This document shows, piece after piece, positions 1 through 64,000 of a stretch of 64,000 nucleotides of DNA. The stretch lies in NCBI GenBank assembly GCA_021161465.1, contig JAGHAM010000012.1, positions 1 to 64,000 on the forward strand, in the 5' to 3' direction. The notes under the pieces were generated by a model that saw nothing but the letters and a program-made list of their open reading frames with translations, had not been told where the DNA came from and ran no database searches. This DNA is from Candidatus Iainarchaeum sp. Lineage in GTDB: Archaea; B1Sed10-29; WALL01; JAGHAM01. Both the position numbers and the translations under genes were made by a program. Positions within the stretch are counted from its first letter, which is position 1; every line of letters begins with the position of its first letter.

Positions 1-218
1 AGGGCTTTGGAGAGAAACTGGCAAAGATACCAGAGGTTCAGGAAGTGCATGTTTGCTCTGCTGACTGGGATTATTTCCTGAAAGTGAAAGCTAAAGACTC
101 AGACGATTACCGACGCATAGCTACAGAGGAGATACTGCCACTTGGTGGCATCGAGAAGTCTATGAGTTATATATCCTATGGTTGCTTCAAAGAGACTCCA
201 GAGGTGAAAATACCCTAA
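1..218 (+). CDS. Lrp/AsnC-family C-terminal (RAM) domain, 5' truncated
   Basis: Reading from base 3, 71 codons run from the window edge to TAA at 216-218. The peptide has the beta-alpha-beta pattern of the Lrp/AsnC ligand-binding domain: a stretch like IPEVQEVHVCSADWDYFLKV, then a helix with RIATEEILPLGGIEKS, then a final strand. This domain normally oligomerises and binds amino acids. The N-terminal DNA-binding part, if present, lies outside the window, so a stand-alone RAM-domain protein is also possible. Confidence 0.7.
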   Translation, partial: GFGEKLAKIPEVQEVHVCSADWDYFLKVKAKDSDDYRRIATEEILPLGGIEKSMSYISYGCFKETPEVKIP

Positions 219-291
219 CTCGCGTGAGCTTAAAGCTGGTAAATCTTTAAATATTCAAACGCGCAAAACTTAAACTTCTGGGGGTACTTTA

Positions 292-2352
292 ATGATTGAA
301 TACTTCGGTCTTGTTTGCGGTTTAATTGCATTAGCGTTTGCTAGCTTCCTTGCCTGGAAGATAGTTAAAATCAAAGTGAAAGACAAGAAGGTCATTCAGG
401 TTTCTGGAGCCATACACGAAGGGGCGACAGCCTTTCTTAGGAGAGAGTACACGACACTTTCAGTTTTCGTCCTTTTCATGTTTCTAACCTTCTTTTTCCT
501 GGTTGATGCCCTGACAGCTGTGGCTTTCCTGGCAGGCGCGCTGCTATCTGCGTTTGCCGGGTTTGTTGGCATGAGCATTGCAACCACCGCAAATGGAAAA
601 ACCGCTGAGGCTGCTAAAGAGAGCCTAAACAAAGCTCTGAGGCTGGCTTTCTCCTCTGGCACGGTAATGGGGATGACAGTAGTTGGTCTTGGGCTGGTTG
701 GGGTTAGTGTGTTGTTACTAATCTTTAGTTCCTACCTGAGCCTGGATAAGGCTGTTACTTATCTAGTTGGTTTTGGATTTGGTGCTTCTTCCATAGCGCT
801 ATTTGCCAGGGTAGGTGGCGGGATTTACACAAAAGCCGCTGATGCTGGAGCTGATATGGTGGGCAAGGTTGAAGCAGGCATACCTGAGGATGACCCAAGG
901 AATCCAGCTGTAATTGCTGACCTGGTTGGAGACAATGTTGGAGATGTTGCTGGAATGGGTGCGGATTTGTTTGAGTCTTACGTTGGTTCAATTATAGCTG
1001 CCATGAGCCTTGGTGTCTTTGCTTTTGCCAGCATGGGGATGACTGCTGCAGTGTACCCCCTTGTTGTAGCTGGAACAGGTTTGATTGCATCCGTCATTGG
1101 AACTTTTCTGGTGCGTTCTGGTGAAAGTGTTGAGATGGGCGAATTGCTTAATGCATTGAGGAGAGGAACCATAGGCGCTGCGGTTTTGTTTCTGATAGCC
1201 ATAATTCCAGTGACATACTATATGTTCCCAGAAAATTGGATCCCTATGTCTATTGCTGTAGCCTCCGGGCTTGCTGCTGGTGTCATCATAGGGTTAAGTA
1301 CGGAGTACTATACCTCAGATAAATATTGGAGAACAAGAAGCATTGCAGAGTCAGCTGAGAAGGGTGCAGCCAGTGTGATAATCACGGGGTACTCTATTGG
1401 CCTCAGAAGCACAACAATACCAGTGGTTGTAATCTCTGCAGCTATCTTGGTCGCCTTTTACTCTGTTGGGCTTTATGGTGTGGCAATAGCAGCTGTTGGT
1501 ATGCTCTCAACCTTAGGCATAACTTTGGCGACAGATGCTTACGGACCTGTAGCAGACAATGCTGGTGGTATTGCTGAAATGGCCAAGATGCCTAAGAAAG
1601 CCAGGGAAAGGACGGATGCACTGGATGCTTTGGGCAATACAACAGCAGCCACTGGCAAGGGCTTTGCCATAGGCAGTGCAGCTTTAACTGCTTTGGCGTT
1701 AATTGCAGCTTATGCAATTGCTGCAGGGCTGACAGAATCAGAAATGGCTATAACCAATCCTTTGGTTTTGGTAGGCTTGTTCATTGGTGGTATGTTGCCC
1801 TTCCTGTTTGCATCCACGACCATGATTGGAGTCGGGAATGCTGCAGGCAAGATGATAGATGAGGTCAGGAGGCAATTCAAGGATAAGGCAGTGATGAGTG
1901 GAAAGAAATCGCCTGATTATGCAAAATGCGTTGATATAAGCGCTATGGGTGCGCTCAAGGAGATGATAGCTCCTGGACTTATGGCGGTTTTGGTTCCTCT
2001 GGCTTTTGGATTTGTCTTCGGGCCAGCAGCTCTTGGCGGTTTGTTAGTCGGAGCACTGGTTTCCGGATTTTTGCTTGCTGTAAAGATGGCCAACGCGGGA
2101 GGTGCCTGGGATAACGCGAAGAAATACATAGAAAAAGGCATGTTTGGGGGTAAGGGTTCATCAGCGCATGCGGCTGCAGTGATAGGGGACCTGATTGGAG
2201 ACCCTTTCAAGGATACATCCGGCCCTTCACTGAATATACTCATCAAGCTCATGAGCATGATTTCACTGATATTCGCGCCATTGATAACAAAGTACTACCT
2301 GTTATCACCACAGGTTCTGCAGAGGCTTTTGATTCTGCTTGGCCTGGATTAA
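292..2352 (+). CDS. hppA: Membrane-bound ion-translocating pyrophosphatase
   Basis: This 686-residue polytopic protein hydrolyses pyrophosphate and pumps H+ or Na+ across the membrane. The family signature is complete: DDPRNPAVIADLVGDNVGD followed by AGMGADLFESY near residues 203-230, EYYTS near 343, and a final GDPFKDTSGPS block. The motif GNTTAATGKG has Ala where K+-independent enzymes have Lys, which by family knowledge points to a K+-dependent enzyme; the pumped ion cannot be decided here. The ATG follows GGGGGT at 281-286, with a TATA-like CTTTAAATATTC near 245-256. The end overlaps the convergent gene by 4 bases. It would recover energy from biosynthetic pyrophosphate. Confidence 0.95.
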   Translation: MIEYFGLVCGLIALAFASFLAWKIVKIKVKDKKVIQVSGAIHEGATAFLRREYTTLSVFVLFMFLTFFFLVDALTAVAFLAGALLSAFAGFVGMSIATTANGKTAEAAKESLNKALRLAFSSGTVMGMTVVGLGLVGVSVLLLIFSSYLSLDKAVTYLVGFGFGASSIALFARVGGGIYTKAADAGADMVGKVEAGIPEDDPRNPAVIADLVGDNVGDVAGMGADLFESYVGSIIAAMSLGVFAFASMGMTAAVYPLVVAGTGLIASVIGTFLVRSGESVEMGELLNALRRGTIGAAVLFLIAIIPVTYYMFPENWIPMSIAVASGLAAGVIIGLSTEYYTSDKYWRTRSIAESAEKGAASVIITGYSIGLRSTTIPVVVISAAILVAFYSVGLYGVAIAAVGMLSTLGITLATDAYGPVADNAGGIAEMAKMPKKARERTDALDALGNTTAATGKGFAIGSAALTALALIAAYAIAAGLTESEMAITNPLVLVGLFIGGMLPFLFASTTMIGVGNAAGKMIDEVRRQFKDKAVMSGKKSPDYAKCVDISAMGALKEMIAPGLMAVLVPLAFGFVFGPAALGGLLVGALVSGFLLAVKMANAGGAWDNAKKYIEKGMFGGKGSSAHAAAVIGDLIGDPFKDTSGPSLNILIKLMSMISLIFAPLITKYYLLSPQVLQRLLILLGLD

Positions 2353-2909
2353 GGCTTTAATGAAAGAAGGTATTCACGAGTCTTTAGGATGGAGAGCTTG
2401 GTTCCCGGATGCCTTTTTTCTATACTATCCAGGTGCTTCCTTAAGACAGTTATGGCATTGTCCTGTTCTTTTTCTATATGCCCCTTTATCCCATTAATCC
2501 TTGCGTAAACCAATACCTCTTCCTCCGTGCATTTTGCCAGGGGCTTCACAGATTTGGTTTTGCTGAGGCTTTTCCTAAACCCCATCAGATATGCAAGGGT
2601 GTCCACCACCATGTCATCCATGGTTTCCCCACTGACAACCAGGTCATATGGAGCCGCTGAAGTTTTCGCGCCAGTTTCAAAACATTTATCTCTCGCCTTC
2701 AAAGCGAATGGTTTTATCACATGCATTGCAACCTTCCCGCCTAGTGTGCTTGCATCAAATCCAACTGTGCCATGGCTTGGTAAATTTCCCCTCAGAGTGG
2801 CAAGCACCTTTTCCTCAAAAAAACTACAGAAGCAGCTTTTACAGTAACTCTTAGAGGTATATCCAATAGTGATAATCGCGGGCTTCCCACATATACTGCA
2901 TTTATCCAT
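2349..2909 (-). CDS. Degenerate TtuA/Ncs6-like protein lacking the PP-loop
   Basis: About 186 residues. The N-terminus is a CxxC...CxxC zinc finger (CSICGKP, then YCKSC), as in TtuA/TtcA-type tRNA 2-thiolation enzymes. The C-terminal half also matches that family: VVSGETMDDMVVDTLAYLMG stands where GHNLDDEAQT-like sequence lies, then VKPLAKCTEEEVLVYARING and HPGTKLSILKTRE. The ATP-binding SGGKDS loop is absent; in its place is GFDASTLGGKVAMHV. Length is about 60 percent of a normal TtuA. I chose the ATG at 2909 because it lies 27 nt from the centre of a TTTAAA element; a TTG nine bases upstream is the alternative. It may be a partner or binding protein rather than an active thiolase. Confidence 0.6.
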   Translation of the reverse strand: MDKCSICGKPAIITIGYTSKSYCKSCFCSFFEEKVLATLRGNLPSHGTVGFDASTLGGKVAMHVIKPFALKARDKCFETGAKTSAAPYDLVVSGETMDDMVVDTLAYLMGFRKSLSKTKSVKPLAKCTEEEVLVYARINGIKGHIEKEQDNAITVLRKHLDSIEKRHPGTKLSILKTREYLLSLKP

Positions 2910-2930
2910 TGCTTTCAATTTTTAGGGGTT

Positions 2931-2942
2931 AGGTTTAAAATA
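2931..2942. promoter_or_regulatory. Shared palindromic TATA element for divergent leaderless genes
   Basis: The sequence AGGTTTAAAATA contains the palindrome TTTAAA at 2934-2939. Its centre lies 27.5 bases from the ATG at 2964 on the plus strand and 27.5 bases from the ATG at 2909 on the minus strand. This is the archaeal TATA-to-start distance, so both transcripts are probably leaderless and share one TBP site. Confidence 0.5.
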
Positions 2943-2963
2943 ACACACGATTTAAACTAAATT

Positions 2964-5552
2964 ATGCAGAAAGGAATTTCGCCAGTTGTGGCTGCAGTGC
3001 TGTTGATAACCATTTCAGTCATCGCTGGTGCTAGCCTCTACTTCTGGAGCACTTCCAAGATTACACCAAAGAAGGAGCCTGCCAAGCCTGTGCCGATAAC
3101 CATAAGGCCAATCTCAACAGCTAAGGGGACCTTTCTTGTAACCAATGCGGGGACAGAGAGCATCACACTGGCTTCTCTAGCTACTGATGAACCCGAGGTT
3201 ACCTGTGACTTTAGAGGCAACGTTACAATACTTCCTCAGGGCTCAGCAAGGTGCTATATGCCACCAAAGAGGGGCGCTATAACTGTCTATGGAACTGCAA
3301 CTAATGGCCCATCAATCCCACCAGTTAGCCTGTCTCTCGGTGAGGGAGACGTGCCAGAAGCTTGCTTCTTCAGTAAGGCAATCTCAGGCTGGGCTGATTC
3401 CAGTTGCAATTACAGAATGAAAATAACTATGAATAACTCTGAGAGCACGGAGAATCTTGTGGATTTTCCCCTCCTGGTGAAGCTCACTTCATCAAGGATA
3501 GACTATTCTCGTACCAGCGCGACTGATATCCGTTTCTACGATGCAGATGGCTCAACGCTTCTACCAAAAGAAACCGAGGAATGGAATGCCAGTGGAGACT
3601 CTTTCATCTGGGTTAAAGTCCCGCAAATTGATGCTGGGAGCACTTCCGACTACATCTGGGCTTACTACAACTGTTCGAACACCAACAGCGATAACCCTGC
3701 CAGTGTCTGGGACAGCAGTTTCATTACAGTTTTTCACCTAAACGAAGATTCCGGGGGCGTTGTTGATTCTACTTCAAACAATTATAATGGGACCGTATAT
3801 CCCATTCCAGAGACTCTCAGTTCTTGCGAGAGCACCTCAGACTGGACTGGAACGGATCTCTCTCTTGATAGTTCAGAGCCAAGAGAGGGAAACTATACCA
3901 TAAAGGATGTGGTCGCCTCTCCAGTTGCTGGAGATGAATACAAAATAACCTACAATCCTTCTGGAGTCTGGGATTTGAAAAATAAAATGAAGACAACCTT
4001 TTGGTTCAAGAGTGATCGCGCTAGTACTGCCTTTACTCATGCAAGGGTCTACGTATATGATTCCGATAGTCATTACCGATATTGGAATTTGGAATTTGAT
4101 GCAAACGAATGGAAAAAGTTCTGGTTATCTATACCTTACTTATATAACCTTGGCAGAGGCGGAAAAGACAATTCCGATGGTGGTAGTAGAACAACAGTTA
4201 CAAATTGCGAGTCTACAACAGATTGGTCAACTAATAACCCCTACGGGAGCATATCAATACAAAAATCGAATAAAGAAGGAGATAACTATGTTCAATTGTA
4301 CATCAAAGCTACAGATATGACGACCAATACGGATTACCATTTAAGATACAATCCTCCTGGAAGTTGGGACTGGTCCGGCAATTCATACCTTTACTTCCTC
4401 TTTGCTCATTGTGTTCCGTGTGGGGAATATAATTACCTGCGTTTCTATATATACGATACAGACGGAGACTGGGCTTACTGGGATTTATATTGCCAATATG
4501 CCAATTGGAGACCATTCGTCATTAATTTGTCAGCTCCAACAGCGGAAGCTCCTGGAGGGTTAAACCTTTCTAAGGCAGATTATATCCAATGGGTTGTTAA
4601 CCGTTCTGCATTTACTAGAGCCTATCAAAACATATTGATTGACTGGGTTAGGCTTGACGACCTTAATACGGAAAAAGTGGATAGGATAGAGTGGAATTTT
4701 AAGGCTGCTGATACAACAGCCTTCACGAGAAAGATAGATATTGTAGAGCTAGATAGTGAACCAAGAAGAATCGAGGGCAAGTCTGGCAATGCCATAGAAT
4801 TTGACAGAAAAAATAACTTAAGGACTGACACCGTAGAACCGAAAGTGGATGGAAGCAACATTACTGTTTCCTTATGGTTCAAGCCGGATGTATCAGATTT
4901 AAGCTGGTATAGTTGGCTTTTTTATAAACGGTGGGGTTTGGCTTTCTATCCTAACAGGATTTCTGGGGCTTGTTGGGACCAAGCTGGAGGAAAAGGTATA
5001 GCGATAACTGGAGTAACCTGGGAAGATAAGTGGTACTTTGCCGTTTTCCGGGTCAAACAAGAAAGTACCACCGATAATTATGATGGCGAATTTAAGATTT
5101 GGCTTTATGACGATAACGGACTAGTCGGAAGTAACAGTAGAAATGACTTTGGGAGGGTATCACAATCAGATGGTTACTATTGGTATTTTAGCAATCCTTA
5201 TTGGGCTTGCTTCTGCAATGATTATTTTGATGGCATCATTGACGAAGTCCGAATTTCTGACACTGCGCGCTCTGCGAGCTGGATTGAGGCATCCTACCTG
5301 TCTGGCAGAGACCAGATGAACACCTTTAGCGATGGAGGGCATCAGGCCAACCTGACATATACTGTGAACTACGCTGAAGGTCTTGAGTGGGTCGCGCTTA
5401 AGGAGAGTGGTGCAACGGTGGTGAATGAAACCATCAGTGGCTGTGAGACATTCTATACCAACACGTATTCCAACTACTCTTCGGGAGACACATATACAGT
5501 CTACTACAAAGGGTGCGATGGAAATTCAGACTCAAGGACATACTCACCTTAG
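2964..5552 (+). CDS. Large pilin-like surface protein with DUF2341 and split concanavalin-A-like domain
   Basis: 862 residues. Residues 1-30 (QKGISPVVAAVLLITISVIA) are the N-terminal hydrophobic segment of archaeal pilin-like (DUF1628-type) proteins. Residues about 150-238 form a DUF2341 domain (FPLLVKLTSSRIDYSR, DIRFYDADGSTLL, IWAYYNC). A concanavalin-A/LamG-like domain starts at 251-280 (VFHLNEDSGGVVDSTSN), is interrupted, and resumes at 603-785 (KSGNAIEFD, VSLWFKPD, DGIIDEVRISDTARS). The interruption holds two related modules starting SCESTSDWTG (287) and NCESTTDWST (414), each with a YDSDSHYRYWNLEF-like core. It is probably an extracellular adhesin anchored through its N-terminus. Confidence 0.75.
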   Translation: MQKGISPVVAAVLLITISVIAGASLYFWSTSKITPKKEPAKPVPITIRPISTAKGTFLVTNAGTESITLASLATDEPEVTCDFRGNVTILPQGSARCYMPPKRGAITVYGTATNGPSIPPVSLSLGEGDVPEACFFSKAISGWADSSCNYRMKITMNNSESTENLVDFPLLVKLTSSRIDYSRTSATDIRFYDADGSTLLPKETEEWNASGDSFIWVKVPQIDAGSTSDYIWAYYNCSNTNSDNPASVWDSSFITVFHLNEDSGGVVDSTSNNYNGTVYPIPETLSSCESTSDWTGTDLSLDSSEPREGNYTIKDVVASPVAGDEYKITYNPSGVWDLKNKMKTTFWFKSDRASTAFTHARVYVYDSDSHYRYWNLEFDANEWKKFWLSIPYLYNLGRGGKDNSDGGSRTTVTNCESTTDWSTNNPYGSISIQKSNKEGDNYVQLYIKATDMTTNTDYHLRYNPPGSWDWSGNSYLYFLFAHCVPCGEYNYLRFYIYDTDGDWAYWDLYCQYANWRPFVINLSAPTAEAPGGLNLSKADYIQWVVNRSAFTRAYQNILIDWVRLDDLNTEKVDRIEWNFKAADTTAFTRKIDIVELDSEPRRIEGKSGNAIEFDRKNNLRTDTVEPKVDGSNITVSLWFKPDVSDLSWYSWLFYKRWGLAFYPNRISGACWDQAGGKGIAITGVTWEDKWYFAVFRVKQESTTDNYDGEFKIWLYDDNGLVGSNSRNDFGRVSQSDGYYWYFSNPYWACFCNDYFDGIIDEVRISDTARSASWIEASYLSGRDQMNTFSDGGHQANLTYTVNYAEGLEWVALKESGATVVNETISGCETFYTNTYSNYSSGDTYTVYYKGCDGNSDSRTYSP

Positions 5553-5652
5553 CGCTTTTATTAACTACTATATGGTTAATCTCTTAGTTAATTATTTAAA
5601 CCAGCTTGTACACAATAGAAGGGCGTTAAACCACTTTTAAAGGTGATTCTTC

Positions 5653-6762
5653 TTGAAAAAATTAGTTAAAAAGGCCGCCAAAAGAGCAGTTAAAACTACT
5701 TCAAAGAAAGCATCTGTTGGGAAGTATACTGATAAAGAGATTGAGGATATCCTCCTTCAAACAAGAGCCAATATAAGAGTCATTGGAACAGGAGGCTCTG
5801 GAAATAATACTTTAGTTAGACTTAGTGAAGTTGGCATTCAAGGCGCGGAAGTAGTTGCGATGAATACAGACGCTCAGCATTTGCTTATAACACCTTCTGA
5901 CAAGAAGCTGTTGCTTGGGAGGAATGTGACAAAGGGACTTGGTGCTGGTAGCGACCCAGATTTGGGGGAAGCGGCAACCAAGGAAAGCGTGAATGAGGTA
6001 TCTGAATTACTTGGTGGCAGTGATTTGGTTTTCATCACATGCGGGCTTGGCGGTGGCACTGGAACAGGCTCAGCACCCATCATTGCCCAGGCAGCGAAAG
6101 ATATTGGTGCTTTAACTGTGGCGGTTGTTACATTGCCATTCAGTGTTGAGGGCAGAAGGAGAATGGAGAATGCTTTAGGTGGCTTAAAGAAACTTAGGAA
6201 AGAAGCGGATACAGTTATAGTCATACCAAATGATAAGCTTTTGGAGATAGTTCCAGATTTACCGATAAACGCTGCTTTCAAGGTGGCGGATGAGATACTA
6301 GTTAATGCTGTAAAGGGAATCACAGAGCTGATAACGAAGCCAGGTCTGGTTAATCTTGACTTTGCTGACGTTAGGGCGATACTATCCAATGGCGGAGCAG
6401 CTATGATAGGGCTTGGTGAATCTGAGCTTGAAGGTGACCCCGAAGGCAGGGCACTGGAGGCAGTTGAGGATGCACTTAACTCACCACTTTTGGATATAGA
6501 TGTAAGTGAGTCGACCAGAGCGCTAGTTAATGTGAGTGGCGGGAGTGATATGACTCTGCGTGAAGCTGAGATGATAGTTGAGGCAGTGACGAGCAAGATA
6601 CACTCCAATGCAAATGTTATCTGGGGTGCAGTGGTAGATGATGAGATGAAGAGGAATAAAATCCAGGCTATGATAGTTATAGCAGGCGGGAGGTTCCCCT
6701 ACTTAGAAGCCGCTCCTGAGGACTCCTCAGAGGTTGACCTAGGCGTAGATTACGTTGAATAA
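5653..6762 (+). CDS. ftsZ: Cell division GTPase FtsZ
   Basis: 369-residue tubulin-like GTPase that forms the division ring. Visible motifs: GTGGSGNNT at 45-53, NTDAQ at 71-75, and the tubulin signature GGGTGTGSAP at 133-142. The N-terminus is unusually Lys-rich (KKLVKKAAKRAVKTTSKKA), and the C-terminus is acidic (EDSSEVDLGVDYVE), in place of a bacterial-style tail. The start is TTG at 5653 behind AGGTGATT at 5641-5648. It heads the row FtsZ-SecE-Spt5-L11, a common euryarchaeal order. Confidence 0.97.
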   Translation: MKKLVKKAAKRAVKTTSKKASVGKYTDKEIEDILLQTRANIRVIGTGGSGNNTLVRLSEVGIQGAEVVAMNTDAQHLLITPSDKKLLLGRNVTKGLGAGSDPDLGEAATKESVNEVSELLGGSDLVFITCGLGGGTGTGSAPIIAQAAKDIGALTVAVVTLPFSVEGRRRMENALGGLKKLRKEADTVIVIPNDKLLEIVPDLPINAAFKVADEILVNAVKGITELITKPGLVNLDFADVRAILSNGGAAMIGLGESELEGDPEGRALEAVEDALNSPLLDIDVSESTRALVNVSGGSDMTLREAEMIVEAVTSKIHSNANVIWGAVVDDEMKRNKIQAMIVIAGGRFPYLEAAPEDSSEVDLGVDYVE

Positions 6763-6785
6763 AATCAAGAAGTTGAGGTGGTCTT

Positions 6786-6947
6786 ATGTCGTTTATTGAT
6801 GAATATATACGTGTAATCAAACTTACAAGGAAACCTAAGAAGGATGAGTTTCTGATGATAGCGAAGGTAACTGGCGTTGGGCTAGTCCTAATTGGATTGC
6901 TTGGGACAGCTATCTCTTTGCTTGGATCCCTGTTGAAAGGTTTTTAG
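6786..6947 (+). CDS. secE: Preprotein translocase subunit SecE/Sec61 gamma
   Basis: A 53-residue open frame from ATG 6786 to TAG 6947 that fits exactly between ftsZ and spt5. The protein starts MSFIDEYIRVIKLTRKPKKD and ends in one hydrophobic helix (VGLVLIGLLGTAISLLGSLL). This is the Sec61-gamma layout: an amphipathic cytoplasmic helix with basic residues, then one membrane span. AGGTGGTC lies upstream. The position before Spt5 matches archaeal genomes. Confidence 0.9.
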   Translation: MSFIDEYIRVIKLTRKPKKDEFLMIAKVTGVGLVLIGLLGTAISLLGSLLKGF

Positions 6948-6956
6948 GTGTTGTTT

Positions 6957-7406
6957 ATGTTATTCAGTGTGAGAACAACTGTTGGTCAGGAGAGGATAGT
7001 CGCAGACCTATTGGGAGCGAGGATAAGAAAGGACAATGCACCTGTGTACTCCATTTCTGTTATAGATACGCTAAGGGGGTATATCGTGGTAGAGTCTCCA
7101 AGTGAGGTGGAGCTGAAGAAGGCAGTGTATGGTGTGCCGCACATAAAAGGCGTTGTGAAAGGAGAGCTTATGTTGCCTGAAGTGGAACATTTCTTTGAAG
7201 AGAAGCCACTTACTGTTGATATACACAAGGGAGACTTGGTTGAGCTGACGTCCGGGCCGTTCAAAGGTGAGAGAGCTAAAGTCATCAGGGTTGATGACGC
7301 CAAGGACAAGATAACTGTAGAGCTGGTTGAGGCTACAGTGCCAATACCAATAACCCTGGATGCAGCAAGCATTCGTGTGATAACACAAAAGTTGAAAAAG
7401 GAGTGA
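6957..7406 (+). CDS. spt5: Transcription elongation factor Spt5 (NusG-like)
   Basis: About 149 residues: an NGN domain (MLFSVRTTVGQERIVADLLG through IKGVVKGELMLPEVE) followed by a KOW domain (IHKGDLVELTSGPFKGERAKVIRVD). It binds the RNA polymerase clamp with Spt4 and promotes processive elongation. The ATG at 6957 is preferred because AGGTG at 6946-6950 sits 6 bases upstream; an in-frame GTG at 6948 directly after the secE stop is the alternative. Confidence 0.95.
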   Translation: MLFSVRTTVGQERIVADLLGARIRKDNAPVYSISVIDTLRGYIVVESPSEVELKKAVYGVPHIKGVVKGELMLPEVEHFFEEKPLTVDIHKGDLVELTSGPFKGERAKVIRVDDAKDKITVELVEATVPIPITLDAASIRVITQKLKKE

Positions 7407-7411
7407 TTTTA

Positions 7412-8005
7412 GTGCCAGAGAGTATAATTTCTGTTTTAGTGGATGGCGGCAAGGCATCTGCAGGGCCACCTTTGGGACCTGCACTTGGACCCACAGGTAT
7501 AAATGTGGGGGAAGTCGTCAAGGAGATAAATGAGAAGACGAAAGACTATGCTGGGATACAGGTTCCAGTTGAAGTTATAATTGATTCCACATCAAAGAGC
7601 TTTAAGATTAAAGTGGGTAGTCCGCCAGTTTCTGCATTGATTAAAAAAGAAACAGGGCTTGACAAACTCGAGGGAGTGGATTTACCAATAGGTTATGTTA
7701 TAAAAGTTGCAGAGATGAAGCGCGACTACATGCTCGCCAAGGATAAGAAAAAAGCCATCAAGGAAGTTTTAGGAACCTGCCAGTCCATGGGGCTTAAGGT
7801 TGATGGCAAACCACCAAAAGATGTTCAGAAAGAAGTTGATGAGGGCAAATATGATGCTAAGATAGAGGGTAAAGAAGAACTCACATTCCTCTCACCAGAA
7901 GAGATTGCGAAAATCAAGGAGAAGATAGCAAGGGAAGCCAAGCAGAGAGAGGAGAAAAAGGAAGAGGCTAAGGAAGAAGCTGCAGAAGAAACCCCAAAGA
8001 AGTGA
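7412..8005 (+). CDS. rpl11: 50S ribosomal protein L11 (uL11)
   Basis: About 197 residues. The N-terminal domain has VDGGKASAGPPLGPALGPTG, the rRNA/factor-binding signature, followed by the L11 C-terminal domain through KEVLGTCQSMGLKVDG. A charged Glu/Lys-rich tail of about 40 residues follows, as in many archaeal L11 proteins. The GTG at 7412 is preferred because AAGGAGTGA lies just upstream; a GTG at 7403 overlapping the spt5 stop is possible. It forms the stalk base with L10/L12 encoded downstream. Confidence 0.96.
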   Translation: MPESIISVLVDGGKASAGPPLGPALGPTGINVGEVVKEINEKTKDYAGIQVPVEVIIDSTSKSFKIKVGSPPVSALIKKETGLDKLEGVDLPIGYVIKVAEMKRDYMLAKDKKKAIKEVLGTCQSMGLKVDGKPPKDVQKEVDEGKYDAKIEGKEELTFLSPEEIAKIKEKIAREAKQREEKKEEAKEEAAEETPKK

Positions 8006-8012
8006 CTTTCTG

Positions 8013-9095
8013 ATGAAGGTTAGGGGAAAAAACTACCGCTCAGTTTGGATGGAGGGTAAGCTAGTTAAGCTTATCAACCAACCTGAGCTTCCCCACACTT
8101 TTTCTATAAAGACCTGCAGGAACTATCGTGAGACAGGCTTGGCTATAAAGCATATGCTTGTTAGGGGTGCCCCTGCCATAGGGGCTACTGCAGGGTATGC
8201 GCTTGCACAGGCAGTTCTTGCTTCAAAAGCCAGGACCATGCACCAGCTGCTTTCCGATGTGGGAAAGGCAAAGAGATTCATTGAGTCTACGAGACCTACT
8301 GCATTTGACTTGTTTTATGCCACCAGACGGATTGAGCAAGCAGTCTCTGGCTGTGGGGATATACAGCAAGCCAAGAAGGTGGCAGTCAGTGAGGCGCAGG
8401 CAATAGCAGATGAAAATGTTTCTGCATGCAAGAAGATTGGCGATTATGGAAATGCTTTGATTCCAGAAAAAGCAGGGATACTAACACACTGCAACGCTGG
8501 GGCGTTAGCTACTGTTGACTGGGGAACTGCACTGGCCCCCATAAGGGCAGCCAGTTATTCAGGGAAGTCTATTTTTGTTTTTGTTGATGAGACTCGACCA
8601 AGGCTCCAGGGAGCACGTCTGACAGCCTGGGAGCTGATGCAAGAGGGCATAAATCATGCTATACTCGCTGATAACGCTGCTGGGCATTACATAAATAGGG
8701 GAGAGATAGACCTTTGTATAGTTGGTGCAGATAGGGTGGTAAGCAATGGTGACTTTGCAAACAAAATAGGCACATATGAGAAGGCAGTGCTTGCAAAAGA
8801 GAATGGCATACCTTTCTACGTGGCTGCACCATTATCTACTTTTGACTTCAGCAGGAAGACCGGCGCGCAGATACCAATAGAGGAGCGTGATGAGCGTGAG
8901 GTGCTTTACGTAACTGGAATGTCCGGCAGGAATCTTGTAAAGGCAAGAATTGCCCCAGCGCGCTCTAAAGCCTTGAACCCCGCCTTTGATGTCACACCAG
9001 CGAATTACGTTAGTGCTTTTATTACTGAGGAAGGTGTTTTCAAGCCTAGCCAGATAAGGAAACTAATCTTCAGGAAAAGGAGGGTTAAGCAGTGA
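8013..9095 (+). CDS. mtnA: MtnA-like sugar-1-phosphate isomerase (eIF2B-alpha family)
   Basis: 360 residues. Family motifs include LVRGAPAIGATAGYALAQA, ILTHCNAGALATVDWGTAL (catalytic Cys), VDETRPRLQGARLTAWEL and CIVGADRVVSNGDFANKIGT (catalytic Asp). RGAPAIG and TRPRLQGARLTAWEL favour methylthioribose-1-phosphate isomerase over ribose-1,5-bisphosphate isomerase or a true aIF2B subunit. A class II aldolase overlaps it by 4 bases, so the pair may isomerise 5-methylthioribose- or 5-deoxyribose-1-phosphate to the ribulose-1-phosphate and cleave it. It lies inside a ribosomal protein neighbourhood. Confidence 0.85.
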   Translation: MKVRGKNYRSVWMEGKLVKLINQPELPHTFSIKTCRNYRETGLAIKHMLVRGAPAIGATAGYALAQAVLASKARTMHQLLSDVGKAKRFIESTRPTAFDLFYATRRIEQAVSGCGDIQQAKKVAVSEAQAIADENVSACKKIGDYGNALIPEKAGILTHCNAGALATVDWGTALAPIRAASYSGKSIFVFVDETRPRLQGARLTAWELMQEGINHAILADNAAGHYINRGEIDLCIVGADRVVSNGDFANKIGTYEKAVLAKENGIPFYVAAPLSTFDFSRKTGAQIPIEERDEREVLYVTGMSGRNLVKARIAPARSKALNPAFDVTPANYVSAFITEEGVFKPSQIRKLIFRKRRVKQ

Positions 9096-9691
9096 TTGAG
9101 GAATATACTGGAATCAAGTTCAAGCCAGTATGTGAAAAGAAGGAGTTGTTAAGAAACCCCAGCATAAAAGAGCTAATCAGCTGGGGAAAGCGTATTTCAG
9201 ATGAGGGTATGGCCCCCACATATATAACCCCTCTTGGCTCTGGTTCTGGGGGAAATCTTAGCTTCAGGACAGATAGAGGCATGATAACCACAGCCAGCTA
9301 TTCGCATTTAGGGCACCTGCATGAAATGGATTTTACTGAGGTGCTTTCCTGTGATGTTGAGAAGAAAGAAGTGCATTTCATTGGATTGAGAAACCCATCA
9401 TCAGAAGCCATCCTGCACTGGCTGGTTTACCAAGGTAGGCCAGAGGTAAATGCAGTGTTCCACTTTCATGATGATGCTATACTGAAGAGCGCGCAAAGGC
9501 TTGATTTGGCAGTGACTAAAAAGTTCTATCCTTATGGCTCCCTGGAACTTGCTAAGGAAACCATGAACGCGCTGGGTGATAGCTGGTTTTTAGTGCTCAG
9601 GGACCACGGCTGTCTCTCACTGGGTAGGACAATAGATGATGCAGGTGAGAGAGCCCTTGAAGTGCATGGAAAGGCGATTGGCGATGTTTAA
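9092..9691 (+). CDS. Class II aldolase/adducin-family protein
   Basis: 199 residues with the fuculose-phosphate-aldolase fold: GSGSGGNLSFRT near 50 (phosphate binding), NPSSEAILHW with the usual acidic residue, HFHDD (zinc His pair) and LRDHGCLSLG (third zinc His). The GTG at 9092 overlaps the mtnA stop (GTGA) and follows GGAGG at 9079-9083. The overlap implies coupling with the isomerase. Plausible substrates are 5-methylthioribulose-1-phosphate or 5-deoxyribulose-1-phosphate, split to DHAP and an aldehyde, as in the DHAP-shunt type of salvage. A MtnB-like dehydratase is the alternative. Substrate is inferred from context. Confidence 0.8.
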   Translation: MIEEYTGIKFKPVCEKKELLRNPSIKELISWGKRISDEGMAPTYITPLGSGSGGNLSFRTDRGMITTASYSHLGHLHEMDFTEVLSCDVEKKEVHFIGLRNPSSEAILHWLVYQGRPEVNAVFHFHDDAILKSAQRLDLAVTKKFYPYGSLELAKETMNALGDSWFLVLRDHGCLSLGRTIDDAGERALEVHGKAIGDV

Positions 9692-9701
9692 AAACAAAAA
9701 C

Positions 9702-9710
9702 TTTATAAAT
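9702..9710 (+). promoter_or_regulatory. TATA box of the L1-L10-L12 operon
   Basis: TTTATAAAT lies just after the aldolase stop. Start of transcription would fall near 9732, giving a leader of about 40 bases before the rpl1 TTG. This separates the L1 operon from the upstream isomerase/aldolase pair. Confidence 0.5.
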
Positions 9711-9741
9711 AAACAAAGCCAAAAAACAAGGCACCCGTTTA

Positions 9742-9758
9742 CTGCTGCAGGGCAGCAG
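9742..9758 (+). promoter_or_regulatory. Leader hairpin overlapping the rpl1 ribosome-binding site
   Basis: CTGCTGC (9742-9748), loop AGG, GCAGCAG (9752-9758) is a perfect 7-bp stem. Its 3' arm runs into the Shine-Dalgarno run AGGAGGGA at 9757-9764. L1 represses its own operon in archaea by binding its mRNA, so this stem is a candidate control site. That role is an inference from position. Confidence 0.45.
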
Positions 9759-9771
9759 GAGGGAGATTTTT

Positions 9772-10404
9772 TTGAGTCTGGTTGAAGCTATAAAAAAAGC
9801 AAAAGAGGAAGCTCCAGAGAGGAAGTTTTCCGAAAGTGTAGACTTATTCATAAATTTTAGGGGGATTGACTTTTCTAAGCCAGAGAACAAGATAAATCTG
9901 GAAGTCGCGCTCCCAAAAGGGAGAGGCAGACCAAGAAAGGTATGTTTCATCTGTGAGGAAGAGTTTGCAGGCAAGGCAAAAGGCATTGCTGATAAAGTCA
10001 TAGTGAAGGATGAGCTAGCCACAATATCAAAGAAAGATATGAAGAAGCTTGCTGAGGAATATGATTCTTTTGTCGCCCAGGCCAACTTAATGCCAATAGT
10101 GGGTAAGAGCTTTGGTCCAATCCTTGCTCCACGTGGTAAGATGCCAAAGCCAGTACCACCAACTACAAACCTGGAGCCAATTTTAAATGCTCTAAAAAGG
10201 ACAGTGGTTCTAAAAACAAAGGGCAAGAACATGCCAGTCCTCCACGTGCCCATAGGAACCAGGGATATGAGCGATGAGGATTTGGCGGATAATGTCAAGG
10301 CTGTCTTGAATGCCCTAACAGCAAAGCTTCCCCAGAAGCAGCACAATATAAAATCCGTCTTGATTAAGACTACGATGGGCCCAACTGTGAAAATTGAGGT
10401 ATGA
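9772..10404 (+). CDS. rpl1: 50S ribosomal protein L1 (uL1)
   Basis: 210 residues, the normal archaeal length. It starts at TTG 9772 behind AGGAGGGA. Family features are LEVALPKGRGRPRKVCFI, the central domain with LMPIVGKSFGPILAPRGKMP, and the return strand with HVPIGTRDMSDEDLADNVKA. It binds 23S rRNA at the E-site stalk and, in archaea, can repress its own mRNA. The stop overlaps the rpl10 start by 4 bases. Confidence 0.97.
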   Translation: MSLVEAIKKAKEEAPERKFSESVDLFINFRGIDFSKPENKINLEVALPKGRGRPRKVCFICEEEFAGKAKGIADKVIVKDELATISKKDMKKLAEEYDSFVAQANLMPIVGKSFGPILAPRGKMPKPVPPTTNLEPILNALKRTVVLKTKGKNMPVLHVPIGTRDMSDEDLADNVKAVLNALTAKLPQKQHNIKSVLIKTTMGPTVKIEV

Positions 10405-11363
10405 ATATGGCAGGGAAAACAGCTCATGTTGCAAAGTGGAAGAAGAAGGAAATAGAAGAGCTTGAAGGCTTCCTAAAAAAATACCCAGTAGTTGGTGTAG
10501 CGAGCATCCAAAACTTCCCCACGAAGCATTTCCAGGAAGTGAGAAAGGCGTTGGAAGGGAAAGCAGTAATACGTGTAACTAAACTAAAACTGTTTAACAT
10601 AGCCTTGGATAAGGTGCCTGAGTTAAAGGTAATAAAGGATTACGTAAACGGGCCGTCTGCTTTTATATTCACTGATATGGACCCATTCAAACTCTTTAAA
10701 GCATTAAGAGAAAACTCATCAAAAACTTTCGCTAAGCCCGGGCAGGTAGCACCGGAGGATATAGTCGTGCCCGCTGGCGATACAGGAATACCTCCTGGAC
10801 CAGCACTGGGCGACCTAAGGAGTGCAGGTATCGAGGCAAGGATAGACGGCAGCTCAATAAAAGTCACCAAGGATTCTGTCGTCGTCAAAAAGGGCGATGT
10901 GATAACACCAGAGGCTGCTGCTGCTTTAAGCAAGCTTGGATTGAAACCCTTTGAAGTTAAGTTATCCTTAGAGGCTGCTTACCAGAATGGGATTGTATTT
11001 ACTGCAGATGTGCTTGGAATAAAAACCGAGGAAATAGTTGCTTCCATGCAAAGGGCTTACCAAAGTGCATTCAACTTAACGTTTAACGTGAAATATTTCA
11101 CAAAAGCTAATGTGGAGTTGTTCCTGTCAAAAGCATTCAATAATGCCAAGGCTCTTGGTGTTGAGGCAATGATACTGGATAGGGGGATAGTTGAGGATAT
11201 AATCGCAAGAGCGTCTGGTCAGGCGAAGGTGCTGTCCTCATATGTGAAAGAATCAAAAGTAGAGTCCAACCCTAGCGAAGCAAAGGCAGATGAGAAGGCG
11301 GACCAGGCAGAGGCTAGCGAGGAAGCAAGTGAGGGATCCAAGGACTCTAATGATGCTCAATAA
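10401..11363 (+). CDS. rpl10: 50S ribosomal protein L10/P0 (uL10)
   Basis: 320 residues. The N-terminal rRNA-binding domain (KTAHVAKWKKKEIEELEGFL, VRKALEGKAVIRVTKLKL) is followed by the archaeal/eukaryotic P0 insertion (PAGDTGIPPGPALGDLRSAG) and a helical C-terminal spine that binds L12 dimers, ending in an Ala/Glu/Lys-rich tail. The ATG overlaps the rpl1 stop; ATG 10407 is an alternative. L1-L10-L12 form one operon ended by a hairpin. Confidence 0.97.
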   Translation: MNMAGKTAHVAKWKKKEIEELEGFLKKYPVVGVASIQNFPTKHFQEVRKALEGKAVIRVTKLKLFNIALDKVPELKVIKDYVNGPSAFIFTDMDPFKLFKALRENSSKTFAKPGQVAPEDIVVPAGDTGIPPGPALGDLRSAGIEARIDGSSIKVTKDSVVVKKGDVITPEAAAALSKLGLKPFEVKLSLEAAYQNGIVFTADVLGIKTEEIVASMQRAYQSAFNLTFNVKYFTKANVELFLSKAFNNAKALGVEAMILDRGIVEDIIARASGQAKVLSSYVKESKVESNPSEAKADEKADQAEASEEASEGSKDSNDAQ

Positions 11364-11388
11364 TTGATTATGTTGAGAGGTGTGAAAG

Positions 11389-11691
11389 ATGGAATATGTG
11401 TATGCGGCACTCCTGTTGCACGAAGCAAAGCAGGAGATTAATGAAGAAAATCTGAAAAAAGTCTTGACAGCTGCAGGCGTCAAGGCTGATGAGGCTAGAG
11501 TAAAGGCCTTGGTTGCAAGCTTAGATGGTGTTAACATAGATGAAGCCATTTCCAAGGCAGCAGTTGCTGCAACTCCTGTTACAACAGCAGCTCCGGAAGA
11601 AGCCAAGTCTGAGGAGAAAGAAGAAAAACCAAAGGAAGAGGAAAAGACTGAAGAGGAAGCCGCTGAGGGATTGAGTTCTCTTTTCGGCTAG
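11389..11691 (+). CDS. rpl12: 50S ribosomal protein L12 (P1/P2-type)
   Basis: 100 residues. The N-terminal dimerisation domain ([40 protein letters not shown]) is followed by an Ala-rich hinge and a Glu/Lys-rich stretch ending in GLSSLFG, the conserved tail that recruits translation GTPases. GAGAGGTGTGA lies upstream. It is the last gene of the L1 operon. Confidence 0.97.
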
Positions 11692-11703
11692 AGTGATGCG
11701 TTT

Positions 11704-11721
11704 GGGGGGCTTTTGCCCCCC
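11704..11721 (+). terminator. Hairpin terminator after rpl12
   Basis: GGGGGGC, loop TTTT, GCCCCCC is a perfect 7-bp stem 12 bases after the rpl12 stop. It is followed by CTTTGAG, so the T-run is weak. It probably ends or attenuates the ribosomal operon before the next gene. Confidence 0.55.
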
Positions 11722-11752
11722 TTTGAGCATTTGTGTATAAAGAGGTGTTACC

Positions 11753-13081
11753 ATGACAGGAAAGAAGGTTATAATATTAGGTGCGGCGGGTATGGACTAC
11801 CATGTGTTCAATACATACTTTAGGGATAACCCTGAGTATGAAGTGGTTGGCTTCACTGCAGCAGCCGAGCAGAATTTAGGGACTGTTGAAGGAGGCTTAA
11901 GGAGATATCCTCCTGAGCTTGCTGGGAAACTTTATCCAGAAGGGATACCTACCTTTCCTGAGGACAAGCTTGAGGAAGTAATACAAGAGACTGGAGCTGA
12001 GGAAGCCGTTCTTGCATACTCTGATGTTTCTCACGAATATGTTATGCATCTGGCTTCGAGGGCTCTCGCTTCTGGGGCTAACTTTAGGCTGTTGGCTCCA
12101 AAGTATGTTATGCTAAAATCAAAAAAGCCTGTAATCTCAGTTTGTGCTGTCCGAACTGGTTGTGGAAAGAGCCAAACTTCAAGGTGGATTGCACTTAAGC
12201 TGAAAGAGAAGGGGCTAAAGGTAGTTGTTGTCCGTGAACCAATGCCTTATGGGGATTTAACAGAACAGGTGTGGCAGAGGTTTGCTACTCTTGAGGACTT
12301 AAAAAAGTACAAGTGCACTGTGGAAGAGATGGAGGAGTATGAGCCACATATAACCCACGGGCTTGTGGTTTATGCTGGAGTGGACTATTCCCAGATACTG
12401 AAGCATGCCGAGGAAGAAGCGGATGTTGTTCTCTGGGATGGAGGAAACAATGAGATTTCATTCTTCGTTCCGGATGTGCTGGTAACTGTCGTTGACCCTC
12501 TAAGGCCGGGGCATGAAACCAAGTACCATCCAGGGGAAGTCAACCTAAGAATGGCAGATGTTGTCGTTGTGAACAAGGAAGACAGTGCCAAGCAGGAGGA
12601 CATAGATGCAGTTATCAGGAACGTTAAGAGAGTTAACCCCAATGCAAAGATAGTCCATGCGAACTCAGTGATAAAAGTCAATGGCGACATAAAGGGGAAG
12701 AAAGTTCTGGTTGTTGAAGATGGTCCAACAGTGACACATGGTGGCATGTCTTATGGTGCAGGGTTCGTAGCAGCAAAGGAGAATGGCTGCGATGTAATAG
12801 ACCCACGACCTTATGCTGCCGATGAAATACAAAAGACCTTTGAGGAGTTCCCTCACCTGAAGAATGTTTTGCCAGCTATGGGATACTCCGAGAAACAGCT
12901 AAAGGAGCTTGAGGAGACCGTCAACGCTGCTGAGTGTGATTTGGTTGTTTCCGGAACACCAATAGACCTTGGCCGTATCCTGAAAGTGAATAAGCCTATT
13001 GTTCGGGTGACCTACGAGCTGGAGCCAAAGGATGACTCATTGGATAAAATCGTTGATGAGTTTGCAGCCAAGGCAAGATAA
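11753..13081 (+). CDS. COG2403-type P-loop protein, cyclic 2,3-diphosphoglycerate synthetase-like
   Basis: 442 residues. A Rossmann-like N-terminal domain (VIILGAAGMDYHVFNTYF) precedes a P-loop NTPase domain with Walker A VRTGCGKSQTSR near residue 133. Later motifs are EPMPYGD, VVLWDGGNNEISFF, VVDPLRPGHETKYHPGE and VVVNKEDSA, the last resembling a G4 NKxD motif. Proteins of this group are often named predicted GTPase or cyclic 2,3-diphosphoglycerate synthetase. The exact reaction is not shown by the sequence. ATG 11753 follows GAGGTGTT. Confidence 0.75.
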   Translation: MTGKKVIILGAAGMDYHVFNTYFRDNPEYEVVGFTAAAEQNLGTVEGGLRRYPPELAGKLYPEGIPTFPEDKLEEVIQETGAEEAVLAYSDVSHEYVMHLASRALASGANFRLLAPKYVMLKSKKPVISVCAVRTGCGKSQTSRWIALKLKEKGLKVVVVREPMPYGDLTEQVWQRFATLEDLKKYKCTVEEMEEYEPHITHGLVVYAGVDYSQILKHAEEEADVVLWDGGNNEISFFVPDVLVTVVDPLRPGHETKYHPGEVNLRMADVVVVNKEDSAKQEDIDAVIRNVKRVNPNAKIVHANSVIKVNGDIKGKKVLVVEDGPTVTHGGMSYGAGFVAAKENGCDVIDPRPYAADEIQKTFEEFPHLKNVLPAMGYSEKQLKELEETVNAAECDLVVSGTPIDLGRILKVNKPIVRVTYELEPKDDSLDKIVDEFAAKAR

Positions 13082-13099
13082 CACATTTCAGAACTGGTG

Positions 13100-13131
13100 G
13101 GAGCGAGTTGAGTTGTGCCAAATCGCGCTCC
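13100..13131 (+). terminator. Possible hairpin after the COG2403 gene
   Basis: GGAGCG (13100-13105) can pair with CGCTCC (13126-13131), with inner GAGTTG/CCAAAT weakly paired. It lies 19 bases after a stop codon. No clear T-run follows at once, although TATTTTTG occurs at 13141. Confidence 0.3.
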
Positions 13132-13216
13132 TGCTATAACTATTTTTGCGGATTTATGGTTCGTGGATAGCTATTAATAGGTTATCTTTTTATATAACAT
13201 TTTGCAAAATTGTTAT

Positions 13217-13675
13217 ATGCAGGATAAGTGGTATTATTTTGTGGCAGGGGTTCTGGTTACAGCTGGGTTTCTTGCTGTGGTAGAAAACTTGAACCCAAGT
13301 GAGGGAATATTTACCAATCTGCCAACATCTGGTTTTGTGGTTAAAAGGTCGCTGATGGAAGACCTTTCTAATGCCAGAGAGGTAAACATGAGCCTCTTAG
13401 GGTATGACTCTCCATTTGATGGTGTTCATAACCTCCCAGAAGCTGTTGTATACAATGGTGTGAGTTACAGGCCGGTCATTGTTAGTTATAATGAGTTGAA
13501 GGACCGTTCCAGCGAGCTTAAAATACATTATCTGTTGTCTATAGGAGAAGCGCCTGATGGTAAGTTTCCCGTTTATTGGGTGGAGTTTGATGGGGTTTCG
13601 GAGAAAATGCCCATTCTGGATGGAATAGTTGTTTTGAACCAATCTTTTAGTTCTGGGTCTGAGCCGTTTGATTAG
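13217..13675 (+). CDS. Small membrane-anchored protein of unknown function
   Basis: About 152 residues from ATG 13217: one N-terminal hydrophobic helix (WYYFVAGVLVTAGFLAVV), then about 130 polar residues without Cys motifs, probably extracytoplasmic. The start is chosen because TTTTTATATAA at 13187-13196 is about 25 bases upstream, consistent with a leaderless message. The 3' end overlaps the convergent smc gene by 29 bases. I do not recognise a family. Confidence 0.6.
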   Translation: MQDKWYYFVAGVLVTAGFLAVVENLNPSEGIFTNLPTSGFVVKRSLMEDLSNAREVNMSLLGYDSPFDGVHNLPEAVVYNGVSYRPVIVSYNELKDRSSELKIHYLLSIGEAPDGKFPVYWVEFDGVSEKMPILDGIVVLNQSFSSGSEPFD

Positions 13676-16600
13676 TTTCTTTCTCCACCAGACCCTTTAA
13701 GTCTACCTCAACTATACTGCTGCTTTTTTCTTTATCCATACTTACACCAACGATTTGGTCGCTGGCATGAATCAGGGAGTTGTTGTGTGTTGCCACTATA
13801 AACTGGACTTCCTTAGACTTCTTCTTTATCATCTCAGCCAGCCTCTCAGAGTTTGCCTTATCAAGTGCAGCGTCTGATTCATCCAGGATATAGAACGGTG
13901 CAGGTTTGAATGCTTGTAAAGCAAATAGGAATGCTATGGCAGCAAGCGTCTTTTCCCCGGTGCTCATCTCATCTATGTTCTTTATTTCCTTGCCAGCAGG
14001 CTGGGCTTCCAATAGAAGCCCACCCTGGAATGGGTCTTCAAGGTTTTCAAGTTTTATAGCTGCCCTTGCGTCATTATGGCCAAGATAAAACTCTTTGTAA
14101 ACTTCATTGAATTTTTCGTTTATCTTCTCGAATGCCTCAAGGAAGGTTTCCTTGCGTTTGTTTTCAATTTCTTCCATCAAGTTTATAACAGCTTCTTTCT
14201 CCTTTCCAAGCCTTATACTTTTTTCTTTTATCTCATCAACTTCTTTGATGAACTCATCGTAATCCTGGATTGCTTTCAAGTTTACTGGTTCCATCCTGGT
14301 CATCTTTTGGATAAGGTCTTCTGCCTCTCTCATCAACGACTCGATATCTCCAGGTTCTTCTTTCATTTGCTTTAGCTCTTCAGCTGCAACATCACCCAGC
14401 CTCTGCTTGAGCGAGGAATACTCCGTTTCAAGCTTTGCTTTCTCTATATTCATCCGGTTGAGCTCTTCTACTTTTGAATCGAGCCTCCTCCTGAGTTCGC
14501 CCCTTTGCTCAGCAAGTTCCCGCAACCTTGCTTCAAGGTTTTCTCTCTTTTCAACAAGCTCCCCGGTTGCTATCGATATGCTTTTTTCTTCCTCATATGC
14601 CTTCTCAAGTTTGGCAGATATGGCTTGAATCTCTTCGTCATACTTTTTGATTTCCTTTTCTATGTCTTCAAGGTTGGTTGAACCACGTTGCCCCTCTAAC
14701 TCTTTTTTTCTCTTTTCCAAGTTTTCTGTTTCGATTGTGGCTTGATTGATTTGAAGCTGTATCTCTGAGAGCTGTTCTCTTATGACTTTGATTATCTTCT
14801 GTTGCTTGTTTAGCCTTTCGGACACCCTTTTAGCTTCTGGGGTATCTTCCCGCTTCTGAAGCAGCTCTTTTTGTTTCTCGAGAGTGCTGAGTTCTGTCTT
14901 CTCCTCATGCAGTTGTTTTTCCTTCTCTATGAGAGCTGCTTTGAGGCTCGATAACTCCTTGCGTATCTCAGAGAGCTTCGTTGTTTTGCCCCTTTCCATG
15001 GATTCCAGTTCGTCAAGCCTTAGCTTTAGCTCTCTGACAATTATCTCATCTTCTCTGACTTCAAGTTCTATACCTACAATCTCTTTGCTAATCTTCTCCA
15101 TCTCTTCGTCAAGGCCCATATTTTTGACCTTAGATAGTTCGTGGTTTAGTCTTGAAATCCGTTCTTCCAATTCTTTCATCCTTGCTGTCTCGCCTGCAAT
15201 ATCTATCCCATGCTCATAGCCGCCTGTGAGGACTCCAGAGTCATCTATGAAGTCACCATCTAGGCTTACGAGCCCCCTTTCGAGTATATTATCGCTGTTT
15301 AACTCTCGCGTTACCAGATTATTACCAAATACATAATAAGCTACTGGCTTGAATCTTTCATCAAATTCAACAATATCCAGTACGTTTTCCAGCTTGCCAT
15401 CGGGTCTTCTGTCTTTCTTTGTTTCAATCCTTATAGTGTCCAAGGGTATGAAGCTGGTTCTGCCTAGTTTCTTGCTTTTCAACCATCTTACTGCCTTTAG
15501 TGCTGATGCCATGTCCTCAGTCACTATAAACCCTAACTTCTCTCCAGCGACAGCACTGATTATACCAGCATTCTCAGGAGCAAAGCTGAATATGTCTCTA
15601 ACTTGGCCTATTATGCCCTTAAGCTCACCTGCCTTTCCAGCACTTACCACAGCATTTGAAGCTTTGTTGCCACTAAGCTGTTCAAGGGTTGATAACCTTG
15701 TTTCAAGGGCGTTGAACTCTTTTGTTGCCTTCTCCAGCTGTTCTTCAAGTTCTTTTTTTCTCTTCTCGGTTGCAGACTCTAGTTCCTTAAGCTCTTTTAA
15801 CCTTTCCTCAAGTTGCTTTTTCCTGTGGTGTTTCTTCGCGAGCCCCTGCTTCAGTTTTTCAAGTTTTGTTTTTTCGTCCTTAACCCTTTCAGCATTCGTC
15901 CGCTTTTCTTTCTCTTCCTCTGAGATTGACAGCTCTCTCTGGCTTATTTTATCCCTGAGCTGGTCAACCAGGTTCTTAAGCTCATAAAAACGCTTCCGCT
16001 TTTCTTCCAGTTTCTTTGAGATATCTTCAAGCTCCTCTGTGGATTCCTGAACTTTTATCCCTTTTACGAATTCATCAAAGCTAGCTTCTTCTTTTTTCAG
16101 CCTTTCCTCATATGCTTTTTTCTCTTTCTCGAGCTTTTTAGCGGAAATTTTAGATTTTGAGAGCTCCTCCTCAATTTCACCAAGTTCTTCGGATACATTT
16201 TTTAGTTTGTCCTTTATGCCTTCCAACTCTTGCTCTTTCAAGCTTTTTTTCTCTTCAGCCAGGCTTATTTGGTTCTTCATGCGTTCAATCTTCTTGCTTA
16301 TCTCCAACTGTTGCTCGCCACCTTTCTCCTGGATTTCCTTTGCCAGAGTTTTAAGCTGGTTCTCCCAGTTTGCTATCTGCGCGCTTACTTTTTTGATTTC
16401 CTGTTCCAGTTCGTCTTTAGCTTTGCTTATGTCCATGAGTTCCTTCACAGTTGTATCTAACCTACCCTCTACCTGCTCAAGCTGCTTAGCTATTACTGCA
16501 TGCTCAAGAAACTCTCTCCTCTTGGCGTATTCTTTATACCTCATTGCTTGGTTCCTTTCCTTTTTCAGCTCATTCAGGTAGCCACTCCGTTCGTAAAGGA

Positions 16601-17147
16601 TGATGTTGGCTTCTTTTATCCTTTCCTCAACGCGCTCCAGCTCGCGGAGGGCCTTGTCCTTCTTCTCGTTATACTCTGCTATCCCCGATACACCATCTAT
16701 GATTTCTCTCCTTTGTGATGGTGTCATGCTTATTACTTCACTTACCTCTCCCTGCAGTATTATATTCCGTGAGTCTTGGGAAATGTTCATGGAGGCTAGG
16801 AACTCGAGGATTTCAGAGAGTGTGGTCCTTTTCTTGTTGAGCTTGAAGACTGATATGCCTTCCTTGTCTATCATTCTCACTATCTCATGCTTCTCATCGC
16901 CATGTGCCAGCTCTATGGATACCTCTGCCATACCACTGGAAGATTTGTGGTGCACTAAGTCTGTCAGGCGGCCCGCCCTAAGCGATTTCATTGATGATGT
17001 TCCAAGGACAAAAGTAATAGCGTCCAATATGTTGCTTTTTCCAGAGCCGTTTGGACCAACTACTGTTGTGAACCCACCAACAAAGGGTATGATTGCATTT
17101 CTGAAAGACTTGAAGTCTTTAAGCTTTAGCTTGGTTATCTTTCCCAT
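13647..17147 (-). CDS. smc: Chromosome segregation protein SMC
   Basis: 1166 residues. Walker A GPNGSGKSNI is at 31-40 in the N-terminal head. Long coiled coils flank a hinge near 490-640 (GIIGQVRDIFSFAPENAGII, SFIPLDT). The C-terminal head has MSTGEKTLAAIAFLFALQAF (ABC signature) and FYILDESDAALD (Walker B). It forms the condensin ring. The ABC signature reads MSTGEK rather than the usual LSGGEK, keeping the Ser and the Gly before Glu. Start ATG at 17147. No ScpA/ScpB gene is adjacent. Confidence 0.96.
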   Translation of the reverse strand: MGKITKLKLKDFKSFRNAIIPFVGGFTTVVGPNGSGKSNILDAITFVLGTSSMKSLRAGRLTDLVHHKSSSGMAEVSIELAHGDEKHEIVRMIDKEGISVFKLNKKRTTLSEILEFLASMNISQDSRNIILQGEVSEVISMTPSQRREIIDGVSGIAEYNEKKDKALRELERVEERIKEANIILYERSGYLNELKKERNQAMRYKEYAKRREFLEHAVIAKQLEQVEGRLDTTVKELMDISKAKDELEQEIKKVSAQIANWENQLKTLAKEIQEKGGEQQLEISKKIERMKNQISLAEEKKSLKEQELEGIKDKLKNVSEELGEIEEELSKSKISAKKLEKEKKAYEERLKKEEASFDEFVKGIKVQESTEELEDISKKLEEKRKRFYELKNLVDQLRDKISQRELSISEEEKEKRTNAERVKDEKTKLEKLKQGLAKKHHRKKQLEERLKELKELESATEKRKKELEEQLEKATKEFNALETRLSTLEQLSGNKASNAVVSAGKAGELKGIIGQVRDIFSFAPENAGIISAVAGEKLGFIVTEDMASALKAVRWLKSKKLGRTSFIPLDTIRIETKKDRRPDGKLENVLDIVEFDERFKPVAYYVFGNNLVTRELNSDNILERGLVSLDGDFIDDSGVLTGGYEHGIDIAGETARMKELEERISRLNHELSKVKNMGLDEEMEKISKEIVGIELEVREDEIIVRELKLRLDELESMERGKTTKLSEIRKELSSLKAALIEKEKQLHEEKTELSTLEKQKELLQKREDTPEAKRVSERLNKQQKIIKVIREQLSEIQLQINQATIETENLEKRKKELEGQRGSTNLEDIEKEIKKYDEEIQAISAKLEKAYEEEKSISIATGELVEKRENLEARLRELAEQRGELRRRLDSKVEELNRMNIEKAKLETEYSSLKQRLGDVAAEELKQMKEEPGDIESLMREAEDLIQKMTRMEPVNLKAIQDYDEFIKEVDEIKEKSIRLGKEKEAVINLMEEIENKRKETFLEAFEKINEKFNEVYKEFYLGHNDARAAIKLENLEDPFQGGLLLEAQPAGKEIKNIDEMSTGEKTLAAIAFLFALQAFKPAPFYILDESDAALDKANSERLAEMIKKKSKEVQFIVATHNNSLIHASDQIVGVSMDKEKSSSIVEVDLKGLVEKETNQTAQTQN

Positions 17148-17280
17148 GGAATGCCATTTACGAAAAACACGGTTATATACTTTTTGTTATGGAGCAAGAA
17201 TTCAGTGGCACATTCTGCCAGTGCAATTTGCGTATTTTACTACTATTGTAATATGATATTGTGTACTTTATGATTTTTGG

Positions 17281-17409
17281 GTAGGAGAAATAGTCACCCT
17301 ACGGCAGTGTTGGGGAGAGGAAAGGTGGATAAGCCCACCCAGCCGAGAGAAATCGAGGCACACCTTTCCTCGAAGAAATCGAGGTTTTGCGCTTTGCCTC
17401 AGCAAAGCG
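17281..17409. other. Highly structured intergenic stretch, possible non-coding RNA
   Basis: The 380-base gap upstream of smc contains several strong inverted repeats: GAGGAAAGGTG at 17317-17327 pairs exactly with CACCTTTCCTC at 17361-17371; CCTCG at 17367-17371 can alternatively pair with CGAGG at 17380-17384; CGCTTTGC (17390-17397), loop CTCA, GCAAAGCG (17402-17409). The competing pairings suggest a switchable fold. No open frame is supported. It does not match the tRNA, 5S, SRP or RNase P RNA features I know. Strand is unknown. Confidence 0.35.
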
Positions 17410-17497
17410 TGGGAAAATTATGACAAGAACCTATATTTAAGTTTTTTGGTTATCATGACTTTGTGCTATATCACTCGGAAAGGTTTATACGAAAATC

Positions 17498-17527
17498 TTA
17501 AATATAATGTAAACAAAAACGTTTACA
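17498..17527 (+). promoter_or_regulatory. Promoter with palindromic operator of the toxin-antitoxin pair
   Basis: A TATA-like CTTAAATATAATG (about 17498-17508) runs into the inverted repeat TGTAAAC (17508-17514), spacer AAAAAC, GTTTACA (17521-17527). The repeat ends 9 bases before the antitoxin ATG. Ribbon-helix-helix antitoxins repress their own promoter by binding such repeats, so autoregulation is likely. Confidence 0.5.
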
Positions 17528-17536
17528 GTGGTTGTT

Positions 17537-17758
17537 ATGGTTCAGGTTCAGGTAAGACTGCCCCCAAAAACAGTGGAGGAGCTTGATGAGTGGGTAAAGG
17601 AAGGAAGGTTCAAGAGCAGGAGCGATGCAGTGAAAACCATACTGTCATTCTATGGAGAAAAAGAGAAAACTCGTGAGTTCTACAAGATGCTTGTTAAACG
17701 AAGTGAAGAAGCTAAAAGACATCCTGAACAGCTTGTTCCTTTGGAAGAGATTGAATGA
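17537..17758 (+). CDS. Ribbon-helix-helix antitoxin
   Basis: About 73 residues from ATG 17537 (an in-frame GTG lies at 17528). The first part, VQVQVRLPPKTVEELDEWVK then GRFKSRSDAVKTIL, is a ribbon-helix-helix DNA-binding fold. The C-terminal part is charged and would wrap the toxin. The stop overlaps the toxin start by 4 bases (ATGA), so the two are translated together. Confidence 0.8.
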   Translation: MVQVQVRLPPKTVEELDEWVKEGRFKSRSDAVKTILSFYGEKEKTREFYKMLVKRSEEAKRHPEQLVPLEEIE

Positions 17759-18021
17759 GTTTTAACGTTCTTTTTCATCCTAAGGCAGCGGCTGTCTTGA
17801 AAAAGTCTGAAGGAAACCCGAAGAATAGGATAAAGAAAAAACTTCAACTATTAACAGATTGGCCAGAAGCAGGGAAGCGGCTTAAACACTCAGAATTTTG
17901 GAGTCTACGGATAGGTGACTACCGGGCAATATACGAGATAAACAAAGAAAACAAGAGAGTAATAGTATTGTTCATAGGTCACAGAAAAAAGGTCTATGAT
18001 GACTTTTCAAAACTCTTATGA
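17755..18021 (+). CDS. RelE/ParE-superfamily toxin
   Basis: 88 residues with the RelE fold pattern: FNVLFHPKAAAVLKKSEG, NRIKKKLQLLTDWPEAGKRL, then WSLRIGDYRAIYEINKENKR and IVLFIGHRKKVYDDF. The RIGDYRAIYEI strand and the HRKKVYDD end are typical of RelE-type mRNA interferases. ParE-like activity on gyrase cannot be excluded. Confidence 0.82.
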   Translation: MSFNVLFHPKAAAVLKKSEGNPKNRIKKKLQLLTDWPEAGKRLKHSEFWSLRIGDYRAIYEINKENKRVIVLFIGHRKKVYDDFSKLL

Positions 18022-18140
18022 AAATATGCTGTTACTTCTTATTTTTCGTATCAAATCTACTTTTATGTGCAAAGTTGATCACACGTTGTCCACTAATTCC
18101 AAAAGCAATTTATTTTCAAGCATGTAAAACATAACCAAGT

Positions 18141-18390
18141 GGGCGCGTAGCCTAGTCAGGATAGGGCACTGGCCTCCTAATTGGTCCCAATGACTGAAAC
18201 GCTTTCGGAGCTTTATGCTATGACGATGTGAACAACCAAGGAGGGAGCCAGCGGTCGAGGGTTCAAAATAAGGGGCACCTACGGTTCCCCCTTATAAGCC
18301 CCCTCCCTTGATGGGATGGAAAGCAGTAAGGGGCGTTAGGCGTTCCTTATCAGCCCTTCTCCTTTGCGAGTGGAATTCCCTCCGCGTCCG
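18141..18390 (+). tRNA. tRNA-Arg(CCT) with two introns
   Basis: Exons 18141-18179, 18246-18267 and 18377-18390 join to a 75-base cloverleaf. Acceptor GGGCGCG pairs with CGCGTCC, discriminator G. D-arm GCCT...GGGC. Anticodon stem CTGGC/GCCAG around loop CTCCTAA, anticodon CCT at 18176-18178. T-arm GAGGG-TTCAAAT-CCCTC. Intron 1 (18180-18245, 66 nt, position 37/38) sits in a perfect bulge-helix-bulge: CTCC/GGAG between bulges TAA and GGA, with inner TTGG/CCAA. Intron 2 (18268-18376, 109 nt) is in the T-loop at 59/60; its helix TTCA/TGGA is flanked by bulges AAA and ATT. Both cuts give canonical loops. A TATA-like ATTTATTTT lies at 18109-18117. Confidence 0.85.
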
Positions 18391-18443
18391 CTAGAAATAT
18401 TTTTATTGTTTTATGCACAAAAAATCAGCCTAGTGGTGGTATC

Positions 18444-19391
18444 ATGAAGAGGGTCTTTCTTCCTTTGGTCATGCTTGCAATAGTTCTTAGCATTGGATGC
18501 TTAGAGCAGGGTGGCAATGTCCCTTCAATACCTAGCATCAGTGCTGACAATGCTTCCAACACTTCTGATTTGAAGAGCCTGCAGGAGCAGGTTCAGATAT
18601 TGTCAAAAGAGAACCTCGGACTAAAACAGAAGCTTTATGAGATGAACATGTCTTTGGAGCACTATAAGACTGAGCTAATTGCTTATCAGGAAAAGCTGCG
18701 TTCGGTGACCATGGAAGGCAACGTTTCCTGGGTTAGTGGTTACGCACAGCTAGACGCGCCTGCAGTCAGGCAAAGGATAGAGCAGGAGGGAGACTTCCCA
18801 TTTTCCTACCCAAAGACAATTACAGAAGGGGCAATGTTGACCATAAGCGCCGAAGTGAAGGAAGGTAGGGGAAGGATAATGGTGGTTACTAATCCTTTAA
18901 TGGGGCCAATATTCCAGGATGCTGCCAACACGGCTGTCCTGGTGACAGAGAATAAAACAGGAGTTAAGCTGGACAGCAGTGATGTTATTTTCAGTGTAAA
19001 TGGGACTAATGTTTCTGAAGTTGATGGGCCAAGTGCTGGTGCTGTAATGACAACGCTTTTGATAGCTGCCGTTGAGGGAAAAGAGCTGAACCAAACTATT
19101 GCCATGACAGGAACTATTTCTCAAAATGGCAGCATAGGGGCGATAGGCGGCGTTTTTGAAAAGGCCCAGGCAGCGAAGAAAGCCGGCAAAAAGCTGTTCC
19201 TCCTGCCGCGCGGAAACAAAGTTCTGGCCAAGTGGGTTGAAACGCGCGAGGAGCGTGGGATGATGACCATAATAAGCAGGAAGGCAGTTCCAGTTGATGC
19301 GAAGGAGTATATAGAAGAAAAGGTTGGCATCAAGGTTGAGTATGTGGATAACATAGATGATGCACTAAAACATTTTTTCATAAATCAGTAG
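18444..19391 (+). CDS. Secreted lipoprotein with Lon-like (S16) protease domain
   Basis: 315 residues. A signal peptide with lipobox LSIGC (Cys19) precedes a coiled coil at about 40-85 (LKSLQEQVQILSKENLGLKQ) and a Lon proteolytic domain. Catalytic Ser197 lies in VDGPSAGAVM and Lys240 in GAIGGVFEKAQAAKKAG, giving the Ser-Lys dyad. There is no AAA ATPase domain, so this is an ATP-independent Lon relative (COG1750 type), probably on the outer face of the membrane. GTGGT precedes the ATG. It lies between two intron-bearing tRNA genes. Confidence 0.88.
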   Translation: MKRVFLPLVMLAIVLSIGCLEQGGNVPSIPSISADNASNTSDLKSLQEQVQILSKENLGLKQKLYEMNMSLEHYKTELIAYQEKLRSVTMEGNVSWVSGYAQLDAPAVRQRIEQEGDFPFSYPKTITEGAMLTISAEVKEGRGRIMVVTNPLMGPIFQDAANTAVLVTENKTGVKLDSSDVIFSVNGTNVSEVDGPSAGAVMTTLLIAAVEGKELNQTIAMTGTISQNGSIGAIGGVFEKAQAAKKAGKKLFLLPRGNKVLAKWVETREERGMMTIISRKAVPVDAKEYIEEKVGIKVEYVDNIDDALKHFFINQ

Positions 19392-19506
19392 CGTCTGGGT
19401 GCAATACTAGAGCATATGAAATTTACCAACATATGACCTTCCAGTATTACATAACACGAATCAACGAAACGATTATAATAGATAAATCCTAAATTCTTCC
19501 ATATGT

Positions 19507-19665
19507 GGGGTCGTGAGGTAACCTGGCTATCCTAAGTGGCTCCAGGGTTTCCTAGTGGTATGCTGAGGCGAAAGCCGATGATTGCACATTTGGAGCGAGG
19601 ATACCACTTTATCTGGGTTCAAATACGTTTCCTCCTGGAAGCGAAGGAAATTCCCGGCGACCCCA
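19507..19665 (+). tRNA. tRNA-Trp(CCA) with two introns
   Basis: Exons 19507-19545, 19603-19623 and 19652-19665 join to 74 bases. Acceptor GGGGTCG/CGACCCC, discriminator A. D-stem AGG/CCT. Anticodon stem AGTGG/CCACT, loop CTCCAGA with anticodon CCA at 19542-19544. T-stem CTGGG/CCCGG with T-loop TTCAAAT. Intron 1 (19546-19602, 57 nt) is at 37/38, the classic euryarchaeal tRNA-Trp site, and carries C/D-box elements. Its bulge-helix-bulge has a mismatch. Intron 2 (19624-19651, 28 nt) is in the T-loop at 59/60 and folds as CGTTTCC-TCCT-GGAAGCG, with TTC/GGA-type pairing beside 3-nt bulges. Confidence 0.85.
19546..19602 (+). ncRNA. C/D-box guide element inside the tRNA-Trp intron
   Basis: A D' box CTGA (19563-19566) and a C'-like box CGATGA (19576-19581) flank the stem GGC-GAAA-GCC, which would form a kink-turn. 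The guide AGTGGTAT (19554-19561) pairs perfectly with ATACCACT of the 3' exon; the fifth base before the D' box (19558) pairs with base 39 (19604). In haloarchaea the tRNA-Trp intron guides 2'-O-methylation of C34 and U39, so position 39 matches. GGAGC (19592-19596) can pair with the C34 region, but I see no convincing second D box. Confidence 0.6.
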
Positions 19666-19729
19666 CTTCACTTAAAATCAGGGTTAAATTTAAAAACTTA
19701 TGGGCGTTAATTACCTCAGGTGATTTAAC

Positions 19730-20101
19730 ATGGCAGAAATACAGACAGGCCCAACACCTACTGGCTCATCAAACGATGGTAGGATATTGGCAGCATTGGG
19801 ATACATACTTTGGATTGTGGCTTTGGTAGCTTACTTTATTAAGCCAGAGGACAAGTATTTAAGATTCCACTCACTGCAGGCGATTTTACTAAGTGTAGCA
19901 GAATTTGTGGTGGGCATAGGCGTGGGAATCTTCTGCATCTTATTGGTGTTCACAGGGATAGGTGCGTTGCTGGTTCCAATCGTTTGGCTTGGTTTCTTGA
20001 CAGCAATCTTTGTTATAGCAGTAGTATTCGCAGTGTGGGCGTATCAAGGCAAGAGAACAAAAATACCAATCATAGGTGGAATTGCAGAAAGTCATGCATA
20101 A
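19730..20101 (+). CDS. DUF4870-like small membrane protein
   Basis: 123 residues. A polar N-terminus is followed by about three membrane spans (ILAALGYILWIVALVAYFI, ILLSVAEFVVGIGVGIFCIL, PIVWLGFLTAIFVIAVVFAV). The loop KPEDKYLRFHSLQAILL is the hallmark of DUF4870/Tic20-like proteins. Function is unknown. AGGTGATTT precedes the ATG, and a TATA-like TTAAATTTAAAAAC lies near 19684. A bidirectional terminator follows. Confidence 0.75.
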   Translation: MAEIQTGPTPTGSSNDGRILAALGYILWIVALVAYFIKPEDKYLRFHSLQAILLSVAEFVVGIGVGIFCILLVFTGIGALLVPIVWLGFLTAIFVIAVVFAVWAYQGKRTKIPIIGGIAESHA

Positions 20102-20102
20102 C

Positions 20103-20163
20103 TTAGTAGGGCCGTAACCCCCGTTCTACTAACCTTATAGTCTTGTTGGGGGGTAAAACCCCC
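20103..20163. terminator. Double hairpin between convergent genes
   Basis: TTAGTAG (20103-20109) pairs with CTACTAA (20126-20132), then GGGGGG (20148-20153) pairs with CCCCC (20159-20163). Both lie between the ends of two convergent genes and can act in both directions. Confidence 0.5.
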
Positions 20164-20166
20164 TCA

Positions 20167-21927
20167 TTAACTATTTGAACGTTTTCTTAGAAGCAGGAAG
20201 CCAACGAGCGCAACTATGAGTACCAGAGCAATGATTATAACTAATCCCACGACGATAATCACAATTAAACTCAAATTGAACCCGCTCTCCTGATTGGTTT
20301 CATCGATAAGGGTTTCTGCATTTTTCAGCTTGGTTATCGCATCTTCCCAGTCTCTTGAGGAAACCAAATGCTTAGCTTCAGTGATGTACTCATTAATTTC
20401 GTTCAGCTTTTGCCGGAGCTGAGTTACGTTTTCCCCCTTATTTTCTTTCTCAGTGATTTTCTCTCTTAATTTATTTGCCCCCTTCTCAGCATTATCAATT
20501 TTTTCTGTGAACAACTCAGACAATTCATCATTCATAGTCTCCTGTGCTTTACTGTACTCCTCTTTTGCCTTCAAGGCTACTGTTAGAGCCTTGACATATT
20601 CTTTAGAATTTAAGTAACCTACAGCTGAATCGTAATCATTTTTAGCTTTTGACATCAAAGAGTGAGTTTTTGGTAAGGACATACCGTGTTTTGTGATTAT
20701 AGTGAACATATTTTCTAAGTCGTCCTTAGTCCCCTTAACTTCATCTATTACCTTTGAGGCTTGTGCTGATGGTTTTTCTAAGAATACTTCTGCTTTTGTT
20801 TCTTGTCCTTCTATGATGACATACCCTGCACCTAAATTTGTGAAATTTTGTGGAGGATACCCATCACCACTAAGTTCAAGCATGACAGTCCCTTCTGGAA
20901 GCCTTATGCTAGCTTCTCCATTTTCATCTGTTGTAATTTTACCTAATTGCACGTGGGTAAGCATATCAAATATTTTCACAGTTAATCCCTTTAGGACCCC
21001 TTTATCATCTTTATCCCTGGTTGTGACCTTCAACACACTATCTGTTCCAGAGTCAATCCGCGGATCAACGACGACAACAGGCTCATTCGATGTTTCTAGC
21101 TCTGATTCAGATGATCCTACTAGCGAGTATGTTGCTTCAGCTGCAGAAAAGTCATAGCTCATTGGCTCGCTTTTGTTGGGTGCCTGCAGAAGGTATGTTA
21201 ATGTAAGTGTATTGTCAGGTTCTAAGGTCGTTATACCTTTGTCCTTAAGCGTGTTGTAGCTTATATCTATCCTGCCTGCAGTCTCTGTAGTGTAAGGTAT
21301 CTTCTCATTTATGTCATTAACAAAAATCAAAGGATATAAGGTGAACTCAGGATTGTATTCATCTTTTATCTCAAAACCAGTTAAATCTTTGTCAACTAGA
21401 TTTTTCAAAATTAACTTAACTTTGAGATATCTTCCACTTGAAACGGCTGATGGTTGGACAATCTTTGAAAGTGGTCTTACGTATGTTACATTCAAGTCTA
21501 AGTTAAAACTCTCGCACCTAAATCTATTATAGTAATTGCTGTCTATTAACGTGAAGGAATTTACCCCTGGTTTGAAGTTGCTGATACACCTTGTGTATAT
21601 CTCCTTGGTTTGCTTATTAGAATCCAAATCATTAAGATAGGCACATCTCCCATCACTCACTTTCAATTCGATATCCCTGTTCCTCCAATCTCCACTACCA
21701 CTTTCACACCAGTATACAGCATCTACTTTTTTTATCTTACTCCTTTGCGGTATGTTTAGTTCAAAGTTAAACTTTCCGTATACTGGGTTTCCAGTTTCCT
21801 CGTGATCCAAAATCAAGTTCCTTACGACAGGTATGTTTACAGTTAGGGTTTCCTCTTGGGCTAACACCTGTGGACTTAAAAGCGAGAACAGGATAACCAT
21901 ACAAAGTAGCTTCCAAAGTGGTGGCAT
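20167..21927 (-). CDS. Surface protein with signal peptide, coiled coil and C-terminal membrane anchor
   Basis: 586 residues. A signal peptide (LWKLLCMVILFSLLSPQVLA) is followed by beta-rich domains to about residue 290 and a carboxypeptidase-regulatory-like module near 305-365 (GLTVKIFDMLTHVQLGKITT, then ASIRLPEGTVMLELSGDGYP). A coiled coil spans about 395-535, and one membrane span (IVIIVVGLVIIIALVLIVAL) ends in LLRKRSNS. It is an outward-facing anchored protein. GGGTGAATAAGC precedes the ATG. No enzyme motif is seen. It ends at the shared terminator. Confidence 0.65.
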   Translation of the reverse strand: MPPLWKLLCMVILFSLLSPQVLAQEETLTVNIPVVRNLILDHEETGNPVYGKFNFELNIPQRSKIKKVDAVYWCESGSGDWRNRDIELKVSDGRCAYLNDLDSNKQTKEIYTRCISNFKPGVNSFTLIDSNYYNRFRCESFNLDLNVTYVRPLSKIVQPSAVSSGRYLKVKLILKNLVDKDLTGFEIKDEYNPEFTLYPLIFVNDINEKIPYTTETAGRIDISYNTLKDKGITTLEPDNTLTLTYLLQAPNKSEPMSYDFSAAEATYSLVGSSESELETSNEPVVVVDPRIDSGTDSVLKVTTRDKDDKGVLKGLTVKIFDMLTHVQLGKITTDENGEASIRLPEGTVMLELSGDGYPPQNFTNLGAGYVIIEGQETKAEVFLEKPSAQASKVIDEVKGTKDDLENMFTIITKHGMSLPKTHSLMSKAKNDYDSAVGYLNSKEYVKALTVALKAKEEYSKAQETMNDELSELFTEKIDNAEKGANKLREKITEKENKGENVTQLRQKLNEINEYITEAKHLVSSRDWEDAITKLKNAETLIDETNQESGFNLSLIVIIVVGLVIIIALVLIVALVGFLLLRKRSNS

Positions 21928-22046
21928 GCTTATTCACCCAATGTGTATAAGGATATCCTTTATAAAAACATTTACGTTCCACAAAAGCTTTTTAAATGAA
22001 ATAGCTCATAATTACAGCCACTCATTTCTAGTGTCAGGTGTGATAA

Positions 22047-22577
22047 ATGGGAAAAAGACCAGCTAGATGTTATAGAAGGGTAGCAGGACCCGCATATACT
22101 CGTACTGCCAGGAGGGTTGTCAGAAAGGCATTCATTCGTGGAGTACCAAACCCAGTCTTGACCCATATGGACATGGGCAATTCGGGTTTGAAATACAAAT
22201 ACCAGGTTTTGCTGGTTTCAGATGACTGGGTCCAGGTTAGGCATAATGCCCTTGAGGCTTGCAGGATAGTTGTGAACAAGGTACTATCAAAGGAAGTTGG
22301 CGTTGATAATTTCCACTTCCAGGTGAGGGCTTACCCACACCATGTGCTTAGGGAAAATGCGATAATAACTGGTGCTGGTGCAGATAGGCTTCAGACTGGT
22401 ATGAGGCATGCTTTTGGAAGGCCCAAGTCAAGGGCGGCGAGAATCAAGCCAGGCCAGGCAGTTTTTAGTGTGAAGGTGAACACGAAGAAGGCTGTTGAAA
22501 CAGCTAGAGCGGCTTTTAAGAAAATAAAGCCAAAGTTGCCTATGGCTACTTCGATAGAGCTAGTTGAGTTAAATTAG
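22047..22577 (+). CDS. rpl10e: 50S ribosomal protein L10e (uL16)
   Basis: 176 residues, full length: KRPARCYRRVAGPAYTRTAR at the start, then VLLVSDDWVQVRHNALEACR, FRVRAYPHHVLRENAI-type core and GADRLQTGMRHAFGRPKSRA. It is the archaeal/eukaryotic form of uL16 at the A-site/central protuberance. AGGTGTGAT precedes the ATG. It leads the row with dph2 and rpl15e. Confidence 0.97.
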   Translation: MGKRPARCYRRVAGPAYTRTARRVVRKAFIRGVPNPVLTHMDMGNSGLKYKYQVLLVSDDWVQVRHNALEACRIVVNKVLSKEVGVDNFHFQVRAYPHHVLRENAIITGAGADRLQTGMRHAFGRPKSRAARIKPGQAVFSVKVNTKKAVETARAAFKKIKPKLPMATSIELVELN

Positions 22578-22591
22578 GCTTTGGTGTAAGA

Positions 22592-23476
22592 ATGGGGAAA
22601 ATTTTGCTGCAACTACCTGAGGGTTTGAAAACGAGAGCAATCAAGCTGGCAAAGGAGCTAAAGTCGAAAGGCAATGAGGTTGTAATCTGGGGCGAGCGGT
22701 GCTACGGTGCGTGTGATGTTAAAACTTTGCCAGGCTATAGGACTTTACACTATGGCCATTCTAAGATGCTGGATATACCAAATGTTGAGTATGAACCATG
22801 GAGGATAAACAAAGATTTGGTGCCAGTTGTAACCAAGGCACTACCGATGCTCCCTAAAAAAGTTGGTCTTGCCTCTACTATACAACATTCGCATAAGCTG
22901 GGTGAGGTGAAGGATTTCCTTGAAAGCCATGGGAAGACAGCAATTATCATACCAAAAGGGGCGCGATGCTCTGAGGAAGGGCAGGTTCTTGGCTGTGATG
23001 TGTCCGGAGCCGTTGCTATAAAGGATGATGTTGACGTGTTTTTGTTCATAGGCACAGGGCTTTTTCACCCAATGGGCATTGCCTATTATACTGGTAAAGA
23101 GGTGGTTAGGGCTGACCCCATAACCCAAGAGGTTGAGGATGTAGATGCAACAAAATGGATTAAGGCAAGAGCTTTGAGACAAAGCAAAGCTATGGGTGCA
23201 AAGAGCTTTGGTGTTGTGGTCAGCCTGAAGCCAGGGCAAAATCAAATGGAAAGTGCAGGGAAAATATGCGAAAAGCTTGAGAGTTCAGGTTATCCAGCTT
23301 ATATCATTGCTGTGGACGAGCTAAGCCCGGACAAGTTGCTCGGGTTTGATGTAGATGCATTTATAATTACGGCTTGTCCCCGCATAGTCATCGATGACTG
23401 GAAGAATTACGACAAGCCAGTGTTGTTGCCGGAGGAAGTAGAAGAGGTTTTAAATACCTATGTACATAAAATGTAA
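22592..23476 (+). CDS. dph2: Diphthamide biosynthesis enzyme Dph2
   Basis: 294 residues. This noncanonical radical-SAM enzyme transfers the 3-amino-3-carboxypropyl group of SAM to the diphthamide His of aEF2. The three cluster cysteines are recognisable: RCYGACD near 37-43, GARCSEEGQVLGCD near 127-140 and ITACPRIV near 265-272. QLPEGLKTRAI at the start is typical. It is somewhat shorter than most archaeal homologues. The ATG is 15 bases after rpl10e. Confidence 0.92.
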   Translation: MGKILLQLPEGLKTRAIKLAKELKSKGNEVVIWGERCYGACDVKTLPGYRTLHYGHSKMLDIPNVEYEPWRINKDLVPVVTKALPMLPKKVGLASTIQHSHKLGEVKDFLESHGKTAIIIPKGARCSEEGQVLGCDVSGAVAIKDDVDVFLFIGTGLFHPMGIAYYTGKEVVRADPITQEVEDVDATKWIKARALRQSKAMGAKSFGVVVSLKPGQNQMESAGKICEKLESSGYPAYIIAVDELSPDKLLGFDVDAFIITACPRIVIDDWKNYDKPVLLPEEVEEVLNTYVHKM

Positions 23477-23501
23477 CAACTCTTTCTTAGAGGGGATATC
23501 A

Positions 23502-24026
23502 ATGGGTGCATATCAAAAGATAACAGAAAATATCCAGAAACAAGTGAAGGGGAAAACCAAGTTTCACAAGGAAGCTCTCCTAACTGCAAGGACTCAGCCA
23601 GTGGTAATGCGAGTTGAAAGGCCTGCTAATCTCTCCAGGGCAAGAAGCCTTGGTTACAAAGCCAAGCAGGGCTTTGTGGTAGTTAGAGTTAGGGTTAAGA
23701 GAGGGTCTGGGATGCATACCCGACCAAGCAGAGGCAGAAGACCAAAACGTATGGGTGTAAACAAGCTTACCCGTGCCAAGTCCAAGCAGCTTATAGCGGA
23801 GGAGCGGGCACAGAGGAAATATCCTAACCTAGAAGTGCTTAATTCCTACTGGGTTATAGAGGATGGCACTTACAAGTGGTATGAAGTGATTATGCTTGAC
23901 CCAAACAACCCGGCTATAAAGGGAGACAAAGATTTCTCATGGATTTTGTCGAGTAAGCATGTTGGCAGGGTCCACAGGGGAAAAACTAAAGCCGGGAGGA
24001 AGGCAGCAGGGAAGCTCTCAAGGTGA
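23502..24026 (+). CDS. rpl15e: 50S ribosomal protein L15e
   Basis: 174 residues from ATG 23502, chosen because the family begins MGAYQKI and AGAGGGGATATCA precedes it; an in-frame ATG at 23460 would overlap dph2. Family motifs: RVERPANLSRARSLGYKAKQ, RKRGSGMHTRPSRGRRPKRM-like basic loop, LNSYWVIEDGTYKWYEVIML and GRVHRGKTKAGRKAAG. Archaeal/eukaryotic-specific large-subunit protein. Confidence 0.96.
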   Translation: MGAYQKITENIQKQVKGKTKFHKEALLTARTQPVVMRVERPANLSRARSLGYKAKQGFVVVRVRVKRGSGMHTRPSRGRRPKRMGVNKLTRAKSKQLIAEERAQRKYPNLEVLNSYWVIEDGTYKWYEVIMLDPNNPAIKGDKDFSWILSSKHVGRVHRGKTKAGRKAAGKLSR

Positions 24027-24030
24027 GCTG

Positions 24031-24363
24031 ATGCATGTGGGCACTCTGTGCATAGAGGCTTTTGTTTATCCAACAGAGGATGAAGAAAAAGTTTTGAAGG
24101 CACTGGAATATCTAATCGATGCTAAACCCAGCAGAACAGAGGCAAGTTTGGGGTTTGGCGGAAAGATAACAATATTGCGGGTGTGCACTAATGATGCTGA
24201 GCAGATAGATAGCATCCTCAAGCGCCTTGGTGGGATTGTCAATCTTGAGGGGTGTGTTGACAGGGATGGAAACCTTGATTTTTCACTGGACAAGCAAAGA
24301 GCCTTCCTTGGGCAGCTTGCGCTTGGGAAGGGGATAAAAGTTAAGTCGCGCAAAAGCCGTTAG
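24031..24363 (+). CDS. COG1325-type RNA-binding protein
   Basis: 110 residues from ATG 24031, behind AGGTGA. It begins MHVGTLCIEAFVYPTEDEEK and ends in the basic RAFLGQLALGKGIKVKSRKS. Members of this group have a dsRBD-like or Pcc1-like fold and were called predicted exosome subunits. The position between L15e and the RNase P proteins fits an RNA-related role, which is not proven here. Confidence 0.75.
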   Translation: MHVGTLCIEAFVYPTEDEEKVLKALEYLIDAKPSRTEASLGFGGKITILRVCTNDAEQIDSILKRLGGIVNLEGCVDRDGNLDFSLDKQRAFLGQLALGKGIKVKSRKSR

Positions 24364-24372
24364 GTGGTGTAT

Positions 24373-24897
24373 ATGGTATACTATGACCTGCTTGCTAAGA
24401 CCATGAAGGCAAGGGAAGTTGCTGAGGAGTTGGGTTTTAAGACCTACCCTTTCGTTGAGCTGCAGCCAGAGGAACTTGACAGGGCCTATGACTCAACTAA
24501 GGTGGTTTTTGTCAGGGGAGGGACACTGGAACAAAACAAAAAGATAGTGAGGTCTCCCTGTGATGTCATCCTGGATGCGACCAGTGTGGATTCCGCTGTT
24601 GTACAGGTTGCCATTGACAACAATGTTACATTTGGCATTTCGCTGCACCAGTTCCTTTACTCAAAAAAGCTTAGAAGGGCTAAGCTAATTGGCTTTTACA
24701 CTCGCTTGGTTAAGCTTTACAACAATATGGGCGCTAACATTGTCCTAGTTTCTGGTGCAACAAACAATTTTGAGGCAAGGCCACCAGAGCAGCTAGCCTC
24801 ACTTGGCATGTTGCTTGGCCAGACGAAGCGGCAGGCAAAGTGGAGCATATCAAAAGTACCAGAGAGCATAATATCAAGGAAGAAGGGGGATGATTAG
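24373..24897 (+). CDS. rnp3: RNase P protein component 3 (Rpp30)
   Basis: 174 residues, TIM-barrel-like: MVYYDLLAKT, VEELGF-type helix, VVFVRGGTLEQNKKIVRSPC, VILDATSVDSAVVQVAIDNN, GISLHQFLYSKKLRRAKLIG, NIVLVSGATNNFEARPPEQL and the final LLGQTKRQAKWSISKVPESI. It is shorter than typical Rpp30 (about 210-230) at the N-terminus. ATG 24373 is preferred, with AGGTGGT at 24362-24368 as ribosome-binding site. It overlaps rnp2; the two proteins form part of the tRNA 5'-maturation enzyme. Confidence 0.88.
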   Translation: MVYYDLLAKTMKAREVAEELGFKTYPFVELQPEELDRAYDSTKVVFVRGGTLEQNKKIVRSPCDVILDATSVDSAVVQVAIDNNVTFGISLHQFLYSKKLRRAKLIGFYTRLVKLYNNMGANIVLVSGATNNFEARPPEQLASLGMLLGQTKRQAKWSISKVPESIISRKKGDD

Positions 24898-25312
24898 CTT
24901 GAAACCATATCCATCAGCGCTTAAAGAGAAGCATAGATACATATCCTTCAAGGCTCATGCCAAGATGCAGTTTACAGAAAACCAGGTTAAACATTCTTTG
25001 AACGATTCCATGTATTGTTTGTTTGGTGAGACCGGGATGGCTCTGTCCGACTTTAAAGTGGTTGAATACGAGCCAGAAACCATGAGTGGAATAATTAGAT
25101 GCACAGCTGAATTACTTGATTACGTCATTGTTGCACTTACCCTTATCAAAGATATCCAAGGAAAGGTTGCATGGTTTCAGACACTTGGGACAAGTGGGAC
25201 TATAAAGGCCTGCAGGGAGAAGTACGGGTACAAGCCACCAAAGGCCCAAGCAAAACCCAGAAAGGAAAGATTGTCTTTAAAACCGTCGGAAATAATGAAA
25301 TATTCAAAGTAG
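24890..25312 (+). CDS. rnp2: RNase P protein component 2 (Pop5)
   Basis: 140 residues: KPYPSALKEKHRYISFKAHA at the start, then LFGETGMALSDFKVVEYEPE and SGIIRCTAELLDYVIVALTL, the Pop5 RRM-like fold, and FQTLGTSGTIKACREKYGY near the end. The ATG overlaps the rnp3 stop by 8 bases. Pop5 binds the catalytic domain of RNase P RNA together with Rpp30. A Lys-rich tail follows. Confidence 0.9.
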   Translation: MISLKPYPSALKEKHRYISFKAHAKMQFTENQVKHSLNDSMYCLFGETGMALSDFKVVEYEPETMSGIIRCTAELLDYVIVALTLIKDIQGKVAWFQTLGTSGTIKACREKYGYKPPKAQAKPRKERLSLKPSEIMKYSK

Positions 25313-25375
25313 CTATGTTAATTATTTATACCATGAGTGGCGTAAAATATAGAAACGTAAAGAGAGGTGTTTTTA

Positions 25376-26095
25376 ATGTATCCTCATTCTTCAGCAGCAT
25401 ATGATAGAGCAATCACAGTATTTTCACCTGATGGGCGATTATTCCAGGTCGAATATGCCCGAGAGGCCGTTAAGCGCGGCACAACGGCACTTGGGATAGT
25501 TTTTGATGGAGGCGGTCTCCTTGCAACGGATAAGGGAGCAAGATCAAAGCTTATTCGGTCAGAATCCATAGAAAAGATATTCAAGATAGATGAGCATATT
25601 GGTGCTGCCACCTCCGGGCTAGTGGCTGATGCTAGAAGGATTATTCATCATGCTAGGATAGAAGCCCAGAGGGAAAGAGTAGCTTACAATAACCCAATAT
25701 CTGTGGAGGAGCTAACCAAACAGGTTTGTGACTTGAAGCAGATGTACACTCAATATGGTGGCACACGTCCTTTTGGAACAGCTTTGCTTATACTTGGTGC
25801 CGATAACTCCGGGGTGAAACTCTTTGAGACTGACCCAAGTGGAGCATTTTCTGGTGTGTATGCAGCTGCAATTGGCTCTGGGAGAAAAGATGTTGAAGCT
25901 ATGTTTGAGAAGTCATATAATGAAAAGGCAGGACTTGAAGATTCGATAAGGCTGGCATATAAGGCACTGAAAAGTGTTGGCGGAAAAGGCACTAGCATAG
26001 ATACACTCGAATTTTACTATGTCATGGCAGAGGAAGCTAAATTCAAGAAGCTGCCAGTGGATGAGTTGAGAAAAATCCTGAAGTTGAAAGGGTGA
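25376..26095 (+). CDS. psmA: Proteasome subunit alpha
   Basis: 239 residues from ATG 25376, behind AGAGGTG (25363-25369). The alpha-type N-terminal signature is present: [20 protein letters not shown] then [13 protein letters not shown]. It also has DKGARSKL and [12 protein letters not shown]. It forms the outer rings of the 20S proteasome. Alpha-type subunits lack the catalytic Thr, as here. SBDS follows 4 bases later. Confidence 0.97.
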
Positions 26096-26099
26096 AGGC

Positions 26100-26798
26100 A
26101 TGATTCCCCTCGATAAGGCAGTTGTTGCAAGGCTTGAGAAGCAAGGGCACCACTTTGACATATATGTGGACCCTGAAAAATCCTGGGAGATAAAGGAAGG
26201 CAAGGACATACCTGTAGATGATGTCATTGCATCTGATGAGATTTACAAGGATGCGGGCAAAGCTGAGAAAGCGTCTGAGGAAGTCCTAGAGGATGTTTTT
26301 GGGACAACAGATTACAGGGAAATATGTAAGACAATAATGAGAGAAGGCGAAATACAGGTAACGACTGAACAGAGGAGAAAGATGCAGGAAAACAGAAAGA
26401 AGCAGGTGATAAACCTGATTGCGATGGAAGCAATTGACCCACGAACCAATTCACCACACCCTCCTGCTAGAATAGAGATGGCAATGGAGGAGGCTAAAGT
26501 GCATATAGACCCATTTAAGAGCCCGCAGCGCCAGATGGAGAAAGTGGTTGAGGCGATACAGGATAAAATACCCATTAAGTTGGCGAGGGCTAGAATTGCC
26601 ATAAGGATACCATCAGAATACGCTGGCAAGGCTTATGGCTATATGCATGGCTTTAAGAGGGTTAAGGAAGAATGGGGTAATGATGGCTCTTTTATGGCTG
26701 TTATTGACATACCTGCTGGTCTGCAATCTCAACTTTTCGAGAGGCTCAATGAGATAACCCATGGCTCGACAGAAACAAAACTGCTGGAAACATATTGA
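26100..26798 (+). CDS. sdo1: Ribosome maturation protein SBDS/SDO1
   Basis: 232 residues in the three-domain SBDS layout: N-terminal FYSH domain ([20 protein letters not shown], then [20 protein letters not shown]), a helical domain ([40 protein letters not shown]) and a C-terminal RRM-like domain ([20 protein letters not shown]). It removes aIF6 from the 60S-type subunit in eukaryotes. Its position between psmA and the exosome genes is the classic archaeal superoperon. Confidence 0.96.
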
Positions 26799-26822
26799 CT
26801 TCTTCTTTGATTGGTGAAACGA

Positions 26823-27446
26823 ATGAGAGAGATTGTAATTCCGGGTGAAGAGATTTCAGATAAGAATCTTAAAGTTGGGGAGGGTTCTTACATAAAGGAG
26901 GGTAAGGTGTACTCCTCAGTTTATGGTATGGTTTCTGTGACAGGGAACACTGTTAGGGTAGTGCCATTACATGGGAAGTATATACCTAAAAGGGGAGACC
27001 AGGTAATAGGCATAGCAAAGACTTTGACCTTTAAGGGTATTTTTGTTGATATAAACTCACCTTATGATGGGTTCTTGCCTTTAGAGCGGATTAGATATCA
27101 TGTTGGCGATGTGATGCTGGCAGATGTTGCACGTGTCTCCAACGTTAATGAAGTAACGCTTGATAGGCCAAAACGGCTTTCAGAAGGCAGGGTGGTTGAG
27201 ATACAGCCAACTAAAATACCAAGAGTGATAGGTAGGAAGGGTTCTATGCTTAGGGTGATACGGGAAGTTACTGGTTCTTACCTGACTGTTGGCAGGAATG
27301 GCAGGATTTTTGTCAAGGCCGATGATGATATTGCTAGGGTTGTTGAGGAAGCTCTTAAGATGATTGAGAAAGAGGCTTTGTCGTATGGCTTGACGGCAAG
27401 AGTAAAGGAGTTCCTTGAATCCAGAATGAAGGAGGAAGGAAAATGA
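26823..27446 (+). CDS. rrp4: Exosome subunit Rrp4
   Basis: 207 residues from ATG 26823, with GGTGA at 26813-26817 as ribosome-binding site. N-terminal domain ([20 protein letters not shown]), S1 domain ([20 protein letters not shown]) and KH domain ([20 protein letters not shown]). It forms the RNA-binding cap of the archaeal exosome. It overlaps rrp41 by 4 bases (ATGA). Confidence 0.96.
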
Positions 27447-28225
27447 AGGGAAATATAAAGTTGATAAAAAACGGAAAAAGATTGGATGGGAGAGGTTTTG
27501 ATGAGTTAAGGCCAATAAAGATAGAAGCAGGTGTGCTTGAGAGAGCAGATGGCTCCGCATACCTTGAATGGGGTGGCAATAAGATACTGGTGGCTGTGTA
27601 TGGGCCACAGGAGTGCCTGCCGAGGCATCTTTCAGACCCTCACAAGGCGGTTTTAACATACAGATATAACATGGCTCCGTTTTGAGTTGACGACAGGAAG
27701 AGGCCCGGCCCAGATAGGCGCTCAACCGAAATTTCAAAGATATCCATGGAAGCACTCAGCAGGGTGGTCTTGCTAGAGCAGTTTCCAAATTCGATGATAA
27801 AGGTGTTCTGCGAAGTTTTACAGGCGGAAGCTGGTACAAGGTGTGCTAGTTTAACGGCAGCAAGTGTTGCTCTCGCTGACGCAGGGATACCAATGAAAGA
27901 TATGGTGGCTGCCTGTGCTGCTGGGAAAATTGATGGGCAAGTCGTGCTTGACCTCGGAAAGAAAGAGGACAACTTTGGTGAGGCGGATGTGCCTCTGGCG
28001 ATAACTGCCCACGATGAAGAAATAGTACTTCTTCAGATGGATGGGGCGTTATCTAAGTCAGAGTTTGAGAAGGCAGTTGCACTTGCAAAGAAAGGCAGTA
28101 AAGAGGTGTACAAGCTACAGAAAGAAGCATTAAAGAGGAGGTACCAGGCGCTTAAACCAGAGTTGAAGGTCGTCAGAAAGGAGATAAAAATTGAGGATGG
28201 GCACCCAATGGAGGTGAGCAAATGA
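27443..28225 (+). pseudogene. rrp41: Exosome subunit Rrp41 with an in-frame TGA at codon 81
   Basis: From ATG 27443 the frame is open to 28225 except for one TGA at 27683-27685. The sequence reads through as YNMAPF-(stop)[13 protein letters not shown], where homologues have a Ser (NMAPFSVDERKRPGP). The two halves are in the same frame, so there is no indel. [39 protein letters not shown] and [10 protein letters not shown]-like catalytic strands are intact. TCA to TGA is a single base change. Options are a sequencing or strain nonsense change, readthrough, or recoding. Rrp41 carries the phosphorolytic activity of the exosome and would not be expected to be lost while rrp4 and rrp42 stay intact, so function is probably kept. 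Confidence 0.9.
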
Positions 28226-29004
28226 GTTCAGAGGATATAAAATGGGAAGTGAAAAGCGATTACATACATAATCTTGCTGCGAAAGGCCTGAGACATGATG
28301 GTAGAAAACTTGACGAATACAGGGAGATAGTAGTCAAACCAAACTATATAGAAAACGCTCTAGGTTCATCTCTGGTCAAGATAGGCGGGACTCAGGTCCT
28401 TGCTGGAGTGAGTATGGGGGTTGGTTCGCCATACCCAGATACGCCAAATGAGGGCGCTTTGATGACCGGGTGTGAGCTTGTCCCATTGGCGTCGCCAACA
28501 TTTGAGTCTGGTCCACCTAGGCCTGAAGCCATAGAAGTTGCCAGAGTTGTTGATAGGGGTATACGAGAGTCCCATGCTATCGATATGAGCTCTTTGTGCA
28601 TAGAGGAAGGAGAGACTGTATGGCTTGTGATGTTGGATTTGCACGTGCTTGACTATGCTGGGAATTTATTTGACGCTAGCACGCTTGCTGCGACATCTGC
28701 CTTGTTGAACACAAGGATGCCAAAATACGAGGATGGGAAAATAATAAGAGAAAGCAATAAAAAGTTACCAGTCAATAAGAAGCCAGTGGAGTGTACTTTT
28801 GCTAAGATAGGCGATACAATAATGTTGGACCCAATCCTGGAGGAAGAAAAAACAATGGATGCCAGGATAACCTTTGCAACTTTAGAAAAGAATACGCTTT
28901 GTGCGGCTCAGAAAGGCGGGTTCGGTTCCTTCAAGGAGAAAGAAGTGATGGATGCCCTTGATATAGCATTTAAGAAAGGGAAGGAATTGAGGAAATATTT
29001 GTAA
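28222..29004 (+). CDS. rrp42: Exosome subunit Rrp42
   Basis: 260 residues of RNase PH fold: [60 protein letters not shown] and [20 protein letters not shown]. Rrp42 lacks catalytic residues but completes the hexameric ring with Rrp41. It overlaps rrp41 by 4 bases, so the rrp4-rrp41-rrp42 row is translationally coupled. Confidence 0.96.
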
Positions 29005-29013
29005 GGTGAGGAT

Positions 29014-29283
29014 ATGAAAACTAAGAAGGCTGGGAGTACTGCAAGGTTCGGTGCTAGGTATGGTAAGCGAATCAAGGATACTGTTAAGAAATTCGAGACA
29101 CAAAAGAGGTTCAAGTGCCCAAGGTGTGGCAGGATGAGCGTTAAAAGAGAAAGTTATGGCATATGGAAGTGCACCAAGTGTGGCGCCAGGTTTGCTGGTG
29201 GCGCTTATTCACCCCAGACTGGTGCCGGGAAAGCTGCTATTAGGGCGATTAAGGAACCGCAAGCTGTCAAGGGGGAAAAGTAA
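29014..29283 (+). CDS. rpl37ae: 50S ribosomal protein L37Ae (eL43)
   Basis: 89 residues: KKAGSTARFGARYGKRIKDT at the start, then a zinc ribbon with CPRCG and CTKCG pairs, and RFAGGAYSPQTGAGKAAIRA. AGGTGAGGAT precedes the ATG. It directly precedes rpo12, a common archaeal order. Confidence 0.97.
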   Translation: MKTKKAGSTARFGARYGKRIKDTVKKFETQKRFKCPRCGRMSVKRESYGIWKCTKCGARFAGGAYSPQTGAGKAAIRAIKEPQAVKGEK

Positions 29284-29412
29284 ATGTACGTATGCCAGAA
29301 ATGTAAGAGGAAAATTGAGGATAATACTGACACACTGACCTGCCCTTACTGTGGATACAAGATATTCAGGAAGGACAGACCACCAATAGCTAAGAAAGTC
29401 AAGGCTGAGTAA
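29284..29412 (+). CDS. rpoP: RNA polymerase subunit Rpo12 (RpoP)
   Basis: A 42-residue frame from ATG 29284 to TAA 29412, packed exactly between rpl37ae and the Brix gene. The protein MYVCQKCKRKIEDNTDTLTC continues with PYCGYKIFRKDRPP. The CQKC and CPYC pairs bind zinc, and GYKIFRKDRPP is the conserved tail. The subunit stabilises the Rpo3/Rpo10 assembly platform. Confidence 0.95.
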   Translation: MYVCQKCKRKIEDNTDTLTCPYCGYKIFRKDRPPIAKKVKAE

Positions 29413-29865
29413 ATGGCTTTGATGACTACATCAAGAAAGTCCTCGAGAGAGGCAATTGAGATTGCAAAGGTTTTGTCCTCTCTTATCCCAGATTCACATT
29501 TTGAGAGGAGAGGCACCAAGAGCATTGATGATGTCGTCAAAATCGCAAGGAAAAAGGGTCACCAGCGCGTAGTGGTGGTAGCTGATGATAAGAGCACCAT
29601 CAGTTTGCATTTCATATCTTTGGATGGCATGAAGTGGGACTGGATGCCTGTTACAGTTGAGGTATCTGGCTTTGGGTGTCCTGCGGATGTCCCCAGGGTT
29701 CGGTTTTTGGATGGGGATTTGTGGGAGCTGTTTGGGTTTGAACCTGAAGATGGTGGTGCCGTGCTTAAAAAAACTCAGAATAAACTTGTGTTTAAGCAGG
29801 GTAGGGCAAAACTGCTTGAGATGAAGGTGAAATTCGTTGAAGCTGGTGCTGGAGGTAAACCTTGA
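29413..29865 (+). CDS. Archaeal Brix-domain ribosome biogenesis protein
   Basis: 150 residues. TTSRKSSREAIEIAKVLSSL at the start and RRGTKSIDDVVKIARKKGHQ followed by RVVVVADDKSTISLHFISLD match the compact archaeal Imp4/Brix-domain proteins, which bind rRNA during ribosome assembly. The ATG directly follows the rpo12 stop; ATG 29422 is an alternative. It overlaps the next gene by 29 bases. Confidence 0.88.
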   Translation: MALMTTSRKSSREAIEIAKVLSSLIPDSHFERRGTKSIDDVVKIARKKGHQRVVVVADDKSTISLHFISLDGMKWDWMPVTVEVSGFGCPADVPRVRFLDGDLWELFGFEPEDGGAVLKKTQNKLVFKQGRAKLLEMKVKFVEAGAGGKP

Positions 29866-30061
29866 AGATGCGCGCAAGGCGTCTAGCATAGTTGAGGCAT
29901 TGTCCACGGATGCAAAGCCAAAGCGGGCTAAAGTCGCGCTAAGTTCCAACGGGCCAATATTAAACCTTTCGGCAGTTGCAGAGGATGATGTTGCCATGAG
30001 AAGTGTGATAAACAGTTATATACGGCTGATTGATGTTTGTCTTAAAGTTTTAGGAGGATGA
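29837..30061 (+). CDS. pcc1: KEOPS complex subunit Pcc1
   Basis: 74 residues from TTG 29837. LVLEVNLEDARKASSIVEAL, AKVALSSNGPILNLSAVAED and MRSVINSYIRLIDVCLKVL match the small Pcc1 dimerisation subunit of KEOPS, which supports t6A synthesis on tRNA. Another t6A gene, Sua5, lies near 57.6 kb. The TTG start is inferred from the family N-terminus. Confidence 0.82.
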   Translation: MKLVLEVNLEDARKASSIVEALSTDAKPKRAKVALSSNGPILNLSAVAEDDVAMRSVINSYIRLIDVCLKVLGG

Positions 30062-30387
30062 AATATATGGTGGAATTAAGTGAGAAGGAACTACAGGAAG
30101 CTAAGGGTTTAAACCAGCAATACCAGCTGATAATGGCACAGAAACAGGCGTTTTCATCAAAGCTGAAAGAACTGGAAAATGCTCTTGCTGAAATTAAGAC
30201 AGCAAAGGGTAGGATTTACTACAACGCTGGAAGTGTTTTAGTTGAATTCGACAAAAAAGAACTTGAAGAGAAGCTTGAAAAGCAAAAAAAGGAAATCCAG
30301 GAAAGCCTTGACACAATTACAGCAAGGGAGAAGACCATTAGAGAGAAAGTCCAAAAGTTACAGGGAAAAGCTGGAAAGAGTGGCTAA
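30058..30387 (+). CDS. pfdB: Prefoldin subunit beta
   Basis: 109 residues, mostly coiled coil: LNQQYQLIMAQKQAFSSKLK, then KGRIYYNAGSVLVEFDKKEL (the beta-hairpin segment), then a second coil KEIQESLDTITAREKTIREK. It forms the hexameric chaperone with prefoldin alpha. It overlaps pcc1 by 4 bases and the DHH gene by 8 bases. Confidence 0.93.
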   Translation: MKYMVELSEKELQEAKGLNQQYQLIMAQKQAFSSKLKELENALAEIKTAKGRIYYNAGSVLVEFDKKELEEKLEKQKKEIQESLDTITAREKTIREKVQKLQGKAGKSG

Positions 30388-31345
30388 GGTTCTTGATAGC
30401 TGCAAGTCTTTTCTTCTGATAGTCCACAAGTGCCCGGATCCTGATGCTGCTGGAGCAGCTGTTGCTTTAGCTAGTGCGTTGAAGGCAAGGAAGAAAAAGG
30501 TATCCATTGGTGTTGATAAAAATACCATATCAAAGCAAACCAAGTTGCTGCTTAAGAAGTTACATCATAAGATATCCTTCAAACCAGACTATGATGTGGA
30601 TTGCATTGTGGTCCTTGATACTAATTCTCCAATGCTTTTCAGCTTGGATAAAGTTCTCAATTCAAAGGCAAAAAAGGTTTTGATAGACCACCATCATCCC
30701 AAACAGGAAGTGGTGGAGTGCTTTGATGAAGCATTCATAGATGAGGAGGCTGTTTCTGCTACACAAATAATCTACTATCTTCTAAGTGAGATGAATGTTA
30801 GCTTTACAAGAAACATTTGCCTCGCCATAGCCGCTGGGATACTGACGGATTCTGCAAACTTCGTTGCAGCTACTGTGGAGAGTTTCTTAGTGCTTGGGGA
30901 GGTACTTGAGAAGGGTAATCTATCCTTCCAGGAAGTTCTTGAGTCTGTAAGCGTACCGATGGAGATGAGCGAGAAGATAGCTAGGCTTAAGGCATCACAG
31001 CGCCTCAAGTTTTACAGGAATGGTAAACACTTGATAGCGGTCAGTAAGGTTAGTTCCTTTGAGGGTGGCGTAGCCAAGGCCCTGCTTTACCTTGGTGCAG
31101 ATGTTTCATTTGTCGGCGCGGCCAGAGGTAATGATGTCAGGATAAGCGCAAGAGCCGCAAATACCGTCGTGAGCAAAGGTTTTCATCTGGGAAAGGATGT
31201 AATGCCTCTAATATCAGATGTCATAGGCGGGGATGCTGGCGGCCATGCTGGTGCGGCTGGTGCCAATGGAACCAAACCAGAGAATCTGGACAGGGCATTA
31301 CGGCTTTGTGTTGAGAGAACCCGGGAACTTCTTAGAGCTATCTAG
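30380..31345 (+). CDS. DHH-family phosphoesterase (RecJ-like/oligoribonuclease-like)
   Basis: 321 residues from GTG 30380, chosen because upstream sequence in this frame only shadows pfdB. Motifs: HKCPDPDAAGAAVALASALK (motif I, with Lys-Cys-Pro in place of the first Asp), CIVVLDTNSP, VLIDHHHPKQEV (DHH), AGILTDSANF and a DHHA1 domain ending GGDAGGHAGAAGA. The family cleaves nano-RNA, pAp or single-stranded nucleic acid. The changed motif I may alter metal binding. The 3' end overlaps the convergent gene by 48 bases. Confidence 0.88.
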   Translation: MAKVLDSCKSFLLIVHKCPDPDAAGAAVALASALKARKKKVSIGVDKNTISKQTKLLLKKLHHKISFKPDYDVDCIVVLDTNSPMLFSLDKVLNSKAKKVLIDHHHPKQEVVECFDEAFIDEEAVSATQIIYYLLSEMNVSFTRNICLAIAAGILTDSANFVAATVESFLVLGEVLEKGNLSFQEVLESVSVPMEMSEKIARLKASQRLKFYRNGKHLIAVSKVSSFEGGVAKALLYLGADVSFVGAARGNDVRISARAANTVVSKGFHLGKDVMPLISDVIGGDAGGHAGAAGANGTKPENLDRALRLCVERTRELLRAI

Positions 31346-32281
31346 CTTTTTCTTTATCTCATCAGTTGCGGTTATAATGGAGTCGTATAAACTCTTTTTC
31401 CTTTCCTTGCTAATCTTAATGGCTCTTTTCATGATTTCCTCTGATAGTTTCAGGCTTTTGGTTTCAACTTCCATTTTCTCCAGTATCCCTGCAATTGTTA
31501 GGAGCTTCCATTTGGTCCTTATCCCCCCAAGCCTGGCTGCAATCTCTGTTATATTTTTTCCATACCTATTGTAAGCTTTAGTGGTTTCAAACAGATTGGT
31601 TCGATATTTACTCCCTATCTTAGCAGCTGCGACTACATCATTCTCATCATAAAAGCCAAGTGCCCTCACTAAATCCCGTGGTCTATTTTTGATATAAGAC
31701 TTCACCTTTTCATCAAGCTCTCTCTTGTCTTTGATGAACTTCGATGCTCTCCTGACAGCAGCAATGACTTTTTCCTCATCAAGCTTGTTCTTTAAGTATC
31801 CCGCGCCCATTATGAAGGAAGTTGGGTAGTCCTTAGGCCCTGTGTGTTTTTCTCCCTCAGTTATGCAGACTTCAGCTATTTCTGGCCCATGGCCTGAGCA
31901 CCAGCTTATAACCTTGTCTTTGTCTATGCCTTTTTCCGCAGCCTTCCCCACCAGTTCCACAGTTTTCTTAACGCCATCCATGGACCTTTCCCTGGCAATT
32001 TTTACTAACTTTTCAGGCGGTATCTTGCTTTCCCTGGCTATTTTAAGAACTTTCTCCAGCTCAGCGAGCTTTCCCTGTTCTATGAAGTGCCTAACATGGG
32101 GAACACTTCGGTTTTCAAGTTTTAGCATCCCATCAGCAGCAGTTATCCTATGCTCATTGAAAAGTCTTGCAGCTTTCTGGATTTCACTATCACCAAGTTT
32201 TTTCGCAAGCCAGTTGGCTGTCTTAATATCTACATGCTTCTGGGCGAGCTTGCTTCTCCTTTCTTTTTTTTTATCAAGCAT
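31298..32281 (-). CDS. Alpha-helical archaeal protein of unknown function
   Basis: 327 residues, almost all predicted helix and strongly basic, with short repeats of the form KIARESKIPPEKLVKIARER and a central SWCSGHGPEIAEVC segment. There is no membrane span or known catalytic motif. Codon composition is like its neighbours, and start ATG 32281 has a TATA-like AATATAATTTTATT upstream. It overlaps the DHH gene tail to tail. I do not recognise the family. Confidence 0.6.
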   Translation of the reverse strand: MLDKKKERRSKLAQKHVDIKTANWLAKKLGDSEIQKAARLFNEHRITAADGMLKLENRSVPHVRHFIEQGKLAELEKVLKIARESKIPPEKLVKIARERSMDGVKKTVELVGKAAEKGIDKDKVISWCSGHGPEIAEVCITEGEKHTGPKDYPTSFIMGAGYLKNKLDEEKVIAAVRRASKFIKDKRELDEKVKSYIKNRPRDLVRALGFYDENDVVAAAKIGSKYRTNLFETTKAYNRYGKNITEIAARLGGIRTKWKLLTIAGILEKMEVETKSLKLSEEIMKRAIKISKERKKSLYDSIITATDEIKKKLDSSKKFPGSLNTKP

Positions 32282-32321
32282 TCCAATATAATTTTATTGT
32301 CCCTCTCTTATATATTACTCA

Positions 32322-33530
32322 ATGAAGATTGCGATTATTTCTGATAACCACTTTGGCTACGCTACAGGGACGGAGCGGCAGGAGGATTCTTTTGTCCAGG
32401 CCAGGGAGGCATTCGAAGAGGCTCTAAAGGAAGCCGATGTGATAGTAAATCCAGGCGACATCTTTGATTCCAGGGTACCAAAGCAGGAGGTTATGGAAAA
32501 GGCAGCTAAGATATTCTCCCTTGCTTTGCAGGCTAAAAATACTGGTGTAAGGGTTGTTGATAGCTACAACGTTGAGAAGATACCCAACTACACCGTGGCC
32601 GGGGTCCCAATAATAGCGATACATGGCACTCACGAGAGAAGGGGCAGCAACATGGTGAATCCTGTGGAAACTTTAGAGGCTGCTGGGTTGCTGGTTCACA
32701 TACACCTTGGCTACATCGTTCTGGAGAAAGATGGTGAGCAGGTTGCAATCCATGGAATGAGCGGGGTACCAGAGCCTCAGGCAAGAGATGCGCTGATGGC
32801 ATGGAGCCCTAAGCCAGTGAAAGGCGCGCACAATATAATCATGTTTCACCAATCCTTCAAGGAAATGGTTAATGATCCATCAGCAACCCTTATTTTTGAT
32901 GACTTACCACCTGGGTTTGATTTATACATAAATGGCCATATCCATTGGCACTCAGTTAATAAAAAAGACGGAAAGTTGATACTTCATCCAGGGAGTACGA
33001 TAACCACGCAGATGAGGAAGAACGAGGCTGAGAACCCTAAGGGTTTCTGCTTCTATGACACTCTCACGTCCAACATAGATTTTGTTCCGCTCAAGAGCCA
33101 GAGGAAACTTTACTACAAAGAGATAAAAGCTAGTGGCTCACCTGGAAGTGTTGTTGACGAGGCAATGGCTTTCCTGAAGTCAATCCCGCAAACAGAGTTA
33201 AAACCAATGGTGAAGCTAAAGATTACAGGGTCTCTAACACCAGGCGCGACCATAGACCTGAGGGAAATAACCCATACCTTCGATGACAAGCTTATAATGT
33301 CGGTAGATGACCAGACAGAAACGGAGGATTTCAAGAAGAAGATTGCTTCACTTAGGGACCTTCACAAGCAAAAAGCATCTGTCCTTGAGAGAAGTCTGGA
33401 CATACTGACAGAGAACTTAAAGCAGGCAGGTTATGAGGGCATCCCCCCGGATAAGCTCTTGGGTGTGTTGGAGGACGGCGATGTCGACAAGGCTTTAGAA
33501 ATCTTGATGAAGGAAAAAGAGGGTGCATGA
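32322..33530 (+). CDS. mre11: Mre11/SbcD-like nuclease
   Basis: 402 residues. Calcineurin-type metallophosphoesterase motifs: ISDNHFGYATG (I), VNPGDIFDSRVPKQEV (II), AIHGTHERRGSNMVNP (III, with Thr for the usual Asn), IHGMSGV, MFHQSF, and INGHIHWHSV (V). The C-terminal 130 residues form a capping and partner-binding region (DLHKQKASVLERSLDIL). It would act in double-strand break resection. No rad50, herA or nurA gene is next to it in this window. Confidence 0.85.
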   Translation: MKIAIISDNHFGYATGTERQEDSFVQAREAFEEALKEADVIVNPGDIFDSRVPKQEVMEKAAKIFSLALQAKNTGVRVVDSYNVEKIPNYTVAGVPIIAIHGTHERRGSNMVNPVETLEAAGLLVHIHLGYIVLEKDGEQVAIHGMSGVPEPQARDALMAWSPKPVKGAHNIIMFHQSFKEMVNDPSATLIFDDLPPGFDLYINGHIHWHSVNKKDGKLILHPGSTITTQMRKNEAENPKGFCFYDTLTSNIDFVPLKSQRKLYYKEIKASGSPGSVVDEAMAFLKSIPQTELKPMVKLKITGSLTPGATIDLREITHTFDDKLIMSVDDQTETEDFKKKIASLRDLHKQKASVLERSLDILTENLKQAGYEGIPPDKLLGVLEDGDVDKALEILMKEKEGA

Positions 33531-33593
33531 AGCGTTGGTGGTTATGACCGTTTTCCCATTTAGCCCTCTATCATCTCTATCCTATCTTATTTA

Positions 33594-33635
33594 TATACCT
33601 TCTCGGAAATGAGGAGAACCTTTTTAAATGAAACA
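33594..33635 (+). repeat. 42-bp direct repeat, copy 1, upstream of AAA ATPase
   Basis: TATACCTTCTCGGAAATGAG and what follows repeat at 34864-34905 with two mismatches. In the reading frame of copy 2 this stretch encodes YLLGNEENLFK plus a stop, nearly the last residues of the AAA ATPase. It is therefore a relic of the 3' end of such a gene. Confidence 0.85.
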
Positions 33636-33650
33636 TGTGCAAACTATATC

Positions 33651-34901
33651 ATGGTTTTGGAAAAACTGAAAGATTGGAATCCCTGGTGGGCTGAAGGTGA
33701 AGTACCTGAAAAATTGCATGGGAAACCACGCCGCATAACAGGAGAACTGTTCAACTTAGCTAAAGCTAGGGATTTATCCAAGGTGATAATAGGTCCACGG
33801 AGGTCAGGGAAGACAACAGTGATGTACCAAATTATACAAAAACTCATTAACTCTGGAGTTAACCCAAACCACATACTTTACGTAAATCTGGAGGATCCTG
33901 CTCTGTCGGATGCTGAGTTTGATGAGATTTATTCAGATTTTGTACAGTTTAGCAAGTCAAAAGAGAACTATCTCTTCTTTGATGAAATACAAGTTAAGAA
34001 AGATTGGGACAAATGGATTAGAGCACATCTTGAGAAGAGACAGAATGATTCTATATATGTGTCAGGTTCAACGATGAGCCTTATGAAACACGAGGCAGGA
34101 AGACGTCTTGCTGGAAGAGTCTTGATGAAAACAATTTATCCATTGTCTTTCAATGAACTCTTATCCTTGAACAACATTACCTTTAGAAATTCTCAGGAAA
34201 AAGATATAGCGTTGGGTTTGCTGAAAGAGTGCTTGCTGTTGGGATGCTATCCTAGAGTGGTGTTCGAGCAGGATGTAAATTTGAAGAGAGAAATTCTTGT
34301 TTCCTACTTTGATACGATAGTTGCTAGAGACGTAGCTGCTTCTCATAAACTTGATTTCAAGAAAGCCCAGGACATATTCTCCTACATACTTAGAAATACT
34401 AGCAGTTTGTTCTCAGTAAATAAGATAAAGAATATGTTTCATCTTTCCTACGAGACCGCAGAAAGATATGTAGATGCCATGAAAGATTCTATGGTGTTGA
34501 TAGAATCTAGACGTTACTCGTTTTCACTTAGAGAACAGATGGCGTTTCCAAGAAAATTTTACACAATCGATCTTGGTTTAAGGTGGGTTTCATCAAGAGG
34601 CCCCACTGAAGATATGGGGAAATTGTTGGAGAGCTTCATAGCTGAGGAGTTAGTAAAGCATGGATATGAGTTTTACTATTGGTCTGACGAAAGACAATGT
34701 GATTTCGTTATTGTAGGTGATGGAAAACCAAAATTCGCACTACAAGTGTCTTATGAGTTGACTAAAGAGAACAAAAAGAGAGAGCATGAAGGATTAAACG
34801 AGGCCATGGATGAGTTTGGCATACCTGGTAGGGTTCTAACGTTTGAGGATGCACCCGAGTTTGTATACCTTCTCGGAAACGAGGAGAACCCTTTTAAATG
34901 A
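33651..34901 (+). CDS. AAA ATPase with C-terminal DUF4143-type nuclease-like domain
   Basis: 416 residues from ATG 33651. Walker A is IIGPRRSGKTT and Walker B YLFFDEIQ; STMSLMKHEAGRRLAGRVLM and YPLSFNELLSL are typical of the AAA_14/DUF4143 group. The C-terminal half holds a winged helix and a PD-(D/E)XK-like core (YYWSDERQCDFVIVGDGKPK, ALQVSYE). These genes move often between archaea; function is unclear, perhaps defence-related. The frame stays open upstream to ATG 33609, but that part overlaps the repeat. Direct repeats flank the gene. Confidence 0.85.
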   Translation: MVLEKLKDWNPWWAEGEVPEKLHGKPRRITGELFNLAKARDLSKVIIGPRRSGKTTVMYQIIQKLINSGVNPNHILYVNLEDPALSDAEFDEIYSDFVQFSKSKENYLFFDEIQVKKDWDKWIRAHLEKRQNDSIYVSGSTMSLMKHEAGRRLAGRVLMKTIYPLSFNELLSLNNITFRNSQEKDIALGLLKECLLLGCYPRVVFEQDVNLKREILVSYFDTIVARDVAASHKLDFKKAQDIFSYILRNTSSLFSVNKIKNMFHLSYETAERYVDAMKDSMVLIESRRYSFSLREQMAFPRKFYTIDLGLRWVSSRGPTEDMGKLLESFIAEELVKHGYEFYYWSDERQCDFVIVGDGKPKFALQVSYELTKENKKREHEGLNEAMDEFGIPGRVLTFEDAPEFVYLLGNEENPFK

Positions 34902-34905
34902 AACA
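34864..34905 (+). repeat. 42-bp direct repeat, copy 2, the 3' end of the AAA ATPase gene
   Basis: This copy is the coding end of the AAA ATPase (YLLGNEENPFK and stop) plus a few bases. It matches 33594-33635 at 40 of 42 positions. Confidence 0.85.
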
Positions 34906-35126
34906 ACATGAAGAGTATCGTGAACTATTCCTCCACCCTGTCTTCTATCCTAGTTATTGTTAGTTGGATTCATTTTCATTCCAATGCGTCCTGTGAGGAC
35001 CATCAAACTTAAAATTATCGATGTGGGGATTAACACATTTTTCAGTGCTCACCACTGTCTAGTAATCAGTCATTTTATATTCCCCATTTTCATTAGAAGT
35101 TCACTAGGAAGCGCAGAATAATTCAC

Positions 35127-37061
35127 TTATCTAAATCCTCCACCACCGCCTCCGAATCCTCCACCAAAGCCGCCACCACCAGACCAGCCCCCACCACGGC
35201 TCCCAGTCAGTGATGAGTACCTAGTGGAGGCAGAATGGTAGATTATCACCGGTCTGGTGTAGTGGTAGGTATCATAATCTATATTTGGGATTTCTATGTT
35301 AAACTCTTTCATGGCCTTTATCACGTTTCCTGCCCTTCCAAGTGCGGTTGCGTAAACTAGCCACTCACCCCACATCAAAACATCCTGTGGGGCATATTTC
35401 TTTATCAGTGAGTAATCCTCAAGTAGCCTGCCAAATGCTCTCCAAAGTGCAACTTCCTTGTAAATCTCTGGCTTGTATTTACCAAAGCAGTATGCATCGA
35501 TGAGGAGTAGGCTCATGATCCCAACCCACAAGCCACTTTGTAAACCAAATGATAACCATCTTGGCATCAGTGAGCCAAGCAAAAACGCTAGGAAGGATAA
35601 GAAAAGCAACCAAAGGAGTGCAGCCACCTTACCGCGAATGGAGAATACCTCCCCGTTTTTACCTTTCTTCAGGTCTTCTAACTTCTTCTTTATATCCTTC
35701 AACCATGAAGTATCTCCTGATTTTCTAATTTTCTCTTTCAATTTTGGTACGTCCAAGTCTCCACCAGTGAAGCTACCTAACCATTTGTAAGTCTCATAAA
35801 CCTTTTTCTCGTATGGGTCTAGTTCGTCTTTACCCTCTTTAAACTTTATTACCCCGTCTTTTATCTCAAGCCACTTTCGTCTTGCTAAATCAAGCAAGGT
35901 TGCTTGAACACCTTCAAATTCAATTTTGTTTGGGTCTCCAAAGACAATTTTGGTTACATCATAGGGTTTTCTTTTGGTTGGTGGGTAGTGTAAAACTTCA
36001 GGGACTCCTGGTACGTAGTGTTCCTTTCCAAAAGCATTGTAAATCAAATACAATCCAGCAATCACGATTCCAAGAACTACTAAGAGGAATATTAGTCCAT
36101 ATTTGTAGAAGAATCTAGCAATATACACAGATGTCTCCTTGGCGAAGATTTCTGAGTCTGGTTTGTTTTCCTGCTTCCAGTAGGATGTGACTTCACTTCT
36201 TGGTTTTGTTGCTTTTACCTCTAGAAGCGTTTTCGCAGGGATGTCGAATGAAGAATCCAATGGAGGATAACCCCACACTTGCTTTGCTCCACTCACCTGC
36301 ACCCTTGCATTTTTTATATCTAGGGAGAAGTCAGTCAGTGCGTTCCAATCAAAGAAACAAAGTTTGTCATAGCAAACATATGGCTTCGGAATCGCATACA
36401 TGAACGTGATGTTGTATGCTCCTGGTTTTATACTCTCAGCCTTACTAACTTCGTATGTAAGTTTCGCCCATCCTTTTTCATCCTCTGGTACCCTTAGTTC
36501 TACGTACTGTTGTTTTTTCCTACATACAAGCTCTATTTTGTTATCCCAATCATTAATTTGGTTCTCAAATCCTTCTGGACAAAAAATCCCAAGAACTTGC
36601 ATCTCAGCTTGCGGACCCTTTTTATAATAACTCCTGTAAAACTCGTGACCATTAACTCCAAGAGGTACGTGGTAAACCAAAGATTCAATAACTACTGCCT
36701 TATCTGGCTGGAGGTCTACGTATAAACTGTATGGTTCCACATAAACTCTACTACCTAACAAGTATCCATTTCCAATAAGTGCGCCTAACACAACACCTAA
36801 AGACATCAGGCCAAAAATCAAAATAAGCGTTTGTTTTTCTGATAACTCAAGCTCGTACTGGTATTTCCAAAGACCTTTTATGAACATCAACAAGAGAATT
36901 GGTACAAAGATCAATGCGACTGGAGATATTATTTCCATGGTCTGAATGACCCTTAGCAAGCTTATAGGATTCTTAACAGAGTACCCAAATGCTAGCCCTA
37001 AGGCCACAGAAAGTGTTGAGAGAAGGGCTGTTTTTAGTACGCTTTTCATGCTAATTAGCAT
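35127..37061 (-). CDS. DUF2207 membrane protein
   Basis: 644 residues. Two N-terminal spans (LLSTLSVALGLAFGYSV, PVALIFVPILLLMFIKGLW) and a third near 100 lead to an extracytoplasmic beta domain. Further spans lie near 325 (YGLIFLLVVLGIVIAGLYLI) and 490-520. A cytoplasmic part has PTKRKPYDVTKIVF, and the end is very Gly-rich (SGGGGFGGGFGGGGGGFR). This layout is DUF2207. It follows lemA in the same direction by 29 bases, a pairing common in bacteria and archaea. Function is unknown, possibly envelope-related. ATG 37049 is an alternative start. Confidence 0.85.
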   Translation of the reverse strand: MLISMKSVLKTALLSTLSVALGLAFGYSVKNPISLLRVIQTMEIISPVALIFVPILLLMFIKGLWKYQYELELSEKQTLILIFGLMSLGVVLGALIGNGYLLGSRVYVEPYSLYVDLQPDKAVVIESLVYHVPLGVNGHEFYRSYYKKGPQAEMQVLGIFCPEGFENQINDWDNKIELVCRKKQQYVELRVPEDEKGWAKLTYEVSKAESIKPGAYNITFMYAIPKPYVCYDKLCFFDWNALTDFSLDIKNARVQVSGAKQVWGYPPLDSSFDIPAKTLLEVKATKPRSEVTSYWKQENKPDSEIFAKETSVYIARFFYKYGLIFLLVVLGIVIAGLYLIYNAFGKEHYVPGVPEVLHYPPTKRKPYDVTKIVFGDPNKIEFEGVQATLLDLARRKWLEIKDGVIKFKEGKDELDPYEKKVYETYKWLGSFTGGDLDVPKLKEKIRKSGDTSWLKDIKKKLEDLKKGKNGEVFSIRGKVAALLWLLFLSFLAFLLGSLMPRWLSFGLQSGLWVGIMSLLLIDAYCFGKYKPEIYKEVALWRAFGRLLEDYSLIKKYAPQDVLMWGEWLVYATALGRAGNVIKAMKEFNIEIPNIDYDTYHYTRPVIIYHSASTRYSSLTGSRGGGWSGGGGFGGGFGGGGGGFR

Positions 37062-37090
37062 AACGAGGAAGGGGTATAAAAATTATCTAG

Positions 37091-37648
37091 TTATGCTACC
37101 TTGGTATCAGGCCTCTTCTCAACTTCTTCTCCGAATTCCAGATATAGTTTCTTGACAAACCCCAGCATTCCAGCTATCATATTATTTGGGAACACCTGTA
37201 TCAACACGTTAAAAGTCTGAACCTGGTCGTTGTAGAGATACCTTTGCCTTGCTATCTCTGATTCAACGTCCTTTATGCTCTCCTGCAATTCTTTAACAGC
37301 CTCTATCCCCTGCACCTTTGGATAATTCTCCATGACCGCAAATATCCTTCCCAAAACAGAAGTAGCCATATTGTTGGCCTTCTTTATGTCCTCTGCAGTC
37401 GCAAGTGGGGCTTGTCTAAGCTTTGTAACCTCAGTGAAAACACTCTTCTCATACTTCAGATAACTCTTCGTTGTATCAACCAACTGCCCAATCATATCGA
37501 GCCTTTTCTTCATCGCCACCTGTATCTGATGGAAAGTGTTCTCTATTGCATTGTTCAGTGAGACTAGTCTGTTGTACACGCTAATTATCCAGCCAATAAA
37601 CCCAAGAATCACCAGAACAATGAGACCTAAAATTATCCAAACCAACAT
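37091..37648 (-). CDS. lemA: LemA family protein
   Basis: 185 residues. One N-terminal membrane span (IILGLIVLVILGFIGWIISV) precedes a helical bundle with family motifs YNRLVSLNNAIENTFHQIQV, KKRLDMIGQLVDTTKSYLKY and ESEIARQRYLYNDQVQTFNV, FPNNMIAG. LemA proteins are membrane-anchored with unknown function. It is the first gene of a two-gene operon with DUF2207. Confidence 0.93.
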   Translation of the reverse strand: MLVWIILGLIVLVILGFIGWIISVYNRLVSLNNAIENTFHQIQVAMKKRLDMIGQLVDTTKSYLKYEKSVFTEVTKLRQAPLATAEDIKKANNMATSVLGRIFAVMENYPKVQGIEAVKELQESIKDVESEIARQRYLYNDQVQTFNVLIQVFPNNMIAGMLGFVKKLYLEFGEEVEKRPDTKVA

Positions 37649-37713
37649 CGTACCACCAAGCGTAATAACAACGGTTTCTTATATAAATTTAATTGTACAA
37701 ACGTGGTCTTCCT

Positions 37714-39186
37714 TTAATCTTTTGATTTTTTCTTCAGCTCATGTGGAATGCTAACAGGCGCGCTCAAGAACTCCTCATAGAAGGTAAGGCCTGCAAGTGA
37801 ACGCGCGGCATCTGACATGGTGTCATAAGTTGGGATTCCAGACTTCTCAAGCAGCCGCATGTGCAGTTGAGCGTATTCGCCACCTGAGGATACAACCAGA
37901 AGTGGTTTTTTGTATTTGTCATTGATTTCAGAGACCACTTCCACGGCTTCAGAGCCTAAGTCGGTGGTCTGGAATAATAGTATACACATTACCGAATCCA
38001 CGTTTTTGTCATTCATTACAGCCTCAAGCGCGAGCCGATAGCGTTCTGCATCTGCATCACCTACCAAATCAAGTGGGTTTCTGAAAACAGCATAAGGAGG
38101 TAGCTTTTTCCTCAGGTCATCAAGCGTTTTCTTCTCAAACTTTGCTAGTTTAAGCCCATAATAAATGCAGGCATCAGTTGCCATCACACCAAATCCACCA
38201 CCATTGGTGACTATTGCAACTTTATCACCCTTTGGCAACGGCTGGTTTGCGAATAGCCTGGCATAGTCAAACATAGCGTCAACCCTTTTGGCTTGAATCA
38301 TTCCACTTTGCTTGAATGCGGTGTTCCAGACTGCGGATGAGCCAGCTAGAGACCCAGTATGTGATGCAACCGCCTTTGCCCCTTCGCTTGTTCTTCCAGA
38401 CTTTATGGCGATTATTGGTTTCTTCCTGCTAACTTTCTTGGCGGTTTGTATAAGCTCCTTGCCTCTGCGCGTTCCCTCGAGATATGCGCAGATTACTTTA
38501 GTCTTTGGGTCCCTGCCAAGGTACTCAAGCAGGTCAACTTCGTCCACATTCAGTGCATTACCATATGAGATGAACTTGCTTACACCAAAGCCCTTGCTAC
38601 CTGCCCAATCCATCACGACAGCGCCAACTGCTCCAGACTGAGTTATGAACGAGATTTTGCCCTGTCTTGGCCTGTTCATCTTATACCTTGGGTTGAAAAT
38701 CGTATCCACACCAGAGTAGGTATCCACAACACCAAGACAGTTTGGCCCTATGACTGGAATGTTGTTTTCATCTGCTATTTTTTTAATTTCCTCCTCAAGC
38801 TCGACGTTTCCAACTTCCTTGAAGCCACCCGAGATTATTATTACAGACTTAACATCTTTCTTTGCGCATTCATTCATGACAGATGGGACTATATGGGCAG
38901 GAACGACTATTACTACCAAATCTAACTTTCCTGGTATGCTGGTGACTCTTGGGTAACATTTTAGGTCGAGTATCTCGTCATACTTTGGGTTTACAGGGTA
39001 TATCTTCCCAGGAAAACTTTTAACAAAGTCCCTCAGCACAACGTGTCCTATCTTAGTGGTATTTGGAGTTGCGCCAACCACTGCAACACTGCTGGGATTG
39101 AATGCATATTTAAGTTTGACCATGAACTCTTTCATCCGGTCTTTATCCTTTGTCAGGGTTTTCCTGACTTTCCTTTTGGTACCCAT
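37714..39186 (-). CDS. acdA: Acetate-CoA ligase (ADP-forming) alpha subunit
   Basis: 490 residues: CoA-binding domain (PSSVAVVGATPNTTKIGHVV), succinyl-CoA-synthetase-like domains (PVIGPNCLGVVDTYSGVDT, ITQSGAVGAVVMDWA) and the catalytic His276 in ASHTGSLAGSSAVW, which is phosphorylated during the reaction. It makes ATP from acetyl-CoA, ADP and phosphate together with the beta subunit. The beta gene lies at the other end of the same operon, separated by four por genes. Confidence 0.95.
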   Translation of the reverse strand: MGTKRKVRKTLTKDKDRMKEFMVKLKYAFNPSSVAVVGATPNTTKIGHVVLRDFVKSFPGKIYPVNPKYDEILDLKCYPRVTSIPGKLDLVVIVVPAHIVPSVMNECAKKDVKSVIIISGGFKEVGNVELEEEIKKIADENNIPVIGPNCLGVVDTYSGVDTIFNPRYKMNRPRQGKISFITQSGAVGAVVMDWAGSKGFGVSKFISYGNALNVDEVDLLEYLGRDPKTKVICAYLEGTRRGKELIQTAKKVSRKKPIIAIKSGRTSEGAKAVASHTGSLAGSSAVWNTAFKQSGMIQAKRVDAMFDYARLFANQPLPKGDKVAIVTNGGGFGVMATDACIYYGLKLAKFEKKTLDDLRKKLPPYAVFRNPLDLVGDADAERYRLALEAVMNDKNVDSVMCILLFQTTDLGSEAVEVVSEINDKYKKPLLVVSSGGEYAQLHMRLLEKSGIPTYDTMSDAARSLAGLTFYEEFLSAPVSIPHELKKKSKD

Positions 39187-39194
39187 TGATACAC

Positions 39195-40112
39195 CTAATA
39201 CTCATCTGTTTTCCAGTACTGGCCAGCACGGTAAAGTTCCCACTCCTTATCAACTGCTTTCTGTATCTCCTTAATTTCTTTCTTCGTCAGGTGTTTGAAC
39301 CTATCCTGACTTTTCAGGAATTCTTCTACTGGGAGGAACTTTCCGGGGCCTGGGTCATAGTTTATCTTCAGCCGGCCACCCTCAACTTCATATAATGGCC
39401 ATATGCCAGTTAAAACAGCCTTCTTAACAATTTCAATGCCATTTCTGGCTTCAAATCCCCAGTTGGTTGGACAGTTTACGAGCAGGTCTATGAAACCCAA
39501 TCCTTTGAATTTTTTAGCCTTCTCTACCTTTCGCATGTAATCCAGAGGAAACGCCGTGCAGGCGGTAGCGCTGTATACTCCATGCGCGCCCATTATCTTT
39601 GCCATGTCCTTACGGGATAGTGGGTTCCCCCTGTGTTTCTTTCCTATTGGTGTTGTTGTGGTTCTTGCATACAGTGGAGTTGCTGTACTCCACTGGTTTC
39701 CTGTGTTGCCGTAGCAGGAGTTGTTGTAGCATACGTATACAAAATCATCTCCCCTGGCTGCTGCCCCGCTTAGGCTTTGGAAACCAATGTCATAGGTGGC
39801 CCCATCTCCGCCATAGCACAACACATTCATCTTTCTGTTTAACGCTTTTAATGCATGGACTATGCCAGTTGCGGTTGATGATGCGTTTTCTATAGCATTG
39901 TGTATGAGAGATACCTTCATTGGCGTTGTTGGCCAGTTAGTTAGTAAAGTCATACACCCAGAGGCGTTCACGACTACAGTATCCTTGCCCATAACCTTCA
40001 AGGCTAATTTCAATCCTAGCTCTCCTCCACACCCTGGGCAGGTTGGTGTCCCTCCCTCTATTAGGTTCTTGTTTGGGACATCCTTAAATGTGTTAAACTT
40101 CCTTTTACTCAA
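39195..40112 (-). CDS. porB: Pyruvate:ferredoxin oxidoreductase beta subunit
   Basis: About 305 residues. The TPP-binding part has CPGCGGELGLKL, GCMTLLTNWP, YGGDGATYDIGFQSL and YNNSCYGNTGNQWS; Cys residues of the cluster are present. It makes acetyl-CoA and reduced ferredoxin from pyruvate with PorA, PorC and PorD. The TTG at 40112 is preferred over ATG 40139 because a run of eight G (minus strand) lies 9 bases upstream and the overlap with porA is then 8 bases. Confidence 0.95.
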   Translation of the reverse strand: MSKRKFNTFKDVPNKNLIEGGTPTCPGCGGELGLKLALKVMGKDTVVVNASGCMTLLTNWPTTPMKVSLIHNAIENASSTATGIVHALKALNRKMNVLCYGGDGATYDIGFQSLSGAAARGDDFVYVCYNNSCYGNTGNQWSTATPLYARTTTTPIGKKHRGNPLSRKDMAKIMGAHGVYSATACTAFPLDYMRKVEKAKKFKGLGFIDLLVNCPTNWGFEARNGIEIVKKAVLTGIWPLYEVEGGRLKINYDPGPGKFLPVEEFLKSQDRFKHLTKKEIKEIQKAVDKEWELYRAGQYWKTDEY

Positions 40113-41262
40113 GCCAGTACACCCCCCCATGTGCATCATGCTCTGCTAACCTAACGGCATGTTCAAACATCTTTATGCTCTCAGGGTTTCCTCCAAGACC
40201 AACTATGAATTCTGTAACTACAGGTTCGACTCTCGCGTTGTACAGGGAAGCTTTTATCTCAGGAGTTGCCATACCTCCTCTTCCAGGGGCCAGGTTCTTG
40301 TCAAACACGAGCACATGTCTTGCTCCCTCCAAAGCTTCTCTCACCTGCCTCTCTGGCCAGGGCGTGATTGTTCTGAGTCTTAAAAGCCCGACCTTCTTTT
40401 TCTTCTTCCTCATCTCGTTTACCGAGGCTTTTGCAGTTGTTGAGATGCTCCCCTGTGTCACCAGAATAATGTCTGCATCTTCTGTCATGTATTCCTCGAC
40501 TAAACCATTGCCATAATCCCTACCAAATTTCTTTTTGAATTCTTTGCAAACCTCTCGCATAACTATAAGCGCGTTCATAGAGGCTTGGTGGTGCTGGTTC
40601 CTGAAGTAGGTGTAAGGCTCAGGCCTGAGTACAGCTGGTCCCTGCACCAATGGTTTATCTGGCTTGAAGTACGCATGTTTTGGGTGGTATTTCCCCAGGA
40701 AGGTGTCAACATCCTTCTGTTTTGGAACAGTTAGTGGTTCTTTGGTGTAGGAAAGCACGTACCCATCCATGTTAACCATTGAGGGCAACAGTACCCTCCT
40801 ATCTTCACTTATCTTAAATGCCATCAGTACAGAGTCGAGAACTTCCTGGTTATTCTGTGCGTGCACCTGCAGCCAGCCAGCGCCTCTTTGGTTAAGGAAG
40901 TCATCGTGGTCGCTCCATAGTGTTATCGGAGCGGATAGGCCTCTGGAGACATTAACCATCACTATTGGCAATCGCATACCAGAAGCTATGTAAAGTACTT
41001 CATTCATCAGCAGCAGACCCTGGCTGCTCGTGGCAGTAAATACACGCGCGCCTGTAGCGGAAGCACCGACAGCAGCGCTCATAACAGAGTGTTCGGAGTC
41101 CACAGTGAAAAATTCTGTGTCAAAATCCCCATTTGCAACCCATTTGGCTATAGTTTCGATGAGCTCTGTTTGAGGCGTGATTGGATAAACGGGGATGCAT
41201 TGGGCTCTTGCGAGTCTTGCTGCAAGTGCTGCTGACTCGTTACCAGTTGCTAAGTGTTCCAA
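40105..41262 (-). CDS. porA: Pyruvate:ferredoxin oxidoreductase alpha subunit
   Basis: 385 residues. GNESAALAARLARAQCIPVY and PITPQTELIETIAKWVANG mark the N-terminal domain, then FTATSSQGLLLMNEVLYIAS and MVNVSRGLSAPITLWSDHDD. The Arg/Thr residues that bind pyruvate are in this domain. The start is TTG 41262 behind GGAGGTGA. It directly follows porD. Confidence 0.95.
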   Translation of the reverse strand: MEHLATGNESAALAARLARAQCIPVYPITPQTELIETIAKWVANGDFDTEFFTVDSEHSVMSAAVGASATGARVFTATSSQGLLLMNEVLYIASGMRLPIVMVNVSRGLSAPITLWSDHDDFLNQRGAGWLQVHAQNNQEVLDSVLMAFKISEDRRVLLPSMVNMDGYVLSYTKEPLTVPKQKDVDTFLGKYHPKHAYFKPDKPLVQGPAVLRPEPYTYFRNQHHQASMNALIVMREVCKEFKKKFGRDYGNGLVEEYMTEDADIILVTQGSISTTAKASVNEMRKKKKKVGLLRLRTITPWPERQVREALEGARHVLVFDKNLAPGRGGMATPEIKASLYNARVEPVVTEFIVGLGGNPESIKMFEHAVRLAEHDAHGGVYWLE

Positions 41263-41547
41263 TTATTTCACCTCCCTCTCGAAATTTATAGCCTTCACAG
41301 GGCAGTTGTCCGCGCATATCAGGCAACCCTTGCAGAAAGTGTAGTCAATTACTGGCTTGCCCTTCCATGATATCGCGCCATGGGGGCAAAGGGTAAAGCA
41401 TATCTTGCACTTGACGCACTTATCGTAGTTAATCTCGGGCTTCCATATTCTCCATGTGCCTGTCTTGTTCTTGCGTGCTGAGGCGTTTGCTGGCATGACA
41501 GGGACCCCTTTCTCGAAGTCGTAGCTGTATTTTAAGACCTTGCTCAT
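41263..41547 (-). CDS. porD: Pyruvate:ferredoxin oxidoreductase delta subunit (2x[4Fe-4S])
   Basis: 94 residues. Two ferredoxin motifs, CVKCKICFTLCP and CKGCLICADNCP, hold two 4Fe-4S clusters; TGTWRIWKPEINYDKC is the usual lead-in. ATGA overlap with porC. It passes electrons to ferredoxin. Confidence 0.96.
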   Translation of the reverse strand: MSKVLKYSYDFEKGVPVMPANASARKNKTGTWRIWKPEINYDKCVKCKICFTLCPHGAISWKGKPVIDYTFCKGCLICADNCPVKAINFEREVK

Positions 41548-42101
41548 TTCTTTCCCTCCACTGTCTTGAAGGCCTCGTGCACAACATCCATGTTCTTCCT
41601 TATGAATTCCATGCCGACTTTCTTTCCTATTTCGTGCTCCAGGGCTTTTTCTATGTGCTCAGAGTCAACAAGCTTTGTAAGTCCTGCAAAAGCTCCAATC
41701 ATAGCTGTATTATATATGGGCTTGCCAAGGTGTTTGATGGCTATTTCAGTTGCATCTACAGTTACGACCTTGAAGCCCTTTTTCTCAAGCTTTGGGATTC
41801 TCTTCTTCTTTGAGTTTATTATCAGCAGGCCACCCTTTTTCAGCCCAGCTGTTACATCAACTATGTCAAGCAGGCTTTCATCCAGAACTATCACGCAATC
41901 GGGGTCCGAAATGTATCCTCTCTCAAGTATCTCCTTGTCATCTATTCTGACAAAGGACTCCACAGGCGCGCCCCTTCTCTCAGCTCCATACCTGGCAAAA
42001 TCCTGCACTTCATGACCTCCTAAAAATGCTGCACTACCGATTATCTTGGAGGCTAGCTTGCCTCCCTGTCCTCCCCTACCATGAATTCTTATTTTGTACA
42101 T
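41544..42101 (-). CDS. porC: Pyruvate:ferredoxin oxidoreductase gamma subunit
   Basis: 185 residues: RIHGRGGQGGKLASKIIGSA at the start, then YGAERRGAPVESFVRIDDKE and VIVLDESLLDIVDV, the standard gamma-domain motifs. It lies between acdB and porD without spacing. The gamma domain contributes to CoA binding. Confidence 0.95.
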   Translation of the reverse strand: MYKIRIHGRGGQGGKLASKIIGSAAFLGGHEVQDFARYGAERRGAPVESFVRIDDKEILERGYISDPDCVIVLDESLLDIVDVTAGLKKGGLLIINSKKKRIPKLEKKGFKVVTVDATEIAIKHLGKPIYNTAMIGAFAGLTKLVDSEHIEKALEHEIGKKVGMEFIRKNMDVVHEAFKTVEGKK

Positions 42102-42722
42102 CTAGTTTATCACCCTGACATCAACTGCTTTAATCCCGTGCTCGTCTACAAACAATGGATTTATATCAAGCTCTTTTATTGGATTCTCAACCATGAGCTT
42201 CTGAGTCTTCATTATTGCATCTAGAACCGCGCTCATCTTAACTGGTTTCTCGCCACGCGCCCCCATTAAAAGAGGATATCCCTTTAGCTCTTTCACCATA
42301 TCAAGCGCTTCCTTTCTGGAGAAGGGAGTTATCCTCATGGATACATCTTTGAAGATTTCAACGAAGATTCCACCAAGGCCAAACAATACAATCTCACCAA
42401 ACTGGGGGTCGAGCTTTCCGCCTATAATTACCTCCCTACCAGTTATGTGCTCCTGGACTATCACCCCATTGATTCTAGCTTTGCCTGCGTTTTTCATAAT
42501 TCTAGCCCAAGCTTCTATTAGCTCGCTCCCGTTCTTCAAACCATAGGCTACTACACCCTTATCAGTTTTGTGAAGAATGTCCGGGGAATCTACTTTTAGG
42601 GCTATAGGATACCCATGCTCTGCAGCGAACTCAAGGGCTTTTTCTTTGTCTTTTACCAGCTTGTAGTTTGCTATTGGTATGCCATACTTCTCCAGAAGCT
42701 GAAACCCGGCGCGCATGTTCAT
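42102..42722 (-). CDS. acdB: Acetate-CoA ligase (ADP-forming) beta subunit
   Basis: 206 residues of ATP-grasp fold: GIPIANYKLVKDKEKALEFA, YPIALKVDSPDILHKTDKGV, VQEHITGREVIIGGKLDPQF, GEIVLFGLGGIFVEIFKDVS and ELDINPLFVDEHGIKAVDVR. It provides the nucleotide-binding site of ADP-forming acetyl-CoA synthetase. It is the first gene of the acdB-porCDAB-acdA operon. The ATG is about 27 bases from a TATA box, so the message is probably leaderless. Confidence 0.95.
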   Translation of the reverse strand: MNMRAGFQLLEKYGIPIANYKLVKDKEKALEFAAEHGYPIALKVDSPDILHKTDKGVVAYGLKNGSELIEAWARIMKNAGKARINGVIVQEHITGREVIIGGKLDPQFGEIVLFGLGGIFVEIFKDVSMRITPFSRKEALDMVKELKGYPLLMGARGEKPVKMSAVLDAIMKTQKLMVENPIKELDINPLFVDEHGIKAVDVRVIN

Positions 42723-42743
42723 GTTGAAAAAGAACTCGTTAGA

Positions 42744-42754
42744 GATTTATAAGT
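42744..42754 (-). promoter_or_regulatory. TATA box of the acd-por operon
   Basis: On the minus strand, ACTTATAAATC is centred about 27 bases upstream of the acdB ATG. No other promoter is obvious between the six genes, so it probably drives the whole pyruvate-to-acetate operon. Confidence 0.55.
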
Positions 42755-42794
42755 CTTTTCTTTGGTTGTTTCTCGGAAAACCGTAGCAAAAAGC

Positions 42795-42806
42795 TATTTA
42801 TATATA
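42795..42806 (+). promoter_or_regulatory. TATA box of the candidate small RNA gene
   Basis: CTATTTATATATA is centred about 27 bases upstream of G42827, the first base of a long closing stem. It points away from the divergent acdB promoter. Confidence 0.5.
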
Positions 42807-42826
42807 GTGTGCAGTAAAATTACATA

Positions 42827-42938
42827 GGCTGGAACCAAACTTTCCCTACCAAGTCGCGCCCCGCAGGCGGTAAAGTTGTAGGAGCAACGGCCCCGCCAAT
42901 GCGATTAGCGTCCCACTGGTTCCAGTCGCTTAGTTTTT
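42827..42938 (+). ncRNA. Candidate small structured RNA of unknown class
   Basis: About 112 bases with all parts of a gene: a TATA box 27 bases upstream, an 11-bp terminal stem GGCTGGAACCA (42827-42837) with TGGTTCCAGTC (42917-42927, one G-T), and a TTTTT run at 42934-42938. Inside, AACTTT pairs with AAAGTT and CCTAC with GTAGG in crossing order, a pseudoknot; GTTG-TAGGAG-CAAC and GGCGG/CCGCC are competing hairpins. There is no open frame. It is not a tRNA or 5S RNA and lacks clear C/D or H/ACA boxes. Function is unknown. Confidence 0.55.
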
Positions 42939-42946
42939 ATTACGAT
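42919..42946 (+). repeat. 28-bp direct repeat, copy 1 (3' end of the candidate RNA)
   Basis: GTTCCAGTCGCTTAGTTTTT followed by ATTACGAT is repeated exactly at 43053-43080. It includes the 3' closing strand and T-run of the RNA. A shorter version, CTTAGTTTTTATT, recurs at 43120-43133. Confidence 0.85.
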
Positions 42947-43311
42947 ATTCCAGCAGCCTGTTACTTCTTTTATCCCGGCTGCTTCCTTTGCTTCCCACTT
43001 TATGCATGGGTTTTTACCGGCAACATGTTACCTGTTTATCCCGGCTACTGGCGTTCCAGTCGCTTAGTTTTTATTACGATGTTTTCTCTTTGAAGACCTG
43101 TGCCTCAAAGATAACATACACTTAGTTTTTATTTGCGAAGAGAAGAACTCATTAGATGTTTATTAACCTAACGTTGAAGTGGTTTTTTCTACCTGAGTAG
43201 CCGATTAGCGCGCGTTCCGACACTCCCAGCGTTGGGCAGCGAAACTCTCGGAAAGTTTTACTGGAAATTAATTAAACCTTGTGGTTCGTTTTGATGTTGA
43301 GTGTGTAGAAG
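42947..43311 (+). other. Non-coding repeat-rich stretch before the DUF763 fragment
   Basis: No supported gene in these 365 bases. It holds degenerate repeats (CTGTTACTTCTTTTATCCCGGCT-like at 42957 and CATGTTACCTGTTTATCCCG-like at 43024), the second 28-bp repeat, and, near 43141-43165, AGAAGAACTCATTAGATGTT, which resembles 42730-42750. CGATTAGCG at 42902 recurs at 43202. The pattern suggests partial duplications of the RNA locus. Confidence 0.5.
43053..43080 (+). repeat. 28-bp direct repeat, copy 2
   Basis: Exact copy of 42919-42946. Here no long partner strand for TTCCAG is present upstream (only CTGG at 43047-43050), so this is a duplicated 3' end rather than a full RNA copy. Confidence 0.85.
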
Positions 43312-43483
43312 ATGCCAGCGAAAACAGGAGTCATTGACTTGCCTTTACATCCGGGCCACGCGCCCAGATGGCTTTTTAAGAGGATGGTTAAGCTAAGCGG
43401 AGCTATAAGCGGGGCTATTATCGATGAATATGGAACTACAGAGCTTTTAAGGCGTTTAGCCGACCTATGTTCACTCAGTCTTT
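43312..43483 (+). pseudogene. 5' fragment of a DUF763 gene, cut off by the homing endonuclease
   Basis: ATG 43312 opens [20 protein letters not shown], then [20 protein letters not shown] and [11 protein letters not shown]. This matches residues 1-50 of the complete DUF763 protein at 44543. After GAC at about 43464 one base is missing relative to that gene; with a one-base shift the match goes on as P-M-F-T-Q-S-L, then stops at about 43483. In the unshifted frame, unrelated residues run to about 43555. It is a displaced original 5' end. Confidence 0.85.
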
Positions 43484-43560
43484 ATTCAATCAAACAATTA
43501 CCCAACTTTCGGAAAATTATAGTAAAAACCAACTTAAGTATAGCAAATGAAGGTTAAAGC

Positions 43561-44565
43561 ATGAAACTAGTTGAGAAAATACCGGAAGAACCTTCTGTCC
43601 CGCTATACAACTATTTATTGGATTTGGTGGGTGAAGAAGATGGAAAAGAATGTTCATTATATCTTAATAATGCGAACAGTTTCATAGAGGATCTCTGGGG
43701 TGAAATAGTAAGAAAAAACTACAGAAAATTAAAGGTTCAACAATTAATTCCCCAAGAGTTTGGGATTACTACCCCAGTTTTCTATGAGTACAAAAATGGA
43801 AGAAAGAGAGTACCAATCCAAACAGTGAGACACCTTATTGAGATATGGGCGCGTTACTGCAATAAAACCAACAAGGAACTTCAAATAAAATGGCTCGAAG
43901 TGTTTGAAGGAGATTTTAGATTATCCACACATTCAAAACATCAAAAGACAAAACTCCCACAAGATGTTACTCCTAAATTGGCTTATTTGATGGGGTGGAT
44001 GATTGGAGATGGGCACCTCAAGAAAATGCATAATTATCTAGTGAAAATAAGTGAGAAGTCGGTTGATCAACTAACTCTCGTGCTCAAACCTTTGTTTGAA
44101 GAGATATTTGGAGTAGATGCACCCATTTTTAGGAGATACATGGGTGGATATGCATTACAAATAGGATCAAAACCTATCTATAGGTTCATGAAAAATGTTT
44201 TACATATTCGAGTGGGTGAGATACCTACTATGGTATGGAAGTGGGGTCCAGAATTAAAAAGGTATCTCTTGGTAGGCATATTTGATTCAGAAGGCTATGT
44301 TGGTTCAGGGAGTAACAGGCAAGTTTCGATCTCTCAGGCGGATAAGACTTTTCTGGTGAAACTCATATACTTGTTTGGAGAGCTTGATATAACCTTCACT
44401 GGACCATATCTGCATAAAACAGTTCTTGGCAAATGGTATTCGATTAGAATCAAAAGGAAATCTGAATTGGTGAAATTTGCGAAGAGTGTCGGTTCGTTTC
44501 ATATAGAAAAATCCAAGAAATTAGCTAAGGTGGTGAGAGAACTTGAAAAAGGCAGGAAGTATTGA
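43561..44565 (+). CDS. LAGLIDADG homing endonuclease, free-standing
   Basis: 334 residues. Two LAGLIDADG helices, LAYLMGWMIGDGHL near 140-153 and LLVGIFDSEGYVG near 239-251, each carry the metal-binding acidic residue; GSGSNRQVSISQADK and WYSIRIKRKSELVKFAK are typical strands. About 130 N-terminal residues are an extra, probably DNA-binding, part. It lies between a DUF763 5' fragment and a complete DUF763 gene, overlapping the latter's start by 23 bases. No intein splice motifs are present at its ends. Composition is more AT-rich than the flanks. Confidence 0.88.
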   Translation: MKLVEKIPEEPSVPLYNYLLDLVGEEDGKECSLYLNNANSFIEDLWGEIVRKNYRKLKVQQLIPQEFGITTPVFYEYKNGRKRVPIQTVRHLIEIWARYCNKTNKELQIKWLEVFEGDFRLSTHSKHQKTKLPQDVTPKLAYLMGWMIGDGHLKKMHNYLVKISEKSVDQLTLVLKPLFEEIFGVDAPIFRRYMGGYALQIGSKPIYRFMKNVLHIRVGEIPTMVWKWGPELKRYLLVGIFDSEGYVGSGSNRQVSISQADKTFLVKLIYLFGELDITFTGPYLHKTVLGKWYSIRIKRKSELVKFAKSVGSFHIEKSKKLAKVVRELEKGRKY

Positions 44566-45634
44566 ACTACCTCTCCATTATGGTGAGTGTCCTCCTTGGT
44601 TATTTAAAAGAATGCGAGCTTTGACGGGAGCTATCTCAAGGGCTATAATAGAAGATTATGGAGTGACTGAGTTGCTGAAGAGGTTATCTGATCCTTTATT
44701 CTTTCAGTCTCTTGGATGTCTCGTTGGGTTTGATTATCATTCAAGTGGTCTTACTACTACACTTACAGGAGCACTTAAAGAGAGTCTTGTTCCGGAAATT
44801 GATGGAATTGCGGTTGTTGGTGGGAAAGGCAAAAAGTCTCATGAGATCCTACAAGAGATTGATTCTATCGCTGACATTTTCTCACTTTCTTCAAATGAGA
44901 TAGCCCACCTGAAGTACTCAAGTAGGATGGCAGCAAAGGTAGATTCTAGTCTTGTGCAGGATGACTATACACTTTATCACCGTTGTTTTGTTTTTGATGA
45001 AGGGGGTAATTGGGTAGTTATCCAACAAGGTATGAATCCTCAAGAAAAAAGTGCCCGTAGATATCACTGGCTTTCCACATCATTATACTCATTTGTGGAG
45101 GAGCCCCACATGGCTATCTGTAGTGATAAAACCAATAAAACCTTAGATTTGACTGCCAAAGAAAGTGAGCAAACGAGGAGTGTGAGCGTAGACCTAGTTA
45201 AGGATAACCCAGTCCATCTCTCTGGCCAGCTTACCCTCTCAGACTTCAGTCCTTCGCGCGTTCCAAGGTACTCTATGCCACGCGCTCACGAGGTTAAAAT
45301 AACGCCAGCTATTATGAAAGCCCTGCAACGTGCTTATGAGATTCAACCATCAAACTATGAAGAGTTGGTGGCCATTAGGGGAGTAGGCCCTGGCAGTCTG
45401 CGCGCCTTGGCTTTGACTGCGGAACTGGTTTATGGAACCAGGCCGAGCTGGAAGGACCCAGTGAAATACAGCTTCGCGCATGGGGGCAAAGATGGAACTC
45501 CATTTCCAGTTCAAAGGCAGATTTACGACAAAACCATCAGGTTTATGCAAGATGCTGTTGACCAGGCTAAACTTGGAAACAGTGAAAAGGAGAGGGCCTT
45601 GAAAAGACTCGCGCAGTTAACTCTTACTTGGTGA
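44543..45634 (+). CDS. DUF763 family protein
   Basis: 363 residues, apparently complete: GSIELPLHYGECPPWLFKRM, SDPLFFQSLGCLVGFDYHSS, GLTTTLTGALKESL, GGKGKKSHEIL, YHRCFVFDEGGNWVVIQQGM and a C-terminal helix-hairpin-helix region (YEELVAIRGVGPGSLRALAL). The helix-hairpin-helix suggests nucleic-acid binding; the biochemical role is unknown. The start is TTG 44543 behind GGTGGTGAG, inside the endonuclease gene. The second part (from about 45240) is richer in GCGC words, like host genes, so the gene may be a hybrid of imported 5' and resident 3' parts. Confidence 0.87.
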   Translation: MKKAGSIELPLHYGECPPWLFKRMRALTGAISRAIIEDYGVTELLKRLSDPLFFQSLGCLVGFDYHSSGLTTTLTGALKESLVPEIDGIAVVGGKGKKSHEILQEIDSIADIFSLSSNEIAHLKYSSRMAAKVDSSLVQDDYTLYHRCFVFDEGGNWVVIQQGMNPQEKSARRYHWLSTSLYSFVEEPHMAICSDKTNKTLDLTAKESEQTRSVSVDLVKDNPVHLSGQLTLSDFSPSRVPRYSMPRAHEVKITPAIMKALQRAYEIQPSNYEELVAIRGVGPGSLRALALTAELVYGTRPSWKDPVKYSFAHGGKDGTPFPVQRQIYDKTIRFMQDAVDQAKLGNSEKERALKRLAQLTLTW

Positions 45635-45695
45635 TAAAACCAAAAGGCATATAAAAGAGATTATTCATGAATTTCCCCTTGTTTCTGGTGATATC

Positions 45696-48317
45696 ATGGT
45701 AACTAAGGATATTTATCTGTTCGAAGAGGGCAAAAAGGATATGGGAATGCTCCTTGGGAATAAAGGAGCGCAACTTTGCGAAATGACTAGAGTAGGTATT
45801 CCTGTCCCCCCCGGATTTGTGATAACGACTAAGGTATGCAACGAGTATGCAAAGACAGGGAAATTACCAAAAAGAGTTAAAGACAATGTGCTGAAACATG
45901 TGAAGAAAATTGAGAGAAAGACTGGAAAGAAATTTGGCGATGCACGCAATCCTCTCCTATTTTCTGTTCGTTCAGGCGCGCCCATCTCAATGCCTGGTAT
46001 GATGGATACTATCCTAAATCTTGGACTAAACGATAAGACAGTCCTTGGCCTTGCCAAACAAACTAACAATGAGTGGTTTGCTTATGACTCTTACAGGAGA
46101 TTCCTTCAGATGTTTGGTAACATCGTCCTAGACATATCCAAAGAGAGTTTTGAGGACGCAATCAACAAGCAAAAGAAGAAAGAGGGAGTCCACCTCGATC
46201 AGGAGATATCCCTTGATGGTATGAAAGAACTGGTTAAGAAGTTCAAGAAGATAGCAGATGTTCCGCAAGACCCAAGCAAACAGCTTTTCATGGCGATAGG
46301 CGCTGTTTTCAGCTCATGGAACAGCGACAGGGCTAAAAGCTACCGAGAGTTCAACAGGCTACCAAACGACTTGGGTACAGGCGTTAACGTCCAAACTATG
46401 GTATTTGGGAACCTGGGCAACGATTCTGGAACTGGTGTAGTGTTCACCAGAAACCCGGCAACCGGCGAGAAAAAGCTTTATGGAGAGTTCCTGCTTAATG
46501 CACAGGGTGAGGATATAGTGGCTGGAACTAGAACACCAAAGCCAGTCAACACTCTGAAGAAAGTCCTACCTAAGGCTTACAAAAAGCTCGTTCAGACTAC
46601 AAAGAGGCTTGAAAAGCACTATAAGGATGTTCAGGACATAGAATTCACGATTGAGAAGGGAAAACTTTACATATTACAAACAAGGACTGCGAAGAGGACA
46701 GCTTCTGCAGCAGTAAAAATTGCAGTTGACATGGTTAAAGAAGGCGTGATAAGCAAGAAGATGGCTATCATGAGGATAGACCCATCCACCATAGAGAAGC
46801 TTCTCCACAGGCAGATTTCAGATGAGGTTAGCTATAATGTAATTGCAACTGGTCTGCCAGCATCACCTGGAGCAGCTACCGGAAAGTTATCCTTTGATGC
46901 AGATGATGCTGAAAAGCGCGCAGATGCAGGCGAGAAGGTAATCCTAGTTAGGAGCGAAACATCCCCGGATGATGTTCATGGGATAGTCCGTTCACAGGGA
47001 GTTTTGACGCTTCGTGGTGGCGTAACTTCTCATGCTGCTGTTGTCAGCAGAGGGCTTGGGATACCTTGTGTGTCCGGTTGCAATGAGCTTGATATTGACT
47101 ACAAGAACAAGCTGCTTATTGGAAAAGGAATTAAGCTTGGAGAGGAGGATACGCTTACCATAGATGGAACTACCGGTAGAGTTATACCTGGTGGAGTCCC
47201 TCTGGTTGACCCAAAGATTTCTAAGGAATTCGCGCAATTGCTTAAGTGGGCAGATAGCTTCAAAAAACTTAAAGTCATGGCTAATGCGGATACGCCTAAA
47301 GACGCTAAAAAAGCTGTTGAGTTCGGTGCAGAAGGCATTGGGCTTTGCAGGACAGAGCATATGTTTATGAGCCAGAACAGGTTGCCTATCGTGCAGGAAA
47401 TGATATTGTCGAAGAGCAAAGAGGAGCGCGAGAGGGCTCTTGCAAGGCTCCTGCCAGAGCAGCGTAAGGACTTCACAGAACTGTTCAAGATAATGAAGGG
47501 AAGAAAAATCACGATAAGACTCCTTGATCCGCCTCTTCACGAGTTCCTTCCAGATGTTGATGAGATACAGGAGGATATACGGTCCATTAAGAAGTCAGGC
47601 AACAAGAAGGCTCTGGCGGAGAAGGAGGAGCTGTTGAAGAAGACAATCCACCTGCATGAGGTAAATCCAATGCTTGGCCACAGGGGAATAAGGCTTGGCC
47701 TGGTTTATCCGGAGATATATAATATGCAGGTAAGGGCAATAATGGAAGCGGCGTGCAATGTAAAGAAGAGAGGGACCAGAGTCTCCGTTGTAATTGAGCT
47801 GCCGCTGGTTGCAGAGGAGCGCGAGCTTGCGACAATGAAGGATGAGATAGACAAGACAGCTATGGAAGTTCAGAAAAAGAAAGGAGTTAAAATACCTTAC
47901 CATATCGGGACTATGATTGAGCTTCCACGCGCATGTCTGATTGCAGATAAAATATCGAAATATGTGGACTTCATATCCTTCGGTACAAACGACCTGACAC
48001 AGACTACCTTTGGCTTCTCGAGGGATGATGCAGAGGATAAGTTCCTGCACTATTACTTTACAAACAAGATACTTGAGGAGGACCCGTTTGTCGTTCTGGA
48101 TGAGGTTGGTGTTGGGGAGCTTATGAAGATGGCTGTTAAAAGAGCTCATGCCCAGAAGCCGGGGATTGAGATGATAATCTGTGGAGAGCATGGCGGCGAG
48201 CCAAAGTCAGTGCACTTTTGCCATCACATCAATTTAGATGGCGTTAGCTGCTCACCTTATAGAGTACCAATAGCTCGTCTTGCAGCTGCCCAGGCTGCAA
48301 TAGGAAGGAAGAAATAA
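45696..48317 (+). CDS. ppdK: Pyruvate, phosphate dikinase
   Basis: 873 residues. The N-terminal ATP-grasp part has LLGNKGAQLCEMTRVGIPVP and SVRSGAPISMPGMMDTILNL. The swivelling domain carries the phosphorylated His446 in GGVTSHAAVVSRGLGIPCVS. The C-terminal PEP-binding barrel has GAEGIGLCRTEHMF, RLLDPPLHEFLP and ICGEHGGEPKSVHFC. It interconverts pyruvate and PEP using ATP, phosphate, AMP and pyrophosphate. With the membrane pyrophosphatase it links pyrophosphate to central carbon flow. ATG follows GGTGATATC. Confidence 0.97.
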   Translation: MVTKDIYLFEEGKKDMGMLLGNKGAQLCEMTRVGIPVPPGFVITTKVCNEYAKTGKLPKRVKDNVLKHVKKIERKTGKKFGDARNPLLFSVRSGAPISMPGMMDTILNLGLNDKTVLGLAKQTNNEWFAYDSYRRFLQMFGNIVLDISKESFEDAINKQKKKEGVHLDQEISLDGMKELVKKFKKIADVPQDPSKQLFMAIGAVFSSWNSDRAKSYREFNRLPNDLGTGVNVQTMVFGNLGNDSGTGVVFTRNPATGEKKLYGEFLLNAQGEDIVAGTRTPKPVNTLKKVLPKAYKKLVQTTKRLEKHYKDVQDIEFTIEKGKLYILQTRTAKRTASAAVKIAVDMVKEGVISKKMAIMRIDPSTIEKLLHRQISDEVSYNVIATGLPASPGAATGKLSFDADDAEKRADAGEKVILVRSETSPDDVHGIVRSQGVLTLRGGVTSHAAVVSRGLGIPCVSGCNELDIDYKNKLLIGKGIKLGEEDTLTIDGTTGRVIPGGVPLVDPKISKEFAQLLKWADSFKKLKVMANADTPKDAKKAVEFGAEGIGLCRTEHMFMSQNRLPIVQEMILSKSKEERERALARLLPEQRKDFTELFKIMKGRKITIRLLDPPLHEFLPDVDEIQEDIRSIKKSGNKKALAEKEELLKKTIHLHEVNPMLGHRGIRLGLVYPEIYNMQVRAIMEAACNVKKRGTRVSVVIELPLVAEERELATMKDEIDKTAMEVQKKKGVKIPYHIGTMIELPRACLIADKISKYVDFISFGTNDLTQTTFGFSRDDAEDKFLHYYFTNKILEEDPFVVLDEVGVGELMKMAVKRAHAQKPGIEMIICGEHGGEPKSVHFCHHINLDGVSCSPYRVPIARLAAAQAAIGRKK

Positions 48318-48353
48318 ATACACAGTGGCCTATAGTTAACTGAGGTGTTTTGT

Positions 48354-49247
48354 TTGAAAGTTAGCGTTGAGCATGGAACTACTCGCCTCAAGAGAGGCTT
48401 TGCATCCATGGTGAAGCATGGTGTGGTTATGGATGTGGTTAATGCAAAACAGGCACGCATCGCTGAGAAATCAGGGGCAGTGGCCGTTATGGCTTTAGAG
48501 AGGGTGCCGGCTGATATCCGGGCTGCTGGCGGAGTGGCTCGTATGGCAGACCCTAAGAAAATTAAAGAGATAATGAAGGTTGTTACCATACCTGTCATGG
48601 CAAAGTGCAGGATTGGCCACTTTGCAGAGGCGCAGGTGCTGGAGTTCCTTGGGGTTGACATGATTGATGAGAGTGAGGTGCTTACACCTGCTGATGTTGG
48701 CGGGCACATTGATAAGAGCAAGTTTAAAACACCCTTCGTTTGTGGAGCAAGGAATCTTGGAGAAGCCCTAAGGAGAATAAATGAGGGTGCAGCCATGATA
48801 AGGACCAAGGGCGAACCTGGAACCGGGGATGTAGCTGAAGCTGTAAGGCATATGAAGCTTATGAACAAGCAGATAGAAGCCTTGAGGAAGATGACCATCG
48901 AGGAACTGGCTGACAAGGCAAACGAGTATGGAGTACCTTTGAAGCTCGTTGAAGAAACTCGCAATTTGGGAAGATTGCCTGTGGTGAACTTTGCTGCTGG
49001 CGGAATAGCAACTCCTGCAGATGCTAGCTTGATGATGCAGATGGGTGCGGATGGCATCTTCGTTGGTTCTGGCATATTCAAGTCTTCGAATCCTCTAAAA
49101 CGCGCGAAGGCCATAGTTGAGGCTACAACATATTATGATAAGCCTGAAGTTGTTGCGAAGGTATCCGAGGGGTTGGGAGAGGCTATGAAAGGTATTGAAG
49201 CAAAGGCCCTGCCAGTTGAAAAGCGCATGCAGGAAAGAGGCATTTAG
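48354..49247 (+). CDS. pdxS: Pyridoxal 5'-phosphate synthase subunit PdxS
   Basis: 297 residues from TTG 48354, with GAGGTGTTTT at 48343-48351 as ribosome-binding site; GTG 48345 is the alternative. [20 protein letters not shown] and [46 protein letters not shown] (catalytic Lys), [19 protein letters not shown] and [20 protein letters not shown] are family hallmarks. It condenses ribose-5-phosphate, glyceraldehyde-3-phosphate and ammonia from PdxT. Confidence 0.97.
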
Positions 49248-49255
49248 GCGTTTTC

Positions 49256-49843
49256 ATGAGAATAGGTGTTTTAGGAGTCCAGGGTGCTATTGAGGAGCAT
49301 GTGAGCGTGCTTTCCCGGCTTGTCGGAGCGGAAAACGTTCTGGTAGTTAGGGATAGGAATGAGTTGGAGAAAGTGGGTGCTTTGATAATTCCTGGTGGGG
49401 AAAGCACAACTATCTCACGACTTCTGGTGAAAAACAAGCTCTTTGCACGAGTGAAAGCACTTGGAAGAGAGGGGTTCCCTATACTCGGCACCTGTGCAGG
49501 GCTTATATCCCTGGCCAAGCAGGGCGATGAGCAGGTTGGGAGAACCGGCCAGAAGCTGCTTGGCCTTCTTGATGTGAAGGTAAAGCGCAATGCCTTTGGC
49601 AGGCAGAAGGACTCATTTGAGGCACCTATCAATATCTCTGTACTGGGGGAAAAGCCCTTCACCGGGGTTTTCATTCGCGCCCCTATGGTTGAGCGCGTTC
49701 TGGATAAAGGCAAGGTTAAAATACTCGCGAAATTCAACAACAAAACCATTGCAGTGCAGCAGGGCAACATCCTGGCAACTGCCTTCCACCCAGAGCTTTC
49801 AGGCGACGCGCGATTCCACAACTATTTTCTTTCAATGGTTTGA
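49256..49843 (+). CDS. pdxT: Pyridoxal 5'-phosphate synthase glutaminase PdxT
   Basis: 195 residues, class I glutamine amidotransferase. IPGGESTTISRLL, ILGTCAGLISLA (catalytic Cys80), and ATAFHPELSGD near the end (His/Glu of the triad). It supplies ammonia to PdxS, whose gene ends 8 bases upstream. Confidence 0.97.
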   Translation: MRIGVLGVQGAIEEHVSVLSRLVGAENVLVVRDRNELEKVGALIIPGGESTTISRLLVKNKLFARVKALGREGFPILGTCAGLISLAKQGDEQVGRTGQKLLGLLDVKVKRNAFGRQKDSFEAPINISVLGEKPFTGVFIRAPMVERVLDKGKVKILAKFNNKTIAVQQGNILATAFHPELSGDARFHNYFLSMV

Positions 49844-49920
49844 TAAGAGCTCCATGTGCTCAGAAGTGTTTGACAGGAATATTTATATTCCTTCAGTTGG
49901 TTAGAATGTTGGTGAGTGCC

Positions 49921-50331
49921 ATGTTTGGCCTTGGCAAGGGAAAACTTGAAATAAGGATACCAAAAAAGGATTATCTTAGAGGAGAATCTATAGAAGGAAC
50001 CATTGTGTTACACCTAAATCAACCTGTCCAAGCCAGAGAGTTGCGTGTAGTCCTTAGTGCTATTAAGAATACTGGAAGCGGTCGCAACAGTTCATTTGTG
50101 ACCGTGTATGAACGAAAACTTGTGCTTGATGGTGAACATGTGTATAGGGGAGGGGATTACCGATTTAAGTTTGATATCCCAGAAGGCGTTCCGGTTAGCA
50201 GTAAACCTAAGCTTCAAATCGGGCCTGTGAAAGTATTCCCTGGTTCTAGAGGGATATGGCTTCTAAATGCATCGCTGGATATACCTAACAGTTTTGATGT
50301 TTCGAAAAACATCAGAATAAACATAAGTTAA
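49921..50331 (+). CDS. Arrestin-fold protein, Spo0M-like
   Basis: 136 residues from ATG 49921. The beta pattern LEIRIPKKDYLRGESIEGTI, VVLSAIKNTGSGRNSS, YRFKFDIPEGVPVSSKPKL and IWLLNASLDIPNSFDVSKNI is that of arrestin-like/Spo0M-like domains. A TATA-like AATATTTATATT lies at 49878-49889. Function in archaea is unknown; such folds often act as binding scaffolds. Confidence 0.65.
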   Translation: MFGLGKGKLEIRIPKKDYLRGESIEGTIVLHLNQPVQARELRVVLSAIKNTGSGRNSSFVTVYERKLVLDGEHVYRGGDYRFKFDIPEGVPVSSKPKLQIGPVKVFPGSRGIWLLNASLDIPNSFDVSKNIRINIS

Positions 50332-50488
50332 CCCCTTTATTGCTGGCGCGACTATTGCCTTGAAGACCTGCTGGCACCAAACCAAACCCTTTTAAACACG
50401 AATTTCCTCTTTATTAGAGCTTTGTGATTGTCGGATGTTGCAGTGGTTATCGGCGGTTGCTGGCTATTATACGCTTGTTGGTGTTTTT

Positions 50489-51775
50489 ATGAAAATACAG
50501 TTTCTTGGGGCCGCGCGTGAAGTTGGCAGAAGCGCGGTGCTGGTGGATACGGGAGAAAGCAAAGTTTTGCTCGACTATGGGCTTAAAATAAGCAGTGAGG
50601 ATGTTGTAGCCCCACTCAGGCCATTGCCAGTACATGGCTACCTAGATGCAGTTATCCTATCACACGCCCACTTGGACCACTGTGGTGCAATACCTTACCT
50701 TTTCAAGGCAGCAGAGCCTGATGTCTTCACCCACCCAGCTACAGTGCCTATCATGGAGATGTTAATAAAAGATTCCGTAAACATAGCCAGGAGCCGGAAG
50801 CAGGATAGCTACCAGCTCTCAAGCCTTAAGAGAGTGCTAAGGAAAGTGAAACCATCTGATTATGGCCATGAATACGAAGTGACAAGTGATATCTCATTTG
50901 AGTTCCAGGATGCAGGGCACATACTTGGGGCATCCATGACCAAAATGCACGTAGGGGACTATAAAGTTGTCTACACAGGAGATTTCAAGGATGAGGACAC
51001 GCGCCTGCATAAGGGAGCCAAGCCACCAGGCAAGGCAGACGTGATAATAGTGGAGGCTACCTATGGGAACAAGGAGCATCCAGATAGGAAAGAGCTTGAG
51101 AATGAGTTCATTGAGGATGTTAAAGCAGTGGTTGACTCTGGTGGTTCGGTGCTGCTACCGTGTTTCGCTGTTGGGCGGGCACAGGAGATAGTCCAGCTGC
51201 TTTATGCAAACAAGTTGCATGTTCCTGTTTATATGGATGGCATGGCAAGGGCTATATCTGAGATTTACCTGGAGCACCCTGAGCTTATTCGGGATTACAA
51301 TGAATTTTACAATGCCATGAGATGGGTTAACTGGATTACAAACCCAAGGCAAAGGCAAGAGGTCTTCAATGAGCCATCTATCATAGTTACCACAGCAGGG
51401 ATGCTTTCAGGAGGGCCAGCCATGGAATATCTACCAGAGCTAAAGACCTTGAAGAATTCTGCTTTGTTTTTCACAGGATTCCAGGTCCCTGGGACGCCAG
51501 GCAGGCAGATGCTTGAGGAGAAAAAAATGAACCTTGGTGGAATTTTAACTAATTTCTCCAATGTGAACATAAAATACTTCGACTTCAGCGCGCATTGTGA
51601 CAGCAAGGGCATACATAAGTTCATAAAGGCAGCAGACCCAAAGCTGGTTTTGGTTAATCATGGCGAGGAGGAGCAATGCAACTCAGTTGTTGAGTGGGTC
51701 AAGGATGAAATTGGATGCTATGCTTTTGCACCAGAGCTCAGGGACAAGTTTGAGCTAAAAGATTTTGTTGGGTGA
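50489..51775 (+). CDS. Beta-CASP metallo-beta-lactamase nuclease (aCPSF2-like)
   Basis: 428 residues from ATG 50489, with GGTGTTTTT upstream and the family start KIQFLGAAREVGRSAVLVD. Motifs: SHAHLDHCGAIPYL (motif 2), QDAGHILGAS (3), YTGDFKDEDTRLHKGAKPP (4), ATYGNKEHP, and the beta-CASP blocks FAVGRAQEIVQLL, VTTAGMLSGGPAMEYL and FSAHCDSKGI. It lacks KH domains, so it is aCPSF2-like rather than FttA/aCPSF1. The family has endo- or exoribonuclease activity. Confidence 0.9.
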   Translation: MKIQFLGAAREVGRSAVLVDTGESKVLLDYGLKISSEDVVAPLRPLPVHGYLDAVILSHAHLDHCGAIPYLFKAAEPDVFTHPATVPIMEMLIKDSVNIARSRKQDSYQLSSLKRVLRKVKPSDYGHEYEVTSDISFEFQDAGHILGASMTKMHVGDYKVVYTGDFKDEDTRLHKGAKPPGKADVIIVEATYGNKEHPDRKELENEFIEDVKAVVDSGGSVLLPCFAVGRAQEIVQLLYANKLHVPVYMDGMARAISEIYLEHPELIRDYNEFYNAMRWVNWITNPRQRQEVFNEPSIIVTTAGMLSGGPAMEYLPELKTLKNSALFFTGFQVPGTPGRQMLEEKKMNLGGILTNFSNVNIKYFDFSAHCDSKGIHKFIKAADPKLVLVNHGEEEQCNSVVEWVKDEIGCYAFAPELRDKFELKDFVG

Positions 51776-51783
51776 TTTGGTTG

Positions 51784-52488
51784 GTGAGTAAATTCTGCCC
51801 AAAATGCGGTGCTACGGATAAGCCGTTCTTTAAGGGTTTTTGTGTTGACTGCTACATGAAGGACCACAAGCTCATAAAGATACCTGAGGAGATTACAGTT
51901 GATGAGTGCCCATCATGCCTTAGGTTGCGGCTCAGGGGTGAGTGGGTTACCCCAACCCCTAGCAACCTGGCCAGATTCATAAAGGGCAAGGTTAAGGTGA
52001 AAGAGCTTGAGGACTATAGTATCTCTGTTAGGGAAACAAGAGTTCAGGGCCACAGGTCTATAATTGGGGTTAAGATTGAGGGGAAGCTTGGTGGGACACC
52101 CGTTGAGATATTCAAGGAGATAACGTTCATTCGGAATGTCAAGCAGTGTGATATCTGCGCTAAGAAGAAGACGAAATACTACAAGGCCTTGATACAGCTG
52201 AGGCCAAAGAGTGGGAGCATTTCCCATGACACAATACAAAAGGCGTTCCGCTTGGTGAGGAACAGGAACAGGGCGTACGCGATTAAGGACAGGGAGGCTG
52301 AGATTTTCAGATTCAAGGCAGACAGCCATGGCATAGATGTCTATTTGGGTTCCTCTAAGGCAGCTGGTGATATTGTAAATGCCCTCAGGGGTAAGTTTGA
52401 CGCGCAGGTTAAGAAATCCAGCACCTTGGTTGGGATGGACAGGGATGGCAGGAAGAAATACAGGGTAACTTACTCTGTTAGGGTTTAG
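51784..52488 (+). CDS. nmd3: NMD3 family 60S export/assembly factor
   Basis: 234 residues from GTG 51784. Zinc-binding pairs FCPKCGATDKPFFKGFCVDC and ECPSCLRLRLRGEWV, then CDICAKKKTKYYKALIQLRP and DSHGIDVYLGSSKAAGDIVN, match archaeal NMD3. In eukaryotes NMD3 escorts 60S subunits; the archaeal form likely acts late in large-subunit assembly. Upstream in-frame GTG/TTG codons overlap the preceding gene. Confidence 0.92.
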   Translation: MSKFCPKCGATDKPFFKGFCVDCYMKDHKLIKIPEEITVDECPSCLRLRLRGEWVTPTPSNLARFIKGKVKVKELEDYSISVRETRVQGHRSIIGVKIEGKLGGTPVEIFKEITFIRNVKQCDICAKKKTKYYKALIQLRPKSGSISHDTIQKAFRLVRNRNRAYAIKDREAEIFRFKADSHGIDVYLGSSKAAGDIVNALRGKFDAQVKKSSTLVGMDRDGRKKYRVTYSVRV

Positions 52489-52509
52489 GCATTTACATAG
52501 AAAGGCCTA
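52486..52509 (+). repeat. Stem-loop 1 of a pair with conserved loop
   Basis: TAGGC, loop ATTTACATAGAAAG, GCCTA. It begins at the nmd3 stop codon. The 14-base loop agrees at 12 positions with stem-loop 2, while the stem differs but keeps pairing. Confidence 0.55.
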
Positions 52510-52548
52510 CTAGATATTTATGGCAACTCAGCGTTTGCCTAGTCAAAG

Positions 52549-52576
52549 TTTAAGCATTCACATAGAAAAGCTTAAA
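52549..52576 (+). repeat. Stem-loop 2 of a pair with conserved loop
   Basis: TTTAAGC, loop ATTCACATAGAAAA, GCTTAAA, a perfect 7-bp stem. Its 3' arm forms part of the TATA-like CTTAAATAA (52571-52579), 25 bases upstream of the leaderless ATG at 52601. Confidence 0.55.
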
Positions 52577-52600
52577 TAAGCCGTGCACTTTTTATAAATT

Positions 52601-52960
52601 ATGAGAAAAGGGTTTTCAACAGAACTTGGTGCAGTGGTAGCTGGTATACTAGCTTTGATAGCTGTAGTTGCTGTGGTTATTCTTCTAACTGGCTATAAGC
52701 CTCCAGAGCCTATCTCACAGCAGGTTGGGGAATGTGCCATGCGTGGGATAGATGTTAGCGGCTATGACAGGATGGCAAAAAACGCATCCGATGCAGCATC
52801 CATGATAACAGTTAATTACCGCAGCAATAAAGTTTCGCCTTGTTCAGTTAATGGCAATCTACCTGTAGTGTACGACTCTTGCTTCCTGGGCGTGAATGGC
52901 AGTATAACACTTCAGGTTGATGAAACAAACTGTAATTTGGTGGATGCCACCAAAAGGTAG
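52601..52960 (+). CDS. Pilin-like small secreted or anchored protein
   Basis: 119 residues. MRKGFSTELGAVVAGILALI then AVVAVVILL resembles a type IV pilin-like leader: short basic part, Gly-Phe junction, nearby Glu, long hydrophobic helix. The remaining 90 residues contain four Cys (ECAM, PCSV, SCFLG, NCNL), possibly disulfide-linked, outside the cell. No homologue recognised. Confidence 0.6.
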   Translation: MRKGFSTELGAVVAGILALIAVVAVVILLTGYKPPEPISQQVGECAMRGIDVSGYDRMAKNASDAASMITVNYRSNKVSPCSVNGNLPVVYDSCFLGVNGSITLQVDETNCNLVDATKR

Positions 52961-52988
52961 CCAGAAGCGGATAAGACTAGAATATGTT

Positions 52989-53393
52989 TCAGGCCTTTTC
53001 AAACTTGTAGCCATAGTTTATAATACCGCTGTCACCATCTTCTGAAATTCTCCTGAATACCATCTTCACAGGCATGCCAATGCTAACTTCATCAGGCTTC
53101 ACACTAATTATCTGCGCGGTCAGCTTTGGCCCCTCATCCAGCTCTACCACAGCGAGCACGTAAGGCACTTCCATCTCAAAGCCCTCTTGCGGAACCCGAA
53201 CTACTGTGAATGAGTGGATTTTCCCTGTACCTTTCATCTTTTGCTCGACTATCTCTCCCTTCCTCCTACACTTTGGGCAGAAATCCCTTGGTGGGAAGAA
53301 GTGAGTTCCACAGGTTAAGCATTTGCTACCTATCAGCTGGTACCTCTGGGGATACCTTCTCCATACAAGGCTCAGACTTTTTCTGTGTGGCAT
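52989..53393 (-). CDS. DUF35 OB-fold protein of the thiolase/HMG-CoA synthase complex
   Basis: 134 residues. A rubredoxin-like zinc ribbon (KCLTCGTHFFPPRDFCPKCR) precedes an OB fold (GKIHSFTVVRVPQEGFEMEV, then PYVLAVVELDEGPKLTAQII). In archaea this protein bridges acetoacetyl-CoA thiolase and HMG-CoA synthase so that CoA intermediates are channelled. The stop of the thiolase gene abuts its ATG. Confidence 0.93.
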   Translation of the reverse strand: MPHRKSLSLVWRRYPQRYQLIGSKCLTCGTHFFPPRDFCPKCRRKGEIVEQKMKGTGKIHSFTVVRVPQEGFEMEVPYVLAVVELDEGPKLTAQIISVKPDEVSIGMPVKMVFRRISEDGDSGIINYGYKFEKA

Positions 53394-54560
53394 TTAGTTC
53401 CCCTCCTTTGAAAATATGTGTACTACGGCTGTCGCCCCTGTTCCACCAACATTATGGGTCAATGCGGTTTCTGCACCATCTACCTGTCGCTTTCCTGCTT
53501 CGCCGCGCAGCTGCTCCACTGCTTCAATTACTTGCTTTATACCAGTTGCTCCAACTGGATGTCCACAGGCTTTCAGGCCTCCAGAAGGGTTCACAGAGAT
53601 GTTGGAGTTGAGGTCAAACATGCCATCCTCCTCAGCCTTGCCCCCTTTCCCCTTTTCCACGAAGCCTAAATCCTCCACGGCACATATTTCCGCTATGGTA
53701 AAGCAATCGTGGACTTCTGCTATGTTGATGTCAGTGGGCTTTACGCCTGCCTGCTTCATGGCTTCACGCCCAGCAATCACACTTGACTTGAGAGTTGTTA
53801 AACTCTCTCTATCATGCAGGGCGAGTGTATCACTTGCCTGCGCGCTTCCTAAAACCCATATCGGGTCGTCACAATATTTTCTTGCGATTTTCTCACTTGC
53901 TAATACCACAGCTGCTGCGCCATCAGTTATGGGTGAACAGTCCAGCAATTTCAATGGGTCAGCAACTTTCGAGGAGCTCATCACCTGCTCCAGTGTTACG
54001 TCTCTCCTGTACTGGGCATTTGGGTTTAGCGAGCCATTGTGATGGTTTTTAACAGCTACTCTCGCCATCTGTTCCTCTGTGGTTCCATACTCATGCATGT
54101 GCCTTCTTGCTATAAGTGCATACAGTGCGGGGAAAGTTGCCCCAAAGAAAACTTCCCATTCCTGGTCAGCAGCCCCTCCTAATGCCAGGGAAGCCTGGGA
54201 TGTAAAAACATCAGTCATCTTCTCCACTCCACCAGCAACGACTATGTCATAATGGCCTCCAGCAATAGCCATGTAAGCTTCCCTGAATGCAGTGCCACCC
54301 GAAGCGCAGGCGTTCTCAACTCTTGTGCTTGGTATCGGGTTTAAACCCATGGAGTCAGCTATAAGCGCGCCTATGTGCTCCTGCCCAATCATCCTCCCAG
54401 CACTCATAGTTCCACCATAAACGGCTTGGATGTCGTTTCCGCTTATGTTTGCATCCTCAATGGCCTTTTTTCCAGCCTCAGCCATTAGGTCTCTGAAGCT
54501 TTTCTCCCAGTGCTCCCCAAACTTTGTCTGGCCGGCTCCTATAACAGCAACTTTTTGCAT
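53394..54560 (-). CDS. Acetyl-CoA acetyltransferase (acetoacetyl-CoA thiolase)
   Basis: 388 residues of thiolase fold. Nucleophile Cys85 in VENACASGGTAFREAYMAIA, then AEVHDCFTIAE and the final GLKACGHPVGATGIKQ. It condenses two acetyl-CoA to start the mevalonate pathway. AGGTGATA precedes the ATG. It lies between DUF35 and HMG-CoA synthase, the usual archaeal order. Confidence 0.94.
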   Translation of the reverse strand: MQKVAVIGAGQTKFGEHWEKSFRDLMAEAGKKAIEDANISGNDIQAVYGGTMSAGRMIGQEHIGALIADSMGLNPIPSTRVENACASGGTAFREAYMAIAGGHYDIVVAGGVEKMTDVFTSQASLALGGAADQEWEVFFGATFPALYALIARRHMHEYGTTEEQMARVAVKNHHNGSLNPNAQYRRDVTLEQVMSSSKVADPLKLLDCSPITDGAAAVVLASEKIARKYCDDPIWVLGSAQASDTLALHDRESLTTLKSSVIAGREAMKQAGVKPTDINIAEVHDCFTIAEICAVEDLGFVEKGKGGKAEEDGMFDLNSNISVNPSGGLKACGHPVGATGIKQVIEAVEQLRGEAGKRQVDGAETALTHNVGGTGATAVVHIFSKEGN

Positions 54561-54568
54561 ATTATCAC

Positions 54569-55600
54569 CTACATCCTTATTTTTCTCCTGTGCTTCGCAT
54601 ATTGACCGTAATTCAGGTATTCTCTCTTTTCAACATAACTTTTTACCGGGTGTTTGTTTTCCTTTTTCTTTATGACACGTATGGAGAATGAGTCACTTCC
54701 AGCCCCAGAGCCAAATGAGGTCATAAGAATCCTGTCACCTTCCTTTGCCTCATCCAGGACAGCAGCAAGGCCAAGGATACTGGCTCCAGAGTATGTGTTA
54801 CCTATCTCTGGGACGAGCAAACCGGGTGTTATTTTCTCCTTTGGAACTCCTAAAGTCTTAGCGGCCCTAAGCGGGAATTTTCCATTTGGCTGGTGAAGCA
54901 CGACGTAATCGTAATCATCTATGGTGGTCCCTGTTTTTTCAAGTAGCATTCTGGTTGCGCTTAAGACATGCTTAAAGTATGCAGGCTCACCTGTGAACCT
55001 TGCCCCATGTCTTGGGTATTCCTGCCCTGCTCTCCTCCAGAAGTCAGGGGTATCAGTGGTGAACGAGCAGGTTTCCTCTATCTCTGCCATCACATTCTCA
55101 CTGCCGATTATGTAAGCTGCCCCACCGGCCGCAGCTGTGTATTCCAGGGCATCACCTGGCCTACCTTGTGAGGTGTCAGCCCCTATTGCAAGACCGTATT
55201 TAATCATTCCACCCTTAACCATTCCAAGGCACGTTTGCATTGCGGCGGTTCCTGCCTTGCAGGCAAATTCATAATCTGCACTTGTCAGGTTTGGTGTCGC
55301 GCCTATGGCTTCTGCAACGACAGTCCCCGTTGGTTTTACAGCGTATGGATGTGACTCAGAGCCAACGTAGATTGCATCTAACTCCTGTGGGTTTATCCCC
55401 GCCATCTCGATTGCATTCAAGGAAGCGCTTACTGCTATGGTTGCAGCATCCTCATCAACATCAGGAACACTCTTCTCCCGTATCAGCAGGCCTTTCTTGT
55501 AGTCCTCAGGATTTTTCCCCCAGATTTTAGCTATTTCCTCAACTTTTATTCTGTATCTTGGGACGTAAGCGCCATAACCAACTATACCAAAGTGCTTCAT
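54569..55600 (-). CDS. hmgS: Hydroxymethylglutaryl-CoA synthase
   Basis: 343 residues. Catalytic Cys114 in [19 protein letters not shown], general-base region [16 protein letters not shown] (Glu83) and the His of [31 protein letters not shown] is the archaeal start. It forms HMG-CoA for isoprenoid lipid synthesis. It is followed by the thiolase and DUF35 genes and preceded by the regulator. Confidence 0.96.
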
Positions 55601-55683
55601 TTTATCAACCCTTTCACTCTAGTGCTTGAAGGAATGAGGTTTAATAAATCTTCTCACGACAATCGACTTAAAAACAACGCAGC

Positions 55684-56376
55684 TCACAGGTAGGTGTATC
55701 TCTTCAGCGCGTTTTTTATCTCTTCAATTGGCATGGTTGTTAATACTATTGGTACTTTCTCAACTTCCGAAATCTTCCTTGCAACCAGGTCATCCATCCT
55801 GTCCAGGCCCTGATACACTACGAGAGTTGGTTTAAATTTTGTAACACGTATTGCAACCATTGGGGACCTGCCCACACTGACTCTTGTAAATATTACAGCC
55901 CTGTTGGGTGTCGGGCCGTAAATCTTCGAGAACTCATCCACAGGGAGCTCAAGTATTGCCTTAAGTGAGTCGACTATGGAGTAACCAAGCAGGTTTGTTT
56001 CCTTTAGCCTCCTTTTATTTGTTATAACTTTGCCCTTTATTCTCTCAACAAACTTAGTTGACGACAGTGGCTCTGGAAACTCGTATGCCTCAAATATGTC
56101 TGCTGGTGGCTTCTCGCCCTCAATCCTCTTGGCTACTGTTCCTCCTCTCCTTTTGTCTATGTCCACTATTGCGTCTATAAATCTTCTTATTATGTTTATG
56201 CCCGGGCTTTTCCTTCTGTTGCCTTCGTAATCACTTATGGTTGAGGGAGTAATCTTCAGGTAGTCAGCCAGCTCTGTCTGGGTTATCCCAAATATTTCCC
56301 TCCATTTCTTCATGGCTGCTCCCGGGTTTTTTGCCAGTGTTATTTCCCCAGCAATTTTTTGCTTTATGAGTCGCAT
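55684..56376 (-). CDS. XRE-type HTH regulator of the HMG-CoA synthase cluster (COG1709-like)
   Basis: 230 residues. An N-terminal helix-turn-helix (KKWREIFGITQTELADYLKI, TPSTISDYEGNRRKSPGINI) is followed by a conserved C-terminal domain (NRAVIFTRVSVGRSPMVAIR, VYQGLDRMDDLVARKISEVE). This protein is commonly found upstream of archaeal HMG-CoA synthase and may control mevalonate flux; its ligand is unknown. The ATG is about 27 bases from a TATA-like GATATTTAAAG, so it is likely leaderless. Confidence 0.85.
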   Translation of the reverse strand: MRLIKQKIAGEITLAKNPGAAMKKWREIFGITQTELADYLKITPSTISDYEGNRRKSPGINIIRRFIDAIVDIDKRRGGTVAKRIEGEKPPADIFEAYEFPEPLSSTKFVERIKGKVITNKRRLKETNLLGYSIVDSLKAILELPVDEFSKIYGPTPNRAVIFTRVSVGRSPMVAIRVTKFKPTLVVYQGLDRMDDLVARKISEVEKVPIVLTTMPIEEIKNALKRYTYL

Positions 56377-56416
56377 ATGCTTTTAATGGCCCGGGTTCTT
56401 TAAATATCTATCGAAA

Positions 56417-56434
56417 TGACATTCGTCAATTGAC
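56417..56434 (-). promoter_or_regulatory. Candidate operator upstream of the regulator
   Basis: The plus strand reads TGAC-ATTC-GTCA-AT-TGAC, three half-sites of which the last two form the perfect palindrome GTCAATTGAC (56425-56434). It lies just upstream of the regulator's TATA region, where a self-acting HTH dimer could bind. Confidence 0.35.
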
Positions 56435-56435
56435 T

Positions 56436-56888
56436 TTATTTAACTATTTTAACCATGAATGGCTCCATGGTTGAGTAGTTCCCGGTGCTGAAAATAAACG
56501 CGCCAGTTGCATCTCCAAGGGAGGCATTCCCACTGATTGTTATGTTGATAGATGTCTCCTTTGTCTTTCTTGGAAGGATTTCCTTTACCAGTTGCCCAGA
56601 GCTCTTAAAGACCTCTGACTTTGCAAGTTCCATCCTTATGTTTTCTACTGGTTCATCACCAAGGTTGGTTATCAATATGTTTGATATTATCACCTGCCCG
56701 GGTGTCGCCTCTGACGGCACTGATACCTCTATATCAACTGGCTTTTGCTGGATAGGAGGCGGTGTTATTGGCTCCTGTATAAACAGTGGAAGTAAACCTA
56801 TGAAGAAGATTATAGCAACAAAGGCCATGACTATTATGCAGCTTATAGTTATGATATCAACAGCCATTTTCTTCGGTATTTGAAGCAT
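56436..56888 (-). CDS. Membrane-anchored CARDB-like protein
   Basis: 150 residues. One N-terminal membrane span (IITISCIIVMAFVAIIFFIG), a Pro-rich linker (EPITPPPIQQKP), then a single immunoglobulin-like domain (VDIEVSVPSEATPGQVIISN, ITNLGDEPVENIRMEL, SINITISGNASLGDATGAF) like CARDB modules that extend from archaeal cell surfaces. Function unknown. It ends next to the regulator's upstream region. Confidence 0.65.
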   Translation of the reverse strand: MLQIPKKMAVDIITISCIIVMAFVAIIFFIGLLPLFIQEPITPPPIQQKPVDIEVSVPSEATPGQVIISNILITNLGDEPVENIRMELAKSEVFKSSGQLVKEILPRKTKETSINITISGNASLGDATGAFIFSTGNYSTMEPFMVKIVK

Positions 56889-56955
56889 TCCTTACCACCG
56901 ATTAATTTAAATACCTAAGTCCCATTACAATAGTTTAGTATAAAAAGGTGCTGGG

Positions 56956-57612
56956 ATGCCTGAGAAGCCAAAGATACTTGAAGCGGTTTCCGAGATGATA
57001 GCCCAGGGGTTATCAGACGAGGAAATAATAGAAAACCTGAGGTCTGTTGGCCTTAGCGATGACCAGATAAAGAAAATAATGGAAGCTGCCAACAAGGATG
57101 TTTATGCCAGGTTTAAAAGGGATATGGGCAAGTTCCTGGAAGAGCGGCTAAAGAAGAATGCTCCCATGATTGAGAAGATAGTTGATGATTATCTTGAGAG
57201 GAAGAGGGACGATATCAAGAAGGACCTAAGCAGGGAGTCCCAGGAGATAGTTGGTGAGTTAGCTAAAGAAGTGAATGAAAAGACGCGGGACATGGAGCTA
57301 ACTGTTAAGAAAATTAGGGAAGAGAACCTGCAGATGAGGAAGAGCCAGCAGCTTAACCGGTCAGATATAGACTTATTGCTTAAAGGACCGTTCAAGCTCA
57401 GGATGGCAATTTCTGTGACGTCTTTGCTTATTGCAATTATTGTTGTTGGCTTTGACATATTCTATATGCTCCCGGGCGTCTCAAGCAGGTTAGCGGCTTC
57501 GGATCTTACAGGTGCTGCAGTTGAGGCGATAATCGCCACAGCACTCATTGGCTTCTCCATATCTGCACTGGCTGTATGTGTTTATTTCAGCGGAAGACCA
57601 GGGAGAGGATGA
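56956..57612 (+). CDS. Coiled-coil membrane protein, family not recognised
   Basis: 218 residues. Residues 1-50 form a small helical domain of UBA-like pattern (AVSEMIAQGLSDEEIIENLR, SVGLSDDQIKKIMEA). A long charged coiled coil follows (about 55-135), then two membrane spans near 150-170 and 185-210 (MAISVTSLLIAIIVVGFDIF, AIIATALIGFSISALAVCVY). The stop overlaps the Sua5 start (ATGATGA). The combination suggests a membrane-tethered scaffold; this is a guess. Confidence 0.6.
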   Translation: MPEKPKILEAVSEMIAQGLSDEEIIENLRSVGLSDDQIKKIMEAANKDVYARFKRDMGKFLEERLKKNAPMIEKIVDDYLERKRDDIKKDLSRESQEIVGELAKEVNEKTRDMELTVKKIREENLQMRKSQQLNRSDIDLLLKGPFKLRMAISVTSLLIAIIVVGFDIFYMLPGVSSRLAASDLTGAAVEAIIATALIGFSISALAVCVYFSGRPGRG

Positions 57613-58226
57613 TGGAGCTTGTAAGCGTTGCTGTTGATGGCGAAGACGACATACTCAAAAAGGCAGTGGAAACCTTAAACATAGGCAAAGTTATAGTTTA
57701 CCCAACTGATACTGTTTATGGTGTTGGAGCGGATGCAACCAGTGAGAAAGCCGTTGGACAGGTTTTTGAACTTAAGGGCAAGCCCAGTGGCGAGCCAATA
57801 AGCGTATTGGTCTCCGATTTCGCTATGCTTGAGGAATATGCGCGCCTGGACACCAAACAGCTGGATTTGGCACGTGAGTTGCTACCAGGCAGGGTTACTG
57901 TGGTTCTTGATGCCAAAGGCCTTGCTAAGAACCTTTCCATGGATGGCTCAATAGGATTCCGGATTCCAGTGAGCCCCTTTTGCATAAGTTTGGTTGAGGA
58001 GTTTGGAAAGCCAATCACAACCACAAGCGCGAACCCTTCAGGCAAGAGCCCCGCCTCTTCTATTGAGGTAGCAGTAAGGTACTTCGGCGACAGGGTAGCA
58101 CTCTACATAGACTATGGAGAGCAGCTTTTCTCGCCCTCGACCGTGGTTGACCTGCGTGAAAAACCAAAAATACTGCGCGAAGGCTCTGATATCGGCAGGG
58201 TAAAACAGGTCTTAGGTTCACTCTAG
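57609..58226 (+). CDS. sua5: Threonylcarbamoyl-AMP synthase (Sua5/YrdC family)
   Basis: 205 residues: KVIVYPTDTVYGVGADATSE, VFELKGKPSGEPISVLVSDF, LLPGRVTVVLDAKG, SIGFRIPVSPFCISLVEEFG and TTSANPSGKSPASSI. It makes threonylcarbamoyl-AMP for t6A37 of tRNA. It is a YrdC-domain-only form without the Sua5 C-terminal domain. GGGAGAGG precedes ATG 57609; ATG 57612 is an alternative. The end overlaps the convergent ATPase gene by 9 bases. Confidence 0.93.
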   Translation: MMELVSVAVDGEDDILKKAVETLNIGKVIVYPTDTVYGVGADATSEKAVGQVFELKGKPSGEPISVLVSDFAMLEEYARLDTKQLDLARELLPGRVTVVLDAKGLAKNLSMDGSIGFRIPVSPFCISLVEEFGKPITTTSANPSGKSPASSIEVAVRYFGDRVALYIDYGEQLFSPSTVVDLREKPKILREGSDIGRVKQVLGSL

Positions 58227-59438
58227 AAACCACTCGTGTGCTGGTTTAATTGTTATACCTTCTATTTCTGCTCTCGCGGACCTAGAGAGAAGCACTCCAG
58301 AGCCAGCCCCAAACTTTTTCATAAATACTCTCAACGGTTTTAGGTCTTTCTTTGAGATTTCCTTCTTAAACTTGACTTCCACAGGTAGGGGTTTTTCTTC
58401 TTTTATCACAAAGTCAACCTCCTTGCCTGTTGATGTTCTCCAAAAAAATTTAATTCTAGGGTCAAGTGCAACTGAGTTTTCAACATTTTTTGGAATACTC
58501 TGCGTGGTCCCAAGTAATGAGAAACAGGGGGCCGCAGGATATGCTTTTTTCAACTTCCTTTCAGATGCTATGAAACTCCCTGAGTAATTGTATACCTTCT
58601 TTATCATATTGGAGTAAGACAGATACCGTACATATCTTTCAACAGTTCGTTCGTTTAGAGAGAAGCTTTTAGCTATGCTCTTGTATTCCAGAAGCATTCC
58701 CGGGTTCTCTACTATTGCCATAAATATCGTTCTGAGCTTTTCGGGGTTGTCTATTGCAAATAATGTTGGTATATCTCCAAGAATCACCTTATTAACTATA
58801 CTTTCTAGGTACAGGCGGCTGAATTCATCATCTTCATTGACTATCTCTATGAAATTTCTCTTAAGGTAGTAAAGGAATTCAGATTCCAATTCTGAAGGGA
58901 ACATTTTTGGATTTTTGGTCAAGTGCTCTTTATCTCTAAACTCAAGGAATTCCTTGAAAGATAATATTGGAAGCTCAAGTGTTATTATCCTACCAGCTAG
59001 TGATTCCTTTGATTCCCTTATAAACAGTGATTGGGAACCAGAAACCACAAATTTTAGGTTAGGGTATGTATCATAGTATATCTTTATCTGGGTTGCCCAT
59101 TCTCTGAGTTTTTGGATTTCGTCAAGGAATAGATAAACTCTATCCTTTCCCAGGTCTACACCTGTTGTTCCTAAGTATTCTGTGATTACTTCTTCAAGAC
59201 TATTCACGGATTCGTCGAATGTGAAGTACAGTACGTTCCTCCTTGGGACTCCTTTGTCAATTAGGTGGTCCATGAGTTGCTGCATGAGGACTGTTTTTCC
59301 AGTTCTCCTCAAACCAACAATCCCAACTATAGGCCGTTTTTCAAGAAATTTGACAAGTCTCTGGAATAATACTCTTTTCTTTTCATATCCATATTTGAAT
59401 CCTGGTTTCCAGTGCTTATTTATGATGTCAAGTTTCAT
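58218..59438 (-). CDS. AAA ATPase with DUF4143 C-terminal domain
   Basis: 406 residues: Walker A IVGLRRTGKTVLMQQ, Walker B VYLFLDEIQKLREWATQIKI, sensor-like FVVSGSQSLFIRESKESLAG, GRIITLELPILSFKEFLEF, and a C-terminal part with FFWRTSTGKEVDFVIKEEK and PVEVKFKKEISKKDLKPL, a PD-(D/E)XK-like core. It is related in type to the ATPase at 33.65 kb but not a close copy. AT-rich, next to the cassette array, so probably part of a mobile region. Confidence 0.85.
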   Translation of the reverse strand: MKLDIINKHWKPGFKYGYEKKRVLFQRLVKFLEKRPIVGIVGLRRTGKTVLMQQLMDHLIDKGVPRRNVLYFTFDESVNSLEEVITEYLGTTGVDLGKDRVYLFLDEIQKLREWATQIKIYYDTYPNLKFVVSGSQSLFIRESKESLAGRIITLELPILSFKEFLEFRDKEHLTKNPKMFPSELESEFLYYLKRNFIEIVNEDDEFSRLYLESIVNKVILGDIPTLFAIDNPEKLRTIFMAIVENPGMLLEYKSIAKSFSLNERTVERYVRYLSYSNMIKKVYNYSGSFIASERKLKKAYPAAPCFSLLGTTQSIPKNVENSVALDPRIKFFWRTSTGKEVDFVIKEEKPLPVEVKFKKEISKKDLKPLRVFMKKFGAGSGVLLSRSARAEIEGITIKPAHEWFLE

Positions 59439-59637
59439 GAATCTTATGTGTTCTTTCTTATTTTTAAATTTAACTACACTACAATGTCATTATTACCATA
59501 AAATAATGATATTATGTTATCATTAGTACAGAATTCAACCCCCCATATTCGTTATGAGGGTTCCCAACTTTTAGTTTAGGCACGAAAACTCAAAAATTTT
59601 CCTTCGGAACCTTGCACTAAATTTTTGCCCTTCGGGA

Positions 59638-59728
59638 ATATAACAGCGATTAAGAGGTTTCGCTCGGTTGCACCTTGCTCCACCCCAATCCTGCTATGCA
59701 GGACTTCGTTAAATCGCAAACGTTAAAT
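59638..59728 (+). other. attC-like site 1
   Basis: Left box ATATAAC (59638-59644), then GCGATT (59646-59651) pairing with AATCGC (59712-59717), with AAGAGG against CTTCGTT and bulged bases. Right box GTTAAAT (59722-59728) fits GTTRRRY. 91 bases. The gap from the AAA ATPase to this site (59439-59637) holds no gene; CAAAAATTT (59591-59599) and AAATTTTTG (59619-59627) form a further palindrome there. Confidence 0.6.
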
Positions 59729-59787
59729 GAAATAAATTTTCAAAAATTAATGATACTTTTATTAACCTTCACTGCTAATTTGTGATT

Positions 59788-60144
59788 ATGAAACCACAAA
59801 TTAAAGCAATTTATATTGCAGTTCAGGATATGGATAGAGCGGTAAAATTCTATGAAGACATTTTTGATGTCAAAGTTTCTTCAAAAGATGAAAGAATGAG
59901 TTCATTTGAGTTTGAGAACATTACCTTCCTTCTTTATAATCCTAAAATTGATAATGAGACAATTTCCAGTGGCAATAATGTTGTTCCAAATATCCAAGTT
60001 CAAGATATTAATAAAATGTTGGAATTAATTAAAAGTAAAAATTGTGAAATTGTCTTGCCATTGGAAAAGATTGGGAAATATCATCTTTTTCAAGCAAAAG
60101 ATACGGAAGGTAATGTTATAGAATTTTACCAGATTCTAGAATAA
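59788..60144 (+). CDS. VOC (glyoxalase/bleomycin-resistance fold) family protein, cassette gene
   Basis: 118 residues from ATG 59788; GTG 59782 is an alternative. The beta-alpha-beta-beta-beta module repeats: IKAIYIAVQDMDRAVKFYED then NVVPNIQVQDINKMLELIKS, ending KDTEGNVIEFYQI with the usual metal-ligand Glu. Members include lyases, dioxygenases and drug-binding proteins; the substrate is unknown. It is AT-rich and bacterial in style, bounded by attC-like sites, as expected for a captured cassette. Confidence 0.85.
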   Translation: MKPQIKAIYIAVQDMDRAVKFYEDIFDVKVSSKDERMSSFEFENITFLLYNPKIDNETISSGNNVVPNIQVQDINKMLELIKSKNCEIVLPLEKIGKYHLFQAKDTEGNVIEFYQILE

Positions 60145-60309
60145 TTTTTGAAAATTTACTCTGTGACTATAAGGTTAAATGGTTTCCTTTCGGAAGAATT
60201 GTTGGAAGTTGTGAAGGGATGTACTTTGTAACATTTTGGGGTCAAATACTTCCATGAATTATTGGCGGCGGAACTCTTCGCCTGCTCTCGCAGACTTGCC
60301 CTTCGGGTC

Positions 60310-60394
60310 TGCTAACAGGCGGATATGTAGCTCGCTTACGCTCGCCCAAATTTACCCTAATGGGCAAACTTCACATATCCCCAAAACGTTAAGC
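60310..60394 (+). other. attC-like site 2
   Basis: Left box TGCTAAC (60310-60316); GGATATGT (60321-60328) pairs exactly with ACATATCC (60373-60380); a bulged C at 60372; inner GCCCA/TGGGC; right box GTTAAGC (60388-60394) fits GTTRRRY. 85 bases. It follows the VOC gene; the rest of the 60145-60448 gap holds no other gene. Confidence 0.68.
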
Positions 60395-60448
60395 AACATA
60401 CTACTCTGCGATTTTGCTGAGAAATAGATTTAAAGGATGGGATAGAAT

Positions 60449-60826
60449 ATGAATATGATGAATAAAGCAGCGATTAAAGAATTTTTGAAACCAGATTGGA
60501 AAAAGATCGTTTTAACTGTATTTCTATTATGGCTTCCTTTTTGTGAGGAGCAAATACCTTTTGGAGGTCATCCAACTTTAGTCTGGTATCGTGTCGTTGA
60601 TAGACTCTTCGGGTTTTTAGCAAAACCTTTATGTTCTATGTTTTATCCCACTGATACTTATTGTTATTTATACTCCGCAGGACCTATTCAAATTTTCCAA
60701 TCACAAATCCCACAATATCACTTATTATTACTCCTAACCTTAATTGTAGTTGAAATTATTAGTGTTTATTTATTCACCTGCTTAATAATCTTCACTTATG
60801 ACAAATTCAGAGCTAAAAAACAATAA
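60449..60826 (+). CDS. Small membrane protein, cassette gene
   Basis: 125 residues from ATG 60449. Two hydrophobic spans, IVLTVFLLWLPFCEEQIPFG (about 21-40) and YHLLLLLTLIVVEIISVYLF (about 90-110), with a Cys-containing loop between (LCSMFYPTDTYCYLYSAGPI). It ends KFRAKKQ. I recognise no family. Small orphan membrane proteins are frequent in integron cassettes. Confidence 0.75.
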   Translation: MNMMNKAAIKEFLKPDWKKIVLTVFLLWLPFCEEQIPFGGHPTLVWYRVVDRLFGFLAKPLCSMFYPTDTYCYLYSAGPIQIFQSQIPQYHLLLLLTLIVVEIISVYLFTCLIIFTYDKFRAKKQ

Positions 60827-60853
60827 TCGCAAAATCGCCTGCGTCATACGATC

Positions 60854-60966
60854 GTCTAACAGCGGATAAAAGGCTTCGCTACGCTCCGCCCAAATTGCCT
60901 TCCTGTCTGCCGTGCTGGGCACGGCACAGGCAGGCGGCAACTTCTTTTATCCCCAAAACGTTATAC
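60854..60966 (+). other. attC-like site 3
   Basis: Left box GTCTAAC (60854-60860) fits RYYYAAC exactly; GGATAAAAG (60864-60872) pairs exactly with CTTTTATCC (60944-60952); a central hairpin TGCCGTGC-TGG-GCACGGCA inside TTGCC/GGCAA; right box GTTATAC (60960-60966), one change from GTTRRRY. 113 bases. It is the best of the three sites. Confidence 0.72.
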
Positions 60967-61195
60967 CAACTATAAGTTAACAGAACCAAGATACCATAGA
61001 TTTTTATATCTTAAGGGTCAAAGATAAAAAATGGGATTTGTTCTTATGGGTAATGACGTAGGCTTCGATGTGTTTCCTACTTCTTGTTGTTAGAGTTTTT
61101 TATGCACATTTAAACGAGTTTTTGAGGTCTTAGTATGAAAGAGGTGAAATTTATGGATAAAAACTTAAGGGGCGATTATCGGTGCCCTTGGCGTA
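60967..61195 (+). other. Intergenic stretch between the cassette array and cysK
   Basis: No supported gene. A short frame from ATG 61153 (MDKNLRGDYRCPWRIGYNW) ends after 19 codons and is out of frame with cysK. GAGGTGAAATTT at 61141 looks like a ribosome-binding site for it. No fourth attC-like site is seen. Confidence 0.5.
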
Positions 61196-62056
61196 TTGGA
61201 TACAATTGGTAATACGCCACTTGTTAGGATAGGAAAAATCTATGCAAAGCTTGAAACAGTCAATCCAACAGGAAGTATAAAAGACAGGATAGCCCTGTAC
61301 ATGACGAGAAAGGCTGAGGAAAGGAACGAGCTGAAACCTGGAGGTAAAATAATAGAGGCGACGAGCGGGAACACAGGTATTTCGTTTGCTATGGTTTCAG
61401 CTATGACAGGTTACAAATTCACAGCAGTGATGCCAGAGTCTATGAGTGTGGAGAGAATTAAGATAATGAAAGCTTTTGGGGCTAGTGTTTTCTTAACACC
61501 AGCCAGTGAGAATATGGGAGGAGCAGTTAAAAAATATGAAGAAATAGCTAAAAGTAATCCAGATGCATGGCTACCAAGACAATTTGAGAATCCGGATAAC
61601 ATAATGGCTCACAAAGAGGGTCTTGGGAGTGAGATTTTAGAACAGATGCAAGGTAACGCAGGTGTCTTTGTTGCTGGAATTGGAACTGGTGGAACCCTCA
61701 TAGGAGTTGCGAAAGCTTTGGAGGAAGCTGGCGTGAACGCTAAAATAGTTGGCATTGAACCTGCCGAGTCACCCATACTTTCAAAAGGATACAGTGGCTT
61801 TCACGGGATACAAGGAATTGGTGAAGGCTTCATACCAAAGCTGGTTGAAGACAACTTAGATTTGATAGATGAAGTCATAACAGTAAGAACAAAGGATGCT
61901 ATCAGGATGACCAGAAGACTTATTAGGACTTATGGACTATTGGTTGGAATAAGCTCTGGGGCTAATGTGTTAGTATCAATGGAGATGGCAAGGCGATTTA
62001 AGAATGTTGTTACGGTACTGCCAGATAGGGGAGAAAGATACCTTAGTTTGTGGTGA
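61196..62056 (+). CDS. cysK: Cysteine synthase family protein (PLP-dependent)
   Basis: 286 residues: DTIGNTPLVRIGKIYAKLET, NPTGSIKDRIALYM (PLP Lys), EATSGNTGISFAMVSAMTGY, GIGTGGTLIGVAKALEEAG, PAESPILSKGYSGFHGIQGI and a final VTVLPDRGERYLSLW. It makes cysteine from O-acetyl- or O-phosphoserine and sulfide. The N-terminus is about 10 residues shorter than usual. The start is TTG 61196 without a clear ribosome-binding site; an upstream ATG (61153) is out of frame, so a frameshift near 61190 is possible. Confidence 0.88.
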   Translation: MDTIGNTPLVRIGKIYAKLETVNPTGSIKDRIALYMTRKAEERNELKPGGKIIEATSGNTGISFAMVSAMTGYKFTAVMPESMSVERIKIMKAFGASVFLTPASENMGGAVKKYEEIAKSNPDAWLPRQFENPDNIMAHKEGLGSEILEQMQGNAGVFVAGIGTGGTLIGVAKALEEAGVNAKIVGIEPAESPILSKGYSGFHGIQGIGEGFIPKLVEDNLDLIDEVITVRTKDAIRMTRRLIRTYGLLVGISSGANVLVSMEMARRFKNVVTVLPDRGERYLSLW

Positions 62057-62098
62057 ATTCTAAAACCCTTTTATTTTTCAACTGTTATAATCTAACCA

Positions 62099-62629
62099 AT
62101 GGTTTACGAGCCGAGAGAAGATTCATATCTGCTTGCAGAAGAGGTTAAAAGGCGCGCCTGGGGTAAAGTCCTTGATATGGGTACGGGTAGTGGTGTCCAG
62201 GCACTTGCAGCAGAGAAAAGCCCGCGAGTGACTGATATCCTGGCAGCAGACGTTGATGAGGAGGCCGTTAACTTTGTCAGTTCAATGCGGATTAACGCCG
62301 TGCAAAGCAACTTATTTGAGAATATAGAAGGCAGATTTGATTTTATAATATTCAACCCACCATATCTGCCAAACCACCCAATGGATGATGTGGTGGCAAT
62401 AGATGGGGGCCCAACTGGTAGGGAAGTTCTTGATAAGTTTCTGGATGAGTGCAAGGAATACCTTTCAGAGCAGGGGGAGATAATCTTTGTCCAGAGTACC
62501 ATAACTGGTATAGAACAAACCAAGAAAAAGCTGGATGAACTTGGCTTTGATTATGAGATAGCAGCAAAGCAGAAAATCCCTTGGGAGGAGCTTGTTGTTT
62601 TCCACTGTCGCCTAAAGCCAGAGTTATAG
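62099..62629 (+). CDS. HemK2/Mtq2-like protein methyltransferase
   Basis: 176 residues: YEPREDSYLLAEEVKRR, VLDMGTGSGVQALAAEKS (SAM site), AADVDEEAVNF, and FDFIIFNPPYLPNHP (NPPY). This is the PrmC-related family that methylates the Gln of the GGQ motif in release factor aRF1. TATA-like CCCTTTTATTTTTC lies about 25 bases upstream, so the ATG at 62099 is probably leaderless. Confidence 0.9.
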   Translation: MVYEPREDSYLLAEEVKRRAWGKVLDMGTGSGVQALAAEKSPRVTDILAADVDEEAVNFVSSMRINAVQSNLFENIEGRFDFIIFNPPYLPNHPMDDVVAIDGGPTGREVLDKFLDECKEYLSEQGEIIFVQSTITGIEQTKKKLDELGFDYEIAAKQKIPWEELVVFHCRLKPEL

Positions 62630-62675
62630 GAAGGCATATATTAGCCCCCTTTCAATATATTCTATGGGTGTCTTT

Positions 62676-62897
62676 ATGAAAAAAGATGTTATTGAGAAAG
62701 TTGCTTCATTGTTGACAGCTGCCTTTGGACTTATTGCAGCACTTGCCTGGAACGATGCGATAAAGTCTTTGTTTGCAGAGGGTGGGCCATTGTACTCCAT
62801 GGCAGGCTATGGTCCATGGGTGTATGCAATTTTAGTCACGATAATAGCAGTTGCTGTCGCAGTGTGGATTGGCAGAGTTGCTGCTAACACCAAATGA
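62676..62897 (+). CDS. DUF5654-like small membrane protein
   Basis: 73 residues from ATG 62676 behind GGGTG (62666-62670); ATG 62664 is also in frame. Two membrane spans (VASLLTAAFGLIAALAWNDA, WVYAILVTIIAVAVAVWIG) with AGYGPW between. The pattern fits the small archaeal DUF5654 family of unknown function. Confidence 0.7.
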   Translation: MKKDVIEKVASLLTAAFGLIAALAWNDAIKSLFAEGGPLYSMAGYGPWVYAILVTIIAVAVAVWIGRVAANTK

Positions 62898-63020
62898 ATA
62901 ACATTATTTTTTGCTTGTCTAGTAGATGAGTTAATAGCAACACAATGAAGTTCCTAATGCCTATGACCCAGGGCGATTTATCTATGGTGGTAGGTTAATA
63001 GTGGTGCAAGCGGTGTTTGC

Positions 63021-64000
63021 GTGGTAACTGAGGATAAGATACGTCAGCTGGAGGAGGAAATAAAGAAAACCCAGTACAATAAGGCTACTGAGAAACACAT
63101 AGGCTTGCTAAAAGCCAGGATTGCAAGGCTTAAAGAGCGGCTGGAGAAGAAACAAGGCGGTGGTGGGGGAAAGCAGTTTGCAGTTAAGAAGGCAGGAGAT
63201 GCAACTGTTGTCATGCTTGGCTTCCCATCTGTTGGCAAGAGTACACTCCTGAACCAGCTTACAAGTGCCGAGTCTGATGTTGGTGAATATGAGTTTACAA
63301 CGATAGGTGTTATTCCCGGCATGATGAAGTATAAGGGCGCAAGAATACAGCTACTGGATGTTCCTGGTATAATAGAGGGTGCATCCAGGGGGAAGGGCCA
63401 TGGGAAGCAGGTTCTCAGTGTTGTTAGGAATGCTGATTTGCTTTTGGTTCTGATAGATGGACCCGGACAGTTTGACAAGATTATCAGTGAGCTTCACAAG
63501 GCAGGTGTTAGGGTTAACCAAAGGCCACCGGATGTTAAGCTATCTAGGAAACGCCAGGGCGGTATAAAACTTAGTTTTACCTACCCTGTTGATGAGGAAA
63601 CTCACAACTTCTACAAGAAGCTCGTGCTTGAGTATGGCATATGCAATGCAGAGCTGACCATACGTGAGAGGATAACGCCAGACCAGCTTATAGATGTCCT
63701 TACCAAGAACCGAAGGTATCTGCCAGCGCTGGTGGTTTTAAACAAGTCTGACGTGAGCAGCTATAATGGAAAAGAGATTGAGCTGAAAATATCAGCTAAA
63801 GAGGGCAGAAACCTGGATGAGCTTAAGGAGCGCATTTTCATGAAGCTTGGGCTAACCCGCATATTTATGAAAAAAGTTGGGGCAGAGCCTGATATGGAGG
63901 AGCCCATGATACTCAGGGGGAATCCAACAGTCCGTGACTTATGCAAGAAGCTCCACAAGGATTTTCTGCGAAATTTTATGTTCGCTAAAGTTTGGGGTCC
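63021..64000 (+). CDS. Drg/Rbg-type translation-associated GTPase, 3' truncated
   Basis: About 326 codons from GTG 63021 to the window edge. An N-terminal coiled coil (TEDKIRQLEEEIKKTQYNKA) precedes G1 MLGFPSVGKSTLLNQL, G2 YEFTTIGVIPG, G3 LDVPGIIEGASRGKGHGKQV, the Drg-specific S5D2L insertion (VRVNQRPPDVKLSRK, YGICNAELTIRERI) and G4 VVLNKSD. A TGS domain begins (EPMILRGNPTVRDLC) and runs out of the window. Drg proteins act with ribosomes. Confidence 0.94.
   Translation, partial: MVTEDKIRQLEEEIKKTQYNKATEKHIGLLKARIARLKERLEKKQGGGGGKQFAVKKAGDATVVMLGFPSVGKSTLLNQLTSAESDVGEYEFTTIGVIPGMMKYKGARIQLLDVPGIIEGASRGKGHGKQVLSVVRNADLLLVLIDGPGQFDKIISELHKAGVRVNQRPPDVKLSRKRQGGIKLSFTYPVDEETHNFYKKLVLEYGICNAELTIRERITPDQLIDVLTKNRRYLPALVVLNKSDVSSYNGKEIELKISAKEGRNLDELKERIFMKLGLTRIFMKKVGAEPDMEEPMILRGNPTVRDLCKKLHKDFLRNFMFAKVWG

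Follow-up and report, generated by a model that had tools for sequence, protein, structure and literature searches.

A probable integron-type cassette cluster in the chromosome of a Candidatus Iainarchaeum archaeon and its relation to a family of attC-type sites in archaeal genomes

Introduction

Integrons have so far looked rare in archaea and dependent on an integrase (IntI) with a special domain (PMC9668308). Ghaly et al. (2022) reported integrons or attC clusters without integrase (CALINs) in 75 of 6718 archaeal genomes, and the published archaeal IntIs carry the IntI-specific domain (PMC9668308). In canonical bacterial integrons (IntI1, VCR, class 1 attC) a cassette consists of one ORF and one site; the site has YAAC...GTTR boxes and a stem of inverted repeats, the exchange point is G/TT, and single extrahelical bases set the active strand. 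A further archaeal tyrosine recombinase, XerA (NF040815; PDB 4a8e, 5hxy), is described as the chromosome-dimer resolvase in a review of these enzymes, which names Integron_Int among the related bacterial families (PMC8371274).

The locus studied here lies in the first 64,000 nucleotides of contig JAGHAM010000012.1 (assembly GCA_021161465.1, Candidatus Iainarchaeum sp.); this whole stretch is called the window. Its initial annotation, made from the sequence alone, had proposed integron attC-like sites with two gene cassettes. With the canonical bacterial integrons the sites share the terminal boxes, the inverted-repeat stem, the G/TT exchange point and the plan of one ORF plus one site per cassette. 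The loci of PMC9668308 are alike in being archaeal attC clusters, most of which lack an integrase; their small ORFs generally share one direction, and their sites fold as single strands like bacterial attCs. In contrast to that study, a single conserved site family was found here in 91 of 394 genomes, and the neighbouring recombinases are without the IntI-specific domain. The family may overlap with the attC set of PMC9668308. Unlike the canonical attC, the family has an L stem free of extrahelical bases, one arm with an asymmetric insert (about 18-20 nt) and the conserved elements CGCCCAAATT...AACTTCG, and it obtains no match from a canonical covariance model. The site-adjacent recombinases resemble XerA in matching NF040815 and differ from known XerA in their divergent position beside cassette arrays. 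An account of the site family or of its XerA-like partners was not found in the openly accessible journal papers searched.

Results

Three sites of the same direction were located between and around two small genes, as the annotation had it, with one ORF of the same sense per pair of sites (Table 1). All three have the core boxes YAAC and GTTA and inverted L''/L' stems, while the positions of the outer boxes vary. The fits to the consensus sequences GTTRRRY (right ends of sites 1 and 2) and RYYYAAC (left end of site 3) had been given exactly; the strict consensus is not kept by GTTATAC at the right of site 3 or, in sites 1 and 2, by the left ends. The sequence noted as common to sites 2 and 3, TATCCCCAAAACGTTA, is real. 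In these two sites the L stems are uninterrupted, with no single extrahelical bases, and the asymmetry is a long insert on the L'' arm. The bottom strand folded better than the top strand by 1.0, 3.8 and 4.5 kcal/mol in sites 1, 2 and 3, respectively. The cut is expected at G59722/T59723 in site 1 and at G60388/T60389 in site 2. No Rfam family matched, and a tRNA scan found nothing. A pairing of the left end of site 1 with the right end of site 3 as halves of one resident site (TATAAC/GTTATA) was considered and set aside as weak, its six pairs being little above chance. About 45 bases 5' of site 1 (59587-59637) are conserved with the upstream flanks of sites in G084 (L130:9723-9769) and G040 (L125:6009-6054), an extended site subtype.

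Table 1 Features of the cassette locus, with positions in the window
Feature	Position	Strand	Description
Inserted segment, 3.9 kb	58227-62098		between Sua5/YrdC (57576-58226) and HemK (62099-62629)
attC-type site 1	59638-59728	+	R'' ATATAAC, stem GCGATT/AATCGC, R' GTTAAAT
Gene cassette 1	59723-60388	+	starts at TT after site 1, ends with G of site 2; an R3 site at either end
ORF 1, 118 aa	59788-60144	+	VOC/glyoxalase superfamily; Pfam PF00903, 40.9 bits, above cut-off
attC-type site 2	60310-60394	+	R'' TGCTAAC, stem GGATATGT/ACATATCC, R' GTTAAGC
Gene cassette 2	60389-60960	+	starts at TT after site 2, ends with G of site 3; an R3 site at either end
ORF 2, 125 aa	60449-60826	+	orphan small membrane-type protein
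attC-type site 3	60854-60966	+	R'' GTCTAAC, stem GGATAAAAG/CTTTTATCC, long inner hairpin, R' GTTATAC

With a pattern derived from the window, related sites were detected in four viral contigs and in one contig from Dehalococcoidia, and blastn found a similar half-site on a Klebsiella plasmid (E 2e-5). The covariance model R1 was built from these viral-contig, Dehalococcoidia and Klebsiella sites, mostly those of phage contigs; in the window it listed only the three sites, site 1 weakly (E 0.16), and in other archaeal genomes it yielded lone sites. The canonical model R2, from Shewanella phage integron, class 1 and VCR sites, recovered VCR and class 1 sites outside its training set and matched neither the window sites nor the archaeal arrays. 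Since this sound model misses them, the window sites fall outside the canonical gammaproteobacterial type. The model R3 comprises ten sites, all outside the window, with the order TAACAGCGG, stem, insert, CGCCCAAATT, second stem, AACTTCG, return arm of the stem and ACGTTA; an AAT about ten bases past ACGTTA is common to the ten.

A covariance-model check of the annotated sites, carried out with R3, came out in their favour: the model matched sites 1, 2 and 3 with 52.8 bits (E 2e-11), 56.2 bits (E 2.5e-12) and 78.1 bits (E 4.3e-18), far beyond chance, and gave no fourth match in the 64-kb window at E <= 10. Within the phylum, R3 detected arrays in the genomes G013 and G014. Among the 394 archaeal genomes, the 91 with R3 sites represent 23 % at E <= 0.01 per genome, with about four false genomes expected; the genomes were chosen as relatives and the E-values are rough owing to a short calibration, so the percentage describes this sample. 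Two looser viral-contig patterns had no matches, while a third had, among the matches listed, mostly chance ones in coding DNA. As a check of specificity, R3 kept two contigs in 328 kb of looser-pattern viral contigs.

The fold was examined by covariation in 52 family sites outside the window, taken from 20 regions. All eight pairs of the L stem were changed on both sides, and the whole structure had 228 double-change cells against 75.7 in shuffles (0/500). True partners paired in 86 % of the cells, partners slid by 1-3 columns in 28-42 %; fitting the alignment to the model biases it towards the structure, though hardly to the observed extent. The bottom strand was better folded than the top strand in 60 of 65 family sites (p 1e-10), and 47 of the 52 kept, in the inner stem of the top strand, an A.C that corresponds to a T.G wobble on the bottom strand. 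Energies and wobble pairs together suggest the bottom strand as the folded strand.

The 3.9 kb segment contains an AAA_14/DUF4143 ATPase, the three sites with the two cassettes and CysK. Synteny was compared at the level of family and order; the phylum sample comprises 19 genomes, each about 0.3-1.3 Mb in size. Sua5 and HemK are direct neighbours, or have no more than 0.75 kb between them, in five relatives (G001, G003, G004, G006, G007), and the gap in G001 and G007 contains an unrelated ORF. Because the two genes are near-adjacent in relatives and 3.9 kb apart here, the segment that holds the sites was acquired by an archaeal chromosome. The cassette reading is further supported by the AT-rich composition of the two units and their absence in relatives. 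The contig carries ribosomal protein, proteasome, exosome and further archaeal genes (translations judged by eye), and the genome is a 40-contig assembly of 976 kb, 93 % complete, with a contamination estimate of 0.17 %. The CysK-like frame (61196-62056) has a TTG directly before DTIGNTPLVRI and no good upstream start codon; the gene may be 5'-truncated or start at TTG.

The two cassettes had been annotated as carrying a VOC protein and an orphan membrane protein. The PF00903 match bears out the former, with the nearest archaeal match, in a distant genome, at 38 % identity; the second protein matched no Pfam or NCBIfam family and had no relative in the 18 other genomes of the phylum, in plasmids or in viral contigs. 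The GC content is 28 % in ORF 1, 31 % in ORF 2 and 44 % in the window. Conserved synteny of both small genes in relatives, which would have spoken against cassettes, was not seen; both genes are absent there. A second copy of either cassette was not found.

No tyrosine recombinase was found in the window genome by searches with PF00589 and TIGR02249 (assembly 93 % complete), and R3 gave no further site in the rest of the 976 kb; the genome-wide search proposed with the annotation thus returned neither IntI nor additional attC. Therefore the locus is an attC cluster without integrase. A CALIN has at least two attC sites within 4 kb and no integron integrase nearby; here three R3 sites span 1.33 kb, and the whole genome was free of integrase by PF00589 and TIGR02249. 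The locus fits the published definition (PMC9668308), with the sites called by R3 rather than by the IntegronFinder model. A complete integron, with attI and an IntI that carries the IntI-specific domain, is not present in this genome without tyrosine recombinase. In the same genome (G000, 93 % complete) no protein of the Phage_integrase family was found at all, not even XerA for dimer resolution.

In relatives, the site family forms true cassette arrays. They have one or two ORFs per site, with the ORFs in the sense of the site; in the long arrays L126 (G267) and L133 (G164) a site mostly goes with a single ORF, and almost all ORFs point the same way. The 5' end of each cassette was compared with its own R'' beyond the core in 35 cassettes, the two of the window included. 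Complementary runs between own ends summed to 128 against 28.9 expected (0/20,000 shuffles), and the pairing of ends of the same site gave a sum of runs of only 38. Because the two ends of a cassette are complementary to each other and the sides of the same site hardly are, the cassettes are read as units that close into circles at G/TT. One cassette is common to G267 and G181, with 76.5 % identity over 2.3 kb (cassette 2.2 kb) and different neighbours; the homology starts at TTATACGC, continues to where the site of the cassette ends and is lost outside. The DNA common to L060 and L062 begins exactly at GTT. In the two window cassettes, the run of own-end complementarity beyond the core was 0 in both, and a search of 57.5-62.5 kb for partner ends of the window sites gave no convincing candidate.

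An IntI above the TIGR02249 cut-off was not found in the 394 archaeal genomes. Matches below the cut-off lacked the part of the profile in which the IntI-specific domain lies (positions of about 181-237), and an alignment showed the insert in IntI1 but not in any of the archaeal proteins. The site-adjacent recombinases matched NF040815 (archaeal XerA), most of them above the cut-off; one of them, compared with solved structures, was closest to 4a8e. In a tree, the archaeal recombinases fell outside the well-supported IntI clade, and the site-adjacent ones did not form one clade. Eight genomes (G040, G098, G115, G181, G216, G240, G250, G288) have a site within about 1.2 kb upstream of the XerA-like gene, with a recombinase remnant in place of the gene in G040. 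All eight pairs are divergent, one of four possible arrangements and the layout of intI and its array; the cases were chosen for the proximity of site and recombinase. In G267 and G164, recombinase and array share a strand, with some kilobases between them, and across the sample most arrays and recombinases do not lie next to each other. XerA-like recombinases may act on the family sites. In G115, a tandem duplication of 300 bases (96 %) spans the recombinase-proximal site (L122:10040-10648).

Discussion

On this evidence the locus is very probably a small archaeal integron-type cassette cluster of three sites and two one-gene cassettes, whose own recombinase was lost or never present. Judged from the relatives, a cassette would be circular and consist of one ORF plus one site; a tyrosine recombinase would bind the folded bottom strand of the site and exchange it with another site between the G and the TT of GTTA, single-stranded bottom-strand DNA being the presumed substrate. 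Repeated insertion would build arrays of the order site-ORF-site-ORF-site. The window cassettes may have arrived in this way and then decayed, or may have been moved by a recombinase acting in trans. Because own-end complementarity is absent and the genome has no recombinase, the window copy is probably a relic, an old cluster with shuffled or decayed cassettes. The initial reading as a cassette cluster without integrase is upheld and refined: the sites are non-canonical, the neighbours of the family are XerA-like and not IntI, and the copy at hand is a probable relic.

The sites could alternatively be palindromic repeats, such as MITE-like elements or terminators, which lie between genes by chance. 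Many family members are indeed singletons, long inverted repeats are present at the ends of some (G014, L013), and related sites are antisense to ORFs in Bacteroidota-type phage contigs. Such repeats, however, would not explain a complementarity that joins the two ends of a cassette and not those of a site, common DNA that breaks exactly at G/TT and comprises one ORF and one site, or ordered arrays with one or two ORFs per site. For the family this alternative is already contradicted, and for the window locus we consider it improbable. An import of a canonical bacterial cluster of the IntI type into the archaeon could be suspected from the single family members that occur in a Dehalococcoidia genome and, next to ere(B), on a Klebsiella plasmid, and archaeal integrons have been linked to cross-domain transfer (PMC9668308). 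Against this origin, R2 misses the window sites as well as the archaeal arrays, the family is common in archaea (91/394) and an IntI above cut-off is missing from all 394 genomes, which makes the import very improbable. The 40 contigs of the assembly and the differing GC of the cassettes might also point to misassembly or bacterial contamination of the archaeal bin; with the sites 59.6-61 kb into a contig of archaeal ribosomal, proteasome and exosome genes, both flanks in archaeal synteny with five relatives and contamination estimated at 0.17 %, an artefact is highly improbable.

Beyond the integron-type cluster in the window, it appears moderately likely that archaea own a widespread integron lineage, with a conserved attC family in about a quarter of the sampled genomes and XerA-like integrases that are without the IntI-specific domain and are placed divergently next to an array's first site; the window would hold a relic of this lineage. 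The conserved site family, its frequency and the Xer-like partner look like an undescribed variant, while the window itself is a further case of the known archaeal integron-type loci. If this holds, archaea would ordinarily gain genes by cassette capture as well (the site family being present in 23 % of the sample), the need for an IntI-specific domain in the recombination of folded single-strand sites would become testable, and the origin of integrons from Xer recombinases would be touched.

Some occurrences of the family lie outside archaeal chromosomes. On the Klebsiella plasmid NZ_CP044036.1, a family site (L014:2991-3096, 77 bits) is located just upstream of ere(B) and beside intI1. It was considered as proof of the use of such sites by IntI1, and this was dropped: the attI1 is truncated, and the ORF before the site, labelled AAC(6')-Ib7, resembles by eye the end of a type I restriction subunit. 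Because of these two features the site probably arrived together with the ere(B) fragment, and ere(B) may derive from a genome with this site family. Viral contigs also contain family sites, an array of six in L194:111-2308 and one in L149:107-210; viruses may move these cassettes. In the Bacteroidota-like phage contigs L008-L011, the antisense position of the related sites was seen in all four, the reverse of most archaeal cases, and the stems of these sites are without the asymmetric insert.
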